Part shown: in pieces, positions 1 through 64,000 of the stretch | How positions within the stretch are numbered: position 1 is the stretch's first letter | How the letters are laid out: each line of letters begins with the position of its first letter | From: Telluria mixta | Lineage (GTDB): Bacteria > Pseudomonadota > Gammaproteobacteria > Burkholderiales > Burkholderiaceae_D | Assembly (NCBI RefSeq): GCF_029223865.1 | Contig: NZ_CP119520.1 | Span: 3,162,001-3,226,000, forward strand | Direction of reading: 5' to 3' | Length of the DNA: 64,000 nt | The notes under the pieces: model-generated | Database searches by the model: none | Told to the model about the DNA's origin: nothing | The model's input: the letters and a program-made list of their open reading frames with translations, nothing else | Made by a program: the position numbers and the translations under genes

Positions 1-1086
1 GGCGGCGCGGCTGCGAACCTGGCCGTCACGCTGGGCGCGTTCGGCGGCATCTTCATCGGCGGCGGCATCGTGCCGCGCATGGCCGAGTGGTTCAAGACGT
101 CGCCGTTCCGCACGCGCTTCGAAGCCAAGGGTCGCTTCTCCAGCTACCTCGCGCAGATCCCGACCTACGTGATCATGATGCCGACGCCGGCCCTGTACGG
201 CGTGTCGAGCATCCTGTCGGAACACCTGCGCAACCGCAGCGGCGCCAACACGCTGATGGAACGCGTGCAGCACCTGCAGGCGGAACTGTCGCCGGCCGAG
301 CAGCGCGTGGCGCAGCTCGTGATCGAGCACCCGCGCAAGGTGCTGTCGGAGCCGATCGCCGAGATCGCGAAACTGGCCGACGTCAGCCAGCCGACCGTGA
401 TCCGCTTCTGCCGCTCGCTGGGCTTCTCCGGCCTCGCCGACTTCAAGCTGAAGTTCGCAGGCAGCCTGACGGGCACGATTCCCGTCCGCCACAGCCAGGT
501 GCGCATGACGGACAGCACCCATGACCTGTCGGCGAAAGTCATCGACAACACGGTGTCCGCGATCCTCAGGTTCCGCGACCAGCTGGACGTGAACTCGATC
601 GACCGCGCCATCGACATTTTGCGCCGCGCCAAGCGCGTCGAGTTCTACGCGATGGGCAATTCGCGCGTCGTGGCGCTGGACGGCCAGCACAAGTTCTTCC
701 GCTTCCGCATCCCGACGTCGTCGTACGGCGATTCGCACCTGTTCGCGCTGGCGGCCGAGCTGCTGGGACCGGGCGACGTGGTCGTCGCCATCTCGACGAC
801 GGGCCAGCTGCCGGAACTGCTGGACGCCGTCGACGTGGCGCGCGCCGCCGGTGCCGACGTCATCGCCATCACGAGCAGCAAGTCCGCGCTGGCGCGCAAG
901 GCAAGCGTCTGCCTGGCCGTCGACCACAGCGAGGACAGCACGACGTTCCTGTCGATGATCTCGCGCATCCTGCAGCTGCTCCTCATCGACATCATGGCCG
1001 TCGGCATCTCGCTCGGCCCGGCCGGTGAAGCGGCGGAGGGCGACAGCGAACGCCGCCGCCTGCTGATCTCCCACCTCGACATCTGA
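1..1086 (+). CDS. Bifunctional glucokinase / RpiR-HexR regulator, 3' part (paralog 1)
   Basis: The reading frame is open from base 1, so the gene begins upstream of the window; 361 residues are visible. The first ~75 residues are the end of a glucokinase (GGIFIGGGIVPR, then FEAKGRFSSYL). An RpiR-type helix-turn-helix follows (AKLADVSQPTVIRFCRSLGF), then a SIS sugar-phosphate-binding domain (YAMGNSRVVALD, GDVVVAISTTGQ). The whole visible part aligns with the C-terminal 58% of the 620-residue protein at 17652. Established family role: the kinase makes glucose-6-phosphate and the HexR half represses central sugar genes until it binds a sugar-acid phosphate. The SIS loop reads ISTTG here and ISNSG in the paralog, which could alter ligand preference (inference). 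An EamA transporter starts 10 bp downstream, possibly in the same transcript. Confidence 0.9.
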   Translation, partial: GGAAANLAVTLGAFGGIFIGGGIVPRMAEWFKTSPFRTRFEAKGRFSSYLAQIPTYVIMMPTPALYGVSSILSEHLRNRSGANTLMERVQHLQAELSPAEQRVAQLVIEHPRKVLSEPIAEIAKLADVSQPTVIRFCRSLGFSGLADFKLKFAGSLTGTIPVRHSQVRMTDSTHDLSAKVIDNTVSAILRFRDQLDVNSIDRAIDILRRAKRVEFYAMGNSRVVALDGQHKFFRFRIPTSSYGDSHLFALAAELLGPGDVVVAISTTGQLPELLDAVDVARAAGADVIAITSSKSALARKASVCLAVDHSEDSTTFLSMISRILQLLLIDIMAVGISLGPAGEAAEGDSERRRLLISHLDI

Positions 1087-1096
1087 CCGGCGCATC

Positions 1097-1948
1097 GTGG
1101 CGCGCGCGACCTCCGCCACGATCGCCCTGACGGCACTTGCGATGGCCGCGTTCGCGGCCAACTCGCTGTTGTGCCGCATCGCCTTGCGCGATGCCCACAT
1201 CGATCCCGCCACGTTCGGCGTCATCCGCGTGACGTCCGGTGCGCTCGTGCTGATGCTTGCCATGCGTCTGCGGTCGCGTCCCGCGGCAACGCCGGACTGG
1301 CGCGCCGCCGCCATGCTGTTCGCCTACGTGGCAGCGTTTTCGTTTGCCTACCTCACCTTGCCGGCGGGGACCGGTGCGCTGATCCTGTTCGGCGCCGTGC
1401 AACTGACGATGTTCGCCGTGGGCCTCGCGGGCGGCGAACGGTTCGCGCCGCGCGGCTGGGCGGGCCTCGCGCTGGCGCTGGCCGGCTTCATCGTACTCGT
1501 CTTGCCCGGCGTGGCCGCGCCGCCCTTGACGGGCGCCGCGCTGATGGCCGTCGCGGGCATCGCGTGGGGCGCGTATTCATTGCGCGGGCGCGGCGTGCCC
1601 GACCCGCTCGCGGCCACCGCATCGAACTTCCTGCGCGCCACGCCGCTCGCGCTGCTGCTAGGCTTCCTGTTCGCTGCACGCGCTCATGCGGATACGGCCG
1701 GGATCGTGCTTGCCATTGCGTCCGGTGCGCTGACGTCAGGGCTCGGCTACGTGATCTGGTACGCGGCGCTGCGCGGGCTGTCGGCGCTGCAGGCCGCGAG
1801 CGTGCAACTGTCGGTGCCCGTGATCGCGGCCGTCGGCGGCACGCTGTGGCTGGACGAGGCGTTCACGCCGCGGCTGCTGGCTGCCGTCGTCGCGATCCTG
1901 GGCGGGATCGCGCTCGTGCTGACGGATCGGGCGCGCAAGCGGGGTTGA
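1097..1948 (+). CDS. EamA/DMT-family inner-membrane transporter
   Basis: A 283-residue protein built of about ten hydrophobic helices in two repeated halves, the normal size and layout of drug/metabolite transporters of the EamA type. Small-residue-rich segments such as FAANSLLCRIAL near the N-terminus and GLGYVIWYAALRGLSALQA near residue 215 are typical of the two EamA repeats. The start is a GTG 10 bp after the preceding glk-hexR stop, so co-transcription is likely. No ATG gives the complete first helix. The substrate cannot be read from the sequence; relatives export amino acids, nucleosides or small organics. Confidence 0.85.
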   Translation: MARATSATIALTALAMAAFAANSLLCRIALRDAHIDPATFGVIRVTSGALVLMLAMRLRSRPAATPDWRAAAMLFAYVAAFSFAYLTLPAGTGALILFGAVQLTMFAVGLAGGERFAPRGWAGLALALAGFIVLVLPGVAAPPLTGAALMAVAGIAWGAYSLRGRGVPDPLAATASNFLRATPLALLLGFLFAARAHADTAGIVLAIASGALTSGLGYVIWYAALRGLSALQAASVQLSVPVIAAVGGTLWLDEAFTPRLLAAVVAILGGIALVLTDRARKRG

Positions 1949-1957
1949 TCCGCCCGA

Positions 1958-4261
1958 TCAGCGCACGCGCCCCTGCATCGCGAGATAGACGCGCGCGCTG
2001 GCCGGATCGTCCGACGTGACGGTGAGCTGGCCGGTGTACAGGCCCGGTCGCTTCGGCTTGCCGTCGGGGCCCGTGCGCACGCTGAGCCGGTACGTGATCG
2101 CGACGCTTTGGCCCGGCTTGAGTGTGACTGGCATCACGCCACCCATCTGCTCGAACGGGTAGTTCGGCCAGAGCAGCACGCGGCCGTCGGAAAAACTCTG
2201 CTGGGAATCCGTCTCGAATTGCGCGTTCTCGCCATATTCGTACTGGCCGCCCTGCGGCGTGCCGTAGTCGACGCCCGTGACGACGAAAATCGTACCGATG
2301 CGGACGTGCAGGTCGGCGTCGCCGCGGTTGGAAAAGATCACCACCCGCCGCGCGCCCGCGCCGCCGACGGCATCGGCCATCGTGATCGGCATGGTCAGCG
2401 CGCCGCCGTTCTGGTGCTTGCCGTCGATGACCAGCTTCGGCTGGGGCCCCGCCGGTACGGGACGCATCGTGATCCAGGGATCGCCTTGCAGGCTCACGGG
2501 CGAGCCTTCCAGGCGGCCGTACACGGTTTCCGCGAAGGTGCTGCCGTTCTGGAGCAGGGCGTATTCGTTCTTGATGATGTCGTCTTCGTAGAGGCTCGTG
2601 ACCGCCGTGACGGTGGTCGTGCCGCGCGTGAGCAGCGCATTCCCGCGCATCAGCAGCGTCGTCCCGACCGAGTCCGGGTACAGGAAGTTCTGCGTGCTGC
2701 AGGACGCCAGTTCGATGTACTTGGCCTTGACGGATTGCGCGGCCACGCTCGACGCGTTCCAGTCGGTGCTGTCGCTCGAATAGAAGACGCCGGGCGTGCC
2801 GGGACCCTCGAAGTCGAGATACTGCGGTGCGCCATGCACGTTCACGACGCACATTTCCGTGTTCTGGCCGATACAGTCGAGGAAGGCGTCGCGCCGTTGT
2901 ACCGACGTGCCCTCGTTCAGGTAGCTGATGGCGCCGGCCGGATACAGGCCGACGTTCGCCCACTTGTCCGATTGATCGCCCCACTGGGCTGCCGGACCGC
3001 CGAACCAGCCGGCTTCGATCATGCGGAAGCGCTGGACCCAGCCCGCATTCGCGCTCGCGCCGGCGCGGTGATAGGCGATCATCTGGTCCAGCTTGTTCGC
3101 CAGTTCGCCCGCTTCCGCCTGGGGGCTGGTCCCGCGCAGGACCGACAGCACCAGGCCGTTCTGGCAGCGCGGGTCGGCCGAATGCAGGGCCAGGGCATTG
3201 AGGACCTGGCCTCCGGCATTCAGGTCGAAGGCGGGGCAATCGGGCAGGCGATACACGTCGAGGAACGGCGCATCGCCGGCGGTGGGGATGGGGACCTGGC
3301 CGACGAGGAGGGCGCCGTCGTAGCCCTCCAATTGGGCACGGATCGCGCTGATGGTAGTGGCGGCGGCGGCGACGTCCACGCTCCACGCGGGGCCGTTACG
3401 GCGCAGGGCGGTCAGGTCGTTGCCCAGCGCGCCGGCCAGCGCGGCTAGGCGGGTGCCGTTGTCGGCCAGGCGTTCCGGGGCCGCGAGCAGGAGAATCCTG
3501 CGCGTGCCCGGCACCGCCTCGTCGAACTTGCCGGCAGCGAGATCGGCGAGGCGTCCGATGGTGGCGTCGATATTCGCCTGCACGGCGGCGTCGTCGGCCA
3601 TGCCGGCCACGTTGTGCATCAGGCCGCGTACGATGGTGTTCGCGATGTGGCCGTCGTACAAGGCGCGCTGCCCGGCCGCATCGAGCGTACGCGTGAACTG
3701 CACGGCGGCCCGCACCTTGCGCGTCGCCAGGTCGGCGTCCGTCCCCTGGGCGCCGGCCAGCACGGACAACAGGACGTTCGCCCGCGTGACGCCGTGCAGG
3801 TTGAGCGCATCGACCCAGAACTTGTCGCCGGCCGCGTCCGGGTAATGCGAAAACAGGTTCTGGTACAGGGCGAGTACCCATTCCGCGTCGTAGCAGGTGA
3901 TCACGCAGACGGGATAGAGCTGCTTCGATTCCTCGCTCGCGGCGAAGGCATCGACCAGGTTGCGCACGGCGGCATTCGTCCCGTAAGCATCGAACAGGCC
4001 CCCGATCGTGGTCGGAGCCCCGGCCGCGCGGTAGGCTTTCGTGAAGTAGGCCAGGCCGGCAGGATCGGCGGGACGGCCGAAGTAGCCGAGGTACAGCTGC
4101 TGCACCAGGTATTCGTATTCCGCATCCACGCTCGCCGGGGTGCCGAGGGCGGCGGCGGTGCGCTCGGCACCGGTGTGCTGCACCGGTTGCTGGTCGCCGC
4201 CGCAGGACGCCAGGAGGACAACAAGCAGGGCCGAGGCGGCGGCCCGGATCAGTGTGCGCAT
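1958..4261 (-). CDS. Large lipoprotein: DUF4214-like domain, caspase-like (clan CD) His/Cys pair, C-terminal Ig-like domain
   Basis: A 767-residue protein with a lipoprotein signal (LLASC, lipidated Cys20). Residues ~48-200 carry DUF4214-like motifs (LYLGYFGRPADPAGLAYF) as found in surface and S-layer-associated proteins. In the middle, VVNVHGAPQY (His ~472) and, about 48 residues on, IELASCSTQNF (Cys ~520) look like the catalytic His-Gly and Cys of clan CD peptidases (gingipain, caspase, C11); GNALLTRGTTTV follows, as in gingipain-like folds. The last ~120 residues are beta-rich (VVIFSNRGDADLHV ... LTVTSDDP), like ASH/DUF1573 Ig domains. What is seen is the motifs; peptidase activity is inference. 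It stands alone, convergent with the EamA gene. The Lol-pathway position +2 residue is Gly, so an outer-membrane location is likely. Confidence 0.75.
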   Translation of the reverse strand: MRTLIRAAASALLVVLLASCGGDQQPVQHTGAERTAAALGTPASVDAEYEYLVQQLYLGYFGRPADPAGLAYFTKAYRAAGAPTTIGGLFDAYGTNAAVRNLVDAFAASEESKQLYPVCVITCYDAEWVLALYQNLFSHYPDAAGDKFWVDALNLHGVTRANVLLSVLAGAQGTDADLATRKVRAAVQFTRTLDAAGQRALYDGHIANTIVRGLMHNVAGMADDAAVQANIDATIGRLADLAAGKFDEAVPGTRRILLLAAPERLADNGTRLAALAGALGNDLTALRRNGPAWSVDVAAAATTISAIRAQLEGYDGALLVGQVPIPTAGDAPFLDVYRLPDCPAFDLNAGGQVLNALALHSADPRCQNGLVLSVLRGTSPQAEAGELANKLDQMIAYHRAGASANAGWVQRFRMIEAGWFGGPAAQWGDQSDKWANVGLYPAGAISYLNEGTSVQRRDAFLDCIGQNTEMCVVNVHGAPQYLDFEGPGTPGVFYSSDSTDWNASSVAAQSVKAKYIELASCSTQNFLYPDSVGTTLLMRGNALLTRGTTTVTAVTSLYEDDIIKNEYALLQNGSTFAETVYGRLEGSPVSLQGDPWITMRPVPAGPQPKLVIDGKHQNGGALTMPITMADAVGGAGARRVVIFSNRGDADLHVRIGTIFVVTGVDYGTPQGGQYEYGENAQFETDSQQSFSDGRVLLWPNYPFEQMGGVMPVTLKPGQSVAITYRLSVRTGPDGKPKRPGLYTGQLTVTSDDPASARVYLAMQGRVR

Positions 4262-4321
4262 GGGGGAGGTGAGTGGAACGAAACCCCCATGCTATTCGAT
4301 ATAAACCGTTTTGTGTAAATA

Positions 4322-5599
4322 TTAAGCAGGCATCATGCGCCGGAACAGCAGGCTCGCGTTGACGCCGCCGAACCCGAACCCGTTCGAGATCGCATAGTCC
4401 GTCGCAATCGCGCGCGCCGCGCCGCCGACGACGTCGACGCCTTCCGCCGCCGCATCGGGCTGCACAAGGTTCAAGGTCGGCGGCGCCACCTGGTCGCGCA
4501 GGGCGAGCACGGTGAAGATGGCTTCCACGCCGCCGGCCGCGCCGAGCAGATGGCCCGTCGCGGACTTGGTGGCCGAGACGGCGGGGCCCCGTCCCGCGCC
4601 AAAGATGGTCTTGATGGCGGCCAGTTCGCTCACGTCGCCCACCGGCGTGGACGTCGCGTGGGCATTCAGGTGCCCGATGAGTTCGGGCGCGACGCCGGCC
4701 TGCCGGATCGCCTGTGCCATCGCGCGCCGTCCGCCGTCGCCGTCCTCGGGCGGGGACGTCATGTGGTACGCATCGGCACTGGTGCCATAGCCGACCAGTT
4801 CCGCGATCGGCACCGCGCCGCGGCGCAGCGCGTGCTCCAGCTCTTCGATGACGAGGATGCCGGCACCTTCGCCCATCACGAAGCCGTCGCGCGCCGCATC
4901 GAATGGACGCGATGCCTGCGTGGGATCGTCGTTGAAGCTGGTGGACATCGTCCGCGCGGCGGCGAACGCGCCGAAGCTGACCCGGTCGATGCACGCCTCG
5001 GCGCCGCCGCACACGGCGACGTCGGCCTCGCCCCCACGGATCAGGCGCGCGGCATCGCCGATGGCCTGTGCGCTCGCGGCGCATGCCGTCACGGGCGCAC
5101 CCAGCGGACCGCGCAGGCCGTGGCGGATCGAGATCTGCCCGGCCGCCATATTGGCCAGGAAGCTCGGCACGGTGAACGGCGACAGGCGCCGCGGTCCGCG
5201 GCCGTCTGTGGTGCGCACGGCTTCCACAATGGCGCCAAAGCCGCCGATGCCGGATGCCACGATGGTGGCCGTGCGTTCGCGCTCATCGTCGGTCTGCGGC
5301 TGCCAGCCGGCCTGCTGCAAGGCTTCCCTGGCAGCGGCCAGCGCGAACATGCTGAACCGGTCCATCTTCTTCTGGTCCTTCGGTTCCACGAAGCGGTCGG
5401 CATCGAAGCCCCACGGGCGGTCGTCCGTCAACGCCGGCACGACGCCGGCAACCTTGGCCGGAATCGCTTCCGTGATCTCCTCGGACAGGCCGACCAGGCC
5501 GGACTCGCCCTTCAACAGGCGTCCCCACGCGGTTTCGACCCCACAGCCCAACGGCGACACCAGGCCCATGCCGGTCACGACGATGCGTTTCGTATTCAC
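4322..5599 (-). CDS. Beta-ketoacyl-ACP synthase II (FabF-type)
   Basis: A 425-residue condensing enzyme that would elongate acyl-ACP with malonyl-ACP. The Cys-His-His triad is complete: VTACAASAQAI, NAHATSTPVGD and KSATGHLLGAAG, with the C-terminal glycine-rich GFGFGGVNASL. A GTG at 5599 is preferred over an in-frame ATG 24 bp upstream because GGGGAG lies 6 bases before the GTG and the protein then begins NTKRIVVTGMG, the standard family start. The main fatty-acid cluster (fabH-fabD-fabG-acpP) is not nearby, so this is probably a second, specialised synthase. It is divergent from an AraC regulator across a 127-bp gap full of GCGCCA motifs and is likely controlled by it (inference). Confidence 0.92.
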   Translation of the reverse strand: MNTKRIVVTGMGLVSPLGCGVETAWGRLLKGESGLVGLSEEITEAIPAKVAGVVPALTDDRPWGFDADRFVEPKDQKKMDRFSMFALAAAREALQQAGWQPQTDDERERTATIVASGIGGFGAIVEAVRTTDGRGPRRLSPFTVPSFLANMAAGQISIRHGLRGPLGAPVTACAASAQAIGDAARLIRGGEADVAVCGGAEACIDRVSFGAFAAARTMSTSFNDDPTQASRPFDAARDGFVMGEGAGILVIEELEHALRRGAVPIAELVGYGTSADAYHMTSPPEDGDGGRRAMAQAIRQAGVAPELIGHLNAHATSTPVGDVSELAAIKTIFGAGRGPAVSATKSATGHLLGAAGGVEAIFTVLALRDQVAPPTLNLVQPDAAAEGVDVVGGAARAIATDYAISNGFGFGGVNASLLFRRMMPA

Positions 5600-5618
5600 T
5601 TCATGCTCCCCAAAGGTT

Positions 5619-5716
5619 TGCAAAATGCGCCACTTGGCGCAGAATTAAGCGCCAGTATAGGGAGGTTGCGTAGCAAAAGTTGGTGCATCGCGCCAATCAG
5701 TATGCAAAACGCGCCA
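5619..5716. promoter_or_regulatory. Cluster of GCGCCA operator-like motifs between fabF-type gene and araC-type gene
   Basis: The divergent gap holds a perfect inverted repeat TGCGCCA-CT-TGGCGCA at 5626-5641 and a direct repeat TGCAAAAtGCGCCA (5619-5632) / TGCAAAAcGCGCCA (5703-5716), 13 of 14 identical. Further GCGCCA copies lie at about 5649 and 5693. The two direct repeats are placed close to the two divergent start codons. Their arrangement suggests binding sites for the neighbouring AraC regulator acting on both genes; this is inference. Confidence 0.5.
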
Positions 5717-5726
5717 TAATTACGGC

Positions 5727-6737
5727 ATGATCACGCTCTCTGCCCACTTCCTGCACGGGATGCTGCACGCCATCCGCGCCCGGCACGGCGACGACGTGGC
5801 GGCGCAGGTGCTCGCCGGTGCCGCGATTCCGCCATCGCTGCTCGACCAGCCCGACGCGCGCCTCACGCGCCAGCAATACGTCGCGCTGTACCGGACGATC
5901 GCGGCGACGCTCGACGACGAGATGCTGGGATTGTGGTCCCGGCCGATCCGCGGCGGCACGCTGAAGTACCTGATGCTCAGCCTTCTGGACGCGCCGACGG
6001 TGCTGGTCGCGCTCAACCGCCTGGTGCGCTTCTGGAACCTGCTGCTGGACGACTACCGGCTGCAGATCTCGACGAAGAACGACCTGGTGCGCCTCGCCTT
6101 GGTGGAACGGGCGCCGGGCACGCCCGTCACGCCGCTGGGCCACGAGCTGATGATGAAGCTGATCCACGGGATCGCCTCGTGGCTGCTCGGCCGCGAGATC
6201 AGCCTGCACCGCATCGACTTCACCTTCGCCCGCCCGCGGCATGCGGAAGATCACGCGTTCCTGTTCCCCGGCGAGGTGCGCTTCGACGCGGACGTGACGT
6301 GCATTTATTTTTCCTACGCGGATTGCGCCGAACAGTTCAAGCGCGAGAAACACGAGCTGTGGGCATTCCTGAAACGCGCGCCGGAAGACTGGACGTTCAG
6401 CGCCGGCCAGCGTGGCACCCTGATGGCGAGGACGCGCGCCTATCTCGAGCAGCACATCGCGCAGCCGGTGACGATCCAGGATCTCGCGCAGGCCCTGCAC
6501 GTCTCCGTGCGCACGCTCAACCGGCGCTTCGCGGAAGAGGGCACGCGCTTCCAGCTGGTGAAGGATGGCCTGCGGCGCGACATCGCCGTCCACCGGCTCG
6601 CCAATTCGAACACGGGCGTGGCGGCGCTGGCGTACGACCTGGGCTTCGCGGACGCCACCGGATTTTGCCGCGCCTTCAAGCAGTGGACGGGCAGCAGCCC
6701 GACCGATTATCGCAAGGGCAATCGTCAGGGCGAGTGA
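5727..6737 (+). CDS. AraC-family transcriptional regulator (arabinose-binding-like N-domain)
   Basis: 336 residues. Residues ~20-200 resemble the PF12625-type ligand domain seen in regulators such as OruR (SLLDAPTVLVALNRLVRFWNL near residue 90). Residues ~235-330 form the double helix-turn-helix AraC DNA-binding domain (VTIQDLAQALHVSVRTLNRRF and the second helix-turn-helix ending GSSPTDYR). It is divergent from a lone FabF-type synthase, with repeated GCGCCA motifs between, so it probably controls that gene and itself; regulators of this architecture often answer to fatty acids or small carbon compounds. The 3' end overlaps the pectinesterase gene on the other strand by 13 bp. Confidence 0.9.
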   Translation: MITLSAHFLHGMLHAIRARHGDDVAAQVLAGAAIPPSLLDQPDARLTRQQYVALYRTIAATLDDEMLGLWSRPIRGGTLKYLMLSLLDAPTVLVALNRLVRFWNLLLDDYRLQISTKNDLVRLALVERAPGTPVTPLGHELMMKLIHGIASWLLGREISLHRIDFTFARPRHAEDHAFLFPGEVRFDADVTCIYFSYADCAEQFKREKHELWAFLKRAPEDWTFSAGQRGTLMARTRAYLEQHIAQPVTIQDLAQALHVSVRTLNRRFAEEGTRFQLVKDGLRRDIAVHRLANSNTGVAALAYDLGFADATGFCRAFKQWTGSSPTDYRKGNRQGE

Positions 6738-8215
6738 GGCGTCCAGCCGCCCAGCACCCAGGCCGGATCGCGGTAGTGCGCGATCGTGTCCGCGTCGCGG
6801 TCCCTATCGAGCTGGCGCGATGCCGGATGCCGCTTGCCGACGTCCACCGGCTTGCCGTCCGCAGCGCGGCTGTTGAATTCCCAGAACCGTACGTGCGACG
6901 CATCGCCGTCGACGGGCCCCCAGCCTTCCGGCGCGATGCCGGTCAGGGTCGCATCCAGCAGCACCGCTTCCGCGTACGGATAATTGCGGCCCTTGTTGTC
7001 GGGCAGGCGCGCGAGGACAGTCTCCCCGCCGGTCGCATGGAACGTGCAGCGGTCGAACACGTTGCCGTGATTCGCTTGCGTATTCCGAATCCACATGAAC
7101 GCGCCGCGCGAGGTGATGTCACAGTGGCGGAAGTACGCGGGACCGCGGCCGAGGATCGTGTCGCCGGTGCCCGTCAGGCGAATGTTCTCGAAGTACGCGC
7201 TGCCGTTCGTCTGCAGCGCGTCGCCGGCGCCTTCGACCGTCACGTCCCTGACGATGGTGCGCTCGCCGTTGAGCAGCAGGCCTTCCGCCTGCCCGTTCGC
7301 CGTCGTCGCGATGGTGAGGTTGTCCAGCACCATGTCGTGCACATGGTCGAGCGCGAACGCCGCGCGCCGCGACGGGAACGTGCCCGGCAACTCGTTCGTG
7401 CCGACGTTCGGCGGGTGCGGATTGAACACCTCGTTGTTCGCGTAATGGATGCGCACGCCCTCGCGGCTTTCGCCCCGCACCGTGACGTCGTGCTTGTTGC
7501 GGGCGTAGACGATTTCCTCGTAGTCGCCGTTCTTCACGAACACCGTGACGCGGCCGGTGTGCCGGTCCGGCACCCAGTCGAGCGCGCCCTGCACGGTGTC
7601 GAAATCGCCGCTGCCGTCCGCCGCCACGGTCACGCGGCGCGCATCCGCAGCCGGCGCGCGGGCCTTCGTCGTGAAGCGCCAGTCCCTGACGCCCTCGAAG
7701 CTGCCGTCGGCCATCGTCAGCACGCCCGGATCGATCCGCACGTAATACGTCTTCCCGTAGCGGAGCAGGTCGTGGTGCGGGTAGATCGTGGCCGCGTTGC
7801 CGTGCACGATCACGGGGTGGAAATGAAAACCGTCCGTGAAGCCGCCGATGATCGTCAGCTGGTAGTTGCCGGCGGCGGGCGCGACGCCCGGTGCGGACGG
7901 CGTGCCGGGCTTCGTATCGGCATTGCTCCGGCGCGGTCCGTCGTACTCGTACGGCGTGGCGAGGTACGGGGGATACGGACCGGCCGCGCGTTCCGTGGGG
8001 CCGGCCGGGATGCCCATGTCCAGTTCGTCGACCAGGCGGTCGTCGGCCGCGTCGTAGATGCGGATCCTGCCGGCGTGGCCGATGGTCGGCGGGCTGGCGA
8101 AGCGGAGTACGAGATGCGTGTCCGGATTGACGTTGGTGGCGCCGTTCGGTGGAAGCTGGGTGGCGGCACCGGCCGGGGTGCAGAGGGCGAGGACGGCAAG
8201 GAACGCGGGTTTCAT
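6725..8215 (-). CDS. Secreted pectinesterase (carbohydrate esterase family 8) with N-terminal Ig-like domain
   Basis: A 496-residue exported enzyme that would remove methyl esters from homogalacturonan. The start at 8215 gives a signal peptide (MKPAFLAVLALCTPAGAA) preceded by GGAGA; the longer open frame upstream is untranslated-looking. Residues ~20-130 resemble a bacterial Ig-like SbsA domain (NGATNVNPDTHLVLRF). The beta-helix follows: GDFDTVQGALDWVPD opens the CE8 domain, DALQTNGSAYFENI carries the conserved Gln, GTGDTILGRG the first catalytic Asp region, and GAFMWIRNT is near the second. No pectate lyase or uronate genes are adjacent, so it works as a stand-alone secreted enzyme or with genes elsewhere. 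Confidence 0.85.
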   Translation of the reverse strand: MKPAFLAVLALCTPAGAATQLPPNGATNVNPDTHLVLRFASPPTIGHAGRIRIYDAADDRLVDELDMGIPAGPTERAAGPYPPYLATPYEYDGPRRSNADTKPGTPSAPGVAPAAGNYQLTIIGGFTDGFHFHPVIVHGNAATIYPHHDLLRYGKTYYVRIDPGVLTMADGSFEGVRDWRFTTKARAPAADARRVTVAADGSGDFDTVQGALDWVPDRHTGRVTVFVKNGDYEEIVYARNKHDVTVRGESREGVRIHYANNEVFNPHPPNVGTNELPGTFPSRRAAFALDHVHDMVLDNLTIATTANGQAEGLLLNGERTIVRDVTVEGAGDALQTNGSAYFENIRLTGTGDTILGRGPAYFRHCDITSRGAFMWIRNTQANHGNVFDRCTFHATGGETVLARLPDNKGRNYPYAEAVLLDATLTGIAPEGWGPVDGDASHVRFWEFNSRAADGKPVDVGKRHPASRQLDRDRDADTIAHYRDPAWVLGGWTPHSP

Positions 8216-8311
8216 GGTCTCCGTGGAAGGCAGCCTGTCGTCGGCCCATTGTAGTGTGGTCGGTCCGGATCGACAAGTGGTCCAGCCGGATTGCGGCGCT
8301 GTCCCGGAATG

Positions 8312-8361
8312 ACAACAGCTGTTGTTACGAGAATTGCCTCGTGGAATCAAAGTGTTACAAT
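8312..8361 (+). promoter_or_regulatory. Promoter and 14-bp palindrome upstream of the diguanylate cyclase
   Basis: A perfect palindrome ACAACAGCTGTTGT occupies 8312-8325. Just downstream is a sigma-70-like promoter: TTGCCT at 8334-8339, a 16-bp spacer, and TACAAT at 8356-8361, with transcription expected near 8368. The palindrome would lie near -50, a usual place for a regulator. No Shine-Dalgarno sequence is obvious before the ATG at 8401. Confidence 0.5.
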
Positions 8362-8400
8362 CGATGTCCGCCTGTCCGCGACATCCCCGGCGACACTTCC

Positions 8401-9447
8401 ATGCCCAACGAACTCATCCAGCTTCCCCAATCCGAACTGCTCGAATACCTCCGTCGCCAGGTCGACAAGATGGCCGAACTCGAGCAGAAGATCGCTGGCC
8501 TCGAACAAGACCGCGAGGAATTGTTGCGCGTGGCGTGCAACGTCGACTCGCGCCTGCGCGAATACGAGGAAATCAAGGAAGGGTGGGACTGGTTCTTTGC
8601 GAACTCGCTCGACATGCTCATCGTGCACGGCCTGGACGGGCGCCTGCTGCGCGTGAATCCGGCCGTCGAACGCCTGCTGGGCTATACGCCGGAGGAGTTC
8701 ATGCGCCTGCCGCTGGAGGACAGCGCGCACCCGGACGACCTGGCGGACGTGCTCACGCATCTGCGCACGATCGCCGAGGGCACCGACGGCGTGAACTTCG
8801 AGGCACGCACGCGTCACAAGGATGGCCGCTACCGCTGGCTCGCCTGGACCACGCCGGCGCCGACCAAGGACGGGCGCGCGATGACGCACACGTATGCGAT
8901 CGCGCGCGACGTCACGGAATCCCGCCTGACGCAGCAGGAATTGTTGTATCGCGCCCAGCACGACGCGTTGACGGGCCTGGCCAACCGGGCCGCGTTCGAC
9001 CATGAGGTCGGGCTGGCGCTCGCACGCGCCGAGCGGCTGGCGAGTCCGGTGTCGCTGCTCCTGATCGACCTGGACGGCTTCAAGCAGGTCAACGACACGC
9101 TGGGTCACCTGGCCGGCGACGACGTGCTGCGCACGGTTGCGGCACGGCTGCGTGCGGCCAGCCGCAAGGGCGACCTGGTGGCGCGCCTCGGCGGCGACGA
9201 GTTCGCCTGCCTCACGACCGGTCCGTCCCGTGCGGCGCTGGATGCACTGGCCGTGCGCATGCTGAATGTCGTGTGCGAACCGGTCGCGGTGGGCGACGTG
9301 CGGGCGCAGGTCGGTTGCAGCATCGGCATCGCGACCGCCGATGGCGACTTCGATCCCGTGCGCCTGTTCGCCGCGGCCGACCGCGCCATGTACGGCGTCA
9401 AGGCGCGCGGCAAGGGCGATGTCGCGCACGCTGCCGCGCCAGCCTGA
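8401..9447 (+). CDS. PAS-GGDEF diguanylate cyclase
   Basis: 348 residues, predicted to make the second messenger cyclic di-GMP from two GTP. Residues ~1-55 form a coiled coil (LEQKIAGLEQDREELL), ~60-175 a PAS/PAC sensor (DMLIVHGLDGRLLRVNPAVE; HKDGRYRWLAWT) and ~185-345 the GGDEF domain. The active-site motif GGDEF (~residue 263) is intact, and RKGD five residues before it is a complete allosteric inhibition site, so the protein should be active and product-inhibited. There is no transmembrane segment, so it is cytosolic. The open frame extends far upstream, but the ATG at 8401 fits the promoter at 8334-8361 and the domain start. It converges with the alcohol dehydrogenase gene, 4 bp apart. 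Confidence 0.92.
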   Translation: MPNELIQLPQSELLEYLRRQVDKMAELEQKIAGLEQDREELLRVACNVDSRLREYEEIKEGWDWFFANSLDMLIVHGLDGRLLRVNPAVERLLGYTPEEFMRLPLEDSAHPDDLADVLTHLRTIAEGTDGVNFEARTRHKDGRYRWLAWTTPAPTKDGRAMTHTYAIARDVTESRLTQQELLYRAQHDALTGLANRAAFDHEVGLALARAERLASPVSLLLIDLDGFKQVNDTLGHLAGDDVLRTVAARLRAASRKGDLVARLGGDEFACLTTGPSRAALDALAVRMLNVVCEPVAVGDVRAQVGCSIGIATADGDFDPVRLFAAADRAMYGVKARGKGDVAHAAAPA

Positions 9448-9451
9448 GCGA

Positions 9452-10480
9452 TCAGGCGAAATCCGCGTCCAGCACGATCCGGTAGCTCGCCTTGCCGGCG
9501 CGCAGATGGTCCATCGCGTCGTTCACGCGGCGCATCGGGAAATGCTCGACCTTCGGCGCCACGTGGTGGTGGGTGGCGAAGCGCAGCATCGTGTCGATCT
9601 GGGCGCGGCTGCCCGTCGGCGACGCCGAGATCGCGCGCTGGCCCATGATCAGGCTCATGACCTGCACCGGCACGGGCTGCAGCACGGCGCCGAGGAAGTG
9701 CAGGCGGCCGCCGGGCGCGAGCAGTGCGATGACGGCATCCCAGTCGAGCGGCGCGTTGGCCGTGATGAAGACGAAATCGAAGCTGCCCGCGAGGCGCTGC
9801 AGGTCGGCGTCGGAGCGGCTCGAGGCCGTGTGGTGGGCGCCCAAGCTCATCGCTTCCTGCACCTTGCTGGGCGAAGACGTGAACGCCGTCACGTCGCAGC
9901 CCCAGGCCCTGGTGAACATCAGCGCCATGTGTCCGAGACCACCGATGCCGAACACCGCCACGCGCGCCGTCGGCGGCACGTGCAGCTGCAACAGCGGCGC
10001 GAACACGGTGATGCCGCCGCACAGCAGCGGGCCGGCGTTCTGCGCCGCCAGCGCGCCGGGAATCGGGATGGTCCAGATCCAGTGGGCGCGCACGCGGTCG
10101 GCAAAGGCGCCGTGGTGGCCCACGATGGTCGCCTGCACGCTGGCGCACAGGTGAAAATCGCCACGGAGGCAGGCCGCGCAGTGCTGGCAGCTGCGCACGT
10201 TCCAGCCCACGCCCACGCGCTGGCCGACCGACAGGCCCTTGGTCGCGGCGATGGCACCGAGCGCGGCCACGCGGCCGATGGCTTCGTGGCCGGGCACGAA
10301 CGGGAACGCCGTGATGCCCCATTCGTTGTCCAGCATGGAGAGGTCGGAATGGCAGACGCCGCAATGCTCGACCTCGACCTCCACGTCTTCCGGTCCCAGC
10401 GGGCCCGGGTCATATGCGAACGGTGCCAAAGGGCCGCCGGCCGTGGCCGCGGCCCATGCCCTGATCGTGCCGGTATTCAT
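9452..10480 (-). CDS. Zinc-dependent NADP(H) alcohol dehydrogenase (YahK/CAD-like)
   Basis: 342 residues of the medium-chain dehydrogenase family that interconverts alcohols and aldehydes. Catalytic zinc ligands are in HCGVCHSDL (Cys ~40), PGHEAIG (His ~63) and GPLLCGGIT (third Cys). The four structural-zinc cysteines are in CQHCAACLRGDFHLC. The cofactor-binding fold has FGIGGLGHMALMF. The ATG at 10480 is preceded by GGAGG at good distance. It reads toward the diguanylate cyclase and away from the lytS operon; nothing nearby fixes its substrate. Probably an aldehyde reductase of broad range (family inference). Confidence 0.9.
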   Translation of the reverse strand: MNTGTIRAWAAATAGGPLAPFAYDPGPLGPEDVEVEVEHCGVCHSDLSMLDNEWGITAFPFVPGHEAIGRVAALGAIAATKGLSVGQRVGVGWNVRSCQHCAACLRGDFHLCASVQATIVGHHGAFADRVRAHWIWTIPIPGALAAQNAGPLLCGGITVFAPLLQLHVPPTARVAVFGIGGLGHMALMFTRAWGCDVTAFTSSPSKVQEAMSLGAHHTASSRSDADLQRLAGSFDFVFITANAPLDWDAVIALLAPGGRLHFLGAVLQPVPVQVMSLIMGQRAISASPTGSRAQIDTMLRFATHHHVAPKVEHFPMRRVNDAMDHLRAGKASYRIVLDADFA

Positions 10481-10560
10481 GAGCGCCTCCGTTGGGTGAC
10501 GCAAAAATGCTAGCACCGGCGGGGTTGCGGGCGCGCGCCGTTCGCGCCGCCGCAGGCCGC

Positions 10561-10622
10561 TTCGTCGCACCCGGGCCCGTTTCGTCGCAAGGTTCCCATG
10601 GCCGCACCCCGCGCTCTACACT
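10561..10622 (+). promoter_or_regulatory. Candidate LytTR-type direct repeats and promoter of the lytS-lytR operon
   Basis: Two exact 9-bp direct repeats TTCGTCGCA lie at 10561-10569 and 10581-10589, 20 bp apart, i.e. on the same face of the helix. A -10-like TACACT is at 10617-10622 with a poor -35 region. Paired direct repeats about two turns apart upstream of a weak promoter are the usual target of LytTR response regulators, and such a regulator is the second gene of this operon. Autoregulation is therefore likely but inferred. Confidence 0.5.
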
Positions 10623-10654
10623 GGCGTCTTTCGAGTTGACCAGAGAGCGTTCCG

Positions 10655-12349
10655 ATGTCCGTGTCCAGTCCCGTGCCAGTCTCTTCCGCCATGCCGCTGC
10701 CGCCCGACGTCGTCGTGCACGCCAGCTGGTTCGGCCGCGCGCGCCAGTTTCCCATCTTCAGTATGGCGTGGTTCCGCTACCGCAGCATCGCGTTCCTGAC
10801 CGGGTTGCTCGCGGCGGCGCTGCTGAACGCGGCGCTGGCGGCGATTCCGCTGCAGCCGCAAAACGTCGACTGGGTCGATGTGCTGCGTATCGGCTTCGTG
10901 TTCGGCGTGCCCTGCGTGGTGCTCGTGCTTCTCGGCCCGGGGCTGGCCGTGTGGGTGCGTGCGCGCGGCTGGCCCGTCCGGCGCGAGTTCGCGGGCCTCC
11001 TGTGCATGCTGCTGCTGGGGATGGCGGCCAGCCTGGCCACGGCGTTTCAGCTGAAGCACTGGTATGAGGCGGCGCGTGTCGATCCCGCCACCGGCGGACG
11101 CGTCGTCCATCTGCTGCCGCGCGTGCAGTTCACGGTGAACTGGCAGGCCGGGCCGAGGTTCAGCGTCGAGCCGGGCACGAGTTGGCGCAAGATGAGTCCG
11201 GAGGAGCTGAAGGCGTTCGATGTCCTGCAAAGCGCACAGGCGGCGCTGGCCCGCGTGGCGCCCGCCGGCGAAGTGCCTCTGACCCCTCAGGAATCCGCCG
11301 CCGTGGAGGCTTACCTGAAACTGAAGAGCGCGAACACGTCGTTGACGCCGGCCCAGGAACAGGCCACGCAGGCCGGCCGCGCCGCGTTCGAAAAGCTGCT
11401 GCGCTACCAGGTCGAACAGGGCACGCGGCCGCAACCCGCACGCGCTGCGCCGGCAAGCCCGGCGTACGTGGCGGCCCAGGCGAAGTACGACGAGGCATTG
11501 GCCGAATTCCAGCGTGTCCAGGCGCGGCACGCACCCGCCACGGCGATGCCCGCAGCGGCACCGCGGCCCGGCGGCCACAGCACCGCCGGCACGGCGGGCG
11601 CTGTCGTCATGCTGCTGGCGGTCGTGCTGCTCGTGTGCTGGCTGGGCGGCATCACCGACCTGGTCGCGTTCGTGCGCCAGCGCGGCAAGCTCGATGACGT
11701 GCTGCGCGACCAGGCGCTGCGCCGCGCCGATGCCGCGCGCGTCGAGGCGGAGTTGCGGCTGTCCGTGCTCGCGGCCCAGGTCGAACCGCACTTCCTGTTC
11801 AACACGCTGGCCAGCGTGCGCTCGGCCATCGTGTCCGACCAGGCGCGCGCCGCCGCCATCGTCGACCACCTGGCCGACTACCTGCGCGCGACCATCCCGC
11901 AGATGCGCCACGAAGCCGCGAGCGGCAGCGTGCCGCTGGCCCGCCAGCTCGACGCGGCGCGCGCCTACCTGGCGCTGATGCACGAGCGCATGCCGCGGCT
12001 CGCGTTCGCGGTGGAGGCCGAGCCGGGGCTCGAGGCCGCGCAGGTGCCGCCGCTGATGCTGATCTCGCTCGTCGAGAACGCGGTCAAGCATGGCGTCGAG
12101 CCGAAGGCCGGGCCGGCGCGCATCACGGTGACCGCGCGCCGCGTGGTGGATGCCGGCGTGGCGCTGCTGGAACTGGAGGTGCGCGACGACGGCGTGGGCT
12201 TCGGCAGCGCCACATCCGGCACCGGCGTGGGCCTCGCGAACATTCAGGAGCGCCTCGCGGGGCTGTATGGCGGCACGGCGGGGATGACGCTCAAGGCCTT
12301 GCCCGAGGGAGGCGTTGCGGCTATCCTGCGCCTGCCCCTGACAGCCTGA
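10655..12349 (+). CDS. LytS-type sensor histidine kinase
   Basis: 564 residues. About four transmembrane helices span residues ~45-135 (FLTGLLAAALLNAAL; VLRIGFVFGVPCVVLVLL; FAGLLCMLLLGMAAS), followed by a ~170-residue Ala/Glu-rich, largely extracytoplasmic region and one more helix at ~310-330 (TAGAVVMLLAVVLLVCWL). The His_kinase domain has the phosphoacceptor in QVEPHFLFNTLAS (His ~379), and the ATPase has LVENAVKHG and GTGVGLANIQERL. The PHFLFN box is the signature of kinases paired with LytTR regulators, and one follows 7 bp downstream. The signal sensed is not evident; the repeat-like Ala-rich periplasmic part is unusual in this family. Confidence 0.92.
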   Translation: MSVSSPVPVSSAMPLPPDVVVHASWFGRARQFPIFSMAWFRYRSIAFLTGLLAAALLNAALAAIPLQPQNVDWVDVLRIGFVFGVPCVVLVLLGPGLAVWVRARGWPVRREFAGLLCMLLLGMAASLATAFQLKHWYEAARVDPATGGRVVHLLPRVQFTVNWQAGPRFSVEPGTSWRKMSPEELKAFDVLQSAQAALARVAPAGEVPLTPQESAAVEAYLKLKSANTSLTPAQEQATQAGRAAFEKLLRYQVEQGTRPQPARAAPASPAYVAAQAKYDEALAEFQRVQARHAPATAMPAAAPRPGGHSTAGTAGAVVMLLAVVLLVCWLGGITDLVAFVRQRGKLDDVLRDQALRRADAARVEAELRLSVLAAQVEPHFLFNTLASVRSAIVSDQARAAAIVDHLADYLRATIPQMRHEAASGSVPLARQLDAARAYLALMHERMPRLAFAVEAEPGLEAAQVPPLMLISLVENAVKHGVEPKAGPARITVTARRVVDAGVALLELEVRDDGVGFGSATSGTGVGLANIQERLAGLYGGTAGMTLKALPEGGVAAILRLPLTA

Positions 12350-12356
12350 ACGCACG

Positions 12357-13103
12357 ATGCCCACCGCAATCATCGCCGACGACGAAGACCTGCCGCGCAG
12401 CGAATTGCGCCGGCTGCTGGCCGACGCCTGGCCCGACCTGCGCATCGTGGCCGAATGCGCGGACGGCACCGGCGCGCTCGCGGCCATCGTGCAGCACCGG
12501 CCCGACGTGGCCTTCCTCGACATCCGCATGCCGGGACTGAGTGGCCTGGAGGTGGCGGCCGCGGACGGCGTCACGAACGTCGTGTTCACCACGGCCTACA
12601 GCGCGCACGCGTTCGAGGCGTTCGAGGCGGGCGCGCTCGACTACCTGCTCAAGCCCGTCACGCCCGCGCGGCTGCGCCAGTGCGTCGAGCGCGTGCGGGC
12701 GCGCGCGGGCGTGCACGACCAGGACCTCGGCCGGCGCCTCGCCGACCTGGAACGGCGCCTGCAGCCGCAGGCTGCGCCGCGCATGCGCTGGATCAGCGCC
12801 AGCGTCGGCGACACGATCAAGGTCATTCCCGTCTCGAGCATCCTGTTCTTCCAGTCGGAAGACAAGTACACGCGCGTCGTCGCCACCGACGGCGAGACGC
12901 ATGTGCGCAAATCGCTGAAGGAACTCCTCGACGCGCTCGATCCGGACGAGTTCTGGCAGATCCACCGCGGCGTGGCGGTGCGCGCCGATGCGATCGCCCA
13001 TGCGCGGCGCGACCTGATGGGCCGCATCACCGTGCAGCTGCGCGGCCGCGACGAAGTCTTCCGCGCCAGCCAGACGTTCGCCTGGCGCTTCCGGCCGATG
13101 TGA
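12357..13103 (+). CDS. LytTR-family response regulator
   Basis: 248 residues. The receiver domain (1-120) has the acidic pocket ADDED, the phosphoacceptor in FLDIRMPG (Asp55), the Thr in VFTTAY and the Lys in YLLKPVTP. The C-terminal LytTR domain (~145-245) has FFQSEDKYTRVV and FWQIHRGVAV, which contact DNA in this family. It starts 7 bp after the kinase stop, so the two form an operon and a phosphorelay pair. Two 9-bp direct repeats upstream of the kinase are a plausible binding site. It converges with the pullulanase gene, 7 bp apart. Confidence 0.93.
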   Translation: MPTAIIADDEDLPRSELRRLLADAWPDLRIVAECADGTGALAAIVQHRPDVAFLDIRMPGLSGLEVAAADGVTNVVFTTAYSAHAFEAFEAGALDYLLKPVTPARLRQCVERVRARAGVHDQDLGRRLADLERRLQPQAAPRMRWISASVGDTIKVIPVSSILFFQSEDKYTRVVATDGETHVRKSLKELLDALDPDEFWQIHRGVAVRADAIAHARRDLMGRITVQLRGRDEVFRASQTFAWRFRPM

Positions 13104-13110
13104 TGCGGCC

Positions 13111-15825
<2,715 letters not shown>

Positions 15826-15868
15826 GGTCGTGGGTGTTCTGTTGACGCGACAGGCTAACACTTATTGA

Positions 15869-15883
15869 TGTAGTTTGACTACC
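15869..15883. promoter_or_regulatory. HexR-like operator
   Basis: TGTAGTTTGACTACC is a near-perfect inverted repeat (GTAGT-TTG-ACTAC, 15870-15882). It matches the published proteobacterial HexR pattern TGTARTwwwAYTACA except at the last base and one central base. It lies between the divergent pullulanase and alpha-glucosidase/glk-hexR genes, so HexR encoded two genes away is the obvious candidate to bind it. Binding is inferred from the sequence match. Confidence 0.6.
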
Positions 15884-15968
15884 GATCCGTAACAGTCATT
15901 TTTGTATGAAATATTCTAAGTCAATGATTTAAATGAAGATTTACTATAGCTGGCGATTTTTGAGCCGA

Positions 15969-15997
15969 TTGTCATCGCCGATGTCATCCTGTATATT
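15969..15997 (+). promoter_or_regulatory. Sigma-70 promoter of the alpha-glucosidase / glk-hexR operon
   Basis: TTGTCA (15969-15974) and TATATT (15992-15997) are separated by exactly 17 bp. Transcription would begin near 16004, giving a ~20-base leader with GGAGAG at 16011 before the ATG at 16024. The GTAAAATTAC sequence at 16000-16009 sits on the expected start point and could be a second weak operator. Confidence 0.7.
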
Positions 15998-16023
15998 GCG
16001 TAAAATTACTGGAGAGACACCAC

Positions 16024-17652
16024 ATGACCACTTCCTCGCACGACAAGAATCCGTGGTGGCGCGAAGCCATCATCTACCAGGTGTACCCGCGCAGCTATCT
16101 CGACACGAATGGCGATGGCGTCGGTGACCTGCCGGGCATCACCGCCAAGCTGGATTACATCGCCAGCCTGGGCGTGGACATCGTCTGGCTGTCGCCGTTC
16201 TTCAAGTCGCCGATGAAGGACTTCGGCTACGACATCGCGGACTACTGCGATGTCGACCCGCTGTTCGGCACCCTGGCCGATTTCGATGCGCTCGTCGCGA
16301 AGGCGCACAGCCTGGGCCTGAAGATCATGATCGACCAGGTGATGGCGCACACGGCCGAGATCCACCCGTGGTTCGTCGAAAGCCGCTCGAGCCGCGACAA
16401 TCCGAAGGCCGACTGGTACGTGTGGTCCGATCCTCTCCCGGACGGCAACCCGCCCAACAACTGGCTGTCCGTGTTCGGCGGCTCGGCGTGGCAGTGGGAC
16501 AGCCGCCGCAAGCAGTACTACATGCACAACTTCCTCGTGAACCAGCCGCAGGTGAATTTTCATAATCCGGCCGTGCAGCAGGCGCACCTGGATTCGCTGC
16601 GCTTCTGGCTCGAGCGCGGCGTCGACGGCGTGCGCATGGACGCCTGCAACTTCCACTTCCACGACCGTACGCTCCAGAGCAATCCGCCGGCCCTCGTGCG
16701 CGACACGTCGACCGTCACGGACGTGAACCCGTACGGCATGCAGGCGCACATCCACGACAAGACGCAGCCCGAGAACATCGCGTTCCTGCAAAGGCTGCGC
16801 AAGCTGCTGGACGAATACGGCGCCGTCGCGATCGGCGAAGTGGGCGCGGACGATTCGCTGGCCGTGATGGCGGACTACACGTCGGGCGGCGACAAGCTGC
16901 ACATGGCCTACAGCTTCAACCTGCTGACGCCCCAGTTTTCCAGCCGCCACATCCGCCGCCAGGTCGAGGAATTCAATGCGCGCGTGAAGGATGGCTGGGC
17001 CTCGTGGTCGGTCGGTAACCACGACAGCATTCGCGTCGCCACGCGCTGGTCGAGCGGCGAACAGACCCCGGCCCTGTCGAAACTCGTGCTGGCGCTGCAG
17101 CTGTCGCTGAAAGGCACGCCGTGCCTGTACCAGGGCGACGAACTGGCGCTGCCGGAAGCGGACGTGCCTTATGAGCTGCTGCAGGACCCGTACGGCATCA
17201 CGTTCTGGCCGGAGTTCAAGGGCCGCGACGGCTGCCGCACGCCGATGCCGTGGACGAACGAGGGCCCGAACGCCGGCTTCACGACCGGCAAACCGTGGCT
17301 GCCGGTGCCGCCCGAACATGTGGCGCTGGCCGAGGCAGGCCAGGACAAGGACTCGCAATCGACCTTGAACTTCGCGCGCAACATCATCCAGTGGCGCCGC
17401 GGCCTGCCGCAACTGACGCGCGGTGAGATCGCGTTCTTCGACGTGCCGGAACAGGCGCTGGCGCTGCGCCGCGACGAGGAAGGCTTCCCGTCCGTGCTGG
17501 CCGTGTTCAACGTGACCAACGCCCCCTTGACCTTCGACTGGCCTGACGCGGCCGGCGCGAAGAAGCTCGACGGCCACGGCCTGTCCGGCGACGTGAACGG
17601 CACGACCGTCACGCTGCCGCCGTACGGCGGCTGGTTCGGTACAATCGCATAA
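16024..17652 (+). CDS. GH13 alpha-glucosidase (oligo-1,6-glucosidase / maltase type)
   Basis: 542 residues, no signal peptide, so cytoplasmic. The GH13 catalytic residues are all present: DGVRMDACNF (nucleophile Asp ~203), AIGEVGAD (acid Glu) and SVGNHDSIRVA (third Asp); the opening WWREAIIYQVYPRSY and SYLDTNGDGVGDL are typical of alpha-glucosidase subfamilies. It would split maltose, isomaltose or dextrins to glucose. The stop and the next start overlap as TAATG, so translation is coupled to the glucokinase-HexR gene that phosphorylates the product. A strong promoter precedes it. Conserved region I reads DQVMAHTAE rather than the usual D-V-NHT, as in some trehalose- or sucrose-acting relatives, so the exact sugar is uncertain. 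Confidence 0.92.
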   Translation: MTTSSHDKNPWWREAIIYQVYPRSYLDTNGDGVGDLPGITAKLDYIASLGVDIVWLSPFFKSPMKDFGYDIADYCDVDPLFGTLADFDALVAKAHSLGLKIMIDQVMAHTAEIHPWFVESRSSRDNPKADWYVWSDPLPDGNPPNNWLSVFGGSAWQWDSRRKQYYMHNFLVNQPQVNFHNPAVQQAHLDSLRFWLERGVDGVRMDACNFHFHDRTLQSNPPALVRDTSTVTDVNPYGMQAHIHDKTQPENIAFLQRLRKLLDEYGAVAIGEVGADDSLAVMADYTSGGDKLHMAYSFNLLTPQFSSRHIRRQVEEFNARVKDGWASWSVGNHDSIRVATRWSSGEQTPALSKLVLALQLSLKGTPCLYQGDELALPEADVPYELLQDPYGITFWPEFKGRDGCRTPMPWTNEGPNAGFTTGKPWLPVPPEHVALAEAGQDKDSQSTLNFARNIIQWRRGLPQLTRGEIAFFDVPEQALALRRDEEGFPSVLAVFNVTNAPLTFDWPDAAGAKKLDGHGLSGDVNGTTVTLPPYGGWFGTIA

Positions 17653-19514
17653 TGGAAGAGCAACCAGACAATACCCGCACCGCGTTCGCCGACGGCCCGC
17701 GCCTGCTGGCCGACATCGGCGCGACGCATGCGCGCTTCGCGCTGCAGACCGCGCCCGGCACCTATCGCTCGGTGCGCGTGCTGAAGTGCGACGACTACTC
17801 GGGCATCGTCCCGATGCTGCGCTTCTACCTCGCCGAACACGCGGACACGCGCCTGCACCACGGCGCGCTCGCGCTCGCGAACCCCGTCGACGGCGACTAT
17901 GTGCGCATGACGAACCGGCCCTGGGAATTCTCCACGGACGCCGTGCGGCGCGAACTGGGCCTCGACACGCTCCTGATCGTGAACGACTTCACGGCACTGG
18001 CGATGGCGATCCCGGGCCTGAAGGAATCGGACCTGATGCAGGTGGGCCCCGGCAAACCCGTGCCGGGCGCCGTGCTGGGCGTGCTCGGACCGGGCACGGG
18101 CCTGGGCGTTTCGGGCGGCATCCCGACCGTCGACGGCTTCGTCACCCTCGGCAGCGAGGGCGGCCACGTCAACTTCGCGCCCAGCGACGAGCGCGAGTTC
18201 GCAATCCTGCAGACCGCGTGGCGCGAATGGAGCCACGTGTCGAACGAGCGCCTGATCTCCGGCCCCGGCATGGAAATCATTTTCCGCGCGCTCGCCGAAC
18301 GCAATGGTGTGGACGCGGCTGCGCGCACGTCCGCCGAGATCATCACCGGCGCGCTCGACGACCACGATCCGCTGTGCCTCGAAGTGCTCGAATGCTTCTG
18401 CGGCATGCTGGGCGGCGCCGCGGCGAACCTGGCGGTGACGCTCGGTGCGTTCGGCGGCATCTTCATCGGCGGCGGCATCGTGCCGCGCCTGGGCGAGTGG
18501 TTCAGGACATCGCCGTTCCGCACGCGCTTCGAAGCGAAGGGCCGCTTTTCCAGCTACCTGTCCGACATCCCGACGTACGTGATCTCGACGCCGCACGTGG
18601 CGTTCGACGGTGTCGCGAACATCCTGTCGGAACACCTGCGCGGCCGCAGCGGCGGCAATACGCTGATGGACCGCATCCACAAGCTGCGCCCGGAACTGAC
18701 GCCGGCCGAGCAGCGCGTGGCGGCCCTCGTGCTGGAACAGCCGCGCCTCGTGCTGAACGAACCGATCGCCGGCATCGCGAAGCTGGCGGACGTGAGCCAG
18801 CCGACCGTGATCCGCTTCTGCCGCTCGCTCGGTTTCCTCGGCCTCGCCGATTTCAAATTGAAGTTCGCGAGCAGCCTCACGGGCTCGATCCCGGTGCGTC
18901 ACAGCCAGGTGCGCGGCAGCGACAGCACGCACGATCTGTCCGCGAAGGTCATCGACAACACGATCTCCGCGATCCTGCAATTCCGCGACCAGCTGGACGT
19001 GCGCGCCATCGATCGTGCGATCGAACTGGTGAGCCGCGCGAAGCGGGTCGAGTTCTACGCGATGGGGAATTCGCGCGTGGTGGCGCTGGATGGCCAGCAC
19101 AAGTTCTTCCGCTTCCGCATCCCGACGGCGCTGTACGGCGACTCGCACCTGTTCAAGCTGGCGGCCGAGCTGCTGGGGCCAGGCGACGTCGTCGTCGCGA
19201 TCTCGAACTCGGGCCGCCTGCCGGACCTGTTGTCGGCCGTGGATGCGGCACGCGCGGCCGGTGCCGACGTCATCGCGATCTGCAACAGCCAGTCGCCGCT
19301 CGCGCGCCGCGCGGACGTGCTGCTGGCCGTGGACCACGCGGAGGACAGCACGCATTTCCTCGCGATGATCTCGCGGATCCTGCAGCTGCTCCTCATCGAC
19401 ATCATGGCCGTTGGCATCTCCGTCGACGTGCACCATGCGCGGGCGTTGCCGCCGGCGGCGGTGGAAGGCGAGGGGGAAGGGCGCAGGGCGCTCATCTCGC
19501 ACCTCGACAGCTAG
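17652..19514 (+). CDS. Bifunctional glucokinase / RpiR-HexR transcriptional regulator (paralog 2, complete)
   Basis: 620 residues. Residues 1-~335 are a Glk-type glucokinase: LLADIGATHARFAL (phosphate loop), TLLIVNDFTALAM, GVLGPGTGLGVSG and GSEGGHVNFAP (catalytic Asp and glycine loops). Residues ~345-430 are an RpiR helix-turn-helix (AKLADVSQPTVIRFCRS), and ~470-600 a SIS domain (YAMGNSRVVALD, VVVAISNSGRLPD). The fusion is known in Burkholderiales; it ties glucose phosphorylation to HexR-type control of central sugar metabolism. Its ATG overlaps the alpha-glucosidase stop (TAATG). A HexR-like site lies upstream of the operon, suggesting autoregulation. A second copy occupies the left edge of the window. 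A REP-like element follows the stop. Confidence 0.93.
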   Translation: MEEQPDNTRTAFADGPRLLADIGATHARFALQTAPGTYRSVRVLKCDDYSGIVPMLRFYLAEHADTRLHHGALALANPVDGDYVRMTNRPWEFSTDAVRRELGLDTLLIVNDFTALAMAIPGLKESDLMQVGPGKPVPGAVLGVLGPGTGLGVSGGIPTVDGFVTLGSEGGHVNFAPSDEREFAILQTAWREWSHVSNERLISGPGMEIIFRALAERNGVDAAARTSAEIITGALDDHDPLCLEVLECFCGMLGGAAANLAVTLGAFGGIFIGGGIVPRLGEWFRTSPFRTRFEAKGRFSSYLSDIPTYVISTPHVAFDGVANILSEHLRGRSGGNTLMDRIHKLRPELTPAEQRVAALVLEQPRLVLNEPIAGIAKLADVSQPTVIRFCRSLGFLGLADFKLKFASSLTGSIPVRHSQVRGSDSTHDLSAKVIDNTISAILQFRDQLDVRAIDRAIELVSRAKRVEFYAMGNSRVVALDGQHKFFRFRIPTALYGDSHLFKLAAELLGPGDVVVAISNSGRLPDLLSAVDAARAAGADVIAICNSQSPLARRADVLLAVDHAEDSTHFLAMISRILQLLLIDIMAVGISVDVHHARALPPAAVEGEGEGRRALISHLDS

Positions 19515-19522
19515 CTGTAAAA

Positions 19523-19610
19523 CCGTCGCCCCCGCGCAGGCGGGGGCCCAAGTTCTGCACGCGTTATCGCAACGCGTGCAAATTGGGTCCCTGCCTTCGC
19601 AGGGACGACG
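19523..19610. repeat. Bipartite REP-like palindromic element, copy A
   Basis: An 88-bp element with a GC-rich hairpin at each end (CCCCCGCGCAGGCGGGGG at the left; CCCTGCCTTCGCAGGG at the right) facing each other in inverted orientation, and a central perfect stem GCACGCGTT/AACGCGTGC. Outer ends read CCGTCG ... CGACG. Related copies lie at 31952, 35556 and 38579. It sits between two convergent genes and could end transcription both ways. Confidence 0.8.
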
Positions 19611-19626
19611 CTGTTAAGTGGTGCGG

Positions 19627-20844
19627 TTATTTACGTGCTTCGATCTTCGGCAACGCCGCCGCCAGTATCCCCAGCAACGGCAGGAACGACGCCAGCCGGT
19701 ACACCGTCTCGATCCCGGATACGTCCGCCAGATGCCCCATGGCCGCGGCCCCGATGCCGCTCACGCCGAACATCAATCCGAAGAAAATCCCCGCGATCAT
19801 GCCGACCTTGCCCGGCACGAGCTCCTGCGCGAACACGACGATCGCGGAAAACGCGGACGACATCACGAGCCCGATCACCACCGACAGCACGCCGGTCCAG
19901 AACAGGTCCGCATACGGCAGCGCCAGCGTGAACGGCGCGGCGCCGAGGATCGATACCCAGATCACGCGCTTGCGGCCGATGCGGTCGCCGATCGGGCCGC
20001 CCGCGAACGTGCCTGCCGCGACGGCCGCGAGGAACACGAACAGGTACAGCTGCGCAGTGCCGACGCCGACGTGGAATTTTTCGATCAGGTAGAACGTGTA
20101 ATAGCTCGACAGGCTGGCCATGTACACGTATTTCGAGAACACGAGCATCGCTAGTACGGCCAGCGCGCGGATGACGGTCGCGCGCGGCAGTGCCGGACCC
20201 GCGTGCGCGGCGGCCTTGCGCGTGACCGTCTTGAGGTGGCTGCCGTACCAGCGCGAGACGCCCACGAGCACGATGACGGCGACGAGGATGAACAGCATGA
20301 ACCACGCGATACGGCCCTGGCCGCGGCCCACGATGATGGCGGCGGCCAGCAGCGGGCCGAACGCGGAGCCGAGGTTGCCGCCGACCTGGAACAGCGATTG
20401 CGCGAAGCCGAAGCGCCCGCCGGACGCGAGCCGCGCCACGCGCGAGGCTTCCGGGTGGAACGTCGACGAGCCGATGCCGATCATGCCCGCAGCCAGCAGC
20501 AGCATCGGAAAGGTGCCGGCGACGGCCAGCAGCGCGACGCCCGCCAGCGTCACGCACATCCCGGCCGGCAGCAGGAAGGGGATCGGGCGCTTGTCGGTGT
20601 AGAGGCCGATCCATGGCTGCAGCAGCGATGCGGTGCACTGGAACGTCAGTGTGATCAGGCCGACCTGCGTGAAGCTGAGCGCGAACTGCGCTTTCAACAG
20701 CGGATAGATCGACGGCAGCACGGCCTGCACGCAATCGTTCAGCAGGTGCACGAAGGCGACGGAAAACAGGATCTGGAGCACGGCCCCGGGCGCGGCGCTG
20801 GCCGGCCCGGCGTGCGTTGCGGCGGGCGAGGTTGGCGTGGTCAT
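19627..20844 (-). CDS. MFS efflux transporter, fosmidomycin-resistance (Fsr) type
   Basis: 405 residues with twelve predicted membrane helices. The loop GLYTDKRPIPFLLPAG after helix 2 and GPIGDRIGRKRVIWVS after helix 8 are the two MFS loop motifs, and the opening FVHLLNDCVQAVLPSIYPLLK is characteristic of the Fsr subfamily, which exports fosmidomycin and related small compounds. The ATG at 20844 gives the shortest complete protein; the open frame continues upstream through the divergent regulator gene. It is divergent from an AraC regulator 75 bp away, a common pair in which the regulator controls the pump. The natural substrate is unknown. Confidence 0.88.
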   Translation of the reverse strand: MTTPTSPAATHAGPASAAPGAVLQILFSVAFVHLLNDCVQAVLPSIYPLLKAQFALSFTQVGLITLTFQCTASLLQPWIGLYTDKRPIPFLLPAGMCVTLAGVALLAVAGTFPMLLLAAGMIGIGSSTFHPEASRVARLASGGRFGFAQSLFQVGGNLGSAFGPLLAAAIIVGRGQGRIAWFMLFILVAVIVLVGVSRWYGSHLKTVTRKAAAHAGPALPRATVIRALAVLAMLVFSKYVYMASLSSYYTFYLIEKFHVGVGTAQLYLFVFLAAVAAGTFAGGPIGDRIGRKRVIWVSILGAAPFTLALPYADLFWTGVLSVVIGLVMSSAFSAIVVFAQELVPGKVGMIAGIFFGLMFGVSGIGAAAMGHLADVSGIETVYRLASFLPLLGILAAALPKIEARK

Positions 20845-20919
20845 GATGATCTTCGATGGGAATGGCAGGCCAGTGTAATATCGTCGATTCGAACGCATAT
20901 TCCATCTTTCGTCGCCGAA

Positions 20920-21714
20920 GTGACAATCGTTCCTTCTCCCCGCTATCGCCAGAAATTCCGCAAGCTGCCGCGCAGCGTGACGGCCGTGCCGTCCGAAGTG
21001 CAGCACGGCGAACTGGTCGAAGCCCACAGCCACCCGTGGGTGCAGCTGCTGTACGCCAGCGAAGGCGTGATGCGCGTGCGCACCGAGCTGGGCGTGTGGA
21101 TCATCCCGCCGCGCCGGGCACTCCTCATCGCGCCCGGCATCGTGCACGAGCTGACGATGCTCAGCCGCGTCAATATGCGCACGCTGTACATCGAGCCGGA
21201 CGCGGCGGGCAACCTCGTCGACGGCTGCAAGGTGCTGGAAGTCAGTCCGCTGTTGCGCGAGCTGATCCTGGCGCTGTCGGCGGAGCCCGTCGACTATCCG
21301 CCTGGCGGGCGCGGCGAGGCACTGGCGCGGCTGATCCTGTCGGAACTGACCGCGATGGAGACGGTGCCAATCGCCGTCCCGTGGCCGCGCGACCGCCGCC
21401 TGCAAGCCCTGTGCACGGACATCATGGCGCATCCGGCCAGCCAGCGCCGGCTCGACGACTACGCGCTCGACGCGGGCGCCAGCGCGCGCACGCTGATCCG
21501 GCTGTTTCCCCGCGAGACGGGCCTGCACTACCGCCAGTGGGTACAGCAGGTGCACCTGGCGCACGCGTTCGAGATGCTGGCGCGCGGCGAGAGCGTGGGC
21601 AGGATTGCGCAGTCGCTGGGCTATGCGAGCCCGAGCGCGTTCACGAGCATGTTCCGCAAGCTGCTCGGCAAGACGCCGCAGCATTATCTGGCGGAGTGGC
21701 GGGCGCGGGTTTGA
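20920..21714 (+). CDS. AraC-family regulator with N-terminal cupin domain
   Basis: About 264 residues. The N-terminal half is a cupin sensor (HGELVEAHSHPWVQLLYASEG; WIIPPRRALLIAPGIVHEL), and residues ~165-260 the AraC DNA-binding domain (ASARTLIRLFPRETGLHYRQW, IAQSLGYASPSAFTSMF, GKTPQHYL). There is no ATG near the domain start; GTG at 20920 is the best choice although no good Shine-Dalgarno precedes it, so the start is uncertain by a few codons. It is divergent from the Fsr-type pump and most likely regulates it, like the nimR/nimT type of pair (inference). Confidence 0.85.
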   Translation: MTIVPSPRYRQKFRKLPRSVTAVPSEVQHGELVEAHSHPWVQLLYASEGVMRVRTELGVWIIPPRRALLIAPGIVHELTMLSRVNMRTLYIEPDAAGNLVDGCKVLEVSPLLRELILALSAEPVDYPPGGRGEALARLILSELTAMETVPIAVPWPRDRRLQALCTDIMAHPASQRRLDDYALDAGASARTLIRLFPRETGLHYRQWVQQVHLAHAFEMLARGESVGRIAQSLGYASPSAFTSMFRKLLGKTPQHYLAEWRARV

Positions 21715-21845
21715 AGCGATGAAGGGGAGGCGCCGCCGACCGGGGGAGGAGTGGCGCCACCGTTCACGCGAGTTGGCGGTGGAGCTGCACGGTCAGCGGC
21801 AGCGTCCACGATAGACGCGTCGGATAGGGGTTGGTTTGTGGCCGA

Positions 21846-22295
21846 TCAATGCGACTTCAGTTCGACGTTGCGGATATTCCGCCGCCATTCGGCCAGCGAT
21901 TGCACGGAATCATTGTCCAGGTCTTCGACGAGGATCTCGTCGCCCTCGTGCGACACGAGGAAGCTGGCGCGGCGGTGCACGTTCTGCTTGCGGTCTTCCA
22001 CGAAGCTCAGCTGGTAATACTTCCTGCCTTCGATGACGCGCGGGTTCGGGTCGTCCTCGATGACGGCGCCGTGGGCCGCGCCGTGCGAGCGCTTTTCGAT
22101 CTGCTCCGACCACGTCTTGAGTTCCGGCAGCGCCAGCAGCGCGGCGATCGCCTGGTCGCGCGTGCGCGTGGGCACGGCCGGGGCCTGGACGGCGGCCGGC
22201 TTCGGCGGCGGCGCCGGTTTTTCGCCCTTGCATGCGGCCAGCGCGGCCAGGGCGAAGAGGGTGGCGCTCAGCAGGCGAACGGGGCGTGCGGACAT
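21846..22295 (-). CDS. Small putative lipoprotein of unknown function
   Basis: 149 residues beginning MSARPVRLLS with a lipobox LAAC (Cys ~21), a Pro-rich linker (PAPPPKPAAVQAP) and a ~110-residue mixed alpha/beta domain (EGRKYYQLSFVED; ASFLVSHEGDEILVEDLDN). The ATG at 22295 is chosen because it starts the signal sequence; an upstream frame has no such feature. I do not recognise the domain. It lies 56 bp upstream of the beta-lactamase-fold gene's stop, on the same strand and downstream of it, so the two may be co-transcribed. The 130 bases between it and the AraC gene hold nothing clear. Confidence 0.7.
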   Translation of the reverse strand: MSARPVRLLSATLFALAALAACKGEKPAPPPKPAAVQAPAVPTRTRDQAIAALLALPELKTWSEQIEKRSHGAAHGAVIEDDPNPRVIEGRKYYQLSFVEDRKQNVHRRASFLVSHEGDEILVEDLDNDSVQSLAEWRRNIRNVELKSH

Positions 22296-22351
22296 GTCGG
22301 CAAGTTGGAAGGGAAAGAACCAGTCTAAACCAACTGGTGTTGCCCGGCAAC

Positions 22352-24028
22352 TTAACGGCTCGGCGACGCCAGTGCGACCCGTGTGAACTGCACGTTGCGC
22401 GCCCGGTCCGTGCTCATCGTGAACCCGGTGCAGCCATCGGCGCTGCACTGGTATTTGATCGTGCCGAAGCCCGTAGCATAATCGCGTTCGCCGTTAAAAC
22501 CGAGCGTGACCGTGCCGCCCGGATAGGTCAGCACGAGGTCGCCGTCCTTGCCGGTGATCGAATACAGGACGTGCAGCTCGTCGCTGTAGAAATCGCCTTC
22601 GACTCGCTTCAATTCGGCTGCGGAAGGAATCGGACGTGCGGTGCGGGTGGCGGGAATATCCTGCTCGCCCCAGTGCAGGATGCCGCCCGCGACAATGCCG
22701 TCCGGGCCGGGTGGATCGAAGCTGAAGCGGGAGTCCGTCATCCTGGCGAAGAAATCGCGCTCGCTATAGGGAAACGCGGGCATTTTCGGGAATCCCATGC
22801 CGAGCGCCATCAGCCGGCCGTTCTCCTTGGTGAAGGTGATCCCCGATTGCGGCGACGTCGCGTAAAAGCCGACCAGCGCATCCAGTCGCGCAGGGTCGAG
22901 CCGGATTTCCTTGAACGTTGTCGCGGGTGCCGAGGGGGAGGCCGGCGCCGCGCCCGGTACGCGGTCCAGGACCATGTCGGCGATCCTGCGCACAGTCAGG
23001 TCCGTATCGATGTCGGACGTGTTGGCGAACACCATCACCGAAAGATGCTGGTCTGGAAAACGCCACAGCTGGTTGCCATAGCCGCCGGCCATGCCGCTGT
23101 GTTCGACCAGCCGCAAGCCACGGTAGGCATGGACAAACAGCCCCGCTGCGTATTCGATCGGCTTGCCGTCATTGAGCACGCCGGTTACCTGCATCTGCCT
23201 GACCACGTCCATGCCGCCGACGCGTCCGTCGTAGAAATTGCGGTCCCACAGGGCCAGGTCGCCCATCGTCGTCAACACACCGCCGTCGCCGGCCATCGAG
23301 ATGTTGACCGGCGCGAACCGGTAGCCGCCGGTGTCGGCGGGCACGTACGACAGGACACGGCCGGGCACGAGGGTGCGGTAGTCCTGCTGGAACAGCGTGT
23401 GCGTCATGCCGAGCGGGACGAAGATGCGTTCGCGTGCAAATTCGGGAAACGGTTTGCCGGACACGTGCTCCACGATCCGCGCGAGCAGCACGTAGCCGGT
23501 GTTGGAGTAGTCCCATTCCTGGCCGGGTTCGAAGTTGAGTGTGCGCTGGCGCCTGATCAATGCCAGTGCCTTGTCCTCCTCGATGACGTCGCCCGGGCGC
23601 AGGCCCGCCATGGCCATCAGGTCGAAGTAGTCGCGCAATCCACTCGTGTGCTGCAACAGGTGGCGGATGGTGATCTTCCTGCCGAAGTCCGGCACGTCGG
23701 GCAGGTACATATGGATGTCGTCGTCGAGCGACAGCTTGCCGTCGTGGGCCAGCAGGTGGATGGCAAACGCGGTGAACTGCTTGGACATCGAGCCGATGAA
23801 GAACTTGGCGGACGGAGACATCGGCACGCCGCGCTCGATATCCGCCATCCCGTAACGCTTCGTGAACAGCACCTTGCCGTCGCGGATCACGCCGACCACG
23901 GCGCCCGGCTTGCCCGGCTGGTTCCACGTGGCGAACAGCGCGTCGATCTGCCGTTCCGGCGACGGGGCGGATTGGGCTGCCGCTGCGGTGGTGGTCAGGA
24001 AGGCCGCAAGCAAGGCGATGCGTTTCAT
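22352..24028 (-). CDS. Exported serine hydrolase of the beta-lactamase / class C penicillin-binding fold
   Basis: 558 residues with a signal peptide (MKRIALLAAFLTTTAAAAQS). The catalytic motifs are present: S80-M-S-K83 (SxxK), YSNTGY (YxN) and LLQHTSGLRDY. About 200 residues beyond the hydrolase domain form a beta-rich C-terminal domain, as in D-aminopeptidase-like and esterase-like relatives. Such proteins act in the periplasm on D-amino-acid peptides, esters or beta-lactams; the exact substrate cannot be told. It is divergent from a TonB-dependent receptor, which is itself followed by another serine hydrolase, so the three may form one uptake-and-cleavage set (inference). Confidence 0.88.
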   Translation of the reverse strand: MKRIALLAAFLTTTAAAAQSAPSPERQIDALFATWNQPGKPGAVVGVIRDGKVLFTKRYGMADIERGVPMSPSAKFFIGSMSKQFTAFAIHLLAHDGKLSLDDDIHMYLPDVPDFGRKITIRHLLQHTSGLRDYFDLMAMAGLRPGDVIEEDKALALIRRQRTLNFEPGQEWDYSNTGYVLLARIVEHVSGKPFPEFARERIFVPLGMTHTLFQQDYRTLVPGRVLSYVPADTGGYRFAPVNISMAGDGGVLTTMGDLALWDRNFYDGRVGGMDVVRQMQVTGVLNDGKPIEYAAGLFVHAYRGLRLVEHSGMAGGYGNQLWRFPDQHLSVMVFANTSDIDTDLTVRRIADMVLDRVPGAAPASPSAPATTFKEIRLDPARLDALVGFYATSPQSGITFTKENGRLMALGMGFPKMPAFPYSERDFFARMTDSRFSFDPPGPDGIVAGGILHWGEQDIPATRTARPIPSAAELKRVEGDFYSDELHVLYSITGKDGDLVLTYPGGTVTLGFNGERDYATGFGTIKYQCSADGCTGFTMSTDRARNVQFTRVALASPSR

Positions 24029-24218
24029 GGTGTCGTCCTCGTCGATGTGTTGCGGCCAGTATGGCAGATACTGAACAGAAAATATCAGGCGCAGGCATAT
24101 ATTTTTGCAATTTGATGGAAATAGTAAGTGCTATCCATTGGAAGTAATAATTGCGCATCATGAGAATTGAGTGCTACAGTCCGGCTGACATATTGAACAA
24201 TTAACCAGCCGGGCTCCC

Positions 24219-26339
24219 ATGTCGCCACGTTGCACCATCCTTGTCACATTGATCGTGTCCGCCTCTGCCTTCGCACAGGACACGCCGCCCGCGCAGGTCG
24301 ACGTGCGCGGCAAAGTCGCCGACTACGACCCGCGCCGCGACGACACCGCGGCCCGCATCGTCGTCCGCCACGACGACCTCGTGAAATACGGCGACACCAA
24401 TCTGCTCGACGCGCTCAAGCGGATTCCGGGCGTGATGGTGAACGGCGGCGCCGGACACGGCGGCGAAGTGCGGCTGCAGGGACTGGGCAACGGCTACACG
24501 CAGGTGCTCGTCGACGGCGAACGCATGCCGCCCGGCTTCGCGTTCGACACGCTGGCGCCCGATGCCGTCGAGCGCATCGAGGTGCGCCGCGCGGCCAGCG
24601 CGGATCTGCCGACCCAGGCCATCGCGGGCACCATCAATATCGTGCTGAAGAAGGTCGTCCGGACGAGAGAACGCGAGTTCAAGGCCGGTATCGAAGCGGG
24701 GCGCGACACGCGCAGCCCGAACGCGAGCCTGCGCCTCGCGGACAAGCGCGACCGGTTCTCGTATTCGCTGGCGCTGGCAGCGATGCGCAATGACTTCGAC
24801 GGCGACGTGCCCGCACGCGAGGAAGGTGTCGACGCTGCCGGCCGCCCGACACTGCTGCGCACGACGGCCAGCCGGGAACACGGCCACTTGACGACGCTAA
24901 GCCTCGTGCCCCGGCTCGCGTGGACACTGGACGGCGGCGACACGCTCGCGCTGGAAGGCCTCGCGACATTGAACCGCTTCCGCGTCGGCGTCCGTTCTCC
25001 GGTGACGACGTGGCTGGGCGAGATGGCGCCGTATCCGCGCCAGGACATCCGCATGACGAACGACATGGGTTCGATGCGTGCGGCGCTCGAGTGGGTGCAC
25101 CGGTTCGAAGGCGGCGGCCAGCTGGAGACGAAGTTCAATGCCTCCGGCGGCTATACGGACAACGGCAGCGACCGCGATGCGGGCGGCAATCCGGCCGTCG
25201 GCCCGCTCCGTCGGGACATCGGCTCGACGGGCCACGACCGCGACGCCGGCACGACCGGCAAGGCGACCTTGCCGCTGTGGGAAGGCCATGCGCTGGCCAT
25301 CGGCTGGGATGCCGGCCGCGCGCACCGCGACGACGCGCGCCGCGAACGCGATCCGACGCAGCCCGCGCTCGTGATCCCCAATGGCGACGAACGCTACACG
25401 GGCACCGTCACGCGCCTGGCCTTGTACGCGCAGGACGAGTGGCAGGTGACGCCCGCGTGGTCGGCCTATCTCGGCACGCGCTGGGAGGGCGTGCGCATCC
25501 GCGCCGACGGCGCCGGCTTCGGCAGCGCGCGGTCGCGCGCGAGCGTGTTCAGTCCCATCGTCCAGACACTCTATAAACTTCCGGGCCGGCGCAACGACCG
25601 CGTACGCCTCGCCGTCGCGCGCACGTACAAGGCGCCCGGCATGGAGGCCCTGCTGCCGCACCGCTACACGACCGTCAACAACAGCCAGGTCGAGCCGGAC
25701 GTGCAGGGCAATCCGGACCTGAAGCCGGAACTGGCGCTCGCCATCGACGCCGCCTACGAACGCGAATGGGCGCCGGGCGCGCTGTTCTCGGTGAGCGCGT
25801 CGCAGCGCCGCATCGACGACACGACGCGCAACCTGGTCCGCTTCGACGCGGCCGGCGGGCGCTGGGTGTCGCAGCCGGAAAACGTGGGCAGCGCGACGAC
25901 GCGCACGCTGCAACTGGAAACGCACTTCCCGCTGCGGACGGTGGAATTGCGCGGCGACGTCGCGCGCAACTGGTCGCACGTCGATGCGGTGCCGGGCCCG
26001 GACAACCGGCTCGACCAGCAGGTGCCGCTGTCCGCGAACCTCGGCGCCGACTGGCGGCGCGACCGGTTTGCGGCCGGCGCCAACTTCGGGTTCCGGCAGG
26101 GCGGCGTTGTCCGCGTCTCCGCGAACCAGACCGTCTACCTGCACGCGCAGCGCGATCTCGACATCTACGCCTCGTGGAAGCTGGACGCCGGGTCGCAACT
26201 GCGCGTGACGGCCGTGAACGTGCTGGGCTCGGACTTCGTCAACGACAGCAGCTATGCGACCATCGACGGCGTGCTGCGCAACCGTATCACCAACGTGCGC
26301 CGCCCGAGTGTGCGGGCCGCTTTCGAAACAAAGTTCTGA
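24219..26339 (+). CDS. TonB-dependent outer-membrane receptor
   Basis: 706 residues with a signal peptide (LVTLIVSASAFAQ). Residues ~35-145 are the plug domain (DALKRIPGVMVNGGAG; VRLQGLGNGYTQVLVDGERM; DAVERIEVRRAASADLPTQA), and the remainder is a 22-strand barrel ending in ETKF, the expected C-terminal aromatic. It would import a large substrate using TonB energy. No obvious TonB box is seen and no ferric-siderophore genes are near. A serine hydrolase starts 7 bp after the stop and another diverges upstream, which suggests a peptide- or ester-like substrate (inference). Confidence 0.9.
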   Translation: MSPRCTILVTLIVSASAFAQDTPPAQVDVRGKVADYDPRRDDTAARIVVRHDDLVKYGDTNLLDALKRIPGVMVNGGAGHGGEVRLQGLGNGYTQVLVDGERMPPGFAFDTLAPDAVERIEVRRAASADLPTQAIAGTINIVLKKVVRTREREFKAGIEAGRDTRSPNASLRLADKRDRFSYSLALAAMRNDFDGDVPAREEGVDAAGRPTLLRTTASREHGHLTTLSLVPRLAWTLDGGDTLALEGLATLNRFRVGVRSPVTTWLGEMAPYPRQDIRMTNDMGSMRAALEWVHRFEGGGQLETKFNASGGYTDNGSDRDAGGNPAVGPLRRDIGSTGHDRDAGTTGKATLPLWEGHALAIGWDAGRAHRDDARRERDPTQPALVIPNGDERYTGTVTRLALYAQDEWQVTPAWSAYLGTRWEGVRIRADGAGFGSARSRASVFSPIVQTLYKLPGRRNDRVRLAVARTYKAPGMEALLPHRYTTVNNSQVEPDVQGNPDLKPELALAIDAAYEREWAPGALFSVSASQRRIDDTTRNLVRFDAAGGRWVSQPENVGSATTRTLQLETHFPLRTVELRGDVARNWSHVDAVPGPDNRLDQQVPLSANLGADWRRDRFAAGANFGFRQGGVVRVSANQTVYLHAQRDLDIYASWKLDAGSQLRVTAVNVLGSDFVNDSSYATIDGVLRNRITNVRRPSVRAAFETKF

Positions 26340-26346
26340 GCTGACG

Positions 26347-27756
26347 ATGAACCCTCAACGTATTTTTCTGGGCCTGTGCGCCTTCGCCTGGACCCTGCAC
26401 GCGGCCGCCGACGAACGCATCACCCGCATCGAGAACGGCCTGCGCGAACCGGTTGCCGTGCGCGGCGCGCCCGCGCGCACGATGCGCCTCGTTGACCGCA
26501 TGCGCGACCTGCACGTGCCCGGCGTGAGCATCGCCGTCATCGACCACGGCCGCATCGTGTGGACGCGGGCGTACGGCGTGGCCGATGTGGAGACCGGCCG
26601 CCCGGTGACGCCGGCGACGCTGTTCCAGGCTGCATCGATCAGCAAGCCCGTCGCCGCGGTCGCCACGGTGAAGAGCCGCATCGATCTCGACGCGGACGTG
26701 AACACGCGGCTGCGCGGGTGGCGCGTGCCGGAGAACGCGTTCACGGCGCATCAGCCGGTGACGGTGCGCGCTCTGCTGAGCCATACGGCCGGCGTGTCGG
26801 ACGGGGGCCTGGCCGGCTATCCGGCGACGGCATCGTGTCCCACCTTGCGGCAGGAATTGGAGAAGGCCGCGATCACGTCCGAACCCGGTAGTCGCTATGC
26901 GTATTCGAGCCTCGGCTACGGCGTGCTGCAGCAGGTGCTGGTCGATACGACGGGTCGGCCGTTCGATGCGCTGGCGCGTGACACGGTGTTCGCACCTCTC
27001 GGCATGCGCGATTCGCTGTTCGCCTCGACGCTGCCCGCCGCGCTGGCGCCGCGCGCGGCAAAAGGGCATGCACTGGACGGCACGCCGATCGCGGGCGGCT
27101 GGCATTGCTATCCGGAGGAAGCCGCAGCCGGCCTGTGGACGACGGCGGCCGACCTGGCGCGCTTCGCCATCGCGCTGCAAGACCGCAAACACGCATTCCT
27201 GAGCAAGCAGCAGCTCGAGATGCTGTTGACGCCCGTGCGCGGCGATTACGGCCTCGGCTTCGAACTCGGTCACGCGGGCAGGGAACCTGCGTTCCACCAC
27301 AGCGGTTCGAACGCCGGCTACAAGGCGCAGCTGTGGGCGTACACGCGCACGGGGCAGGGCGCCGTGATCCTGACGAACGGCGACAACGGCGCCAAGCTGA
27401 TCGCGGAACTCATGGGCGCCATCGCTGCCGAATATGGCTGGGAAGACTGGCGACCCATCGAGCGCGCGGCCGTCCCCGGCAACACGGCGCTGTTCGACCG
27501 CTACACGGGCAGCTATGCGGTGTCGAACGTGGTCCTGCGCGTGGAACGTCGCGGCGATGTACTGACCCTGGCCGGTCCGCCGCTCGGCCCGGAACCGGTC
27601 GAGCTGATCCCGGCCGGCGACGCCGATTTCTTCGTGCGCGAAAAGGACGCGACCTTGCACTTCGACACGGAGGCCGACGGTAACGTCAATACGCTCACGT
27701 TCGTCGACGGCCGGCCGCGCCCGGGCCGGCGCATCGAGCCGGCCGTCAGCCGCTGA
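26347..27756 (+). CDS. Exported serine hydrolase (beta-lactamase fold), second copy, with a shortened active-site helix
   Basis: 469 residues with signal peptide (IFLGLCAFAWTLHAAA). SxxK is S97-I-S-K100 in FQAASISKPVAAV; HTAGVSD and YSSLGYG follow (the usual YxN has Ser for Asn), and HHSGSNAGYK is the late His-x-Gly region. Compared with the common form of the family, the helix after SxxK runs VAAVATVKSRIDLDADVN and seems about four residues short. The ATG lies 7 bp after the TonB-receptor stop, so they form an operon. A small C-terminal beta domain resembles DUF3471. It overlaps the convergent UPF0158 gene by 11 bp. Confidence 0.88.
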   Translation: MNPQRIFLGLCAFAWTLHAAADERITRIENGLREPVAVRGAPARTMRLVDRMRDLHVPGVSIAVIDHGRIVWTRAYGVADVETGRPVTPATLFQAASISKPVAAVATVKSRIDLDADVNTRLRGWRVPENAFTAHQPVTVRALLSHTAGVSDGGLAGYPATASCPTLRQELEKAAITSEPGSRYAYSSLGYGVLQQVLVDTTGRPFDALARDTVFAPLGMRDSLFASTLPAALAPRAAKGHALDGTPIAGGWHCYPEEAAAGLWTTAADLARFAIALQDRKHAFLSKQQLEMLLTPVRGDYGLGFELGHAGREPAFHHSGSNAGYKAQLWAYTRTGQGAVILTNGDNGAKLIAELMGAIAAEYGWEDWRPIERAAVPGNTALFDRYTGSYAVSNVVLRVERRGDVLTLAGPPLGPEPVELIPAGDADFFVREKDATLHFDTEADGNVNTLTFVDGRPRPGRRIEPAVSR

Positions 27757-28168
27757 CCCGCAGCCCGTGCTCGTCGCACCAACGACGCAGCGCCGCCTGC
27801 GTTTCCTCGGTGCGGAAGCGCTGCCACGATTCGGTGGCGCCGCGCTCGTCGAGCAGGCGCTCGAAGCCGTCGATGTCTTCGGCGCGGACGAGGTCGCGGA
27901 TCGCCGCCTGGTCGCCCGCGAGGTGCGCGGCGGCGAAGCGGAACACGAGCTGGTCGCCGATGCCGAGCGTGCTCGCGGGCGGCACGGCCACGTAGTCGCC
28001 GTCGCCGTCGCCCGGGTCGGCCGGCATTGGCGCTTCCTCGTCCATGTAGTCGTCGTTGAGCACATGGATCATGCCCGTCGCGCGCGCGACGAGGGCCGTG
28101 GCGCGGCCTTCGCCATCGTCGACGACGAGGGCCGCGTGTTCAAGTTCGTCCAGGTTCACTGCCGCCAT
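27746..28168 (-). CDS. UPF0158-family protein
   Basis: 140 residues. The pattern DYVAVPPASTLGIGDQLVFRF, then FERLLDERGATESWQRF and ALRRWCDEHGL, matches the UPF0158 (PF03682) layout: an acidic N-terminal half with an Ile-Pro strand, then a helical C-terminal half in which a Trp-rich end is conserved. The function of the family is not known to me. The ATG at 28168 has GGAGG upstream; the longer frame is discarded. The groEL terminator lies just beyond on the same strand upstream, so it is transcribed separately. Confidence 0.8.
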   Translation of the reverse strand: MAAVNLDELEHAALVVDDGEGRATALVARATGMIHVLNDDYMDEEAPMPADPGDGDGDYVAVPPASTLGIGDQLVFRFAAAHLAGDQAAIRDLVRAEDIDGFERLLDERGATESWQRFRTEETQAALRRWCDEHGLRVSG

Positions 28169-28241
28169 GGTGCCTCCGCTTGAAGTCGATGCCGCCAGTA
28201 TGCAGCGGCTGCGGTTCCAGGCTCGCACGGTTCGGCCGGAC

Positions 28242-28279
28242 AAAAGAAAAAGCCCGCAGGGCGCGAACCCTGCGGGCTT
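28242..28279 (-). terminator. Rho-independent terminator of groES-groEL
   Basis: A perfect 11-bp stem AGCCCGCAGGG (28251-28261) / CCCTGCGGGCT (28268-28278) with a 6-base loop. Read on the minus strand it is followed by a run of T broken by one C (28242-28250), 23 bases beyond the groEL stop. Confidence 0.92.
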
Positions 28280-28301
28280 CCGGTACGACGGGGTACGGCT
28301 A

Positions 28302-29963
<1,662 letters not shown>

Positions 29964-29983
29964 TCAGGAAGTTATTGGACGAA

Positions 29984-30274
29984 TTACTGGGCCACGACGG
30001 CCATGATGTCTTCTTCGCGCATGACCAGCAGCTCTTCGCCGTTGACCTTGACGGCCTGGCCCGAGTACTTGCCGAACAGGACGCGGTCGCCGACTTTCAC
30101 TTCCAGCGGACGAACGTTGCCGTTCTCCTGCACTTTGCCGTTGCCGACGGCCAGCACTTCACCTTGGTCCGGCTTCTCGGCCGCCGCATCGGGGATGATC
30201 AGGCCGGATGCGGTCTTGGTTTCCTGGTCGAGACGCTTCACGATCACGCGATCGTGCAATGGGCGAAGGTTCAT
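29984..30274 (-). CDS. groES: Co-chaperonin GroES (Hsp10)
   Basis: 96 residues beginning [18 protein letters not shown], with the mobile loop [14 protein letters not shown] and the roof region [11 protein letters not shown]. It caps the GroEL ring. First gene of the groES-groEL operon, with AAGGAG before the start and a CIRCE element and sigma-70 promoter about 100 bp upstream. Confidence 0.99.
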
Positions 30275-30363
30275 GCAAAACTCCTTTTAGTTGGTTTGAC
30301 GAGCTATCCAGGGTCCGCAGCCGGCCATCCTGGGATCGACCGGCTGCGGGGTAGAAAGGTTTG

Positions 30364-30418
30364 TTAGCACTCTCTACTAACGAGTGCTAATTATAGGGAC
30401 GATAATTTGGCATTTCAA
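30364..30418 (-). promoter_or_regulatory. groESL promoter with CIRCE (HrcA) operator
   Basis: A perfect CIRCE element TTAGCACTC (30364-30372), nine bases, GAGTGCTAA (30382-30390). On the minus strand the promoter is TTGAAA (30413-30418), exactly 17 bp, then TATAAT (30390-30395). Transcription would begin inside the CIRCE, so HrcA binding blocks the polymerase directly and the palindrome also lies at the 5' end of the mRNA. The rest of the 30275-30637 gap contains a GC-rich hairpin near 30498-30525 and the zapB/zapA-side promoter. Confidence 0.96.
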
Positions 30419-30602
30419 GCCACAGTGTTCGGGTTTTAACCGACTTTTTTGCGGTTTCGCAACCGATTCGGACGGGGAGGGACAATGCGGAGGGCGCGCC
30501 GCCGGGTGCGAGACCGGGCGGCGGTTGATGAACGCATAAGCATGTGAGGGTAACATCTATCGTCCATCACAGGGCGCACGTTCGCACAAGAGCGCGCGCC
30601 TG

Positions 30603-30632
30603 TTGACGAAAAATTCAAGACGATCCTATAGT
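30603..30632 (+). promoter_or_regulatory. Promoter of the TIGR02449-zapA operon, placing +1 on the start codon
   Basis: TTGACG (30603-30608), an 18-bp spacer and TATAGT (30627-30632). The expected transcription start is about 30638-30640, which coincides with the ATG at 30638, and no Shine-Dalgarno sequence is seen. The message may be leaderless, unless a more upstream promoter is used. Confidence 0.55.
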
Positions 30633-30637
30633 TACGG

Positions 30638-30865
30638 ATGATTTCCGAATTCCAAGACCTCTCCGATAAGATCGACCGGCTCGCCCAGTTGACCCAGGCG
30701 CTGCGCAGCGAGAACTACTTGCTGCGCCAGGCGAACACCTTGCTCAGCGCGGAAAACGTCGACTTCAAGAACCGGCTGATCGCGGCCCAGCAGCGCGTCG
30801 AAGCCCTGCTGGCGCACCTCGAACCCGCTCCCGAAACGACCGACGACGCCGAGGCCGCCCAATGA
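30638..30865 (+). CDS. Small coiled-coil protein (TIGR02449 type, ZapB-like)
   Basis: 75 residues, nearly all one coiled coil (LSDKIDRLAQLTQALRSENY; LLSAENVDFKNRLIAAQQRV) with an acidic tail. It overlaps zapA by the ATGA at 30862-30865, so the two are translationally coupled. A short coiled-coil protein immediately before zapA is the position and form of the TIGR02449 family; a role with ZapA in Z-ring assembly is likely but inferred. It may be translated from a leaderless mRNA (see promoter at 30603). Confidence 0.85.
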   Translation: MISEFQDLSDKIDRLAQLTQALRSENYLLRQANTLLSAENVDFKNRLIAAQQRVEALLAHLEPAPETTDDAEAAQ

Positions 30866-31173
30866 TCCAGCTCGACGTGAACATCATGGGCATGCCGTAT
30901 CGCCTGGCCTGCCGCGACGGCGAAGAAAAAACACTGCGCGAAGCCGTGGCCTATCTCGACGGCAAAATGTGCGCTTTGCGCGACTCGGGCAAGGTGAAGG
31001 GCACGGACCGCATTGCCGTGATGGCGGCGCTGTCGGTGGCGGCCGAATTCCTGTCCGTGAAAGCGCCGCAGGGCCCCTTGTCCGACCTGACGATCCTGGA
31101 AGTCAAGCAGAAACTCGAGGCGATGCACACGGTGTTGGATGCCGCACTCTCGGCCGACCAAAACCTGGCCTGA
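30862..31173 (+). CDS. zapA: Cell division protein ZapA
   Basis: 103 residues. The N-terminal FtsZ-binding domain reads LDVNIMGMPYRLACRDGEE and LREAVAYLDGKM, with the positively charged DSGKVKGTDRIAVMAAL helix, followed by a C-terminal coiled coil that tetramerises. It bundles FtsZ filaments at mid-cell. Coupled to the upstream coiled-coil gene by a 4-bp overlap, and followed by the 6S RNA gene, the same order as in many proteobacteria. Confidence 0.95.
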   Translation: MIQLDVNIMGMPYRLACRDGEEKTLREAVAYLDGKMCALRDSGKVKGTDRIAVMAALSVAAEFLSVKAPQGPLSDLTILEVKQKLEAMHTVLDAALSADQNLA

Positions 31174-31185
31174 GCCTAAAAACGT

Positions 31186-31213
31186 TTGACATGCCCGGCC
31201 ATCGTAGTAAACT
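31186..31213 (+). promoter_or_regulatory. Promoter of the 6S RNA gene
   Basis: TTGACA (31186-31191), 16 bp, then TAAACT (31208-31213). Transcription would begin near 31220, exactly where the 6S RNA secondary structure begins, and 12 bases after the zapA stop codon the -35 box starts. Confidence 0.65.
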
Positions 31214-31219
31214 GCCGTC

Positions 31220-31398
31220 TACCCTGCGGTGTTCGAGATTTGCCATATATTCCTTGAACCATTCTTTCGCATAGGTTGTGGAACATGTTTGGTGGGCGCG
31301 ATCGTCGCTAGTTCGACGAACCCGAAATTGAACTGACTACGACCACCTTGAGCCATCAGGTTCGGGATGCCGGCAAAAACGGCACAGGCGGGGATATA
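31220..31398 (+). ncRNA. ssrS: 6S RNA (SsrS)
   Basis: About 180 bases with no convincing coding frame. The 5' end CCCTGCGGTGTT (31222-31233) pairs with the 3' end GGCACAGGCGGGG (31381-31393), forming the long closing stem. Near the 3' end CCTTGAGCC and GGTTCGGG make the hairpin found in E. coli 6S RNA (CTTGAACC/GGTTCAAG). The gene follows zapA directly, which is the classic ssrS location. 6S RNA mimics an open promoter and holds sigma-70 polymerase in stationary phase. The identification rests on terminal pairing, size and context, since I could not run a covariance model. Confidence 0.82.
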
Positions 31399-31468
31399 TT
31401 CCAAAGCGGTTGCGTACGATAAGTTCGCAGCCGCTTTTTCATTGGTGCTTCCGAATGGAGATCCGCGC

Positions 31469-31945
31469 ATGCGTTACTGGTTGATGAAATCCGAACCCGA
31501 TGAAGTGAGTTTCGCCGATGTCCTCGCGGCCCCCGGCAAGACGGTCGCCTGGTTCGGCGTGCGCAACTACCAGGCCCGCAATTTCATGCGCGACCAGATG
31601 GAAGTCGGTGACGGCGTCCTGTTTTATCACTCCAGTTGCGCCGTGCCGGGCGTCGCGGGCATCGCTCGCGTTGCTAGCGGGGCCTATCCGGATGCATCGC
31701 AATTCGATCCAGACAGCCACTATTTCGATCCGAAGGCGACGCGCGAGCAGCCGCGCTGGATCTCCGTCGACGTGACGGCGGTGGCGGAGGGGCGTTATCT
31801 GCCGCTCACCGAGATGCGCGGGGTGGCGGCGCTGGAAGACATGGTGCTGCTGCAGAAGGGCAGCCGGTTGTCCATTTCGCCCGTTACAAAAGGGCAGTGG
31901 GACAAGGTGCTGGAGTTGATGGGTGTGTCTATCTCGGCCACGTAA
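31469..31945 (+). CDS. EVE-domain protein (PUA-like fold)
   Basis: 158 residues making up a single EVE domain: RYWLMKSEPDEVSFADV at the N-terminus, TVAWFGVRNYQARNFMRD and VGDGVLFYHSSC are the family's core, which forms a pocket for modified bases in nucleic acids. The frame is open further upstream, but that part overlaps the 3' end of the 6S RNA, so the ATG at 31469 is chosen. Location after zapA and ssrS is common in beta-proteobacteria. The physiological substrate is unknown. Confidence 0.92.
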   Translation: MRYWLMKSEPDEVSFADVLAAPGKTVAWFGVRNYQARNFMRDQMEVGDGVLFYHSSCAVPGVAGIARVASGAYPDASQFDPDSHYFDPKATREQPRWISVDVTAVAEGRYLPLTEMRGVAALEDMVLLQKGSRLSISPVTKGQWDKVLELMGVSISAT

Positions 31946-31951
31946 CTCGAA

Positions 31952-32038
31952 CCGTCGCCCCTGCGAAGGCAGGGGCCCAATTTTGCGTGCGTTGGCGATA
32001 CGCGTGCAAATTGGATCCCCGCCTGCGCGGGGACGACG
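31952..32038. repeat. Bipartite REP-like palindromic element, copy B
   Basis: Same design as copy A: a left hairpin CCCCTGCGAAGGCAGGGG, a middle CGTGCG/CGCGTGC stem and a right hairpin CCCCGCCTGCGCGGGG, ends CCGTCG and CGACG. It fills the gap between the convergent EVE and lgt genes. Confidence 0.8.
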
Positions 32039-32044
32039 TGGTAT

Positions 32045-32857
32045 TCAAGCGTGCACGGCGCGTTTATTTGAACCGGAATACGCCCACCCCAGCATGATCA
32101 GCCCCGCCACGATCATCGGCAGCGACAACACCTGCCCCGACGTGATCGGCATCCCCATCACATGCGTCTCCCAATCGGGCACGCGGAAATACTCCGTGAA
32201 GAATCGCGCGCAGCCGTACAGCAGCGTGTAGAGCGCACCGACGGCGAGGCGCGGCCGCGGCTTGCGCGCGAACAGCCACATGATCACGAAGACGAGAAGG
32301 CCGTCCACGAGCATCTGATACAGCGGCGACGGATGGCGCGGGCCTTCCACGCCCGGCCACAGCATCGCCCACGGCAGGTTCGGGTCGGCCAGGCGGCCCG
32401 GCAGTTCGTGGTTGATGAAATTGCCGAGGCGGCCGCACGCGTAGCCGATGGGGACCATCGGCGCGATGAAATCGTACACGTCGATCAGGTTGCGGCCGCG
32501 CTTCCTCGCCCACAGCGCCATCGCGATCAGCACGCCGAGGAAGCCGCCGTGATACGACATGCCGCCGTGCCAGGTCATGAAGATCTCGGCCGGATGCGAG
32601 AAATAGTAGGCGGGCTGGTAGAACAGCACTTCGCCGAGGCGGCCGCCGATCACCACGCCCAGCATCCCGTAGAACAGCATGTCGTCGAGGTCGGCGTTGG
32701 TCCAGCCCTGCGCCTGCACGTGGGCCTGGGTCTTGATGCGGACGCGGCCCAGCAGGATGAACAGGGCGAAGGCGACCACGTACATGATCCCGTACCAGTG
32801 GATGTCGACGGGGCCGATGCTGAAGGCGACCGGATTGGGATTCGGGTGAACGAGCAT
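32045..32857 (-). CDS. lgt: Prolipoprotein diacylglyceryl transferase Lgt
   Basis: 270 residues with seven membrane helices. It adds diacylglycerol from phosphatidylglycerol to the lipobox Cys of prolipoproteins. The signature GRLGNFINHELPGR (with essential Arg and Asn), HGGMSYHGGFLG and the opening HPNPNPVAFSIGPVDIHWYG are all present. It starts 1 bp from the LysR gene's stop on the same strand, so it may be read through from that gene. The lipoproteins in this window (at 1958 and 21846) are potential substrates. Confidence 0.97.
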   Translation of the reverse strand: MLVHPNPNPVAFSIGPVDIHWYGIMYVVAFALFILLGRVRIKTQAHVQAQGWTNADLDDMLFYGMLGVVIGGRLGEVLFYQPAYYFSHPAEIFMTWHGGMSYHGGFLGVLIAMALWARKRGRNLIDVYDFIAPMVPIGYACGRLGNFINHELPGRLADPNLPWAMLWPGVEGPRHPSPLYQMLVDGLLVFVIMWLFARKPRPRLAVGALYTLLYGCARFFTEYFRVPDWETHVMGMPITSGQVLSLPMIVAGLIMLGWAYSGSNKRAVHA

Positions 32858-32858
32858 A

Positions 32859-33746
32859 TTAAATTGTCCTCAGTAGTTCCAGGAAGCCCTTGAGCACCGG
32901 CGAAGGATTATCGCGGCGCCATGCGATGCCGGTCTCGACCAGTGGGGTCGCGTCGGCGAGGGCACGGTATTCTACGCCCGGCCGCATCAGGTTCGACACG
33001 GATTGTGGCACAAGTGCCAACCCCATGCCGGCTGAGACGAGACTGACGATGGTCTGCATCTGGATCGCCTGCTGGCCGATGGCCGGCGTGATGCCGGCTT
33101 CACGGAAGCAGGACAGGATCGCGTCGTGCAGCGCGGGCGAGATCTCGCGGGGGAACACAATCAAGGGGAGAGGGGGCAGGTTGCGCAGCGCGACGGGGCC
33201 CTTCCTGCGCAGCAGGCCCGCGGGCGCGCACAGGATCAGGGGCTCGTCCAGCACCTTCATGTAATCGAGCCCGGCGCGCGCGCGGTCGGGCAGCGGGGGA
33301 ATCAGCAAACCGGCGTCGATGCGGCCGCGCAGCAGCTCGTCCACCTGCACGTCCGACGTCGCTTCCTGCAGCACGAGTTGCACACCCGGATAGCGTTCGC
33401 TGTAGCGGCGCAGGAACGGCGGCAGCACGCTGTAGTCGGCCGACGTGATGAACGCGAGCGCCAGCCGTCCCGCTTCTCCGCTGGCCGCGCGCCGCGCCAG
33501 GTCGGGCAGCAGGGCCGCCTCGGACAGGATGCGGCGGGCTTCGGGCAGCAGGGCGCTGCCGGCCGGCGTCAGCGCGACCGTGCGCCGGTTGCGCAGGAAC
33601 AGCGCGGTGCCGAGGCCGTCTTCCAGCGCGGCGATCGCCTGCGACAGCGGCGGCTGCGTCATGTGCAGGCGCGCGGCGGCGCGGCCGAAGTGCAATTCCT
33701 CGGCCACGGTGACGAAGTAGCGCAGCTGGCGCAATTCCAGGTTCAT
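32859..33746 (-). CDS. LysR-family transcriptional regulator
   Basis: 295 residues. The N-terminal winged helix-turn-helix is LRQLRYFVTVAEELHFGRAA and TQPPLSQAIAALED; the remainder is the two-lobed effector domain (GRLALAFITSADYSVLPPFL). The ATG at 33746 is chosen because it places MNLELRQLRYF at the start, as in the family. It is divergent from ilvD with 116 bp between, and LysR proteins usually regulate the divergent neighbour, so control of branched-chain amino acid synthesis is the simplest guess. Confidence 0.9.
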   Translation of the reverse strand: MNLELRQLRYFVTVAEELHFGRAAARLHMTQPPLSQAIAALEDGLGTALFLRNRRTVALTPAGSALLPEARRILSEAALLPDLARRAASGEAGRLALAFITSADYSVLPPFLRRYSERYPGVQLVLQEATSDVQVDELLRGRIDAGLLIPPLPDRARAGLDYMKVLDEPLILCAPAGLLRRKGPVALRNLPPLPLIVFPREISPALHDAILSCFREAGITPAIGQQAIQMQTIVSLVSAGMGLALVPQSVSNLMRPGVEYRALADATPLVETGIAWRRDNPSPVLKGFLELLRTI

Positions 33747-33809
33747 CGTATGGGTGACGTGTCTGTGATTCGCGCAGCATATCAGAAGCACGCGTGAGCG
33801 CCCATTTGA

Positions 33810-33825
33810 CGCGGACCGGTCCGCG
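33810..33825. promoter_or_regulatory. 16-bp perfect palindrome in the lysR-ilvD gap
   Basis: CGCGGACCGGTCCGCG is a perfect palindrome lying 38 bp before the ilvD start. A TTGACG at 33806-33811 overlaps its left edge and could be the -35 element of ilvD, so a bound regulator would compete with polymerase. It is not of the T-N11-A type usually bound by LysR proteins. Confidence 0.4.
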
Positions 33826-33862
33826 CGGCATGCTGGAAAAATCGTCCCATCAGGAGCCGACC

Positions 33863-35548
33863 ATGTCAGACCAAGCGCGCTACAACCGCCGTTCCCGCCA
33901 TGTGACCGAAGGCGTCGCCCGCAGCCCGAACCGCTCGATGTATTACGCGATGGGCTATCGCAAGGAGGATTTCGACAAGCCGATGATCGGCGTCGCCAAC
34001 GGCCATTCCACGATCACGCCCTGCAATTCCGGCCTGCAGAAACTGGCCGACGTGGCCATCGCCACCATCCGCGATGCCGGTGCGAATCCGCAGGTGTTCG
34101 GCACCCCTACCATTTCCGACGGCATGTCGATGGGGACGGAGGGCATGAAGTTCTCGCTGATTTCGCGCGAGGTGATCGCCGACTGCATCGAGACGTGCGT
34201 GAACGGGCAGTGGATGGATGGCGTCGTCGTGATCGGCGGCTGCGACAAGAACATGCCGGGCGGGATGATCGCGCTGGCGCGCACGAATGTCCCCGGCATC
34301 TACGTCTATGGCGGCACGATCCGGCCGGGACACTGGAAGGGCAAGGACCTGACGATCGTCTCGGCCTTCGAAGCCGTGGGCGAATTCACGGCGGGGCGCA
34401 TGAGCCAGGAGGATTTCGACGGCATCGAGCGCAACGCCTGTCCGTCGTCCGGGTCGTGCGGCGGCATGTACACGGCGAACACGATGTCATCGTCGTTCGA
34501 GGCGCTCGGCATGTCGCTGCTGTACTCGTCGACGATGGCCAATCCGGACGACGAAAAAACGGGATCGGCGGCGGAGTCCGCGCGCGTGCTCGTGGAAGCC
34601 GTCAAGCGCGACCTGAAGCCGCGCGACATCATCACGAGACAGTCCATCGAGAACGCGGTCGCGCTGATCATGGCGACGGGCGGTTCGACGAACGCCGTGC
34701 TGCACTACCTCGCCATCGCGCACGCGGCCGAGGTGGAATGGACGATCGACGATTTCGAGCGCGTGCGGCGCAAGGTGCCCGTGATCTGCAATTTGAAACC
34801 GTCGGGCGAATACGTCGCGACGGACCTGCACCAGGCCGGCGGCATCCCGCAGGTGATGAAGCTGTTGCTGGACGCGGGCCTGCTGCACGGCGACTGCATC
34901 ACCATCACGGGCCGCACGCTGGCGGAGGAACTGGAGAATGTGCCATCCGCGCCGCCGGAGGGCCAGGACGTCATCCGGCCGCTGGACCGGGCGCTGTACA
35001 ACGAAGGCCATCTCGCCATCCTGAAGGGGAATCTGTCGCCGGAAGGCTGCGTGGCCAAGATCACGGGCCTGAAAAATCCCGTGATCACGGGGCCGGCGCG
35101 CGTGTTCGACGACGAGTACAGCGCGATGGACACGATCCTCGCGAATAAAATCAATCCGGGCGACGTGCTCGTGCTGCGCTACCTGGGCCCGCGCGGCGGT
35201 CCGGGCATGCCGGAGATGCTGGCGCCGACGGCGGCGCTGATCGGCAAGGGCCTCGGAGAATCCGTGGGGCTGATCACGGACGGCCGGTTCTCCGGCGGCA
35301 CCTGGGGCATGGTCGTGGGCCACGTGGCGCCGGAAGCGTTCGAGGGCGGCACGATCGCGCTCGTGCAGGAAGGGGATTCGATCACGATCGACGCGCACCG
35401 GCAGCTGATCCAGCTGAACGTGCCGGACGACGAGATCGCCCGCCGCCGCGCGGCGTGGGTGCGGCCGGCACCGCGTTATACGCGTGGCGTGCTGGCCAAG
35501 TTCGCGGCGATCGCACAGCCTGCCAGCAAGGGCGCCGTCACCTGCTGA
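33863..35548 (+). CDS. ilvD: Dihydroxy-acid dehydratase IlvD
   Basis: 561 residues. It dehydrates 2,3-dihydroxy-isovalerate and -methylvalerate to the 2-keto acids in valine and isoleucine synthesis. Iron-sulfur cysteines are in [12 protein letters not shown] and [15 protein letters not shown], plus [11 protein letters not shown] near the N-terminus; the C-terminal [14 protein letters not shown] is conserved. The ATG at 33863 is preceded by CAGGAG; a longer upstream frame is not supported. Divergent from a LysR regulator and followed by a REP-like element. Confidence 0.97.
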
Positions 35549-35555
35549 ATTTGAA

Positions 35556-35675
35556 ACGTCGTTCCCGCGAAAGCGGGAACCCATGTTGAGTTTCGGAACT
35601 TGAGTACGTCGCAGAGACGCATTGCGACCGACTTCGGTGCTTCAGTATGGGTCCCCGCTTTCGCGAGGACGACGG
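35556..35675. repeat. Bipartite REP-like palindromic element, copy D (longer variant)
   Basis: End hairpins GTTCCCGCGAAAGCGGGAAC (35561-35580) and CCCCGCTTTCGCGAGG (35653-35668) in inverted orientation with outer ACGTCG and CGACGG; the middle is longer than in the other copies (about 60 bp with its own TTCGG/CCGAC pairing). It lies between the convergent ilvD and Trp-rich protein genes. The rest of the 35549-35756 gap shows nothing else clear. Confidence 0.75.
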
Positions 35676-35756
35676 TCTTTATACGTCCCAAGAACATGCC
35701 ATATACGCCACATGGCCTGTTCGGCAATGAAGCGCGCGTGCTATGCTGCCGGGCGC

Positions 35757-35981
35757 TTATTTGCGCTTGTCGAAGCTCTGCTTCACGCGCTCCTTGCGCC
35801 GCTTCTCGTCGAGGTCGTGGGCCTTGCGCTTGTCGAGGCCCAGCATCTTTTCGATAAATTCGAACCAGATGAAGCCGGCGACCATCAGGCCGATGATCCA
35901 CCACCAGGACAGTTCGGCGAAGCGCCAGACCTCGAAATAGCGCAGCACGACGAGGACGAGGATCAGGAGGATCAGGGGCAT
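35757..35981 (-). CDS. Small Trp-rich membrane protein (TIGR04438 type)
   Basis: 74 residues: a hydrophobic helix (PLILLILVLVVLRYFEVW), a Trp-rich second helix (ELSWWWIIGLMVAGFIWF), and a highly charged C-terminal tail (DKRKAHDLDEKRRKERVKQ). This matches the small Trp-rich protein family of beta-proteobacteria. Start at 35981 with AAAGGA upstream; an upstream ATG gives an extra polar segment that does not fit. Function unknown. Confidence 0.85.
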   Translation of the reverse strand: MPLILLILVLVVLRYFEVWRFAELSWWWIIGLMVAGFIWFEFIEKMLGLDKRKAHDLDEKRRKERVKQSFDKRK

Positions 35982-36156
35982 AACGGAATTCCTTTCGAGC
36001 GGCCATGGTACAACAGTGCTGCTGATAAGCAACGGAATACTGCCATCTGGTCAACGACTATCTGTATCATCCGTTACTGAATATGTCCACGCCGCTTCTG
36101 CGCAGGAAACCCGATAGAATTCGAATTACAGGAATACCCCCAACTGGAGATAGTCG

Positions 36157-36471
36157 ATGAAACGTACCATGATGTTGTTTGCTGCAGTCTCTGCCCTGGC
36201 TTCGACCGGCGCCTTCGCGCAAGACGCGGCCGCCCTGGCGAAGGCCAAGAATTGCATGGCTTGCCACTCCGTGCAAACCAAGCTGGTCGGCCCGGCCTAC
36301 AAGGATGTCGCCGCCAAATACGCAGGCCAGAAAGATGCCGAAGGCAAGCTGGTTGCCAAGGTCCTGAAGGGTGGTTCGGGTGTCTGGGGTCCGGTCCCGA
36401 TGCCGGCCAATCCGCAAGTCAGCGAAGCCGAAGCGCACACGCTGGTCAAGTGGGTCCTGGCGCAGAAATAA
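36157..36471 (+). CDS. Periplasmic class I c-type cytochrome (c551/c552 type)
   Basis: 104 residues with a cleavable signal peptide (LFAAVSALASTGAFAQ). Heme c attaches at NCMACHS (CxxCH), and Met of GPVPMPANPQ is the sixth ligand, followed by the closing helix AEAHTLVKWVLAQ. It would shuttle electrons in the periplasm to a terminal oxidase or peroxidase. GGAGATAG precedes the start, and a strong two-way terminator follows. Single gene. Confidence 0.95.
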   Translation: MKRTMMLFAAVSALASTGAFAQDAAALAKAKNCMACHSVQTKLVGPAYKDVAAKYAGQKDAEGKLVAKVLKGGSGVWGPVPMPANPQVSEAEAHTLVKWVLAQK

Positions 36472-36490
36472 TCCTGCGATCCAACGCCTG

Positions 36491-36527
36491 AAAAAGCGCG
36501 CCATGCATGTGCAGGCGCGCTTTTTTT
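36491..36527. terminator. Bidirectional terminator between cytochrome c and LivK-type genes
   Basis: A stem AAAAAGCGCGCC (36491-36502) / GGCGCGCTTTTT (36514-36525) with an 11-base loop; a T run follows on the plus strand and, by symmetry, on the minus strand. The two genes converge here, their stops 20 and 8 bp away. Confidence 0.92.
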
Positions 36528-36534
36528 ATTGCGC

Positions 36535-37671
36535 TTAACGGATCACGTCCAGCTTCGTGCGCTTGCCGCCCTTGTAGGTGAACAGGGTCAGCGCGCCATC
36601 CTTGATGTCGCCGTTCGCATCGAACTGGATCGTGCCGGTCACGCCCTCGTACTTGATGTTCTTGAGGACCGGCAGGTATTTGGCGGGATCGGCCGATTTC
36701 GCGTTCTGCATCGCCGTCGCCATTACCATCACGGAATCGTAGACGTACGGCGCGTACAGCTGCACGTCCATGTTGAACTTCTTCTTGTAGCGGGCGCGGA
36801 AGTCTTCCATGACTTTTTCCTGCGGACCCTTCACGCCACCCGCTTCCGCACAATAGACCTTGCCTTCGCCGAGACCATCGCCGGCCAGGCGGCCCAGCGC
36901 GTCCGTGCACATGCCGTCGCCGCCCATGAACACGGCCTGGATGCCCAGTGCCTTCATCTGCTTGAGCATCGGGCCCGCGACGGAATCCATGCCGCCGAAG
37001 AAGATCAGGTCCGGCTTCTTCGCCTTGATCGACGTGAGGATCGCCGTGTAGTCGGTGGCCGTGGCGCTCGTGAATTCGCGGCCGACGACCTTGATGCCCG
37101 GCTTTTTCAGGCCCTTCGCGAATTCGTCCGCGACGCCCTGGCCGTACGTCGTGCGGTCGTCGATGATGGCGATGTTTTTCGCGTGCAGCGTGTCGATCGC
37201 GTATTTGCTCAGCGTGCTGCCCAGCTTGGCGTCGCTGGCGACGACGCGGAACGCGCCCGGGAAGCGCTGGCGCGTGTAGACGGGCGCCGTCGTGGCGGGC
37301 GAGATCTGCACGATGCCGGCATCGTTGTAGATCTTCGACGCGGGCACGGTGGTGCCGGAATTCAGGTGGCCGACCACGCCGTTGACTTTCGCGTCGACGA
37401 GCTTCTGCGCCACCGCCGTGCCCTGCTTGGGATCGGCGCCGTCGTCCTCGGAGATCAGCTGCAGCGTGGCTTTCTGGCCGTTCAGCGTGAAGCCCTTTGC
37501 GTTGAGCTCGTCGATCGCCATGCGCGCGGCGTTCTCGTTGTCCTTGCCGAGGTGGGCGCTGGGGCCGGAGATCGGCGCCACGTGGCCGATCTTGACGACT
37601 TGCTGCGCGCTTGCCGTGCCCGCGAAGGCGAGGGCGATGGCGAAGGGGATGAGTTTCGTAGTGACCTGCAT
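36535..37671 (-). CDS. Branched-chain amino acid-type ABC transporter periplasmic binding protein (LivK-like)
   Basis: 378 residues, exported (LIPFAIALAFAGTASAQ). KIGHVAPISGPSAHLGKDNE and GHLNSGTTVPASKIYNDAG are the ligand-binding motifs of the Leu/Ile/Val-binding family, and a Cys pair is present. The ATG at 37671 has GGAGAG upstream. The permease and ATPase genes (livHMGF) are not in this window, so it is an orphan binding protein that must work with a transporter encoded elsewhere. Ligand could be branched-chain amino acids, amides or aromatic compounds. Confidence 0.93.
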   Translation of the reverse strand: MQVTTKLIPFAIALAFAGTASAQQVVKIGHVAPISGPSAHLGKDNENAARMAIDELNAKGFTLNGQKATLQLISEDDGADPKQGTAVAQKLVDAKVNGVVGHLNSGTTVPASKIYNDAGIVQISPATTAPVYTRQRFPGAFRVVASDAKLGSTLSKYAIDTLHAKNIAIIDDRTTYGQGVADEFAKGLKKPGIKVVGREFTSATATDYTAILTSIKAKKPDLIFFGGMDSVAGPMLKQMKALGIQAVFMGGDGMCTDALGRLAGDGLGEGKVYCAEAGGVKGPQEKVMEDFRARYKKKFNMDVQLYAPYVYDSVMVMATAMQNAKSADPAKYLPVLKNIKYEGVTGTIQFDANGDIKDGALTLFTYKGGKRTKLDVIR

Positions 37672-37762
37672 GTTCTCTCCAGGAAGAATGTTATGTGCGC
37701 TGAGCAAAGTTACTCTAATTTACGCTGCGCGCAAAGCGTTCTAATCGAGAGAACGACCGGGT

Positions 37763-38134
37763 TCAGTCGCGCGACCGCAGATGCGTGAGTTCCTGCGCGA
37801 CGGCGCGCGCGACGACCTGCTCGACCGTCACCTGCAGCCCGTCGCGCAATTCGGTCGCGAGCCGCGTCACCACGTGGTCCAGCACGGGCGCCATGCTGCT
37901 GCGGACCTGGTCTTCCAGCACCAGCTCGACGCGGTCCTGCAACCGGTCGAGCACGCGTGCGACGAGGCGTTCCTCGAGGGCGCGCCAGGCGTCGTCGTCG
38001 AGCTCGCGCGGCGTGGGCTGCTCCGGTTCCGGCTGGGCTTGTGCCGCCGGTTCCGGCGCGCTGTCGGGCACAACCTCGGCCACGACCTCGGTGAGGACGG
38101 GAATGCTTTCGTCGTTGAAGGGAATATCGCTCAT
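37763..38134 (-). CDS. DUF2486-type protein
   Basis: 123 residues, beginning SDIPFNDESIPVLTEVV, which is the DUF2486 N-terminal pattern, then an acidic Pro/Ala stretch and a long amphipathic helix (LVARVLDRLQDRVELVLEDQ) that could form a coiled coil. Its ATG overlaps the holC stop by 4 bp (ATGA), so the two are translationally coupled. The same pairing occurs in Burkholderiales. Function unknown; a link to the polymerase clamp loader is only suggested by the coupling. Confidence 0.8.
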   Translation of the reverse strand: MSDIPFNDESIPVLTEVVAEVVPDSAPEPAAQAQPEPEQPTPRELDDDAWRALEERLVARVLDRLQDRVELVLEDQVRSSMAPVLDHVVTRLATELRDGLQVTVEQVVARAVAQELTHLRSRD

Positions 38135-38556
38135 GATTGTCCCGCCACGAAGTGGGTCAACGGATAGGACTGCTTCTTGTAGGCGACATAGCGCGCGCGG
38201 CCGGCGGCGGCGTCTTCCTCGTCCGTCGAGATGATCTCGAACACGCGCGCGAACTGCTCGAAGCCGGCCGGCGTGCGGCGCGTCAGGTTCACGAGCATGT
38301 CGCGGTGCGGCAGCTCGACGCTTTCGTCGGTCGTGACGATGACCGGCGTCTCCGGCGCGAGGGGATCGCCCGCCATCACGTGCGGGATGAAGTCGGTGCC
38401 GGACAGCGTCCACAGCGCCTCGTTCAGGGCCTCCGCCTGCGCGGGGCTGTCGGCCAGCAGGACGAGCTTCGCGCGCGCCGCGTACGCCTTGCGCGCGAGG
38501 CGGCAGACGTAGCTGAGCTTGTCGGGGATGTTGGTGTGGAAGTCGATCCGGGTCAT
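38131..38556 (-). CDS. holC: DNA polymerase III chi subunit (HolC)
   Basis: 141 residues: RIDFHTNIPDKLSYVCRLARKAY, LADSPAQAEALNEALWT and TPVIVTTDESVELPHRDMLVN match HolC from start to end. Chi links the clamp loader to single-strand-binding protein. The ATG at 38556 is chosen from homology; a 260-residue frame upstream runs through the repeat element and is not coding. Its usual partner pepA is not adjacent; a REP-like element and a glutaredoxin-like gene lie upstream instead. Confidence 0.93.
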   Translation of the reverse strand: MTRIDFHTNIPDKLSYVCRLARKAYAARAKLVLLADSPAQAEALNEALWTLSGTDFIPHVMAGDPLAPETPVIVTTDESVELPHRDMLVNLTRRTPAGFEQFARVFEIISTDEEDAAAGRARYVAYKKQSYPLTHFVAGQS

Positions 38557-38578
38557 GGTCGGTCGGGAGTATAAACCA

Positions 38579-38663
38579 CCGTCGCCCCCGCGCAGGCGGG
38601 GGCCCAATTTTGCGCAGCCGGCTGCACGTGCGGAATTGGGTTCCCGCCTGCGCGGGAACGACG
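38579..38663. repeat. Bipartite REP-like palindromic element, copy C
   Basis: Left hairpin CCCCCGCGCAGGCGGGGG, centre GCAGCCGGCTGC, right hairpin TTCCCGCCTGCGCGGGAA, ends CCGTCG and CGACG. The left arm is identical to copy A. It lies between two genes read in the same direction (glutaredoxin-like and holC), so it may separate two transcripts. Confidence 0.8.
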
Positions 38664-38704
38664 TGCTTGTGCTAACGATGAAATGAACAATGTCGGCATT
38701 ATGC

Positions 38705-39319
38705 TCAGAACTGAAAATCCGGTGTCGTTTTCTTCGGCTGCGGCTGCTGGCGCGGTTGCTGCCGTTCCGCCTGCGCGGCCGCCGCATCCGGCGCCGGTGC
38801 CGCCGGCAATCGTGGCGGCGGGGCCGGTGCCGCCGCATCGCTGGCCCCGGTCCGGTAGCCCGGCGGGAGTACGGACTTGCGTGGATAAGACGCGGCATCG
38901 AGCGCTTCGTTCCACGCACCGGCCGTAAAACCGGTCACCGGGCGGTTGCCGACGACGAGCAGCGGCAGCTCGTCCTTGCCGCCGGCGCGCTGCAGCTGCT
39001 CGCGGTCTTCCGCCGTGTTCACGGTCTTTTCCGCGAACGGAATGCCGCGCGCGCGCAGCAGGGCGCGGCCCTGGTCGCAGGCGTCGCAGCGGGCCGTCGT
39101 GTACAGGGTCACCGGGTGCAGCTTCATGGCGCGCGCCAGTTCGTACGGCAGCGACGGCGCCGCTTCCGGCCGGCTGTCGGGGCGCAGCACCTGCGCTGAA
39201 CCCTTGGCCGGCGGCGTATCGCTGTAATGCACGACGCCGGCCGCATCCTTCCACTTGTACGTCTGGCCGTGCGCGGCGGCAGCGGCGACGACGAGTGCGA
39301 ATGCGGCCAAGGCGCGCAT
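38705..39319 (-). CDS. Exported DUF4124 + glutaredoxin-fold protein
   Basis: 204 residues. A signal peptide (LAAFALVVAAAAAHGQ) is followed by a DUF4124 segment (YKWKDAAGVVHYSDTPPA) and, at residues ~68-140, a glutaredoxin-type domain with the redox motif RCDACDQGRALL (CDAC) and LPLLVVGNRPVTGF. The C-terminal ~50 residues are Pro/Ala/Gln-rich and unstructured. It would act in thiol-disulfide exchange in the periplasm. It starts 5 bp after the prlC stop on the same strand, so they share a transcript. Confidence 0.88.
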   Translation of the reverse strand: MRALAAFALVVAAAAAHGQTYKWKDAAGVVHYSDTPPAKGSAQVLRPDSRPEAAPSLPYELARAMKLHPVTLYTTARCDACDQGRALLRARGIPFAEKTVNTAEDREQLQRAGGKDELPLLVVGNRPVTGFTAGAWNEALDAASYPRKSVLPPGYRTGASDAAAPAPPPRLPAAPAPDAAAAQAERQQPRQQPQPKKTTPDFQF

Positions 39320-39324
39320 GTCGA

Positions 39325-41412
<2,088 letters not shown>

Positions 41413-41471
41413 GTCTAGAGTCCTTTATTCAATCTCACCGCCATCTTACCCGGGCCGGCCGTTTAAGGCGC

Positions 41472-42329
41472 TTATGCGCGCTTGGCGACGCGCTCGGCCG
41501 ACTCCAGCGTATTCATGAGCAGCATGGTGATGGTCATCGGACCCACGCCACCCGGCACCGGCGTGATGTGGCCGGCGACTTCCTTGACGCTGTCGAAGTC
41601 GACGTCGCCGCACAGCTTGCCTTCGTCGTTGCGGTTGATGCCCACGTCGATGACGATGGCGCCTGGCTTGACCATGTCGCCCGTCAGCGTGTTGCGGCGG
41701 CCGACGGCGGCCACGACGACGTCCGCCTGGCGGGTGTGGTAGCCCAGGTCCGGCGTACCGCTATGGCAGATGGTGACGGTGGCATTCTGTTGCAAGAGCA
41801 GCAGCGCCATCGGCTTGCCGACCGTGTTGCTGCGGCCGATGACGACGGCATGCTTGCCGCGCAGGTCGACGCCGGTCGTCTCGATCAGCTTCATGCAGCC
41901 GTACGGCGTGCATGGGCGGAAGCCTTCCAGGCCGGCCATCAGTTCGCCGGCGGACAGCACCGAGTAGCCGTCCACGTCCTTGCTGGTCGCAATGGCTTCG
42001 ATGACCTTCGTTGCGTCGATGTGCTTCGGCAGCGGCATCTGCACCAGGATGCCGTGGATGGCCGGATCCGCGTTCAGGGCGGCGATACGGTCGAGCAGGG
42101 CCTGCTCGGAGAGATCGGCCTCGTACTTTTCCAGCACGGAGTGGAAGCCCACGTCGCCGCAGGCCTTGACCTTGTTGCGCACGTAGACGTGGCTGGCCGG
42201 ATCGTCGCCGACGATGATCACCGCCAGGCCGGGCTGGTGGCCGGCAGCGGTGAGGGCGGCGGTGCGGGCGGCGATGTCGGCGCGCAGTTGTTGGGAAAGT
42301 TTGACTCCGTCGATCAGTTGGGCGGTCAT
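41472..42329 (-). CDS. folD: Bifunctional methylene-THF dehydrogenase / methenyl-THF cyclohydrolase FolD
   Basis: 285 residues. Signatures: [13 protein letters not shown] (catalytic Lys), [32 protein letters not shown] and [10 protein letters not shown]. It interconverts methylene-, methenyl- and formyl-THF in one-carbon metabolism. ATG at 42329 fits the family start ([13 protein letters not shown]), but neither it nor the in-frame TTG at 42353 has a Shine-Dalgarno sequence; a TATAAT on the minus strand lies just upstream (about 42360). prlC follows on the same strand. Confidence 0.97.
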
Positions 42330-42501
42330 GGCAGGGACTCGTGTGCTGGACAAAAACGAAATTATACGTGCCGCAACGGTATCGCGCGCCGCCCGGCGCC
42401 GTTCGTTGTCATATTTATCGACGTGCCTGTGTCGGGCAGAACCCGCATTTCATGCGCCTCACATGGCCTTCATCTCACATTATGAAATCGAATATCATAT
42501 T

Positions 42502-42530
42502 TTGAAAATTGCGTGCTCCACTGGTAGAAT
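42502..42530 (+). promoter_or_regulatory. Promoter of the aceE-aceF-lpdA operon
   Basis: TTGAAA (42502-42507), exactly 17 bp, TAGAAT (42525-42530). Transcription would start near 42537, leaving a ~90-base leader with AAGGAGA before the ATG at 42626. An inverted repeat TATGA...TCATA (about 42481-42499) touches the -35 and may be an operator. The remainder of the 42330-42625 gap shows nothing further. Confidence 0.75.
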
Positions 42531-42625
42531 CGTCAGGCTTTATCAAAGGGATAGTCTTTTCGCCACCAAACGTCCGTGACGAATTTCAGGATCGGGTGGG
42601 GCACCACACTCAAGGAGACGTAGCA

Positions 42626-45322
<2,697 letters not shown>

Positions 45323-45333
45323 TGCTCTAAGCC

Positions 45334-45373
45334 CGTTGCCCCCGCAGGAATAGCGTTCCTGACGGGGGCAACG
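45334..45373 (+). promoter_or_regulatory. Long hairpin in the aceE-aceF gap
   Basis: CGTTGCCCCCG (45334-45344) plus CAGGAA pair with TTCCTG and CGGGGGCAACG (45363-45373), leaving one bulged A and a 5-base loop: a 17-bp stem. No T run follows, so it is not a simple terminator. It could slow 3'-exonucleases and stabilise the aceE message or act as a processing site or attenuator (inference). Confidence 0.7.
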
Positions 45374-45410
45374 TATGATTGAGCTGACAATAATACGGAG
45401 CTAACACACT

Positions 45411-46745
45411 ATGAGCATTGTGGAAGTCAAAGTCCCCGACATCGGTGACTTCAAGGAAGTCGAAATCATCGAGCTGATGGTCAAGCCGGGCGACACCATC
45501 AAGGTCGACCAGTCGCTGATCACGGTCGAATCGGACAAGGCCAGCATGGAGATCCCGTCGACCCATGCGGGCGTCGTGAAGGAACTCAAGGTCAAGGTCG
45601 GCGACAAGGTCGGCGAAGGCTCGCTCGTGCTGCTGCTCGAGGAAGCCGCTGGCGGCGCGGAAGCCGCACCGGCGCCGGCACCTGCAGCCGCAGCACCGGC
45701 ACCGGCTCCGGCCGCAGCGCCTGCACCGGCGCCGGCACCCGCCGCAGCACCGGCCCCGGCTCCCGCCGCAGCACCGGCACCTGCACCGGCCGCCGCCGCC
45801 GCGCCTGCCGCGAGCTTCGCATCGGCCCACGCGTCGCCGTCCGTGCGCAAGTTCGCGCGTGAACTGGGCGTCGACCTGAACAAGGTCAAGGGTTCCGGTC
45901 CGAAGGGCCGCATCACCCAGGAAGACGTGCAGGGCTTCGTCAAGTCGGCACTGGCCGCAGGCCCGACGGCCGCGCCGGCCGCAGCCGGCGGTGGCGCAGG
46001 CCTGAACCTGCTGCCGTGGCCGTCGCTGGACTTCTCCAAGTTCGGCGAGACCGAAGCGCAGCCGCTGTCGCGCATCAAGAAGATCTCCGGCCCGAACCTG
46101 CACCGCAACTGGGTCATGATCCCGCACGTGACGCAGTTCGAAGAAGCCGACGTGACCGACCTGGAAGACCTGCGTGTCGAATCGAACGCCGCGTATGCGA
46201 AAGCCAAGTCGCCGGTCAAGCTGACCATGCTGGCGTTCGTGATCAAGGCCTCCGTCGCCGCGCTGAAGAAGTTCCCGAACTTTAACGCGTCGCTGGACGA
46301 AGCCAACGGCCAGCTGATCCTCAAGAAGTACTACAACATCGGCTTCGCGGCCGACACGCCGAACGGCCTGGTCGTCCCGGTCATCAAGGACGCCGACAAG
46401 AAGTCCGTGTCGCAGATCGCCACCGAAATGGGCGAGCTGTCCGCACAGGCGCGCGAAGGCAAGCTGTCGCCGGCGAACATGCAGGGCGCGACCTTCACGA
46501 TCTCGTCGCTGGGTGGCCTGGGCGGTACCGCGTTCACCCCGATCATCAACGCGCCGGAAGTCGCGATCCTGGGCCTGTCCAAGTCCTCGATGAAGCCGGT
46601 GTGGGATGGCAAGGCTTTCCAGCCGCGTCTGATGCTGCCGCTGTCGCTGTCGTTCGATCACCGCGTGATCGACGGTGCCGCCGGCGCCCGCTTCACGACC
46701 TACCTGGCCGATGTCCTGGCCGACCTGCGCAAGACGCTGCTGTAA
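45411..46745 (+). CDS. aceF: Pyruvate dehydrogenase E2, dihydrolipoyllysine acetyltransferase
   Basis: 444 residues. One lipoyl domain (1-~75; lipoylated Lys in [10 protein letters not shown]), a ~60-residue linker of Ala-Pro repeats, a peripheral-subunit-binding domain ([21 protein letters not shown]) and the catalytic domain with [10 protein letters not shown] (catalytic His). It moves acetyl from lipoate to CoA and forms the complex core. Only one lipoyl domain is present here, where many gamma-proteobacterial E2s have three; the E3 below carries an extra one. It follows aceE by 88 bp, and lpdA starts 9 bp downstream. Confidence 0.97.
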
Positions 46746-46754
46746 GGAGAGCCC

Positions 46755-48581
46755 ATGAGCACCGTTGAAGTCAAAGTCCCGAATATCGGCGATTTCAAGG
46801 AAGTCGAAATCATCGAGCTGATGGTCAAGCCCGGCGACACCATCAAGGTCGACCAGTCGCTGGTCACTGTCGAATCGGACAAGGCCAGCATGGAGATCCC
46901 GTCGACCCACGCCGGCGTCGTGCAGGAACTGAAGGTCAAGGTCGGCGACAAGGTGAGCGAAGGCTCGCTGCTGCTGACCGTCGACGACGCAGGCGCGGGC
47001 GCTGCTGCGGCACCTGCAGCTGCTCCGGCACCTGCTGCGGCGCCTGCCGCCGAGCAGGCACCGGCCAACAAGCCGGCCGATTCGTACGCACCGGCACACC
47101 CGACCCCGTCGGCACCGGCAGCACCCATTCCGAACGCGGCCAGCTATAGCGGCCCGGTCGACGTCGAATGCGAGATGATGGTGCTGGGCGCCGGCCCCGG
47201 CGGCTACTCGGCCGCCTTCCGCTCGGCGGACCTGGGCATGAACACCGTCCTCGTCGAAAAGTACGCGACGCTGGGCGGCGTGTGCCTGAACGTGGGCTGC
47301 ATCCCGTCCAAGGCGCTGCTGCACGTGGCGCACATCATGGACGAGACGGCGCACATGGCCGATCTCGGCGTGTCGTTCGCCAAGCCGGACGTCGACATCG
47401 ACAAGCTGCGCGCCTACAAGGACAAGGTCATCAAGACGATGACGGGCGGCCTGGCCGGCATGGCCAAGGCGCGCAAGGTCAACGTCGTGCAGGGCGTCGG
47501 TAAATTCCTGAGCCCGAACCACATCGAAGTGACCGGTCCGGATGGCGCGAAGAAGGTCGTCGCGTTCCAGAAGGCGATCATCGCGGCCGGTTCGGCCGTG
47601 GTAAAACTGCCGTTCGTGCCGGAAGATCCGCGCATCGTCGATTCGACGGGCGCGCTGGAACTGCGCCAGGTGCCGAAGCGCATGCTCGTCATCGGCGGCG
47701 GCATCATCGGCCTGGAAATGGCGACCGTGTACTCGACGCTGGGTGCGCGCATCGACGTCGTCGAGATGATGGATGGCCTGATGCAGGGCGCGGACCGCGA
47801 GGCCGTCAAGGTCTGGCAGAAGTTCAACGCGTCCCGCTTCGACAACATCATGTTGAAGACCAAGACCGTCGGCGTGGAAGCGCTGCCGGAAGGGATCAAG
47901 GTCACGTTCGAAGCCGCCGAGGCAGGTCAGCCGGCACCGGAAGCGCAGGTCTACGACCTCGTGCTGGTGGCCGTGGGCCGCAGCCCGAACGGCAAGAAGA
48001 TCGGCGCGGAAGCGGCCGGCGTGTCGGTCACCGACCGCGGCTTCATCCCGGTCGACGGCCAGATGCGCACCAACGTGCCGCACATCTTCGCCATCGGCGA
48101 CCTGGTGGGCCAGCCGATGCTGGCGCACAAGGCCGTGCATGAAGCCCACGTCGCCGCGGAAGCCGCGCACGGCGAGAAGGCCTTCTTCGATGCGAAGGTG
48201 ATCCCGTCGGTCGCGTACACCGATCCGGAAGTGGCATGGGTCGGCCTGACGGAAGACGAAGCGAAAGCGAAGGGCATCAAGATCGAGAAGGGCCACTTCC
48301 CGTGGGCCGCATCGGGCCGCGCCGTCGCCAACGGCCGCTCGGAAGGCTTCACGAAGCTGCTGTTCGACGCCGAGACCCACCGCATCATCGGCGGCACGAT
48401 CGTCGGCACGAGCGCCGGCGACATGATCGGCGAAGTCGCGCTGGCCATCGAGATGGGCGCGGACGGCGTGGACATCGGCAAGACGATCCACCCGCACCCG
48501 ACGCTGGGCGAATCGATCGGCATGGCGGCGGAGGCCTACGAAGGCGTCTGCACCGACCTGCCGCCGCCGCGCAAGCGCTGA
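46755..48581 (+). CDS. lpdA: Dihydrolipoamide dehydrogenase E3 with N-terminal lipoyl domain
   Basis: 608 residues. Residues 1-~75 are a lipoyl domain ([10 protein letters not shown]) nearly identical, even in DNA, to that of aceF; a linker of Ala-Pro repeats follows, then the flavoprotein ([15 protein letters not shown]; redox disulfide [20 protein letters not shown] motif [13 protein letters not shown]-terminal HPHPTLGES catalytic His). It re-oxidises the dihydrolipoyl groups with NAD+. The lipoyl fusion to E3 is known in some beta-proteobacteria and Neisseria. AAGGAGA precedes the ATG, and a strong terminator follows the stop. Confidence 0.97.
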
Positions 48582-48594
48582 TTCGGCGCGCTGC

Positions 48595-48627
48595 AAAAAA
48601 CCGGGACCGCGTGTCCCGGTTTTTTTA
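48595..48627 (+). terminator. Terminator of the PDH operon (CCGGGAC family, copy 1)
   Basis: AAAAAACCGGGAC (48595-48607), 5-base loop CGCGT, GTCCCGGTTTTTTT to 48627. Also works in reverse for the convergent Cys-rich gene. Same sequence family as the terminators at 49138, 51238 and 56340. Confidence 0.93.
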
Positions 48628-48642
48628 CGTCCGGAAGTCAGA

Positions 48643-48939
48643 TCAGTGGCAGGAACCCATGCACGAAGTCATCGTCTGCTGATATGCCTGATCGTATGCT
48701 GCCTGAATTTGCGGAACTTTGCCGTTCATGCAGTCGCCAATAGCCTGACCGTAGTAATGGGCATAGCAGTATGTCAGCGCATCCTGCTGCGCTTGCATTG
48801 CCGCGTTATACGCTGCCTGGCCCGCAGCATTTTGGCAAACGGTAGTGCAGTCCGTGGCCTGGGCCGGGATTGCAATTGCCGCGAATACGGCGACGGCAGC
48901 GGCAATCTGTTTTTTATAGTTAACAGACAAGAATTTCAT
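48643..48939 (-). CDS. Small secreted cysteine-rich protein of unknown function
   Basis: 98 residues. A signal peptide (QIAAAVAVFAAIAIPAQA) leaves a ~70-residue mature protein with six Cys: a C-x3-C at the start (DCTTVC), two in the middle (TYCYAH, IGDCMN), and a C-x3-C at the end (SCMGSC). The intervening segments are amphipathic helices rich in Ala, Gln, Tyr. The twin C-x3-C layout suggests a disulfide-bonded helical hairpin (inference). I do not recognise a family. GGAGGAG before the ATG at 48939 supports the start. It lies alone, convergent with the PDH operon and sharing its terminator. Confidence 0.75.
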   Translation of the reverse strand: MKFLSVNYKKQIAAAVAVFAAIAIPAQATDCTTVCQNAAGQAAYNAAMQAQQDALTYCYAHYYGQAIGDCMNGKVPQIQAAYDQAYQQTMTSCMGSCH

Positions 48940-49035
48940 AGGGAACTCCTCCAAGAATTTTTAGAAATAGCCCAGTTGAGGCGCTAGCCGTCAGTGAAGA
49001 GAACCTGTCCGGGACTCTCCACAGTCGGCATTTGA

Positions 49036-49060
49036 TTGTATTTCATAAAGTTAAATACAA
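49036..49060. promoter_or_regulatory. Inverted repeat upstream of the Cys-rich gene
   Basis: TTGTATTT (49036-49043), nine bases, AAATACAA (49053-49060): perfect 8-bp arms in an AT-rich stretch about 100 bp upstream of the start of the Cys-rich protein gene, where its operator or promoter would lie. The rest of the 48940-49187 gap has only the terminator at 49138. Confidence 0.4.
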
Positions 49061-49137
49061 ATGTCACGCAATTCCACAGTTTCGAATTAAGTTCCATGCA
49101 TTCCGCTCGGGGTTCTTGCAAGCATTTCATGACGTCG

Positions 49138-49172
49138 AAAAAAAACCGGGACCATGTGTCCCGGTTTTTTTT
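49138..49172. terminator. Terminator, CCGGGAC family, copy 2
   Basis: AAAAAAAACCGGGAC, loop CATGT, GTCCCGG and eight T. It ends 15 bp from the stop of the S41 peptidase gene and terminates that transcript when read on the minus strand. Confidence 0.9.
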
Positions 49173-49187
49173 ATTTCGAGTCCACGG

Positions 49188-50219
49188 TCAATTCGTTCCG
49201 TGAAGCCGGCGTTGCAGCATGTCTTTCGCCATCGCAAGCGCCTTGTCCGGCGTTGCTGCGATATCCGGTACGACGCCCACGCCCTCCCAGTTGGTATGGG
49301 TAATGGGACTGATGGTGCGCGCATTGGGTATCGCGGCGAAAAAATGGTCCGCAAGGCGGAAGGGACGCGTGGGGTGGGCGCCGCCCCAGGTCCGCTCGCC
49401 GATCAGCGTGGCGCGTTTCAGTGCCTGCATCGTGTAGGCGAAGTCCTCGCCGGCCGACATCGTGCCGGGGCCCGTCAGGATCAGGACCGGCTTCTTGCCA
49501 CCATAACGCTTGCCGTCCAGCTGGTCGATCGTCCATTGCTGCGTGGTGACGCCGGTATCACGGTCCCAGATGTCATTGAGGCGCGTACGCGCATCGACGA
49601 AATAGCTGACCAGCAAAACCACCCCGTCTGGTGTGCCGCCGTGGTTGTTGCGCAGGTCGACGATCAGGCCGTCGGTGTCGGCGAGCTTGTCCATCGCTGC
49701 GGCGTATCTTGGTCCCACAAGGAAAGGCGGCGGAAAGCCGGAAATGTCGAGGTAGCCGATCCTGGGGCTCAGGTGATCGACTTTTTCCACGCCAAGGCTG
49801 GACGCGAGCACATGCTGGCGCACATCGGGGGGCGCCATTCGTTCCCACTCGGCCAGCGATTTCGGTGGCGGCCCGTCTACACGGTCGGGCTGCACCAGCC
49901 CGGGGTTGAATCCGACGAACAAGTGCTTGTCATGAAGGACGTCGGCAAGATCGGCCGTGAGCTGTTTTGCCAGTTGTTCGCCATCCGTGATCCCATCGTA
50001 CTTGCCCTCGCGCTGGCGCTGGCGCAGGACCGTTTCGACCTGTTTGGCCCGGTCGGGAAAGACATAGTGATCGTTCAGCTTTGCCACGAGCGCATCGATC
50101 GCTTGCACGCGCATCGCGCTGTCGACAGCAACCTTGGGCGGCGGCTCGGGCGTGACGGCATGGGCGCCGAGTGCGGTCAGCAGCAGCAAACACGATACGA
50201 GGATCCATTTCTTTTTCAT
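49188..50219 (-). CDS. Exported S41-family serine peptidase
   Basis: 343 residues with a signal peptide (WILVSCLLLLTALGAHA). An N-terminal helical region (residues ~35-100) is followed by the S41 core: RIGYLDISGFPPP, DGLIVDLRNNHGG, the nucleophile in GPGTMSAGEDFAY (Ser ~257), and LIGERTWGGAHP. There is no PDZ domain. The Lys of the CtpA-type Ser/Lys dyad (FGKG) is replaced (TWGGAHP), as in the IRBP-like S41B subgroup, so the mechanism probably uses another base. Substrate unknown. The 207-bp gap upstream contains an inverted repeat. Confidence 0.88.
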   Translation of the reverse strand: MKKKWILVSCLLLLTALGAHAVTPEPPPKVAVDSAMRVQAIDALVAKLNDHYVFPDRAKQVETVLRQRQREGKYDGITDGEQLAKQLTADLADVLHDKHLFVGFNPGLVQPDRVDGPPPKSLAEWERMAPPDVRQHVLASSLGVEKVDHLSPRIGYLDISGFPPPFLVGPRYAAAMDKLADTDGLIVDLRNNHGGTPDGVVLLVSYFVDARTRLNDIWDRDTGVTTQQWTIDQLDGKRYGGKKPVLILTGPGTMSAGEDFAYTMQALKRATLIGERTWGGAHPTRPFRLADHFFAAIPNARTISPITHTNWEGVGVVPDIAATPDKALAMAKDMLQRRLHGTN

Positions 50220-50251
50220 TTTTTTCCTTTGGCAGTGTATAGGAAACGATT

Positions 50252-50275
50252 ACTTCATTGTATGGGTAATGAAGT
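50252..50275. promoter_or_regulatory. Inverted repeat upstream of the S41 peptidase gene
   Basis: ACTTCATT (50252-50259), eight bases, AATGAAGT (50268-50275), 33 bp before the S41 start codon. A second, imperfect palindrome TACTATC...GGTAGTA follows at about 50299-50316. Possible operators for the peptidase gene or the divergent methyltransferase-like gene. Confidence 0.4.
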
Positions 50276-50426
50276 GAAATCAGAGTAGCACAAAAATTAC
50301 TATCAAATGGTAGTATCTTTGGCAATTATCCGGCGTGCATATTGGCTTGACGACAAGTAGGTGGTCGCCGATGATTGCCGGGCGGCGCGGCATGACGCCG
50401 CTGCCCTCGACCCTGGAGACGACACA

Positions 50427-51239
50427 ATGAAACGATTCATCCTGGCCGCCGGCCTGCTGGCGGGCGGCCTGGCCGGCCTCGCGCAGGCAGCCGACAAGGC
50501 CGATGACGCACAGCTGCGTGCGGCCATCGCCGGCAGCCATCGGAGCAGCAACAACGCGGCGCGCGACCAGTGGCGCCATCCCTATGAAACCCTGACGTTC
50601 TTTGGCATCAAGCCGAACATGACCGTGGTCGAGCTGACGCCGGGTGGCGGCTGGTACACCGAGATCCTGGCGCCCTACCTGCGCGATAACGGCAAGCTGA
50701 TCGCCGCAGGCGCGGCCTTCGATCCGGCGAAGCGCTCCACCGTCGCCTTCAAGCAGAAGCTGGACGCCAACCCGGCAGTCTTCGGCAAGGTCGTGCAGGG
50801 CGTGTTCGAGCCGCCGTCGACCTACAACTTCGCGGCCCCCGGCAGCGTCGACATGGTGGTCACCTTCCGCAACCTGCATAACTGGATCGAGGGGGGCGGC
50901 GACGAAGCGCTCAAGAGCGTGTTCAAGGCCGCCTACACCAGCCTGAAGCCGGGCGGGGTGCTGGGCATCGAAGAACATCGCCTGCCCGAAGCAATGCCGC
51001 AGGATGCGAAGGCCTCGAGCGGCTATGTGCACGAGTCCTATGTGATCAAGATGGCGGAAAGCGTCGGCTTCAAGCTGGCCGCCAAATCCGACATCAACGC
51101 CAACCCGAAGGACAAGGCCGACCACAAGGGCGGCGTGTGGGCCCTGCCGCCGACCCTGACCAACCGCGACCAGGACCGCGACAAATACCGGGCGATCGGC
51201 GAGAGCGACCGTATGACGCTCAAGTTCGTGAAGCCATAA
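50427..51239 (+). CDS. Exported class I SAM-methyltransferase-like protein (COG4798 type)
   Basis: 270 residues. It has a signal peptide (FILAAGLLAGGLAGLAQAAD), then a Rossmann methyltransferase: VVELTPGGGWYTEILAPYL is the SAM-binding glycine loop, VDMVVTFRNLHNW is motif IV and LKPGGVLGIEEHR motif V. SAM is a cytoplasmic cofactor, so an exported protein of this kind is odd, but the same combination is known for the COG4798 group. The ATG at 50427 is chosen because it begins the signal peptide and follows GGAGA. Single gene ending at a terminator whose A tract overlaps the stop codon. Confidence 0.88.
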   Translation: MKRFILAAGLLAGGLAGLAQAADKADDAQLRAAIAGSHRSSNNAARDQWRHPYETLTFFGIKPNMTVVELTPGGGWYTEILAPYLRDNGKLIAAGAAFDPAKRSTVAFKQKLDANPAVFGKVVQGVFEPPSTYNFAAPGSVDMVVTFRNLHNWIEGGGDEALKSVFKAAYTSLKPGGVLGIEEHRLPEAMPQDAKASSGYVHESYVIKMAESVGFKLAAKSDINANPKDKADHKGGVWALPPTLTNRDQDRDKYRAIGESDRMTLKFVKP

Positions 51240-51270
51240 AAAACCGGGACACGCGTGTCCCGGTTTTTTT
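51238..51270. terminator. Terminator, CCGGGAC family, copy 3
   Basis: The 20-bp palindrome CCGGGACACGCGTGTCCCGG flanked by A6 and T7. It starts in the methyltransferase stop codon and is 15 bp from the stop of the convergent alginate-lyase-family gene, so it serves both. Confidence 0.92.
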
Positions 51271-51285
51271 ACGCCGGTCGAATCG

Positions 51286-53733
51286 TCACGGCTTGGCCGC
51301 AAACAGTCCAATTTCAGCGAGATCCGTAAAGCCGGTATCGCCGTTATTGGACGTGATGTTGAGCCGGTACCAGCGATACGCGCCCGGGCTCGCGACCGTG
51401 TAGCTGTTCAACTGGAAGCGGTTGGCGAACGCCTGGCCGCTTTGCGTGTCGAGCGTCGTCCAGTTCACGCCGTCGTTGGAGCCCTGGAACTGCCAGTCCT
51501 TCGGGTCGCGCCCGATCTTGTCGTTGGCGCTGATGACCGTGTAGCGCTGCACCGTCTCCGTGTGGCCGAGGTCATACTGCAGCCAGCCCATCACGCCCGA
51601 GTAGAACCAGTACGACCCCGAGTTCCGGTCGAAGGCGTTGCCGGAGTTGGCCGCGTTGTTCCTGCTGTCGTTGGGCGTGCCGCCGGTAGCGACGTTCACT
51701 AGCGGATGCACCGGCGTGGCGCTGTCCTCGGCGGAGTTCGCGCTCGTGCCGGCGGCGTTCGTTGCTGTGACGGTGTAGTAGTAGGTCGTGCCGTTGGTCA
51801 CCGACGTGTCGATGTAGCTGCCACCCGTGACATTGGCCGCGATGGTCGTGTAGGGGCCGCCGCTGGCGGTGGAACGCAGGACCGTGTAGCCGGTGGCCCC
51901 GAAGGACTGCTGCCAGCGTAGCGGGACGACGCCGTCACCCGGCTCGGCCAGCAGCGTGGCGGGCGCGGCGGGGATGACGGCCGGCGCGCCACCGTCTCCG
52001 CCCGTGACCTGGACGTTGCTGAAGGTGGAGCTGTTCAGCGTGCCGTTGGCGACCGAGGAAACGACCAGGCCGACATAGATCGTATCGGGCAGCGGACCGT
52101 CGATGCGGCCCACGTCGGTCGCGGCCCAGTTGGTGCCGTCGGGAGACAGGTAGCCGGTAATCATGTTGCCGATGCGCTCGAGCTTCACCCAGTAAGAGGC
52201 AGTGGCGCTGGCGATGGGAAGGACCTTGTTCCCGTAGTTGTTGCCGCCGTACACGGCGAGATTCTGCATGTTCTGTTCGGCCTGGATCCGGTTGGTGATG
52301 GCCATCCAGGCGCGCGGCGCGCCTTGGGCCAGGCTCGTGCGCATCATGACGCCTGCTTTCGCGGACGGGCTGGTGTTCTGGAGCGATTCCACTTTCGCGA
52401 TGATCGCGCCGTCGCCGGTGAGCGCCTGGTACGCGAAGTGGCAGCTGTCGTTCCCACCCCAGATCTCGGCGCCTCCGCCTTTCACCGTCCATTTGCCGTC
52501 GGCGTAGGTGGCCGAGCCGGCCGGAGCGGCGCCCCCGATGTCGACATCGGTCAGGCCCGACGTGATCGATGCGGTCGCGGGAATGGCCAGTGGCGGCGGA
52601 GGCGTCGCCGTCGACGTGTCGACGTCCTTCAGGAACACGAAGCTGCCGCTGTCCACCGGCATCCACTGGCGACGCTGCGCGATGAACGGTGCCTGCATGC
52701 CCTTGCGGACGACGTACGCGCCATGGATCTGGTTGAGCACGATGTTCCCGCCCCCCCAGCCGTTCCACCCACGGTTCGTGTTGTCGGCGATGTAGTAGGC
52801 GTCGGTGGTGCCGAACGGGAGGAAGGGCGTGGGCTCGAGCTCGTTCACCCGCGCGAAATATTCGCCCGCCGCCAGCAGGCGGTTGTCGAAATCCGAATAG
52901 ACGTCGATGCCTTGCTTCCACAGCGCTTCGGCGAGCATGACCAGCGATTTGAGCTGCCCGTGAAAGTGTCCCTGATCGCGCAGGGAGTCGCCGAGCATGC
53001 CGATGTCGTTGGAACTGCGCAGGCCGACGTGGGCGAGCGTGCGGGTCTGGGCGACGACCCGGTTCAGCAGCTCGGTGTCGTCATTGAAGATGGCCATCAA
53101 CCCGAGCGCGTTCAGGGCCAGCGCGCCCTTGTTGGCGGCGCCGAACATGTTGTCGCCATACGGGTTCGATGCCGGAATCAGGACGTTGGCGAAATAGGCC
53201 TTCACCGTGGCCGTGTCGGCGTCCGTCCAGTCCGGCCACGTGCCGCGCAGGATATCCGCGCCACCCACGAACATGTAGGCGTAGTCGCCCAGGTCGAGCA
53301 TCGACTCGCGGCCCGCGAATTCGGTCTGGACGGTGGCCCACTGCATCAGGATGTCGTGCGCCTTCTTCGCGTAGTCCTTGTTGCCGGTGAAATACCACAT
53401 CCGCGACAGATTCCAGATCGCGACCATGTCGTTGCGCCACGGCCAGAGGTTCACGTCGGGGGCGCGGCTCACGGTCGCGTACGGTCCCGCCATGACGTAG
53501 GTGGTCCTGGCCTTGCCGTCGTTCTTCAACTGGTCGTAGGCGGACTTCCATGGCTGCCTGCCTTGATCGACGTACGACTTGAGCGTCGTGAGATCGGAGA
53601 CAGTGAGCGGCGTGCCCGGATGGGTGAAACCGGTGACCTGCGCCGTACCGTAACCCGGCAGCACGGCGGTGCTCAGCATGAGCAGTGCGGCGGCAAGACG
53701 GGTGCGGCCAAACATCGTGGAACTATTTTTCAT
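51286..53733 (-). CDS. Secreted four-domain alginate-lyase-family enzyme, paralog 1
   Basis: 815 residues, exported (LLMLSTAVLPGYGTAQ). Domains: alginate_lyase PF05426-type alpha-barrel (~35-370; LWPWRNDMVAIWNLSRMWYF and SLRDQGHFHGQLK, with the His expected in catalysis), a concanavalin-like DUF1349-type domain (~385-580; AKAGVMMRTSLAQGAPRAW), fibronectin type III (~590-680; YTVTATNAAGTS), and an F5/8-type C carbohydrate-binding domain (~690-815; DWQFQGSNDGVNW). It would bind and cleave a uronate polysaccharide such as alginate or glucuronan; which one is not determined. The paralog at 56395 has the same four domains, and a 44-bp leader is shared. Confidence 0.85.
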   Translation of the reverse strand: MKNSSTMFGRTRLAAALLMLSTAVLPGYGTAQVTGFTHPGTPLTVSDLTTLKSYVDQGRQPWKSAYDQLKNDGKARTTYVMAGPYATVSRAPDVNLWPWRNDMVAIWNLSRMWYFTGNKDYAKKAHDILMQWATVQTEFAGRESMLDLGDYAYMFVGGADILRGTWPDWTDADTATVKAYFANVLIPASNPYGDNMFGAANKGALALNALGLMAIFNDDTELLNRVVAQTRTLAHVGLRSSNDIGMLGDSLRDQGHFHGQLKSLVMLAEALWKQGIDVYSDFDNRLLAAGEYFARVNELEPTPFLPFGTTDAYYIADNTNRGWNGWGGGNIVLNQIHGAYVVRKGMQAPFIAQRRQWMPVDSGSFVFLKDVDTSTATPPPPLAIPATASITSGLTDVDIGGAAPAGSATYADGKWTVKGGGAEIWGGNDSCHFAYQALTGDGAIIAKVESLQNTSPSAKAGVMMRTSLAQGAPRAWMAITNRIQAEQNMQNLAVYGGNNYGNKVLPIASATASYWVKLERIGNMITGYLSPDGTNWAATDVGRIDGPLPDTIYVGLVVSSVANGTLNSSTFSNVQVTGGDGGAPAVIPAAPATLLAEPGDGVVPLRWQQSFGATGYTVLRSTASGGPYTTIAANVTGGSYIDTSVTNGTTYYYTVTATNAAGTSANSAEDSATPVHPLVNVATGGTPNDSRNNAANSGNAFDRNSGSYWFYSGVMGWLQYDLGHTETVQRYTVISANDKIGRDPKDWQFQGSNDGVNWTTLDTQSGQAFANRFQLNSYTVASPGAYRWYRLNITSNNGDTGFTDLAEIGLFAAKP

Positions 53734-54116
53734 CGGTAGCCTTCATTAATGAACATCCAAACGGCGCGCTGCCGTGATTGCGACAGCGCGCCCCGAAAAT
53801 GTCACGTTCAAGGGCGTCCCGGGCGTCCCCGTCGCCTTGCCCGCAGCCTCGCCTCAGAGGGAAGAGAGGTTTTCGTTCGAGCGTCAAACTATTAAATTAT
53901 GGCAGTCATATTTCCATGCGGCAATAAGTTTACGTAGGTATGTGGGTAACTGTCTCATTAATTTAACATTAACGTTGACTTTGGTGTGGTTCATCTTGCA
54001 ATGTCGTGCGCACCCGGTTTTGTTAACGTGGATAAGGTGGGAATGTGCGCATTTCAACCGGCAGTCCATCTGCTATGTTGGTCGTCGCTGTCCGTCCCAA
54101 AAAAAGAAAGACGCGC
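53734..54116. promoter_or_regulatory. Divergent gap with 44-bp leader shared by the two lyase genes
   Basis: Bases 53800-53843 are identical to 58910-58953, which lie at the same distance (67 and 71 bp) upstream of the second lyase gene. Read toward the lyase, CAAGGCG and CGCCCTTG inside this element can pair, so it may be a structured 5' leader or an operator. The AT-rich remainder (53880-54060) holds the promoters, with AAACT..T.AATTATGG also conserved in the second copy. No gene is seen. Confidence 0.55.
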
Positions 54117-55814
54117 ATGGCCAACTACAAACACGTTGTTTCGCTGCTCATGACGATCGCCCTCGTGCCTGCGCACGCGTCCGGCAACGAGCCCCCGAAG
54201 GTGATCGTCAAGGGCAAACACGATTCGTCCACGGTCATCGTCAAGGGCGTGCGCGATCCGTCGGCATGGTTCCGGATCGTGAGCCAGCACCTGATCGTCT
54301 ATTCGAACGACGACCCCGACGATGTCATCGAACTGGTCAACAACCTGGAACGGCTCGACGCCGTGCTGCGCCTGTACCTGAAGCCGTTCCTGGATGGGCG
54401 GGAGGCGCTGCCCAAGTTCACGCTGTACTTCCAGGGGCGGCCGGACTTGCCGCCGGAGCTGGGTGCGATCGACAGCTCTGCCACCGCCCTGACCAGCATC
54501 TGTCCCTCCGGGACGCTCGCGTTCACGTTCAGCAAGGCAAAGAGCTGGAAGCTGGACAATGCGTCGCTGCTCCGACCGGAGGACGATTACACGCTGATGA
54601 CGAATTTCTGGATATACGCCGATAACTTCCTGTACCGCCATACGCGCATCCGCGCACCCGTATGGTTCTTTGCCGGCTTCGATGCGTATTTCGGCGGCAT
54701 GCGATTCACCGACAACCAGATGCTGGTCGGCCGCGATGCTGGCACGTCCTACGATCTGCTGCAGTTGATCGACGCGGGCTGGACCAGGCGCCTGCGGTTC
54801 GACGACGTCCTGCACGACCGCTCGCCGGCCGGGAGGTTTGCGGTCGGCACGAACGCGCATTACCTGCAATCGGAATTCCTCGGACGCGCGTTCAATCTCG
54901 TGCACTACATGCTCTCGTCCGAGGACAACCGCAACAAGATGGCCAGGTATCTCGAACGGGTCAACGAGGGCGGCGATCCCGCCGATTCTTTTGCCGACAT
55001 ATTTGGCCTGTCGGGACAGGAACTCGATACGGCGATGTGGCGTTACCGCAGGATGTCCATGAAGATCCTCCAGGTCGAGGTGCCCGACCTGCCTCGCGCC
55101 CACATCGAGTTCACCCGCCTGAGCCGCATCGAGGGCGAGTTCGTGCTCGACAACGCCGCGCTGAAGACCTGCCCCGCGCCCGCCCACGGCAGGGCAATGC
55201 TGGCGCGCTTGCAGCAGAAGGCAGCGCAGGCGCCCGCCGTCGATCTTGCCCGGATCTCGCTGAGCCGCGCCCAGGTCGAGTGGGGCGATCCCCTTGATGC
55301 CATCGGCTACCTGACGCACGCCGTCGAAAACGATCCGTACAATCCCGAGCCGTATTATCTGCTGGGCCTGGCGTACGCGAAGCTGGCGGAACGGGCGGGG
55401 GCCGACAGGCAGGAGCGGCTGGCGGCGGCCCGTGCCAGCCTGACGGAGGCCGCCCTGCTGGCGCCGGAAGCGCCCGACGTGTCGTACGCGCTGTTCCGCG
55501 TCGGGCTCATGGGCACGCAGCCGACCGACAAGGACATGACCAGGGCAATCGACGCCTGGCGCCACGGGCACGATGTCTTCGCGTTCGCGCGCGCGGCCGC
55601 GCTGGCGCAGGCATGGCTGGGAGATGCCGCCGGCGCCTATCAGGTGTTCAATACGCTGGCGCGCAACACGCGGGATACCGACAGCGCCGCATGGGCAACG
55701 ATCTGGCTCGCCAGGCTGGAGAAGGGCGTGCCGCGGGATGAACTGCTGGCGGCGATGCGGGCGGAACGCACGACGGTTCCCGGCGCCCGGTCGTGGATGC
55801 ACAGCCGACGGTAG
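54117..55814 (+). CDS. Exported peptidase-MA-like protein with TPR repeats; catalytic residues apparently lost
   Basis: 565 residues, with a signal peptide (VVSLLMTIALVPAHASG). Residues ~45-200 follow the layout of peptidase-MA-like (gluzincin) proteins: HLIVYSNDDPDDVIELVNNLE, then a segment TNFWIYADNFLYRH where the family has a HExxH metal motif, then APVWFFAGFDAYFGG where it has W-x-x-EGFAEYF. Here His, Glu and the second His are Trp, Ile and Asp, and the later Glu is Ala, so no metal site remains. Residues ~395-540 contain TPR-type helices (AIGYLTHAVENDPYNPEPYYLLGLAY, seen in parts). It lies divergent from one lyase gene and between the two paralogs. Probably a binding or scaffold protein (inference). 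Start chosen at the signal peptide; Shine-Dalgarno is weak. Confidence 0.75.
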   Translation: MANYKHVVSLLMTIALVPAHASGNEPPKVIVKGKHDSSTVIVKGVRDPSAWFRIVSQHLIVYSNDDPDDVIELVNNLERLDAVLRLYLKPFLDGREALPKFTLYFQGRPDLPPELGAIDSSATALTSICPSGTLAFTFSKAKSWKLDNASLLRPEDDYTLMTNFWIYADNFLYRHTRIRAPVWFFAGFDAYFGGMRFTDNQMLVGRDAGTSYDLLQLIDAGWTRRLRFDDVLHDRSPAGRFAVGTNAHYLQSEFLGRAFNLVHYMLSSEDNRNKMARYLERVNEGGDPADSFADIFGLSGQELDTAMWRYRRMSMKILQVEVPDLPRAHIEFTRLSRIEGEFVLDNAALKTCPAPAHGRAMLARLQQKAAQAPAVDLARISLSRAQVEWGDPLDAIGYLTHAVENDPYNPEPYYLLGLAYAKLAERAGADRQERLAAARASLTEAALLAPEAPDVSYALFRVGLMGTQPTDKDMTRAIDAWRHGHDVFAFARAAALAQAWLGDAAGAYQVFNTLARNTRDTDSAAWATIWLARLEKGVPRDELLAAMRAERTTVPGARSWMHSRR

Positions 55815-55828
55815 GACCCCGCGTTGAT

Positions 55829-56269
55829 CTATGACCGGCGGCGTCCGGCGTCATCCCACAACCGCTCCATCGACAAATAGGTGTACGACGCCGTCCACCC
55901 GATGAGCAGCATCCCGTTCAGCGCCTGCATGCCCGCCAGCAGGCGCAGGTCGCCGTGCGGCAGCACGTCGCCGTAGCCCAGCGTCGTGTAGGTCTCGGCG
56001 GAGAAGTACAGGCAGCGTGTGAACGGCAGCGGGCCGGGATCGCCCATCGGGCCGATGCCGAAGCGGGTCGCGAGCAGGTAGTAGGCGAGGCCGTACAGCA
56101 GGATTTCGATGAAGTGCGCGCCGAACGCGCCGACGATCACGAACACGAGCCGCATGCGCGGCGGGATGCGCAACGCGGGCAGCGCCGTCGTCATCAGGCG
56201 CAGGACCTCGTAGTGGATCACGGTCGTGGCGATCAGCAGGAATGCGCAGGCGGCGATGGCGATGCCCAT
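55829..56269 (-). CDS. Two-pore-helix K+ channel-like membrane protein
   Basis: 146 residues. An N-terminal helix (IAIAACAFLLIATTVIHYEV) is followed by two membrane helices flanking a pore loop with the filter TYTTLGYGDVLPHG (TxGYGD), the potassium selectivity signature of Ion_trans_2 channels. There is no RCK or other regulatory domain. Relatives are simple membrane channels. The ATG at 56269 is supported by homology; the longer frame adds a non-membrane segment. It ends 14 bp from the convergent peptidase-MA-like gene. Confidence 0.85.
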   Translation of the reverse strand: MGIAIAACAFLLIATTVIHYEVLRLMTTALPALRIPPRMRLVFVIVGAFGAHFIEILLYGLAYYLLATRFGIGPMGDPGPLPFTRCLYFSAETYTTLGYGDVLPHGDLRLLAGMQALNGMLLIGWTASYTYLSMERLWDDAGRRRS

Positions 56270-56339
56270 GCTCTGACTTTCCGGGACGATGTTCGATGCA
56301 GGGGAGCATAGCAAAGCTCGGCGGTGCGTGCTCGCGATG

Positions 56340-56374
56340 AAAAAAACCGGGACTGCGCGTCCCGGTCTTCTTTA
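56340..56374. terminator. Terminator, CCGGGAC family, copy 4
   Basis: A7, CCGGGAC, loop TGCGC, GTCCCGG, then TCTTCTTT. Slightly decayed T run compared with the other copies. It lies 21 bp beyond the stop of the second lyase gene (read on the minus strand). Confidence 0.8.
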
Positions 56375-56394
56375 CGTCTGGCGCCTGCCGCGTA

Positions 56395-58839
56395 TCACGG
56401 CTTCGCAGCAAACAGCCCAAGCTCCGACAAGGCCGTCGAGGCGGTATCGCCATTATTGGCCGTGATGTTGAGCCGATACCAGCGATATGCGCCCCCACCC
56501 GCGACCGGGTAGCTTTTCGGCTGGAGACGGTTGACGAACACCTGGCCGCTTTGCGCGTCGAGCGTTGTCCAGCCGACGCCGTCGTTGGAGCCCTGGAACT
56601 GCCAGTCCTTCGGATCGCGCGGGGCCATGTCGCTGGCGCTGATGACCGTGTAGCGCAGGACGGTCTCCGTGTGGCCCAGGTCGTACTTCAGCCAGCCGGT
56701 CGGGGCCCCGTAGAGCCATTTCGTCGCCGAGTTCTTGTCGAAGGCCTGGCCGGCGTTGGCCGCGTTGTTCGCGCCGTCGGTGGCGCTGCCGCCGGTGGCG
56801 ACGTTCGTCAGCGGATGGACCGGCGTGGCGCTGTCCTCGGGAGAATTGGCGCTCGTGCCGGCGGCGTTGGTCGCGGTGACGGTGTAGTAGTAGGTCATGC
56901 CGTTGCTCACCGCATTATCCGTGTAGCTGCCGCCCGTAACGCCCGATGCGATGGGCGTGTAGGGGCCGCCGCTGAACGTGGAGCGCTTCACCGTGTAGCT
57001 GGTCGCACCGAAGGACTGCTGCCAGCGCAGCGGGACGGCGCCATCGCCCGGCTCGGCCAGCAGCGTGGCGGGCGCGGCCGGGATGACGGCCGGCGCGCCA
57101 CCGTTGCCACCCGTGACCTGGACGTTGCTGAAGGTGGAGGTGTTCAGCGTGCCGTTGGCGTGCGAGACGACCGCCAGGCCGGCATAGATCGTGGCGGGCA
57201 GCGTGCCGTCGATACGGCCGACGTCGGTGGCGGCCCAGTTGGTGCCGTCGGGCGACAGGTAGCCGGTGATCATGTTGCCGATACGTTCGAGCTTCACCCA
57301 GTAAGAGGGTACGGTATTCGCGATGGGAAGCGCCTTGTTGCCGTAGTTCGTGCCGCCGTACACCGAGAGGTTCGGCATGTTCTGTTCGACCTTGACCTGG
57401 TTCGTCACGAGCATCGTGGCGCGCGGGGCGCCCTGGACCAGGCCGGTGCGCATCATCACGCCCGCCTTGGCGTATGGGCTGGTGTTCTGGATCGTCTCGA
57501 CTTTCGCGATGATGGCGCCGTCGCCGGTGAGGGCCTTATAGGCGAAGTGGCCGCCATCGACCGTGCCCCAGCTGTCGGCGCCCGCGCCCTTCACGGTCCA
57601 TGTGCCGTTGGCGTACGAGGACGTGCCAGCCGGGGCGCTGTTTCCGATATCGATATCATTCAAGCCCGACGTAATCGACGTGGTTGCGGGAATGGCGAGC
57701 GCCGGCGCGGGCGTGGCCGTCGAGGTGTCGACGTCCTTCATGAACATGAAGCTGGTGCTGTCCACCGGCATCCACAGGCGTCGTTGCGCGATGTAGGGGG
57801 CCGGCATGCCCTTGCGGACGACGTAGGCGCCATGAACTATATTGAGCGCGATGTTCCCGCCGCCCCAGCCGCGGTTGGTGTTGTCGGCGATGTAGTACGC
57901 ATCGGTCGTGCCGAACGGGAGGAAGGGCGTGGGCGCGAGCTCGTTCACCCGCGCGAAGTATTCCCCTGCCGCCAGCAGGCGCTCGTCGAGATCGGCATAG
58001 ACGTCGATGCCCTGTTTCCACAGTGCTTCGGCGAGCATGGTCAGCGACAGCAGTTGTCCATGCGCGTGCCCCTGGTCGCGCAGGGAGTCGCCGAGCATGC
58101 CGATGTCGTTGGAACTGCGCAGGCCGATGTGCGCGAGGGTGCGGGTCTGGGCAACGACCCGGTCCAGCAACGCGGTGTCGTCATTGAAGATGGCCATCAA
58201 TCCGAGCGCGTTCAGGGCCAGTGCGCCCTTGTTGGCGGCGCCGAACATGTTTTCGCCGTAAGGGTTCGATGCCGGAATCAGGACATTGGCGAAATAGGCC
58301 TTCACCGTGGCCGTGTCGCTGGCCGTCCAACCCGGCCAGGTGCCGCGCAGGATGTCCGCGCCGCCCACGAACCGGTAGGCATAGTCGCCCAGGTCGAGCA
58401 TCGATTCGCTGCCCGAGAACGCCGTCTGGTTGGTGGCCCACGCGATCAGGATGTCGTGCGCCTTCTTTGCGTAGGCGTCGTTGCCGGTGAAATACCACAT
58501 CCGCGAGAGATTCCAGACGGCAATCATGTCGTTGCGCCATGGCCAGAGATTCACGTCGGGGCTGCGGCTCACGGTCGCGAATGGACCCGCCATGACGTAG
58601 GTGGACTGCGATTTGCCGTCGGCCTTCAATTGGTCATAGCCGGACTTCCACGGCTGCCTGCCTTGATTGACGTAGGACTTGAGCGTCGCGAGATCGGAGA
58701 CGGTGAGCGGCGTGCCCGGATGCGTGAAACCGGTGACCTGCGCCGAGCCATGACCCGGCAGCGCGGCGGTGCTCGCCAGGAGCAGCGTTGCGAGGATGTG
58801 TCGGATGCCTATGGACGGTTCTCTAGAACTATGTTTCAT
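56395..58839 (-). CDS. Secreted four-domain alginate-lyase-family enzyme, paralog 2
   Basis: 814 residues with the same order as paralog 1: signal peptide (LATLLLASTAALPGHGSAQ), alginate_lyase barrel (SLRDQGHAHGQLLS), DUF1349-like domain (GVMMRTGLVQGAPRAT), fibronectin type III and F5/8 C-type domain (DWQFQGSNDGVGW). The two are highly similar throughout, with most changes in the last domain and in loops of the barrel (FHGQ/AHGQ). The ATG at 58839 follows AAGGGG. The duplication includes the promoter leader. It probably acts on the same polymer with a shifted specificity (inference). Confidence 0.85.
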   Translation of the reverse strand: MKHSSREPSIGIRHILATLLLASTAALPGHGSAQVTGFTHPGTPLTVSDLATLKSYVNQGRQPWKSGYDQLKADGKSQSTYVMAGPFATVSRSPDVNLWPWRNDMIAVWNLSRMWYFTGNDAYAKKAHDILIAWATNQTAFSGSESMLDLGDYAYRFVGGADILRGTWPGWTASDTATVKAYFANVLIPASNPYGENMFGAANKGALALNALGLMAIFNDDTALLDRVVAQTRTLAHIGLRSSNDIGMLGDSLRDQGHAHGQLLSLTMLAEALWKQGIDVYADLDERLLAAGEYFARVNELAPTPFLPFGTTDAYYIADNTNRGWGGGNIALNIVHGAYVVRKGMPAPYIAQRRLWMPVDSTSFMFMKDVDTSTATPAPALAIPATTSITSGLNDIDIGNSAPAGTSSYANGTWTVKGAGADSWGTVDGGHFAYKALTGDGAIIAKVETIQNTSPYAKAGVMMRTGLVQGAPRATMLVTNQVKVEQNMPNLSVYGGTNYGNKALPIANTVPSYWVKLERIGNMITGYLSPDGTNWAATDVGRIDGTLPATIYAGLAVVSHANGTLNTSTFSNVQVTGGNGGAPAVIPAAPATLLAEPGDGAVPLRWQQSFGATSYTVKRSTFSGGPYTPIASGVTGGSYTDNAVSNGMTYYYTVTATNAAGTSANSPEDSATPVHPLTNVATGGSATDGANNAANAGQAFDKNSATKWLYGAPTGWLKYDLGHTETVLRYTVISASDMAPRDPKDWQFQGSNDGVGWTTLDAQSGQVFVNRLQPKSYPVAGGGAYRWYRLNITANNGDTASTALSELGLFAAKP

Positions 58840-59160
58840 CGGTACCCCTTCATGAGTGAACATCATTAACCGGCGCCGACCTCAGCCTCACGAGCTCGCG
58901 CGCCGGGACTGTCACGTTCAAGGGCGTCCCGGGCGTCCCCGTCGCCTTGCCCGTGGTCTCGCAAGCATGCGAGATATTTGTGCGAGCAAAAAACTTATGA
59001 ATTATGGAGGGCGTATCACCCCGCACGTTATGTTTCGTTTGTATATTTAAGTTATATCAAGTTAACGATAACAACGTTTGGAACACAGTTTGCCTGCGGA
59101 TTGCTGGTTTAATACCGCTTTGGCCCGCAGGCGGGCACGGACTTGAACAAAGGAGCACGC
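58840..59160. promoter_or_regulatory. Gap with second copy of the 44-bp lyase leader
   Basis: 58910-58953 repeats 53800-53843 exactly. Beyond it an AT-rich stretch (58975-59100) must contain divergent promoters for the lyase and for the dehydrogenase at 59161, which has AAAGGAG before its start. I see no gene here. Confidence 0.55.
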
Positions 59161-60039
59161 ATGAGCATCGCATTCATCGGCCTGGGCAGCATGGGCCACC
59201 ACATGGCCGCCAATCTGCTGAAGTCCGGCCAGCCCGTCCACGTCTGGAACCGCAGCCCCGAACCCGTGCAGGCGCTCGCGGCACTGGGCGCGAAGCCGGC
59301 CGCCACGCCCGCCGAGTGCGGCATCGCCGACGTCGTCTTCACCATGCTCGCGGACGATGACGCGACGCGCGCCGTGCTGCTGGACGGCGGCGTGCTGGCC
59401 GCGATGGCGCCCGGCAGCATCCACGTCAACATGGCCACCGTCTCCGTCGCATTCGCGCGCGAGATGGCGGCGCTGCACGTCGAGCGCGGCGTCGGCTACG
59501 TCGCCGCGCCCGTGCTGGGCCGCGTGGATGTCGCGCAGGCGGGCAAGCTGAACATCCTCGCCGGCGGCAGCGACGAATTGATCGCGCGGGTGCAGCCGCT
59601 GTTCGACCTGATGGGGCAGAAAACGTGGCGCTTCGGCAGCGAGCCGGAACAGGCGAATGCGATCAAGCTCGCGTGCAACCTCATGCTCGCCTGCGCGATC
59701 GAAGCGACGGGCGAGGGCGCCGCGCTGGCCCGCGCGCACGGCGTGCCGGCCGCGGATTTCATCGACCTCGTCACGGGCACGCTGTTCGCCGGCTCGCCCG
59801 TCTACAAGGGCTATGGCGCGATGATCGCCGAGGAGCGCTACTCCCCGGCGGGATTCAGGCTGGCGCTGGGCCTGAAGGACGTGCGCCTCGCGGTGGAAGC
59901 AGGACAGGGCAAGGGCCTGCCGCTGGCGTTCGGCGAGACCCTGAAGGCGACCCTGCAGGATGCGGTCGCGCAGGGCGATGCCGATCTCGACCTGGCCGCG
60001 CTGGGCAAGCACGCGGCGCGGCGGGGTCGATTGGGCTGA
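59161..60039 (+). CDS. 3-hydroxyisobutyrate-dehydrogenase-family NAD(P) oxidoreductase
   Basis: 292 residues. IAFIGLGSMGHHMAANLLKSG is the nucleotide-binding motif with the family signature, and QANAIKLACNLMLA carries the catalytic Lys. It reduces or oxidises a beta-hydroxy acid such as tartronate semialdehyde, glyoxylate or succinic semialdehyde; the substrate cannot be told from the sequence. Located beside two uronate-polymer lyases it could act on lyase-derived acids, but this is guesswork. GGAG before the ATG at 59161 fixes the start. A membrane-protein gene converges directly, its stop next to this one. Confidence 0.9.
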   Translation: MSIAFIGLGSMGHHMAANLLKSGQPVHVWNRSPEPVQALAALGAKPAATPAECGIADVVFTMLADDDATRAVLLDGGVLAAMAPGSIHVNMATVSVAFAREMAALHVERGVGYVAAPVLGRVDVAQAGKLNILAGGSDELIARVQPLFDLMGQKTWRFGSEPEQANAIKLACNLMLACAIEATGEGAALARAHGVPAADFIDLVTGTLFAGSPVYKGYGAMIAEERYSPAGFRLALGLKDVRLAVEAGQGKGLPLAFGETLKATLQDAVAQGDADLDLAALGKHAARRGRLG

Positions 60040-60384
60040 TTACACGAGGTGCATGCTGGCCAGGAAGTTAAAAGCAAACGGCAGCACCAGCACCAGCACG
60101 ACGATGGCGCGCAGGGCCAGTGCCCAGCGCGTGCGCCGCTCCGGGTAGGCCCGCGCCAACAGCCATGACCACACGATGCCCAGCCCGGCGACGATGGACG
60201 AGCCGAGGTACACGAACATGCCGAGACCGATCATGCCGATGGGATCGATGATCGGGATGCGAGGCGGTTGGCCGGGCACGGTCGTGATCAGGAAGGCGGC
60301 GACCCAGGCGATGTACAGGGCCAGGGGCAGGATGCCTGCACCCATCAGGAAGTTCGCGGAAACCGATTGGCAGCGTGGCGTCAT
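60040..60384 (-). CDS. Small inner-membrane protein of unknown function
   Basis: 114 residues with three hydrophobic segments (LPLALYIAWVAAFLITTVPG; IGMIGLGMFVYLGSSIVAGL; LALRAIVVLVLVLPFAFNFL) and a basic loop (RAYPERRTRW). I do not recognise a family. The ATG at 60384 is only one possibility, as no clear Shine-Dalgarno sequence is seen and the frame stays open upstream. Confidence 0.6.
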   Translation of the reverse strand: MTPRCQSVSANFLMGAGILPLALYIAWVAAFLITTVPGQPPRIPIIDPIGMIGLGMFVYLGSSIVAGLGIVWSWLLARAYPERRTRWALALRAIVVLVLVLPFAFNFLASMHLV

Positions 60385-60517
60385 GGATGGAGGCCGGTTG
60401 TGTTGCGTCGCATTGACGTTGGATAAAATAAAAACAACAAAGATTACTTTCTGTAATGACAAAGTTCTTTTTGGAATGATATATTGATCTAAGTTAAACA
60501 AATTAAGGAAATCTGCG

Positions 60518-61168
60518 ATGAACGTGCGCTCCCGATTCGCCCTTGCCCTGCTTGCCAGCCTTGCCTTCAATGCCAACGCCAGCGTCATCACCGTACAGGT
60601 GGCGGCGACGTCGCCCGCGGCACAGGCGAGTGCGGCTGCGTACAAGCTGGCCGTGGACGCCGCGATCGCCAATCCTGCCGCGTACAAGGGCAGCAAGTCC
60701 GTCGCAGTGTACGACAACCTGGCGGTCAAGAATTACTTCGGCGGGATCAGCAACTACGCCTTCGAGTCCACGATCAATTTCGGCGTCACCGCGGCGCAGG
60801 CCGGCACGTGGAACTTCCGCACCGGCGTCGACTTCGGCTTCGGCGGCGCCCTGTTCGTCGACGGCGTCGCGCTCGGCTACAACACGCACGACATGTGGTG
60901 GGCCAACAGCTACAGCGCGGCCAACGGCAGCCTGCAGGGTGCGATCAACCTCGCGGCCGGCAACCACATCGTGAAGATCTACGGCCTGGAAGGCTGCTGC
61001 GACGGCGCCATGCAGGCCCAGTTCAAGGCCGCGAATGCCTCCGCCTATGCGACGTTCGCCGGCAACGACAAGCTGAACGCCGTGCCGGAACCGGTCAGCA
61101 TCGCGACGTTCGGCCTGGGTGCCGGTGCGATGGCCCTCATCCGCCGCCGTCGCCGCAAGTCAGCGTAA
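60518..61168 (+). CDS. PEP-CTERM surface protein with CC-D-G motif
   Basis: 216 residues. A signal peptide (FALALLASLAFNANA) leads to a ~165-residue beta-rich domain with YGLEGCCDGAMQAQF (twin Cys then Asp-Gly) and the C-terminal sorting tail VPEPVSIATFGLGAGAMA followed by RRRRRK. Such tails are cut by exosortase and the proteins released to the exopolysaccharide layer. The twin Cys fits the CCxG group of PEP-CTERM proteins known in this family of bacteria. No exosortase gene is in the window. Its stop codon directly abuts an amidohydrolase remnant. Confidence 0.88.
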   Translation: MNVRSRFALALLASLAFNANASVITVQVAATSPAAQASAAAYKLAVDAAIANPAAYKGSKSVAVYDNLAVKNYFGGISNYAFESTINFGVTAAQAGTWNFRTGVDFGFGGALFVDGVALGYNTHDMWWANSYSAANGSLQGAINLAAGNHIVKIYGLEGCCDGAMQAQFKAANASAYATFAGNDKLNAVPEPVSIATFGLGAGAMALIRRRRRKSA

Positions 61169-61169
61169 T

Positions 61170-61430
61170 CCGATCGCGCACGGCACCAACGCGCGCGAGT
61201 TCCGCTACATGGTCGAGAACGGCCTGACGCCCGCGCAGTCGCTGCTGGCCGGCACCGCCAACGCGGCCCGGCTGCTGGGTACCATCGACCGTGTCGGCAC
61301 GCTGGAAGCGGGCAAGCTGGCGGACGTCGTGGCCGTGCCGGGCAATCCCATCGCCGACATCACGGTGACCGAGCGGCCGGTGTTCGTGATGAAGGACGGG
61401 ATCGTCGTACGCAGGAACGCCGCGCGCTGA
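61170..61430 (+). pseudogene. C-terminal fragment of an amidohydrolase
   Basis: About 86 residues in frame, without a start codon of their own that fits: NAREFRYMVENGLTPAQSLL, TANAARLLGTIDRVGTLEAG and KLADVVAVPGNPIADI are the last part of a COG1228-type imidazolonepropionase-like/Xaa-Pro dipeptidase amidohydrolase. All metal ligands and the N-terminal ~350 residues are missing. It begins at the base after the PEP-CTERM stop codon, so the gene was cut by a deletion or insertion at exactly that point. Confidence 0.85.
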
Positions 61431-62177
61431 TCAGCGGTGGGCCGGCCGCAGGCCAACGTCGGGCTGGCCTTCCACGGCCGGCTCGGGCACATCGCGTTCC
61501 AGCACGGCGCGGTACAACATGCCGGCCAATACACCGCCCAGTAGCGGCGCGAGCCAGAACAGCCACAACTGTGCAAGCGCCCAGCTGCCGGCGAACAGCG
61601 CGGGCCCCGTGCTGCGGGCGGGATTGACGGACGTGTTGGTCACGGGGATGCTGATCAGGTGGACCAGCGTCAGCGCCAGCCCGATCGCGAGGCCGGCAAA
61701 GCCGACCGGCGCGCGCGCGTGCGTCGCGCCGAGGATGATCAGCACGAACATGAACGTCATGACCAATTCGGTGATCAGCGCCGACCCCAGCGAGAAGTTG
61801 CCGGGCGAGTGCGCGCCATAGCCGTTGGCGGCGAAGCCGGCCGCCGCATCGAAGCCCGGCTTGCCGCTCGCGATGGCGTACAGGACGGCCGCGGCGGCGA
61901 TGGCGCCGGCGACCTGCACGAGGATGTACGGGCCGATCTGGCGGGCAGGGAAGCGCCCGCCGGCCCAGAGTCCGACCGTCACGGCCGGATTGAAGTGGCC
62001 ACCGGAGACCGGGCCGAGCGCGTAGGCGCCCGTCAGCACGGTGAGCCCGAAGGCCAGCGCGACGCCGGTGAAGCCGATGCCGACGTCGGGGAATGTCGCG
62101 GCCAGCACGGCACTGCCGCAGCCGCCCAGCACGAGCCAGAACGTGCCGATGAATTCGGCGAGACATTTACGATACAT
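61431..62177 (-). CDS. aqpZ: Aquaporin Z, copy 1
   Basis: 248 residues, six membrane helices with two NPA boxes (HFNPAVTVG and NPARSTGP). His in LVHLISIP and Arg after the second NPA define the narrow water-selective filter of AqpZ. It lets water pass the inner membrane. The ATG at 62177 is preceded by GGGAGG. A second copy lies 142 bp upstream on the same strand, and the stop abuts the amidohydrolase fragment on the other strand. Confidence 0.93.
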
Positions 62178-62319
62178 GGCAACCTCCCGGAATGAGGGCG
62201 CCACGTCGCCGCGCCCGCGGGCATGACGCTCGTATCATTCTAGGTGCCGCGCGGCGGGCCGCCAGCAAAATCGTGCAGCAGCCCGCCTGTGCGCCCTGTG
62301 CGCCCTGTTCGGCCGGCGT

Positions 62320-63048
62320 TCAGGTGCGGACCGGACGTCCTTCCACCGCCGGCTCGGTCTCGTCGCGTTCGAGCAGGATGCGGTACACGGCGCCGCCCAG
62401 CACGCCGCCCGCCAGCGGCGCGAGCCAGAACAGCCACAGTTGCGCGACCGCCCAGCCGCCGACGAACAGTGCGGGGCCCGTGCTGCGGGCCGGGTTGACG
62501 GACGTGTTGGTGACGGGGATGCTGATCAGGTGGATCAGCGTCAGCGCCAGGCCGATCGCCAGGCCGGCAAAGCCGACCGGCGCGCGCGTGTGCGTCGCGC
62601 CGAGGATGATCAGCACGAACATGAACGTCATGACCAGCTCCGTGACGAGCGCGGCGCCGAGCGAGTAGCCGCCCGGCGAGTGTTCGCCATAGCCGTTGGA
62701 GGCGAAGCCGCCGGCGAGGTCGAAGCCCGGTTTGCCGCTCGCGACCGTATACAGCACGGCCGCCGCCGCGACGGCGCCGCAGACCTGCATGACGATGTAG
62801 GGGGCGATGTGGCGTGCGGGGAAACGGCCGCCGGCCCACAGGCCCACCGTGACGGCCGGATTGAAGTGGCCGCCCGAAATGGGGCCGAACGCGTAGGCGC
62901 CCGTCAGCACGGTCAGGCCGAAGGCGAGCGAGACGCCCGCGAGGCCGATGCCGACGTCGGCGAATTTGGCCGCCAGCACGGCGCTGCCGCAGCCGCCCAG
63001 CACGAGCCAGAACGTGCCGAGGAACTCGGCAAAGCATTTACGAAACAT
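62320..63048 (-). CDS. aqpZ: Aquaporin Z, copy 2
   Basis: 242 residues, with the same NPA boxes ([17 protein letters not shown]) and helices as copy 1; the two differ mainly at the ends. Long stretches of DNA are nearly identical (for example 61620-61760 and 62500-62640), which points to a tandem duplication or gene conversion. The ATG at 63048 has GGAG just upstream. The two could be one transcript, though the 142-bp gap may hold its own promoter. Confidence 0.93.
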
Positions 63049-63245
63049 GGTGTGATCTCCTGAAAAAGGGGCACGACTGTCCCAAAGGAAATAGTACAAC
63101 AACAATGTTGCAATAAAATGATGGTTGACATCGTTACATTTCGCGGCTTTTCCGTCAGCGCCATTTGCTAAGCTCGGCGGGTTCAATCCCGAAGGAGTGC
63201 GACTCTGGTCGAACTAGACGTGATTGAACGTGTCCAATCGTGATC

Positions 63246-63428
63246 ATGGAAAAGACGATAGGCGCAGGCGAGGCCGCCAGACTGCTGGGAATCACCGTCA
63301 AGACGCTTCACCAGTGGGAGCGCGAGTGCCGACTGGTACCAGTCGCCCGCACCGCCAGCAACCGACGCCGCCAGCTACGTGCGGCCATGGAGAGTGACCA
63401 TGATGCTGGCGCACCGGATCAGGATTGA
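63246..63428 (+). CDS. Short MerR-like helix-turn-helix protein linked to TnpB (IS607 TnpA remnant or regulator)
   Basis: 60 residues: EKTIGAGEAARLLGITVKTL and HQWERECRLVPVARTASNRR form the MerR-like DNA-binding head of IS607 serine recombinases (usually EAAKLLGVSxxTLRRWD...G). The recombinase domain, including its catalytic Ser, is absent, and the frame ends after ~20 unrelated residues. It overlaps the tnpB start by 29 bp. Either a truncated IS607 TnpA or a small regulator that has replaced it. The 63049-63245 gap has no other gene. Confidence 0.6.
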   Translation: MEKTIGAGEAARLLGITVKTLHQWERECRLVPVARTASNRRRQLRAAMESDHDAGAPDQD

Positions 63429-64000
63429 CGCGACAGCGGCCCAGCGCGACTATTTCGCGCGCGCGGCCGGCACCGCCCGCCGGGTCTGGAACTGGGCACT
63501 CGCCGAGTGGAACCGCCAGACAGCCGTCGGCCTGCGGCCAAACGCGATGGCGCTCAAGAAGGCGTTCAACCGCATCAAGTATTCCGATCCCGAATGGCTC
63601 GACGCCGACGGCAAGCCGTGGCTGCGCGCCATCCACCGCGACGCCCACGCCCAGCCGTTCGCCAACCTCGCGAAGGCGTGGCGCCGTTACTTCGAGCAGC
63701 GCCGCACGGGCCAGCCAGCACACGCGCCGCGTTTCAAGAAGAAGGGCCGCTCGGCCGAGAGTTTTTACCTCGCGAACGACAAATTCCGGCTCGAGGGACG
63801 CAGCGCCGTGCTGCCGAAGGTGGGCCGCGTCGCACTGCGCGAGGTCCTACGTTGGGGCGGCAAGATCATGGGCGCGAGTGTCTCGCGCGACGCCGGTCAC
63901 TGGTACCTGGCGATTCAGGTCGACGTGCCGGACCGCCTTGCCCGGCGGCGCCGCACGGGCAACGCCGTCACCGGCCTCGACCTGGGCGTGACCAGCGCGG
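63400..64000 (+). CDS. TnpB-type RNA-guided nuclease (IS607/IS605 OrfB), 5' part
   Basis: The first 200 residues are visible; the gene runs out of the window. HRIRIDATAAQRDYFARAAG, RRVWNWALAEWN and the RFKKKGRSAESFYLANDKF stretch match TnpB N-terminal domains, and VTGLDLGVTSA is the RuvC-I strand with the first catalytic Asp. TnpB cuts DNA guided by an RNA transcribed from the element's right end. The ATG at 63400 has GGAGAG five bases upstream. The upstream HTH frame overlaps it. Activity cannot be judged without the other catalytic residues. Confidence 0.9.
   Translation, partial: MMLAHRIRIDATAAQRDYFARAAGTARRVWNWALAEWNRQTAVGLRPNAMALKKAFNRIKYSDPEWLDADGKPWLRAIHRDAHAQPFANLAKAWRRYFEQRRTGQPAHAPRFKKKGRSAESFYLANDKFRLEGRSAVLPKVGRVALREVLRWGGKIMGASVSRDAGHWYLAIQVDVPDRLARRRRTGNAVTGLDLGVTSA

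Follow-up and report, generated by a model that had tools for sequence, protein, structure and literature searches.

According to a review, gingipains (peptidase family C25) have a catalytic domain in two parts, in which the catalytic His and Cys stand where two strands end; a large inhibitory prodomain forms the N-terminus, an Ig-like domain comes last, and cleavage takes place with Arg or Lys at P1 (PMC4357240). PorU, a gingipain-related enzyme, trims the cargo of the type IX secretion system (T9SS). It joins this cargo to LPS at the cell surface, and PorV is its proposed anchor (PMC5445135). Within the window (the whole stretch of 64,000 nucleotides of Telluria mixta DNA analysed here), we found a lipoprotein gene (Table 1) whose product shares three marks with gingipains: the predicted catalytic fold, the dyad, and an Ig-like domain placed after the catalytic domain. 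RgpB and Kgp, in contrast, have a gingipain prodomain and a T9SS tail, neither of which was found in the window protein; DUF4214 and a lipobox are present instead, the host is of the Massilia group, and the S1 Asp and Trp lid of these enzymes were not identified. The likeness to PorU lies in the relation to gingipains, PorU being located at the surface; PorV is the proposed anchor of PorU (PMC5445135), whereas the window protein is a predicted lipoprotein.

With moderate confidence, we favour the reading that the product is exported through Sec and anchored by a lipid, and that it would act as a gingipain-type (C25) cysteine endopeptidase facing outward, for which DUF4214 would be the dock. 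The original prediction held that no enzyme of such architecture had been described, and we found no paper describing it in the open-licence library searched; family C25 is already known, and it is the combination of lipobox, DUF4214 and C25 that is undescribed there, as far as our searches show. The Ig-like tail had been counted within this combination and is present, but gingipains also end in one (PMC4357240), so it falls outside the novelty. Gingipain-type proteases are familiar chiefly from Porphyromonas and type IX secretion; one that sits on a predicted lipid anchor in Massilia-group Betaproteobacteria would show another way to present enzymes of this class.

Table 1. Features of the lipoprotein gene, in window coordinates.
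Feature	Position	Strand	Remarks
Whole gene	1958..4261	-	767-aa lipoprotein with C25-type domain
Signal peptide and lipobox LASC	4202..4261	-	Read by eye from the sequence
Lipidated Cys20 codon (predicted)	4202-4204	-	+2 residue Gly, no Asp
DUF4214 domain, all-helical	3524..4126	-	Residues 46-246; Pfam, model pLDDT 93.4
C25/gingipain-type catalytic domain	2450..3505	-	Residues 253-604
Catalytic His476 codon, motif CVVNVHGAP	2834..2836	-	Invariant 52/52
Catalytic Cys521 codon, motif ELASCST	2699..2701	-	Invariant 52/52
GDP motif Gly593-Asp594-Pro595	2477..2485	-	Invariant 52/52; aligned to GDP of L047
Span with Cys342, Cys366, Cys463, Cys471	2849..3238	-	All four invariant 52/52
C-terminal Ig-like / PapD-like domain	1961..2449	-	Residues 605-767, predicted structure

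Homologs and domain layout

A homolog search over about 5.8 billion proteins, in which the 7995 candidates with the most shared words were scored, returned 65 matches at E<=0.001, the window protein (P0001) among them. The alignment comprises 52 of these, P0001 and 51 homologs; the partial matches P0018, P0021, P0029, P0031 and P0041 were left out, as were P0058-P0065, whose coverage of 20-31% and domains suggest that mainly DUF4214 is held in common. The DUF4214 profile (PF13946) scored 43.1 bits against a cut-off of 23.2 in the window protein (Pfam) and matched 50 of the 52 aligned sequences (E<=1), which, with the lipobox LASC at Cys20 and its predicted lipidation, agrees with the earlier claim of DUF4214 in a lipid-anchored protein. 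The lipobox Cys column holds Cys in 47 of 52 aligned sequences, a gap in 4 and Trp in 1. By eye, the N-termini of P0056 and P0057 (the latter from Telluria aromaticivorans) resemble ordinary signal peptides and have no lipobox, and the family may thus include soluble members. The residues between DUF4214 and the Ig-like tail are without Pfam recognition in the window protein, and a weak match of choice-of-anchor-D to the tail was seen in 25 of the 52 (E<=0.1). A promoter scan gave no promoter-like site, and terminator-like sites numbered 2 against 1.1 expected.

Catalytic dyad, fold and C25 membership

His476, Gly477 and Cys521 were identical in all 52 rows, at identities to the window protein down to 33%, and Cys342, Cys366, Cys463, Cys471, Glu485, Asp594 and Pro595 were likewise invariant (52/52). 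A dyad of His ~472 and Cys ~520 spaced by 48 residues had been predicted; both residues were correctly named and are present in every aligned sequence (52/52), but the numbers were a few off (476 and 521) and the spacing is 45. The dyad is also invariant in a catalytic-domain alignment of ten rows, which includes P0018, P0029 and the homolog L009 (genome G075). L009 has a proline-rich linker after its lipobox in place of DUF4214, and therefore the C25-type domain of this protein family can occur without DUF4214. From their conservation, the four invariant cysteines (Cys342, Cys366, Cys463 and Cys471) probably form two disulfides, the pairing being putative, and these would lend extracytoplasmic stability.

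In the predicted structure, His476 and Cys521 each stand two residues past the end of a strand (468-474 and 515-519), consistent with the original expectation of a His and a Cys at strand ends, and among the fold matches listed the domain matches gingipains best by far. Once the fold candidates were realigned, gingipain scored 24.6 versus 13.8 for separase, 13.0 for SAVED-CHAT and 8.3 for MALT1, with an identity to gingipains of 13-16%; no gingipain was among the 50 Foldseek rows listed by E-value before realignment. Other clan CD families (caspase-type MALT1, CHAT, separase) were ruled out by this ranking, gingipain being far ahead, and C11 (clostripain) was not among the best 50 fold matches listed. 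The first assignment to clan CD, caspase- or gingipain-like, is thus upheld and narrowed to family C25.

Profile evidence was divided. PF01364, which had been named as a check, did not match the window protein, but among ten homologs scanned singly its cut-off was passed by P0033 (residues 391-580) and P0046 (403-606). Over all 52 aligned sequences, 3 matched at E<=1 and 49 did not; precomputed domains gave it in 3 of the 65 matches (P0033, P0046 and P0048), P0048 not being confirmed at E<=0.5. A PF01364 search of the window genome gave no match, but its controls were unmatched as well. A strong C25 match of 278.9 bits (L047) came from the same class, in 1 of 299 phylum genomes searched, and hhalign of the family profile against this single sequence gave an E of 0.0083, although the probability was low, at 4.8. 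The alignment is colinear, with HG on HG, SCST on TCYS and GDP on GDP, and the GDP motif also ends the catalytic domain of L047. Because of this colinear alignment together with the predicted fold, we assigned the domain to the C25 type, and a C25-type fold with an intact dyad is close to certain. PDB sequences searched with the window protein yielded nothing, and those searched with its profile yielded six weak matches: two designed Ig-like proteins, a lipoprotein signal, a DUF3992 protein and chaperonins.

No Pfam match to a gingipain prodomain was found in the window protein, where residues 46-246 are DUF4214 instead; an N-terminal prodomain is seen in gingipains and is not known as a requirement of family C25. 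As to specificity, no strictly conserved S1 acid equivalent to RgpB Asp163 was recognised in the stretches listed for the 52 sequences (the acidic candidate Asp429 is Asp in 39 of them), and for this reason no P1 preference was assigned.

The lipobox-DUF4214 front and RsaA-type proteins

The N-terminal domain of the S-layer protein RsaA binds O-antigen in a Ca-dependent manner. Over query 4-199, the DUF4214 domain of the window protein shares 40% identity with the N-terminal domain of an RsaA-type S-layer protein from a relative, and by sequence the proposed dock is therefore homologous to part of an RsaA-type protein. It is in this N-terminal domain of the relative's protein that the likeness lies; the S-layer C-terminal domain belongs to RsaA-type proteins and is absent here, whereas the window protein has a lipobox. 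A link to Caulobacter RsaA-NTD would run via the relative's protein, as no direct sequence match turned up in the profile searches. Foldseek with DUF4214 alone gave no match at E<=0.001, RsaA being absent from the 27 matches listed; the realigned RsaA-NTD match was low for a helical domain and tied with phycobilisome linkers, and the DUF4214 profile run against PDB sequences found phycobilisome linkers and not RsaA. At two loci (L035:1504-3612 and L037:1504-3624), DUF4214 occupies the O-antigen-binding N-terminal position of RsaA and is followed by an RsaA-like S-layer region.

With the full-length profile, at least 33 of 195 family genomes gave matches, the window's own included (E<=1e-30; each figure is a minimum, since no more than five candidates were scored in any genome). 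Family here means the search tool's own grouping; the named relatives are Massilia, Telluria and Rugamonas, and Telluria is placed in Oxalobacteraceae. Except in the window's own gene and L009, the places listed cover the front alone. By eye, a lipobox precedes DUF4214 in 18 of the 28 loci L010-L037, joined to CxxCH cytochrome-like (7), FKBP (2), HExxH (2), NHL-like (3) or unknown-type (4) domains, and the remaining 10 have no lipobox and resemble secreted proteins of RTX or S-layer type. Pfam, run on nine of the 18 lipobox loci and on P0058, confirmed FKBP in L011 and NHL in L021, placed the CxxCH locus L013 just below the cytochrome c cut-off, gave no match for the CxxCH locus L010, matched L014 and P0058 to metallopeptidases below the cut-offs and found DUF4214 alone in L016, L018, L020 and L023. 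These proteins share with the window protein a lipobox, a short linker and DUF4214, but carry the domains listed above in place of C25. The lipobox-DUF4214 front is reused with varied domains in family genomes, as if it were a plug-in anchoring module.

The window genome itself has DUF4214 in 12 open frames with 23 matches. In 8 of the 12 it is near the C-terminal end, several having RTX-like repeats by eye, and in two others it is N-terminal (a tally that leaves L054 out). L056 matched lactate monooxygenase at a best E of 1.6e-4, which we attributed to chance.

Location, role and genomic setting

Lipoprotein sorting is decided by the +2 residue, and Gly at this position leads to the outer membrane. 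We propose that the signal peptide would be cut at the lipobox, with lipidation of Cys20, and by these rules the Gly at +2 would sort the protein to the outer membrane, a location that we consider probable. Placement at the surface is suggested by the DUF4214 homology and the lipobox, and outward display is held with only moderate confidence, since lipoproteins of the standard kind can remain facing the periplasm. The catalytic domain (253-604), followed by its Ig-like domain as in gingipains, would cut peptide bonds via the His476/Cys521 dyad, and the protein is likely to be an active peptidase. Since no gingipain prodomain was found, the enzyme might be either made active or kept in check by DUF4214. 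Its likeliest substrates would be the cell's own surface proteins or proteins in its surroundings.

The main rival, which we regard as possible though doubtful, is that the same enzyme serves housekeeping or quality control in the periplasm, lipid-anchored to the inner leaflet of the outer membrane, where DUF4214 would bind periplasmic or LPS partners. A plain signal with lipobox would suit it, as would the CxxCH cytochrome-like and FKBP domains borne by the same front in relatives, which are suited to the periplasm; however, DUF4214 is otherwise found here in RTX-like and S-layer-type exoproteins. Rarity also speaks against housekeeping: with no more than four to six candidates scored in any genome, a search of 245 family genomes found the catalytic domain in at least 3, namely the window's own, G075 and G204 (two copies), and searches of 300 order genomes and 369 class genomes each matched one genome, the window's own. 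So does fast divergence, the protein of Massilia rhizosphaerae being 79.8% identical versus 86.2-97.9% for the shared neighbouring genes. Values of dN/dS were 0.44 with M. rhizosphaerae, 0.32 with T. aromaticivorans and 0.34 with R. brunnea, and 0.3-0.5 by domain and pair, mostly not very low. Judged from these alignments, the lipoprotein gene is changing fast but under constraint, as is common for surface proteins.

A surface maturation factor or sortase-like enzyme analogous to PorU would be the boldest reading and is very improbable. PorU resembles gingipains, is surface-located and attaches A-LPS (PMC5445135), and the module joined here to a C25-type domain has an O-antigen-binding relative; against this, neither a T9SS tail (PF18962) nor the PorU family (NF033707) was matched in the window genome, where controls were seen only below cut-off, the T9SS sortase model does not appear in the list of 8 NCBIfam families matched by the 52 aligned sequences, and no conserved substrate or partner gene adjoins the gene at the four relatives' loci compared. 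A catalytically dead C25-type scaffold serving binding only would agree with the lack of a prodomain match, with the lack of a strictly conserved S1 acid in the stretches listed and with the dN/dS values, but it is highly improbable, because a dead enzyme would not need the His, the following Gly and the Cys invariant in 52 of 52 sequences. Also very improbable is a sortase-like surface enzyme outside T9SS, in which DUF4214 would hold O-antigen while the C25-type domain would trim surface proteins and join them to LPS; if the sortase-like reading were true, Betaproteobacteria would possess an LPS-based system for displaying proteins, and the lipobox-DUF4214 front would serve it as a general plug-in chassis.

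Five loci come from named genomes: Massilia rhizosphaerae, Telluria aromaticivorans (two), Rugamonas brunnea and Massilia agrisoli. No conserved gene partner was found, as only one of four relatives' loci (L042-L045) has neighbours in common with the window's first 20 kb; this locus is that of the close relative M. rhizosphaerae (L042), and the gene just upstream differs there. Window positions 4262-13110 are absent at the corresponding place in M. rhizosphaerae. This stretch holds a gene at 4322-5623 that looks by eye like beta-ketoacyl-ACP synthase and is separated by 60 bp from the lipoprotein gene, to which it is upstream.
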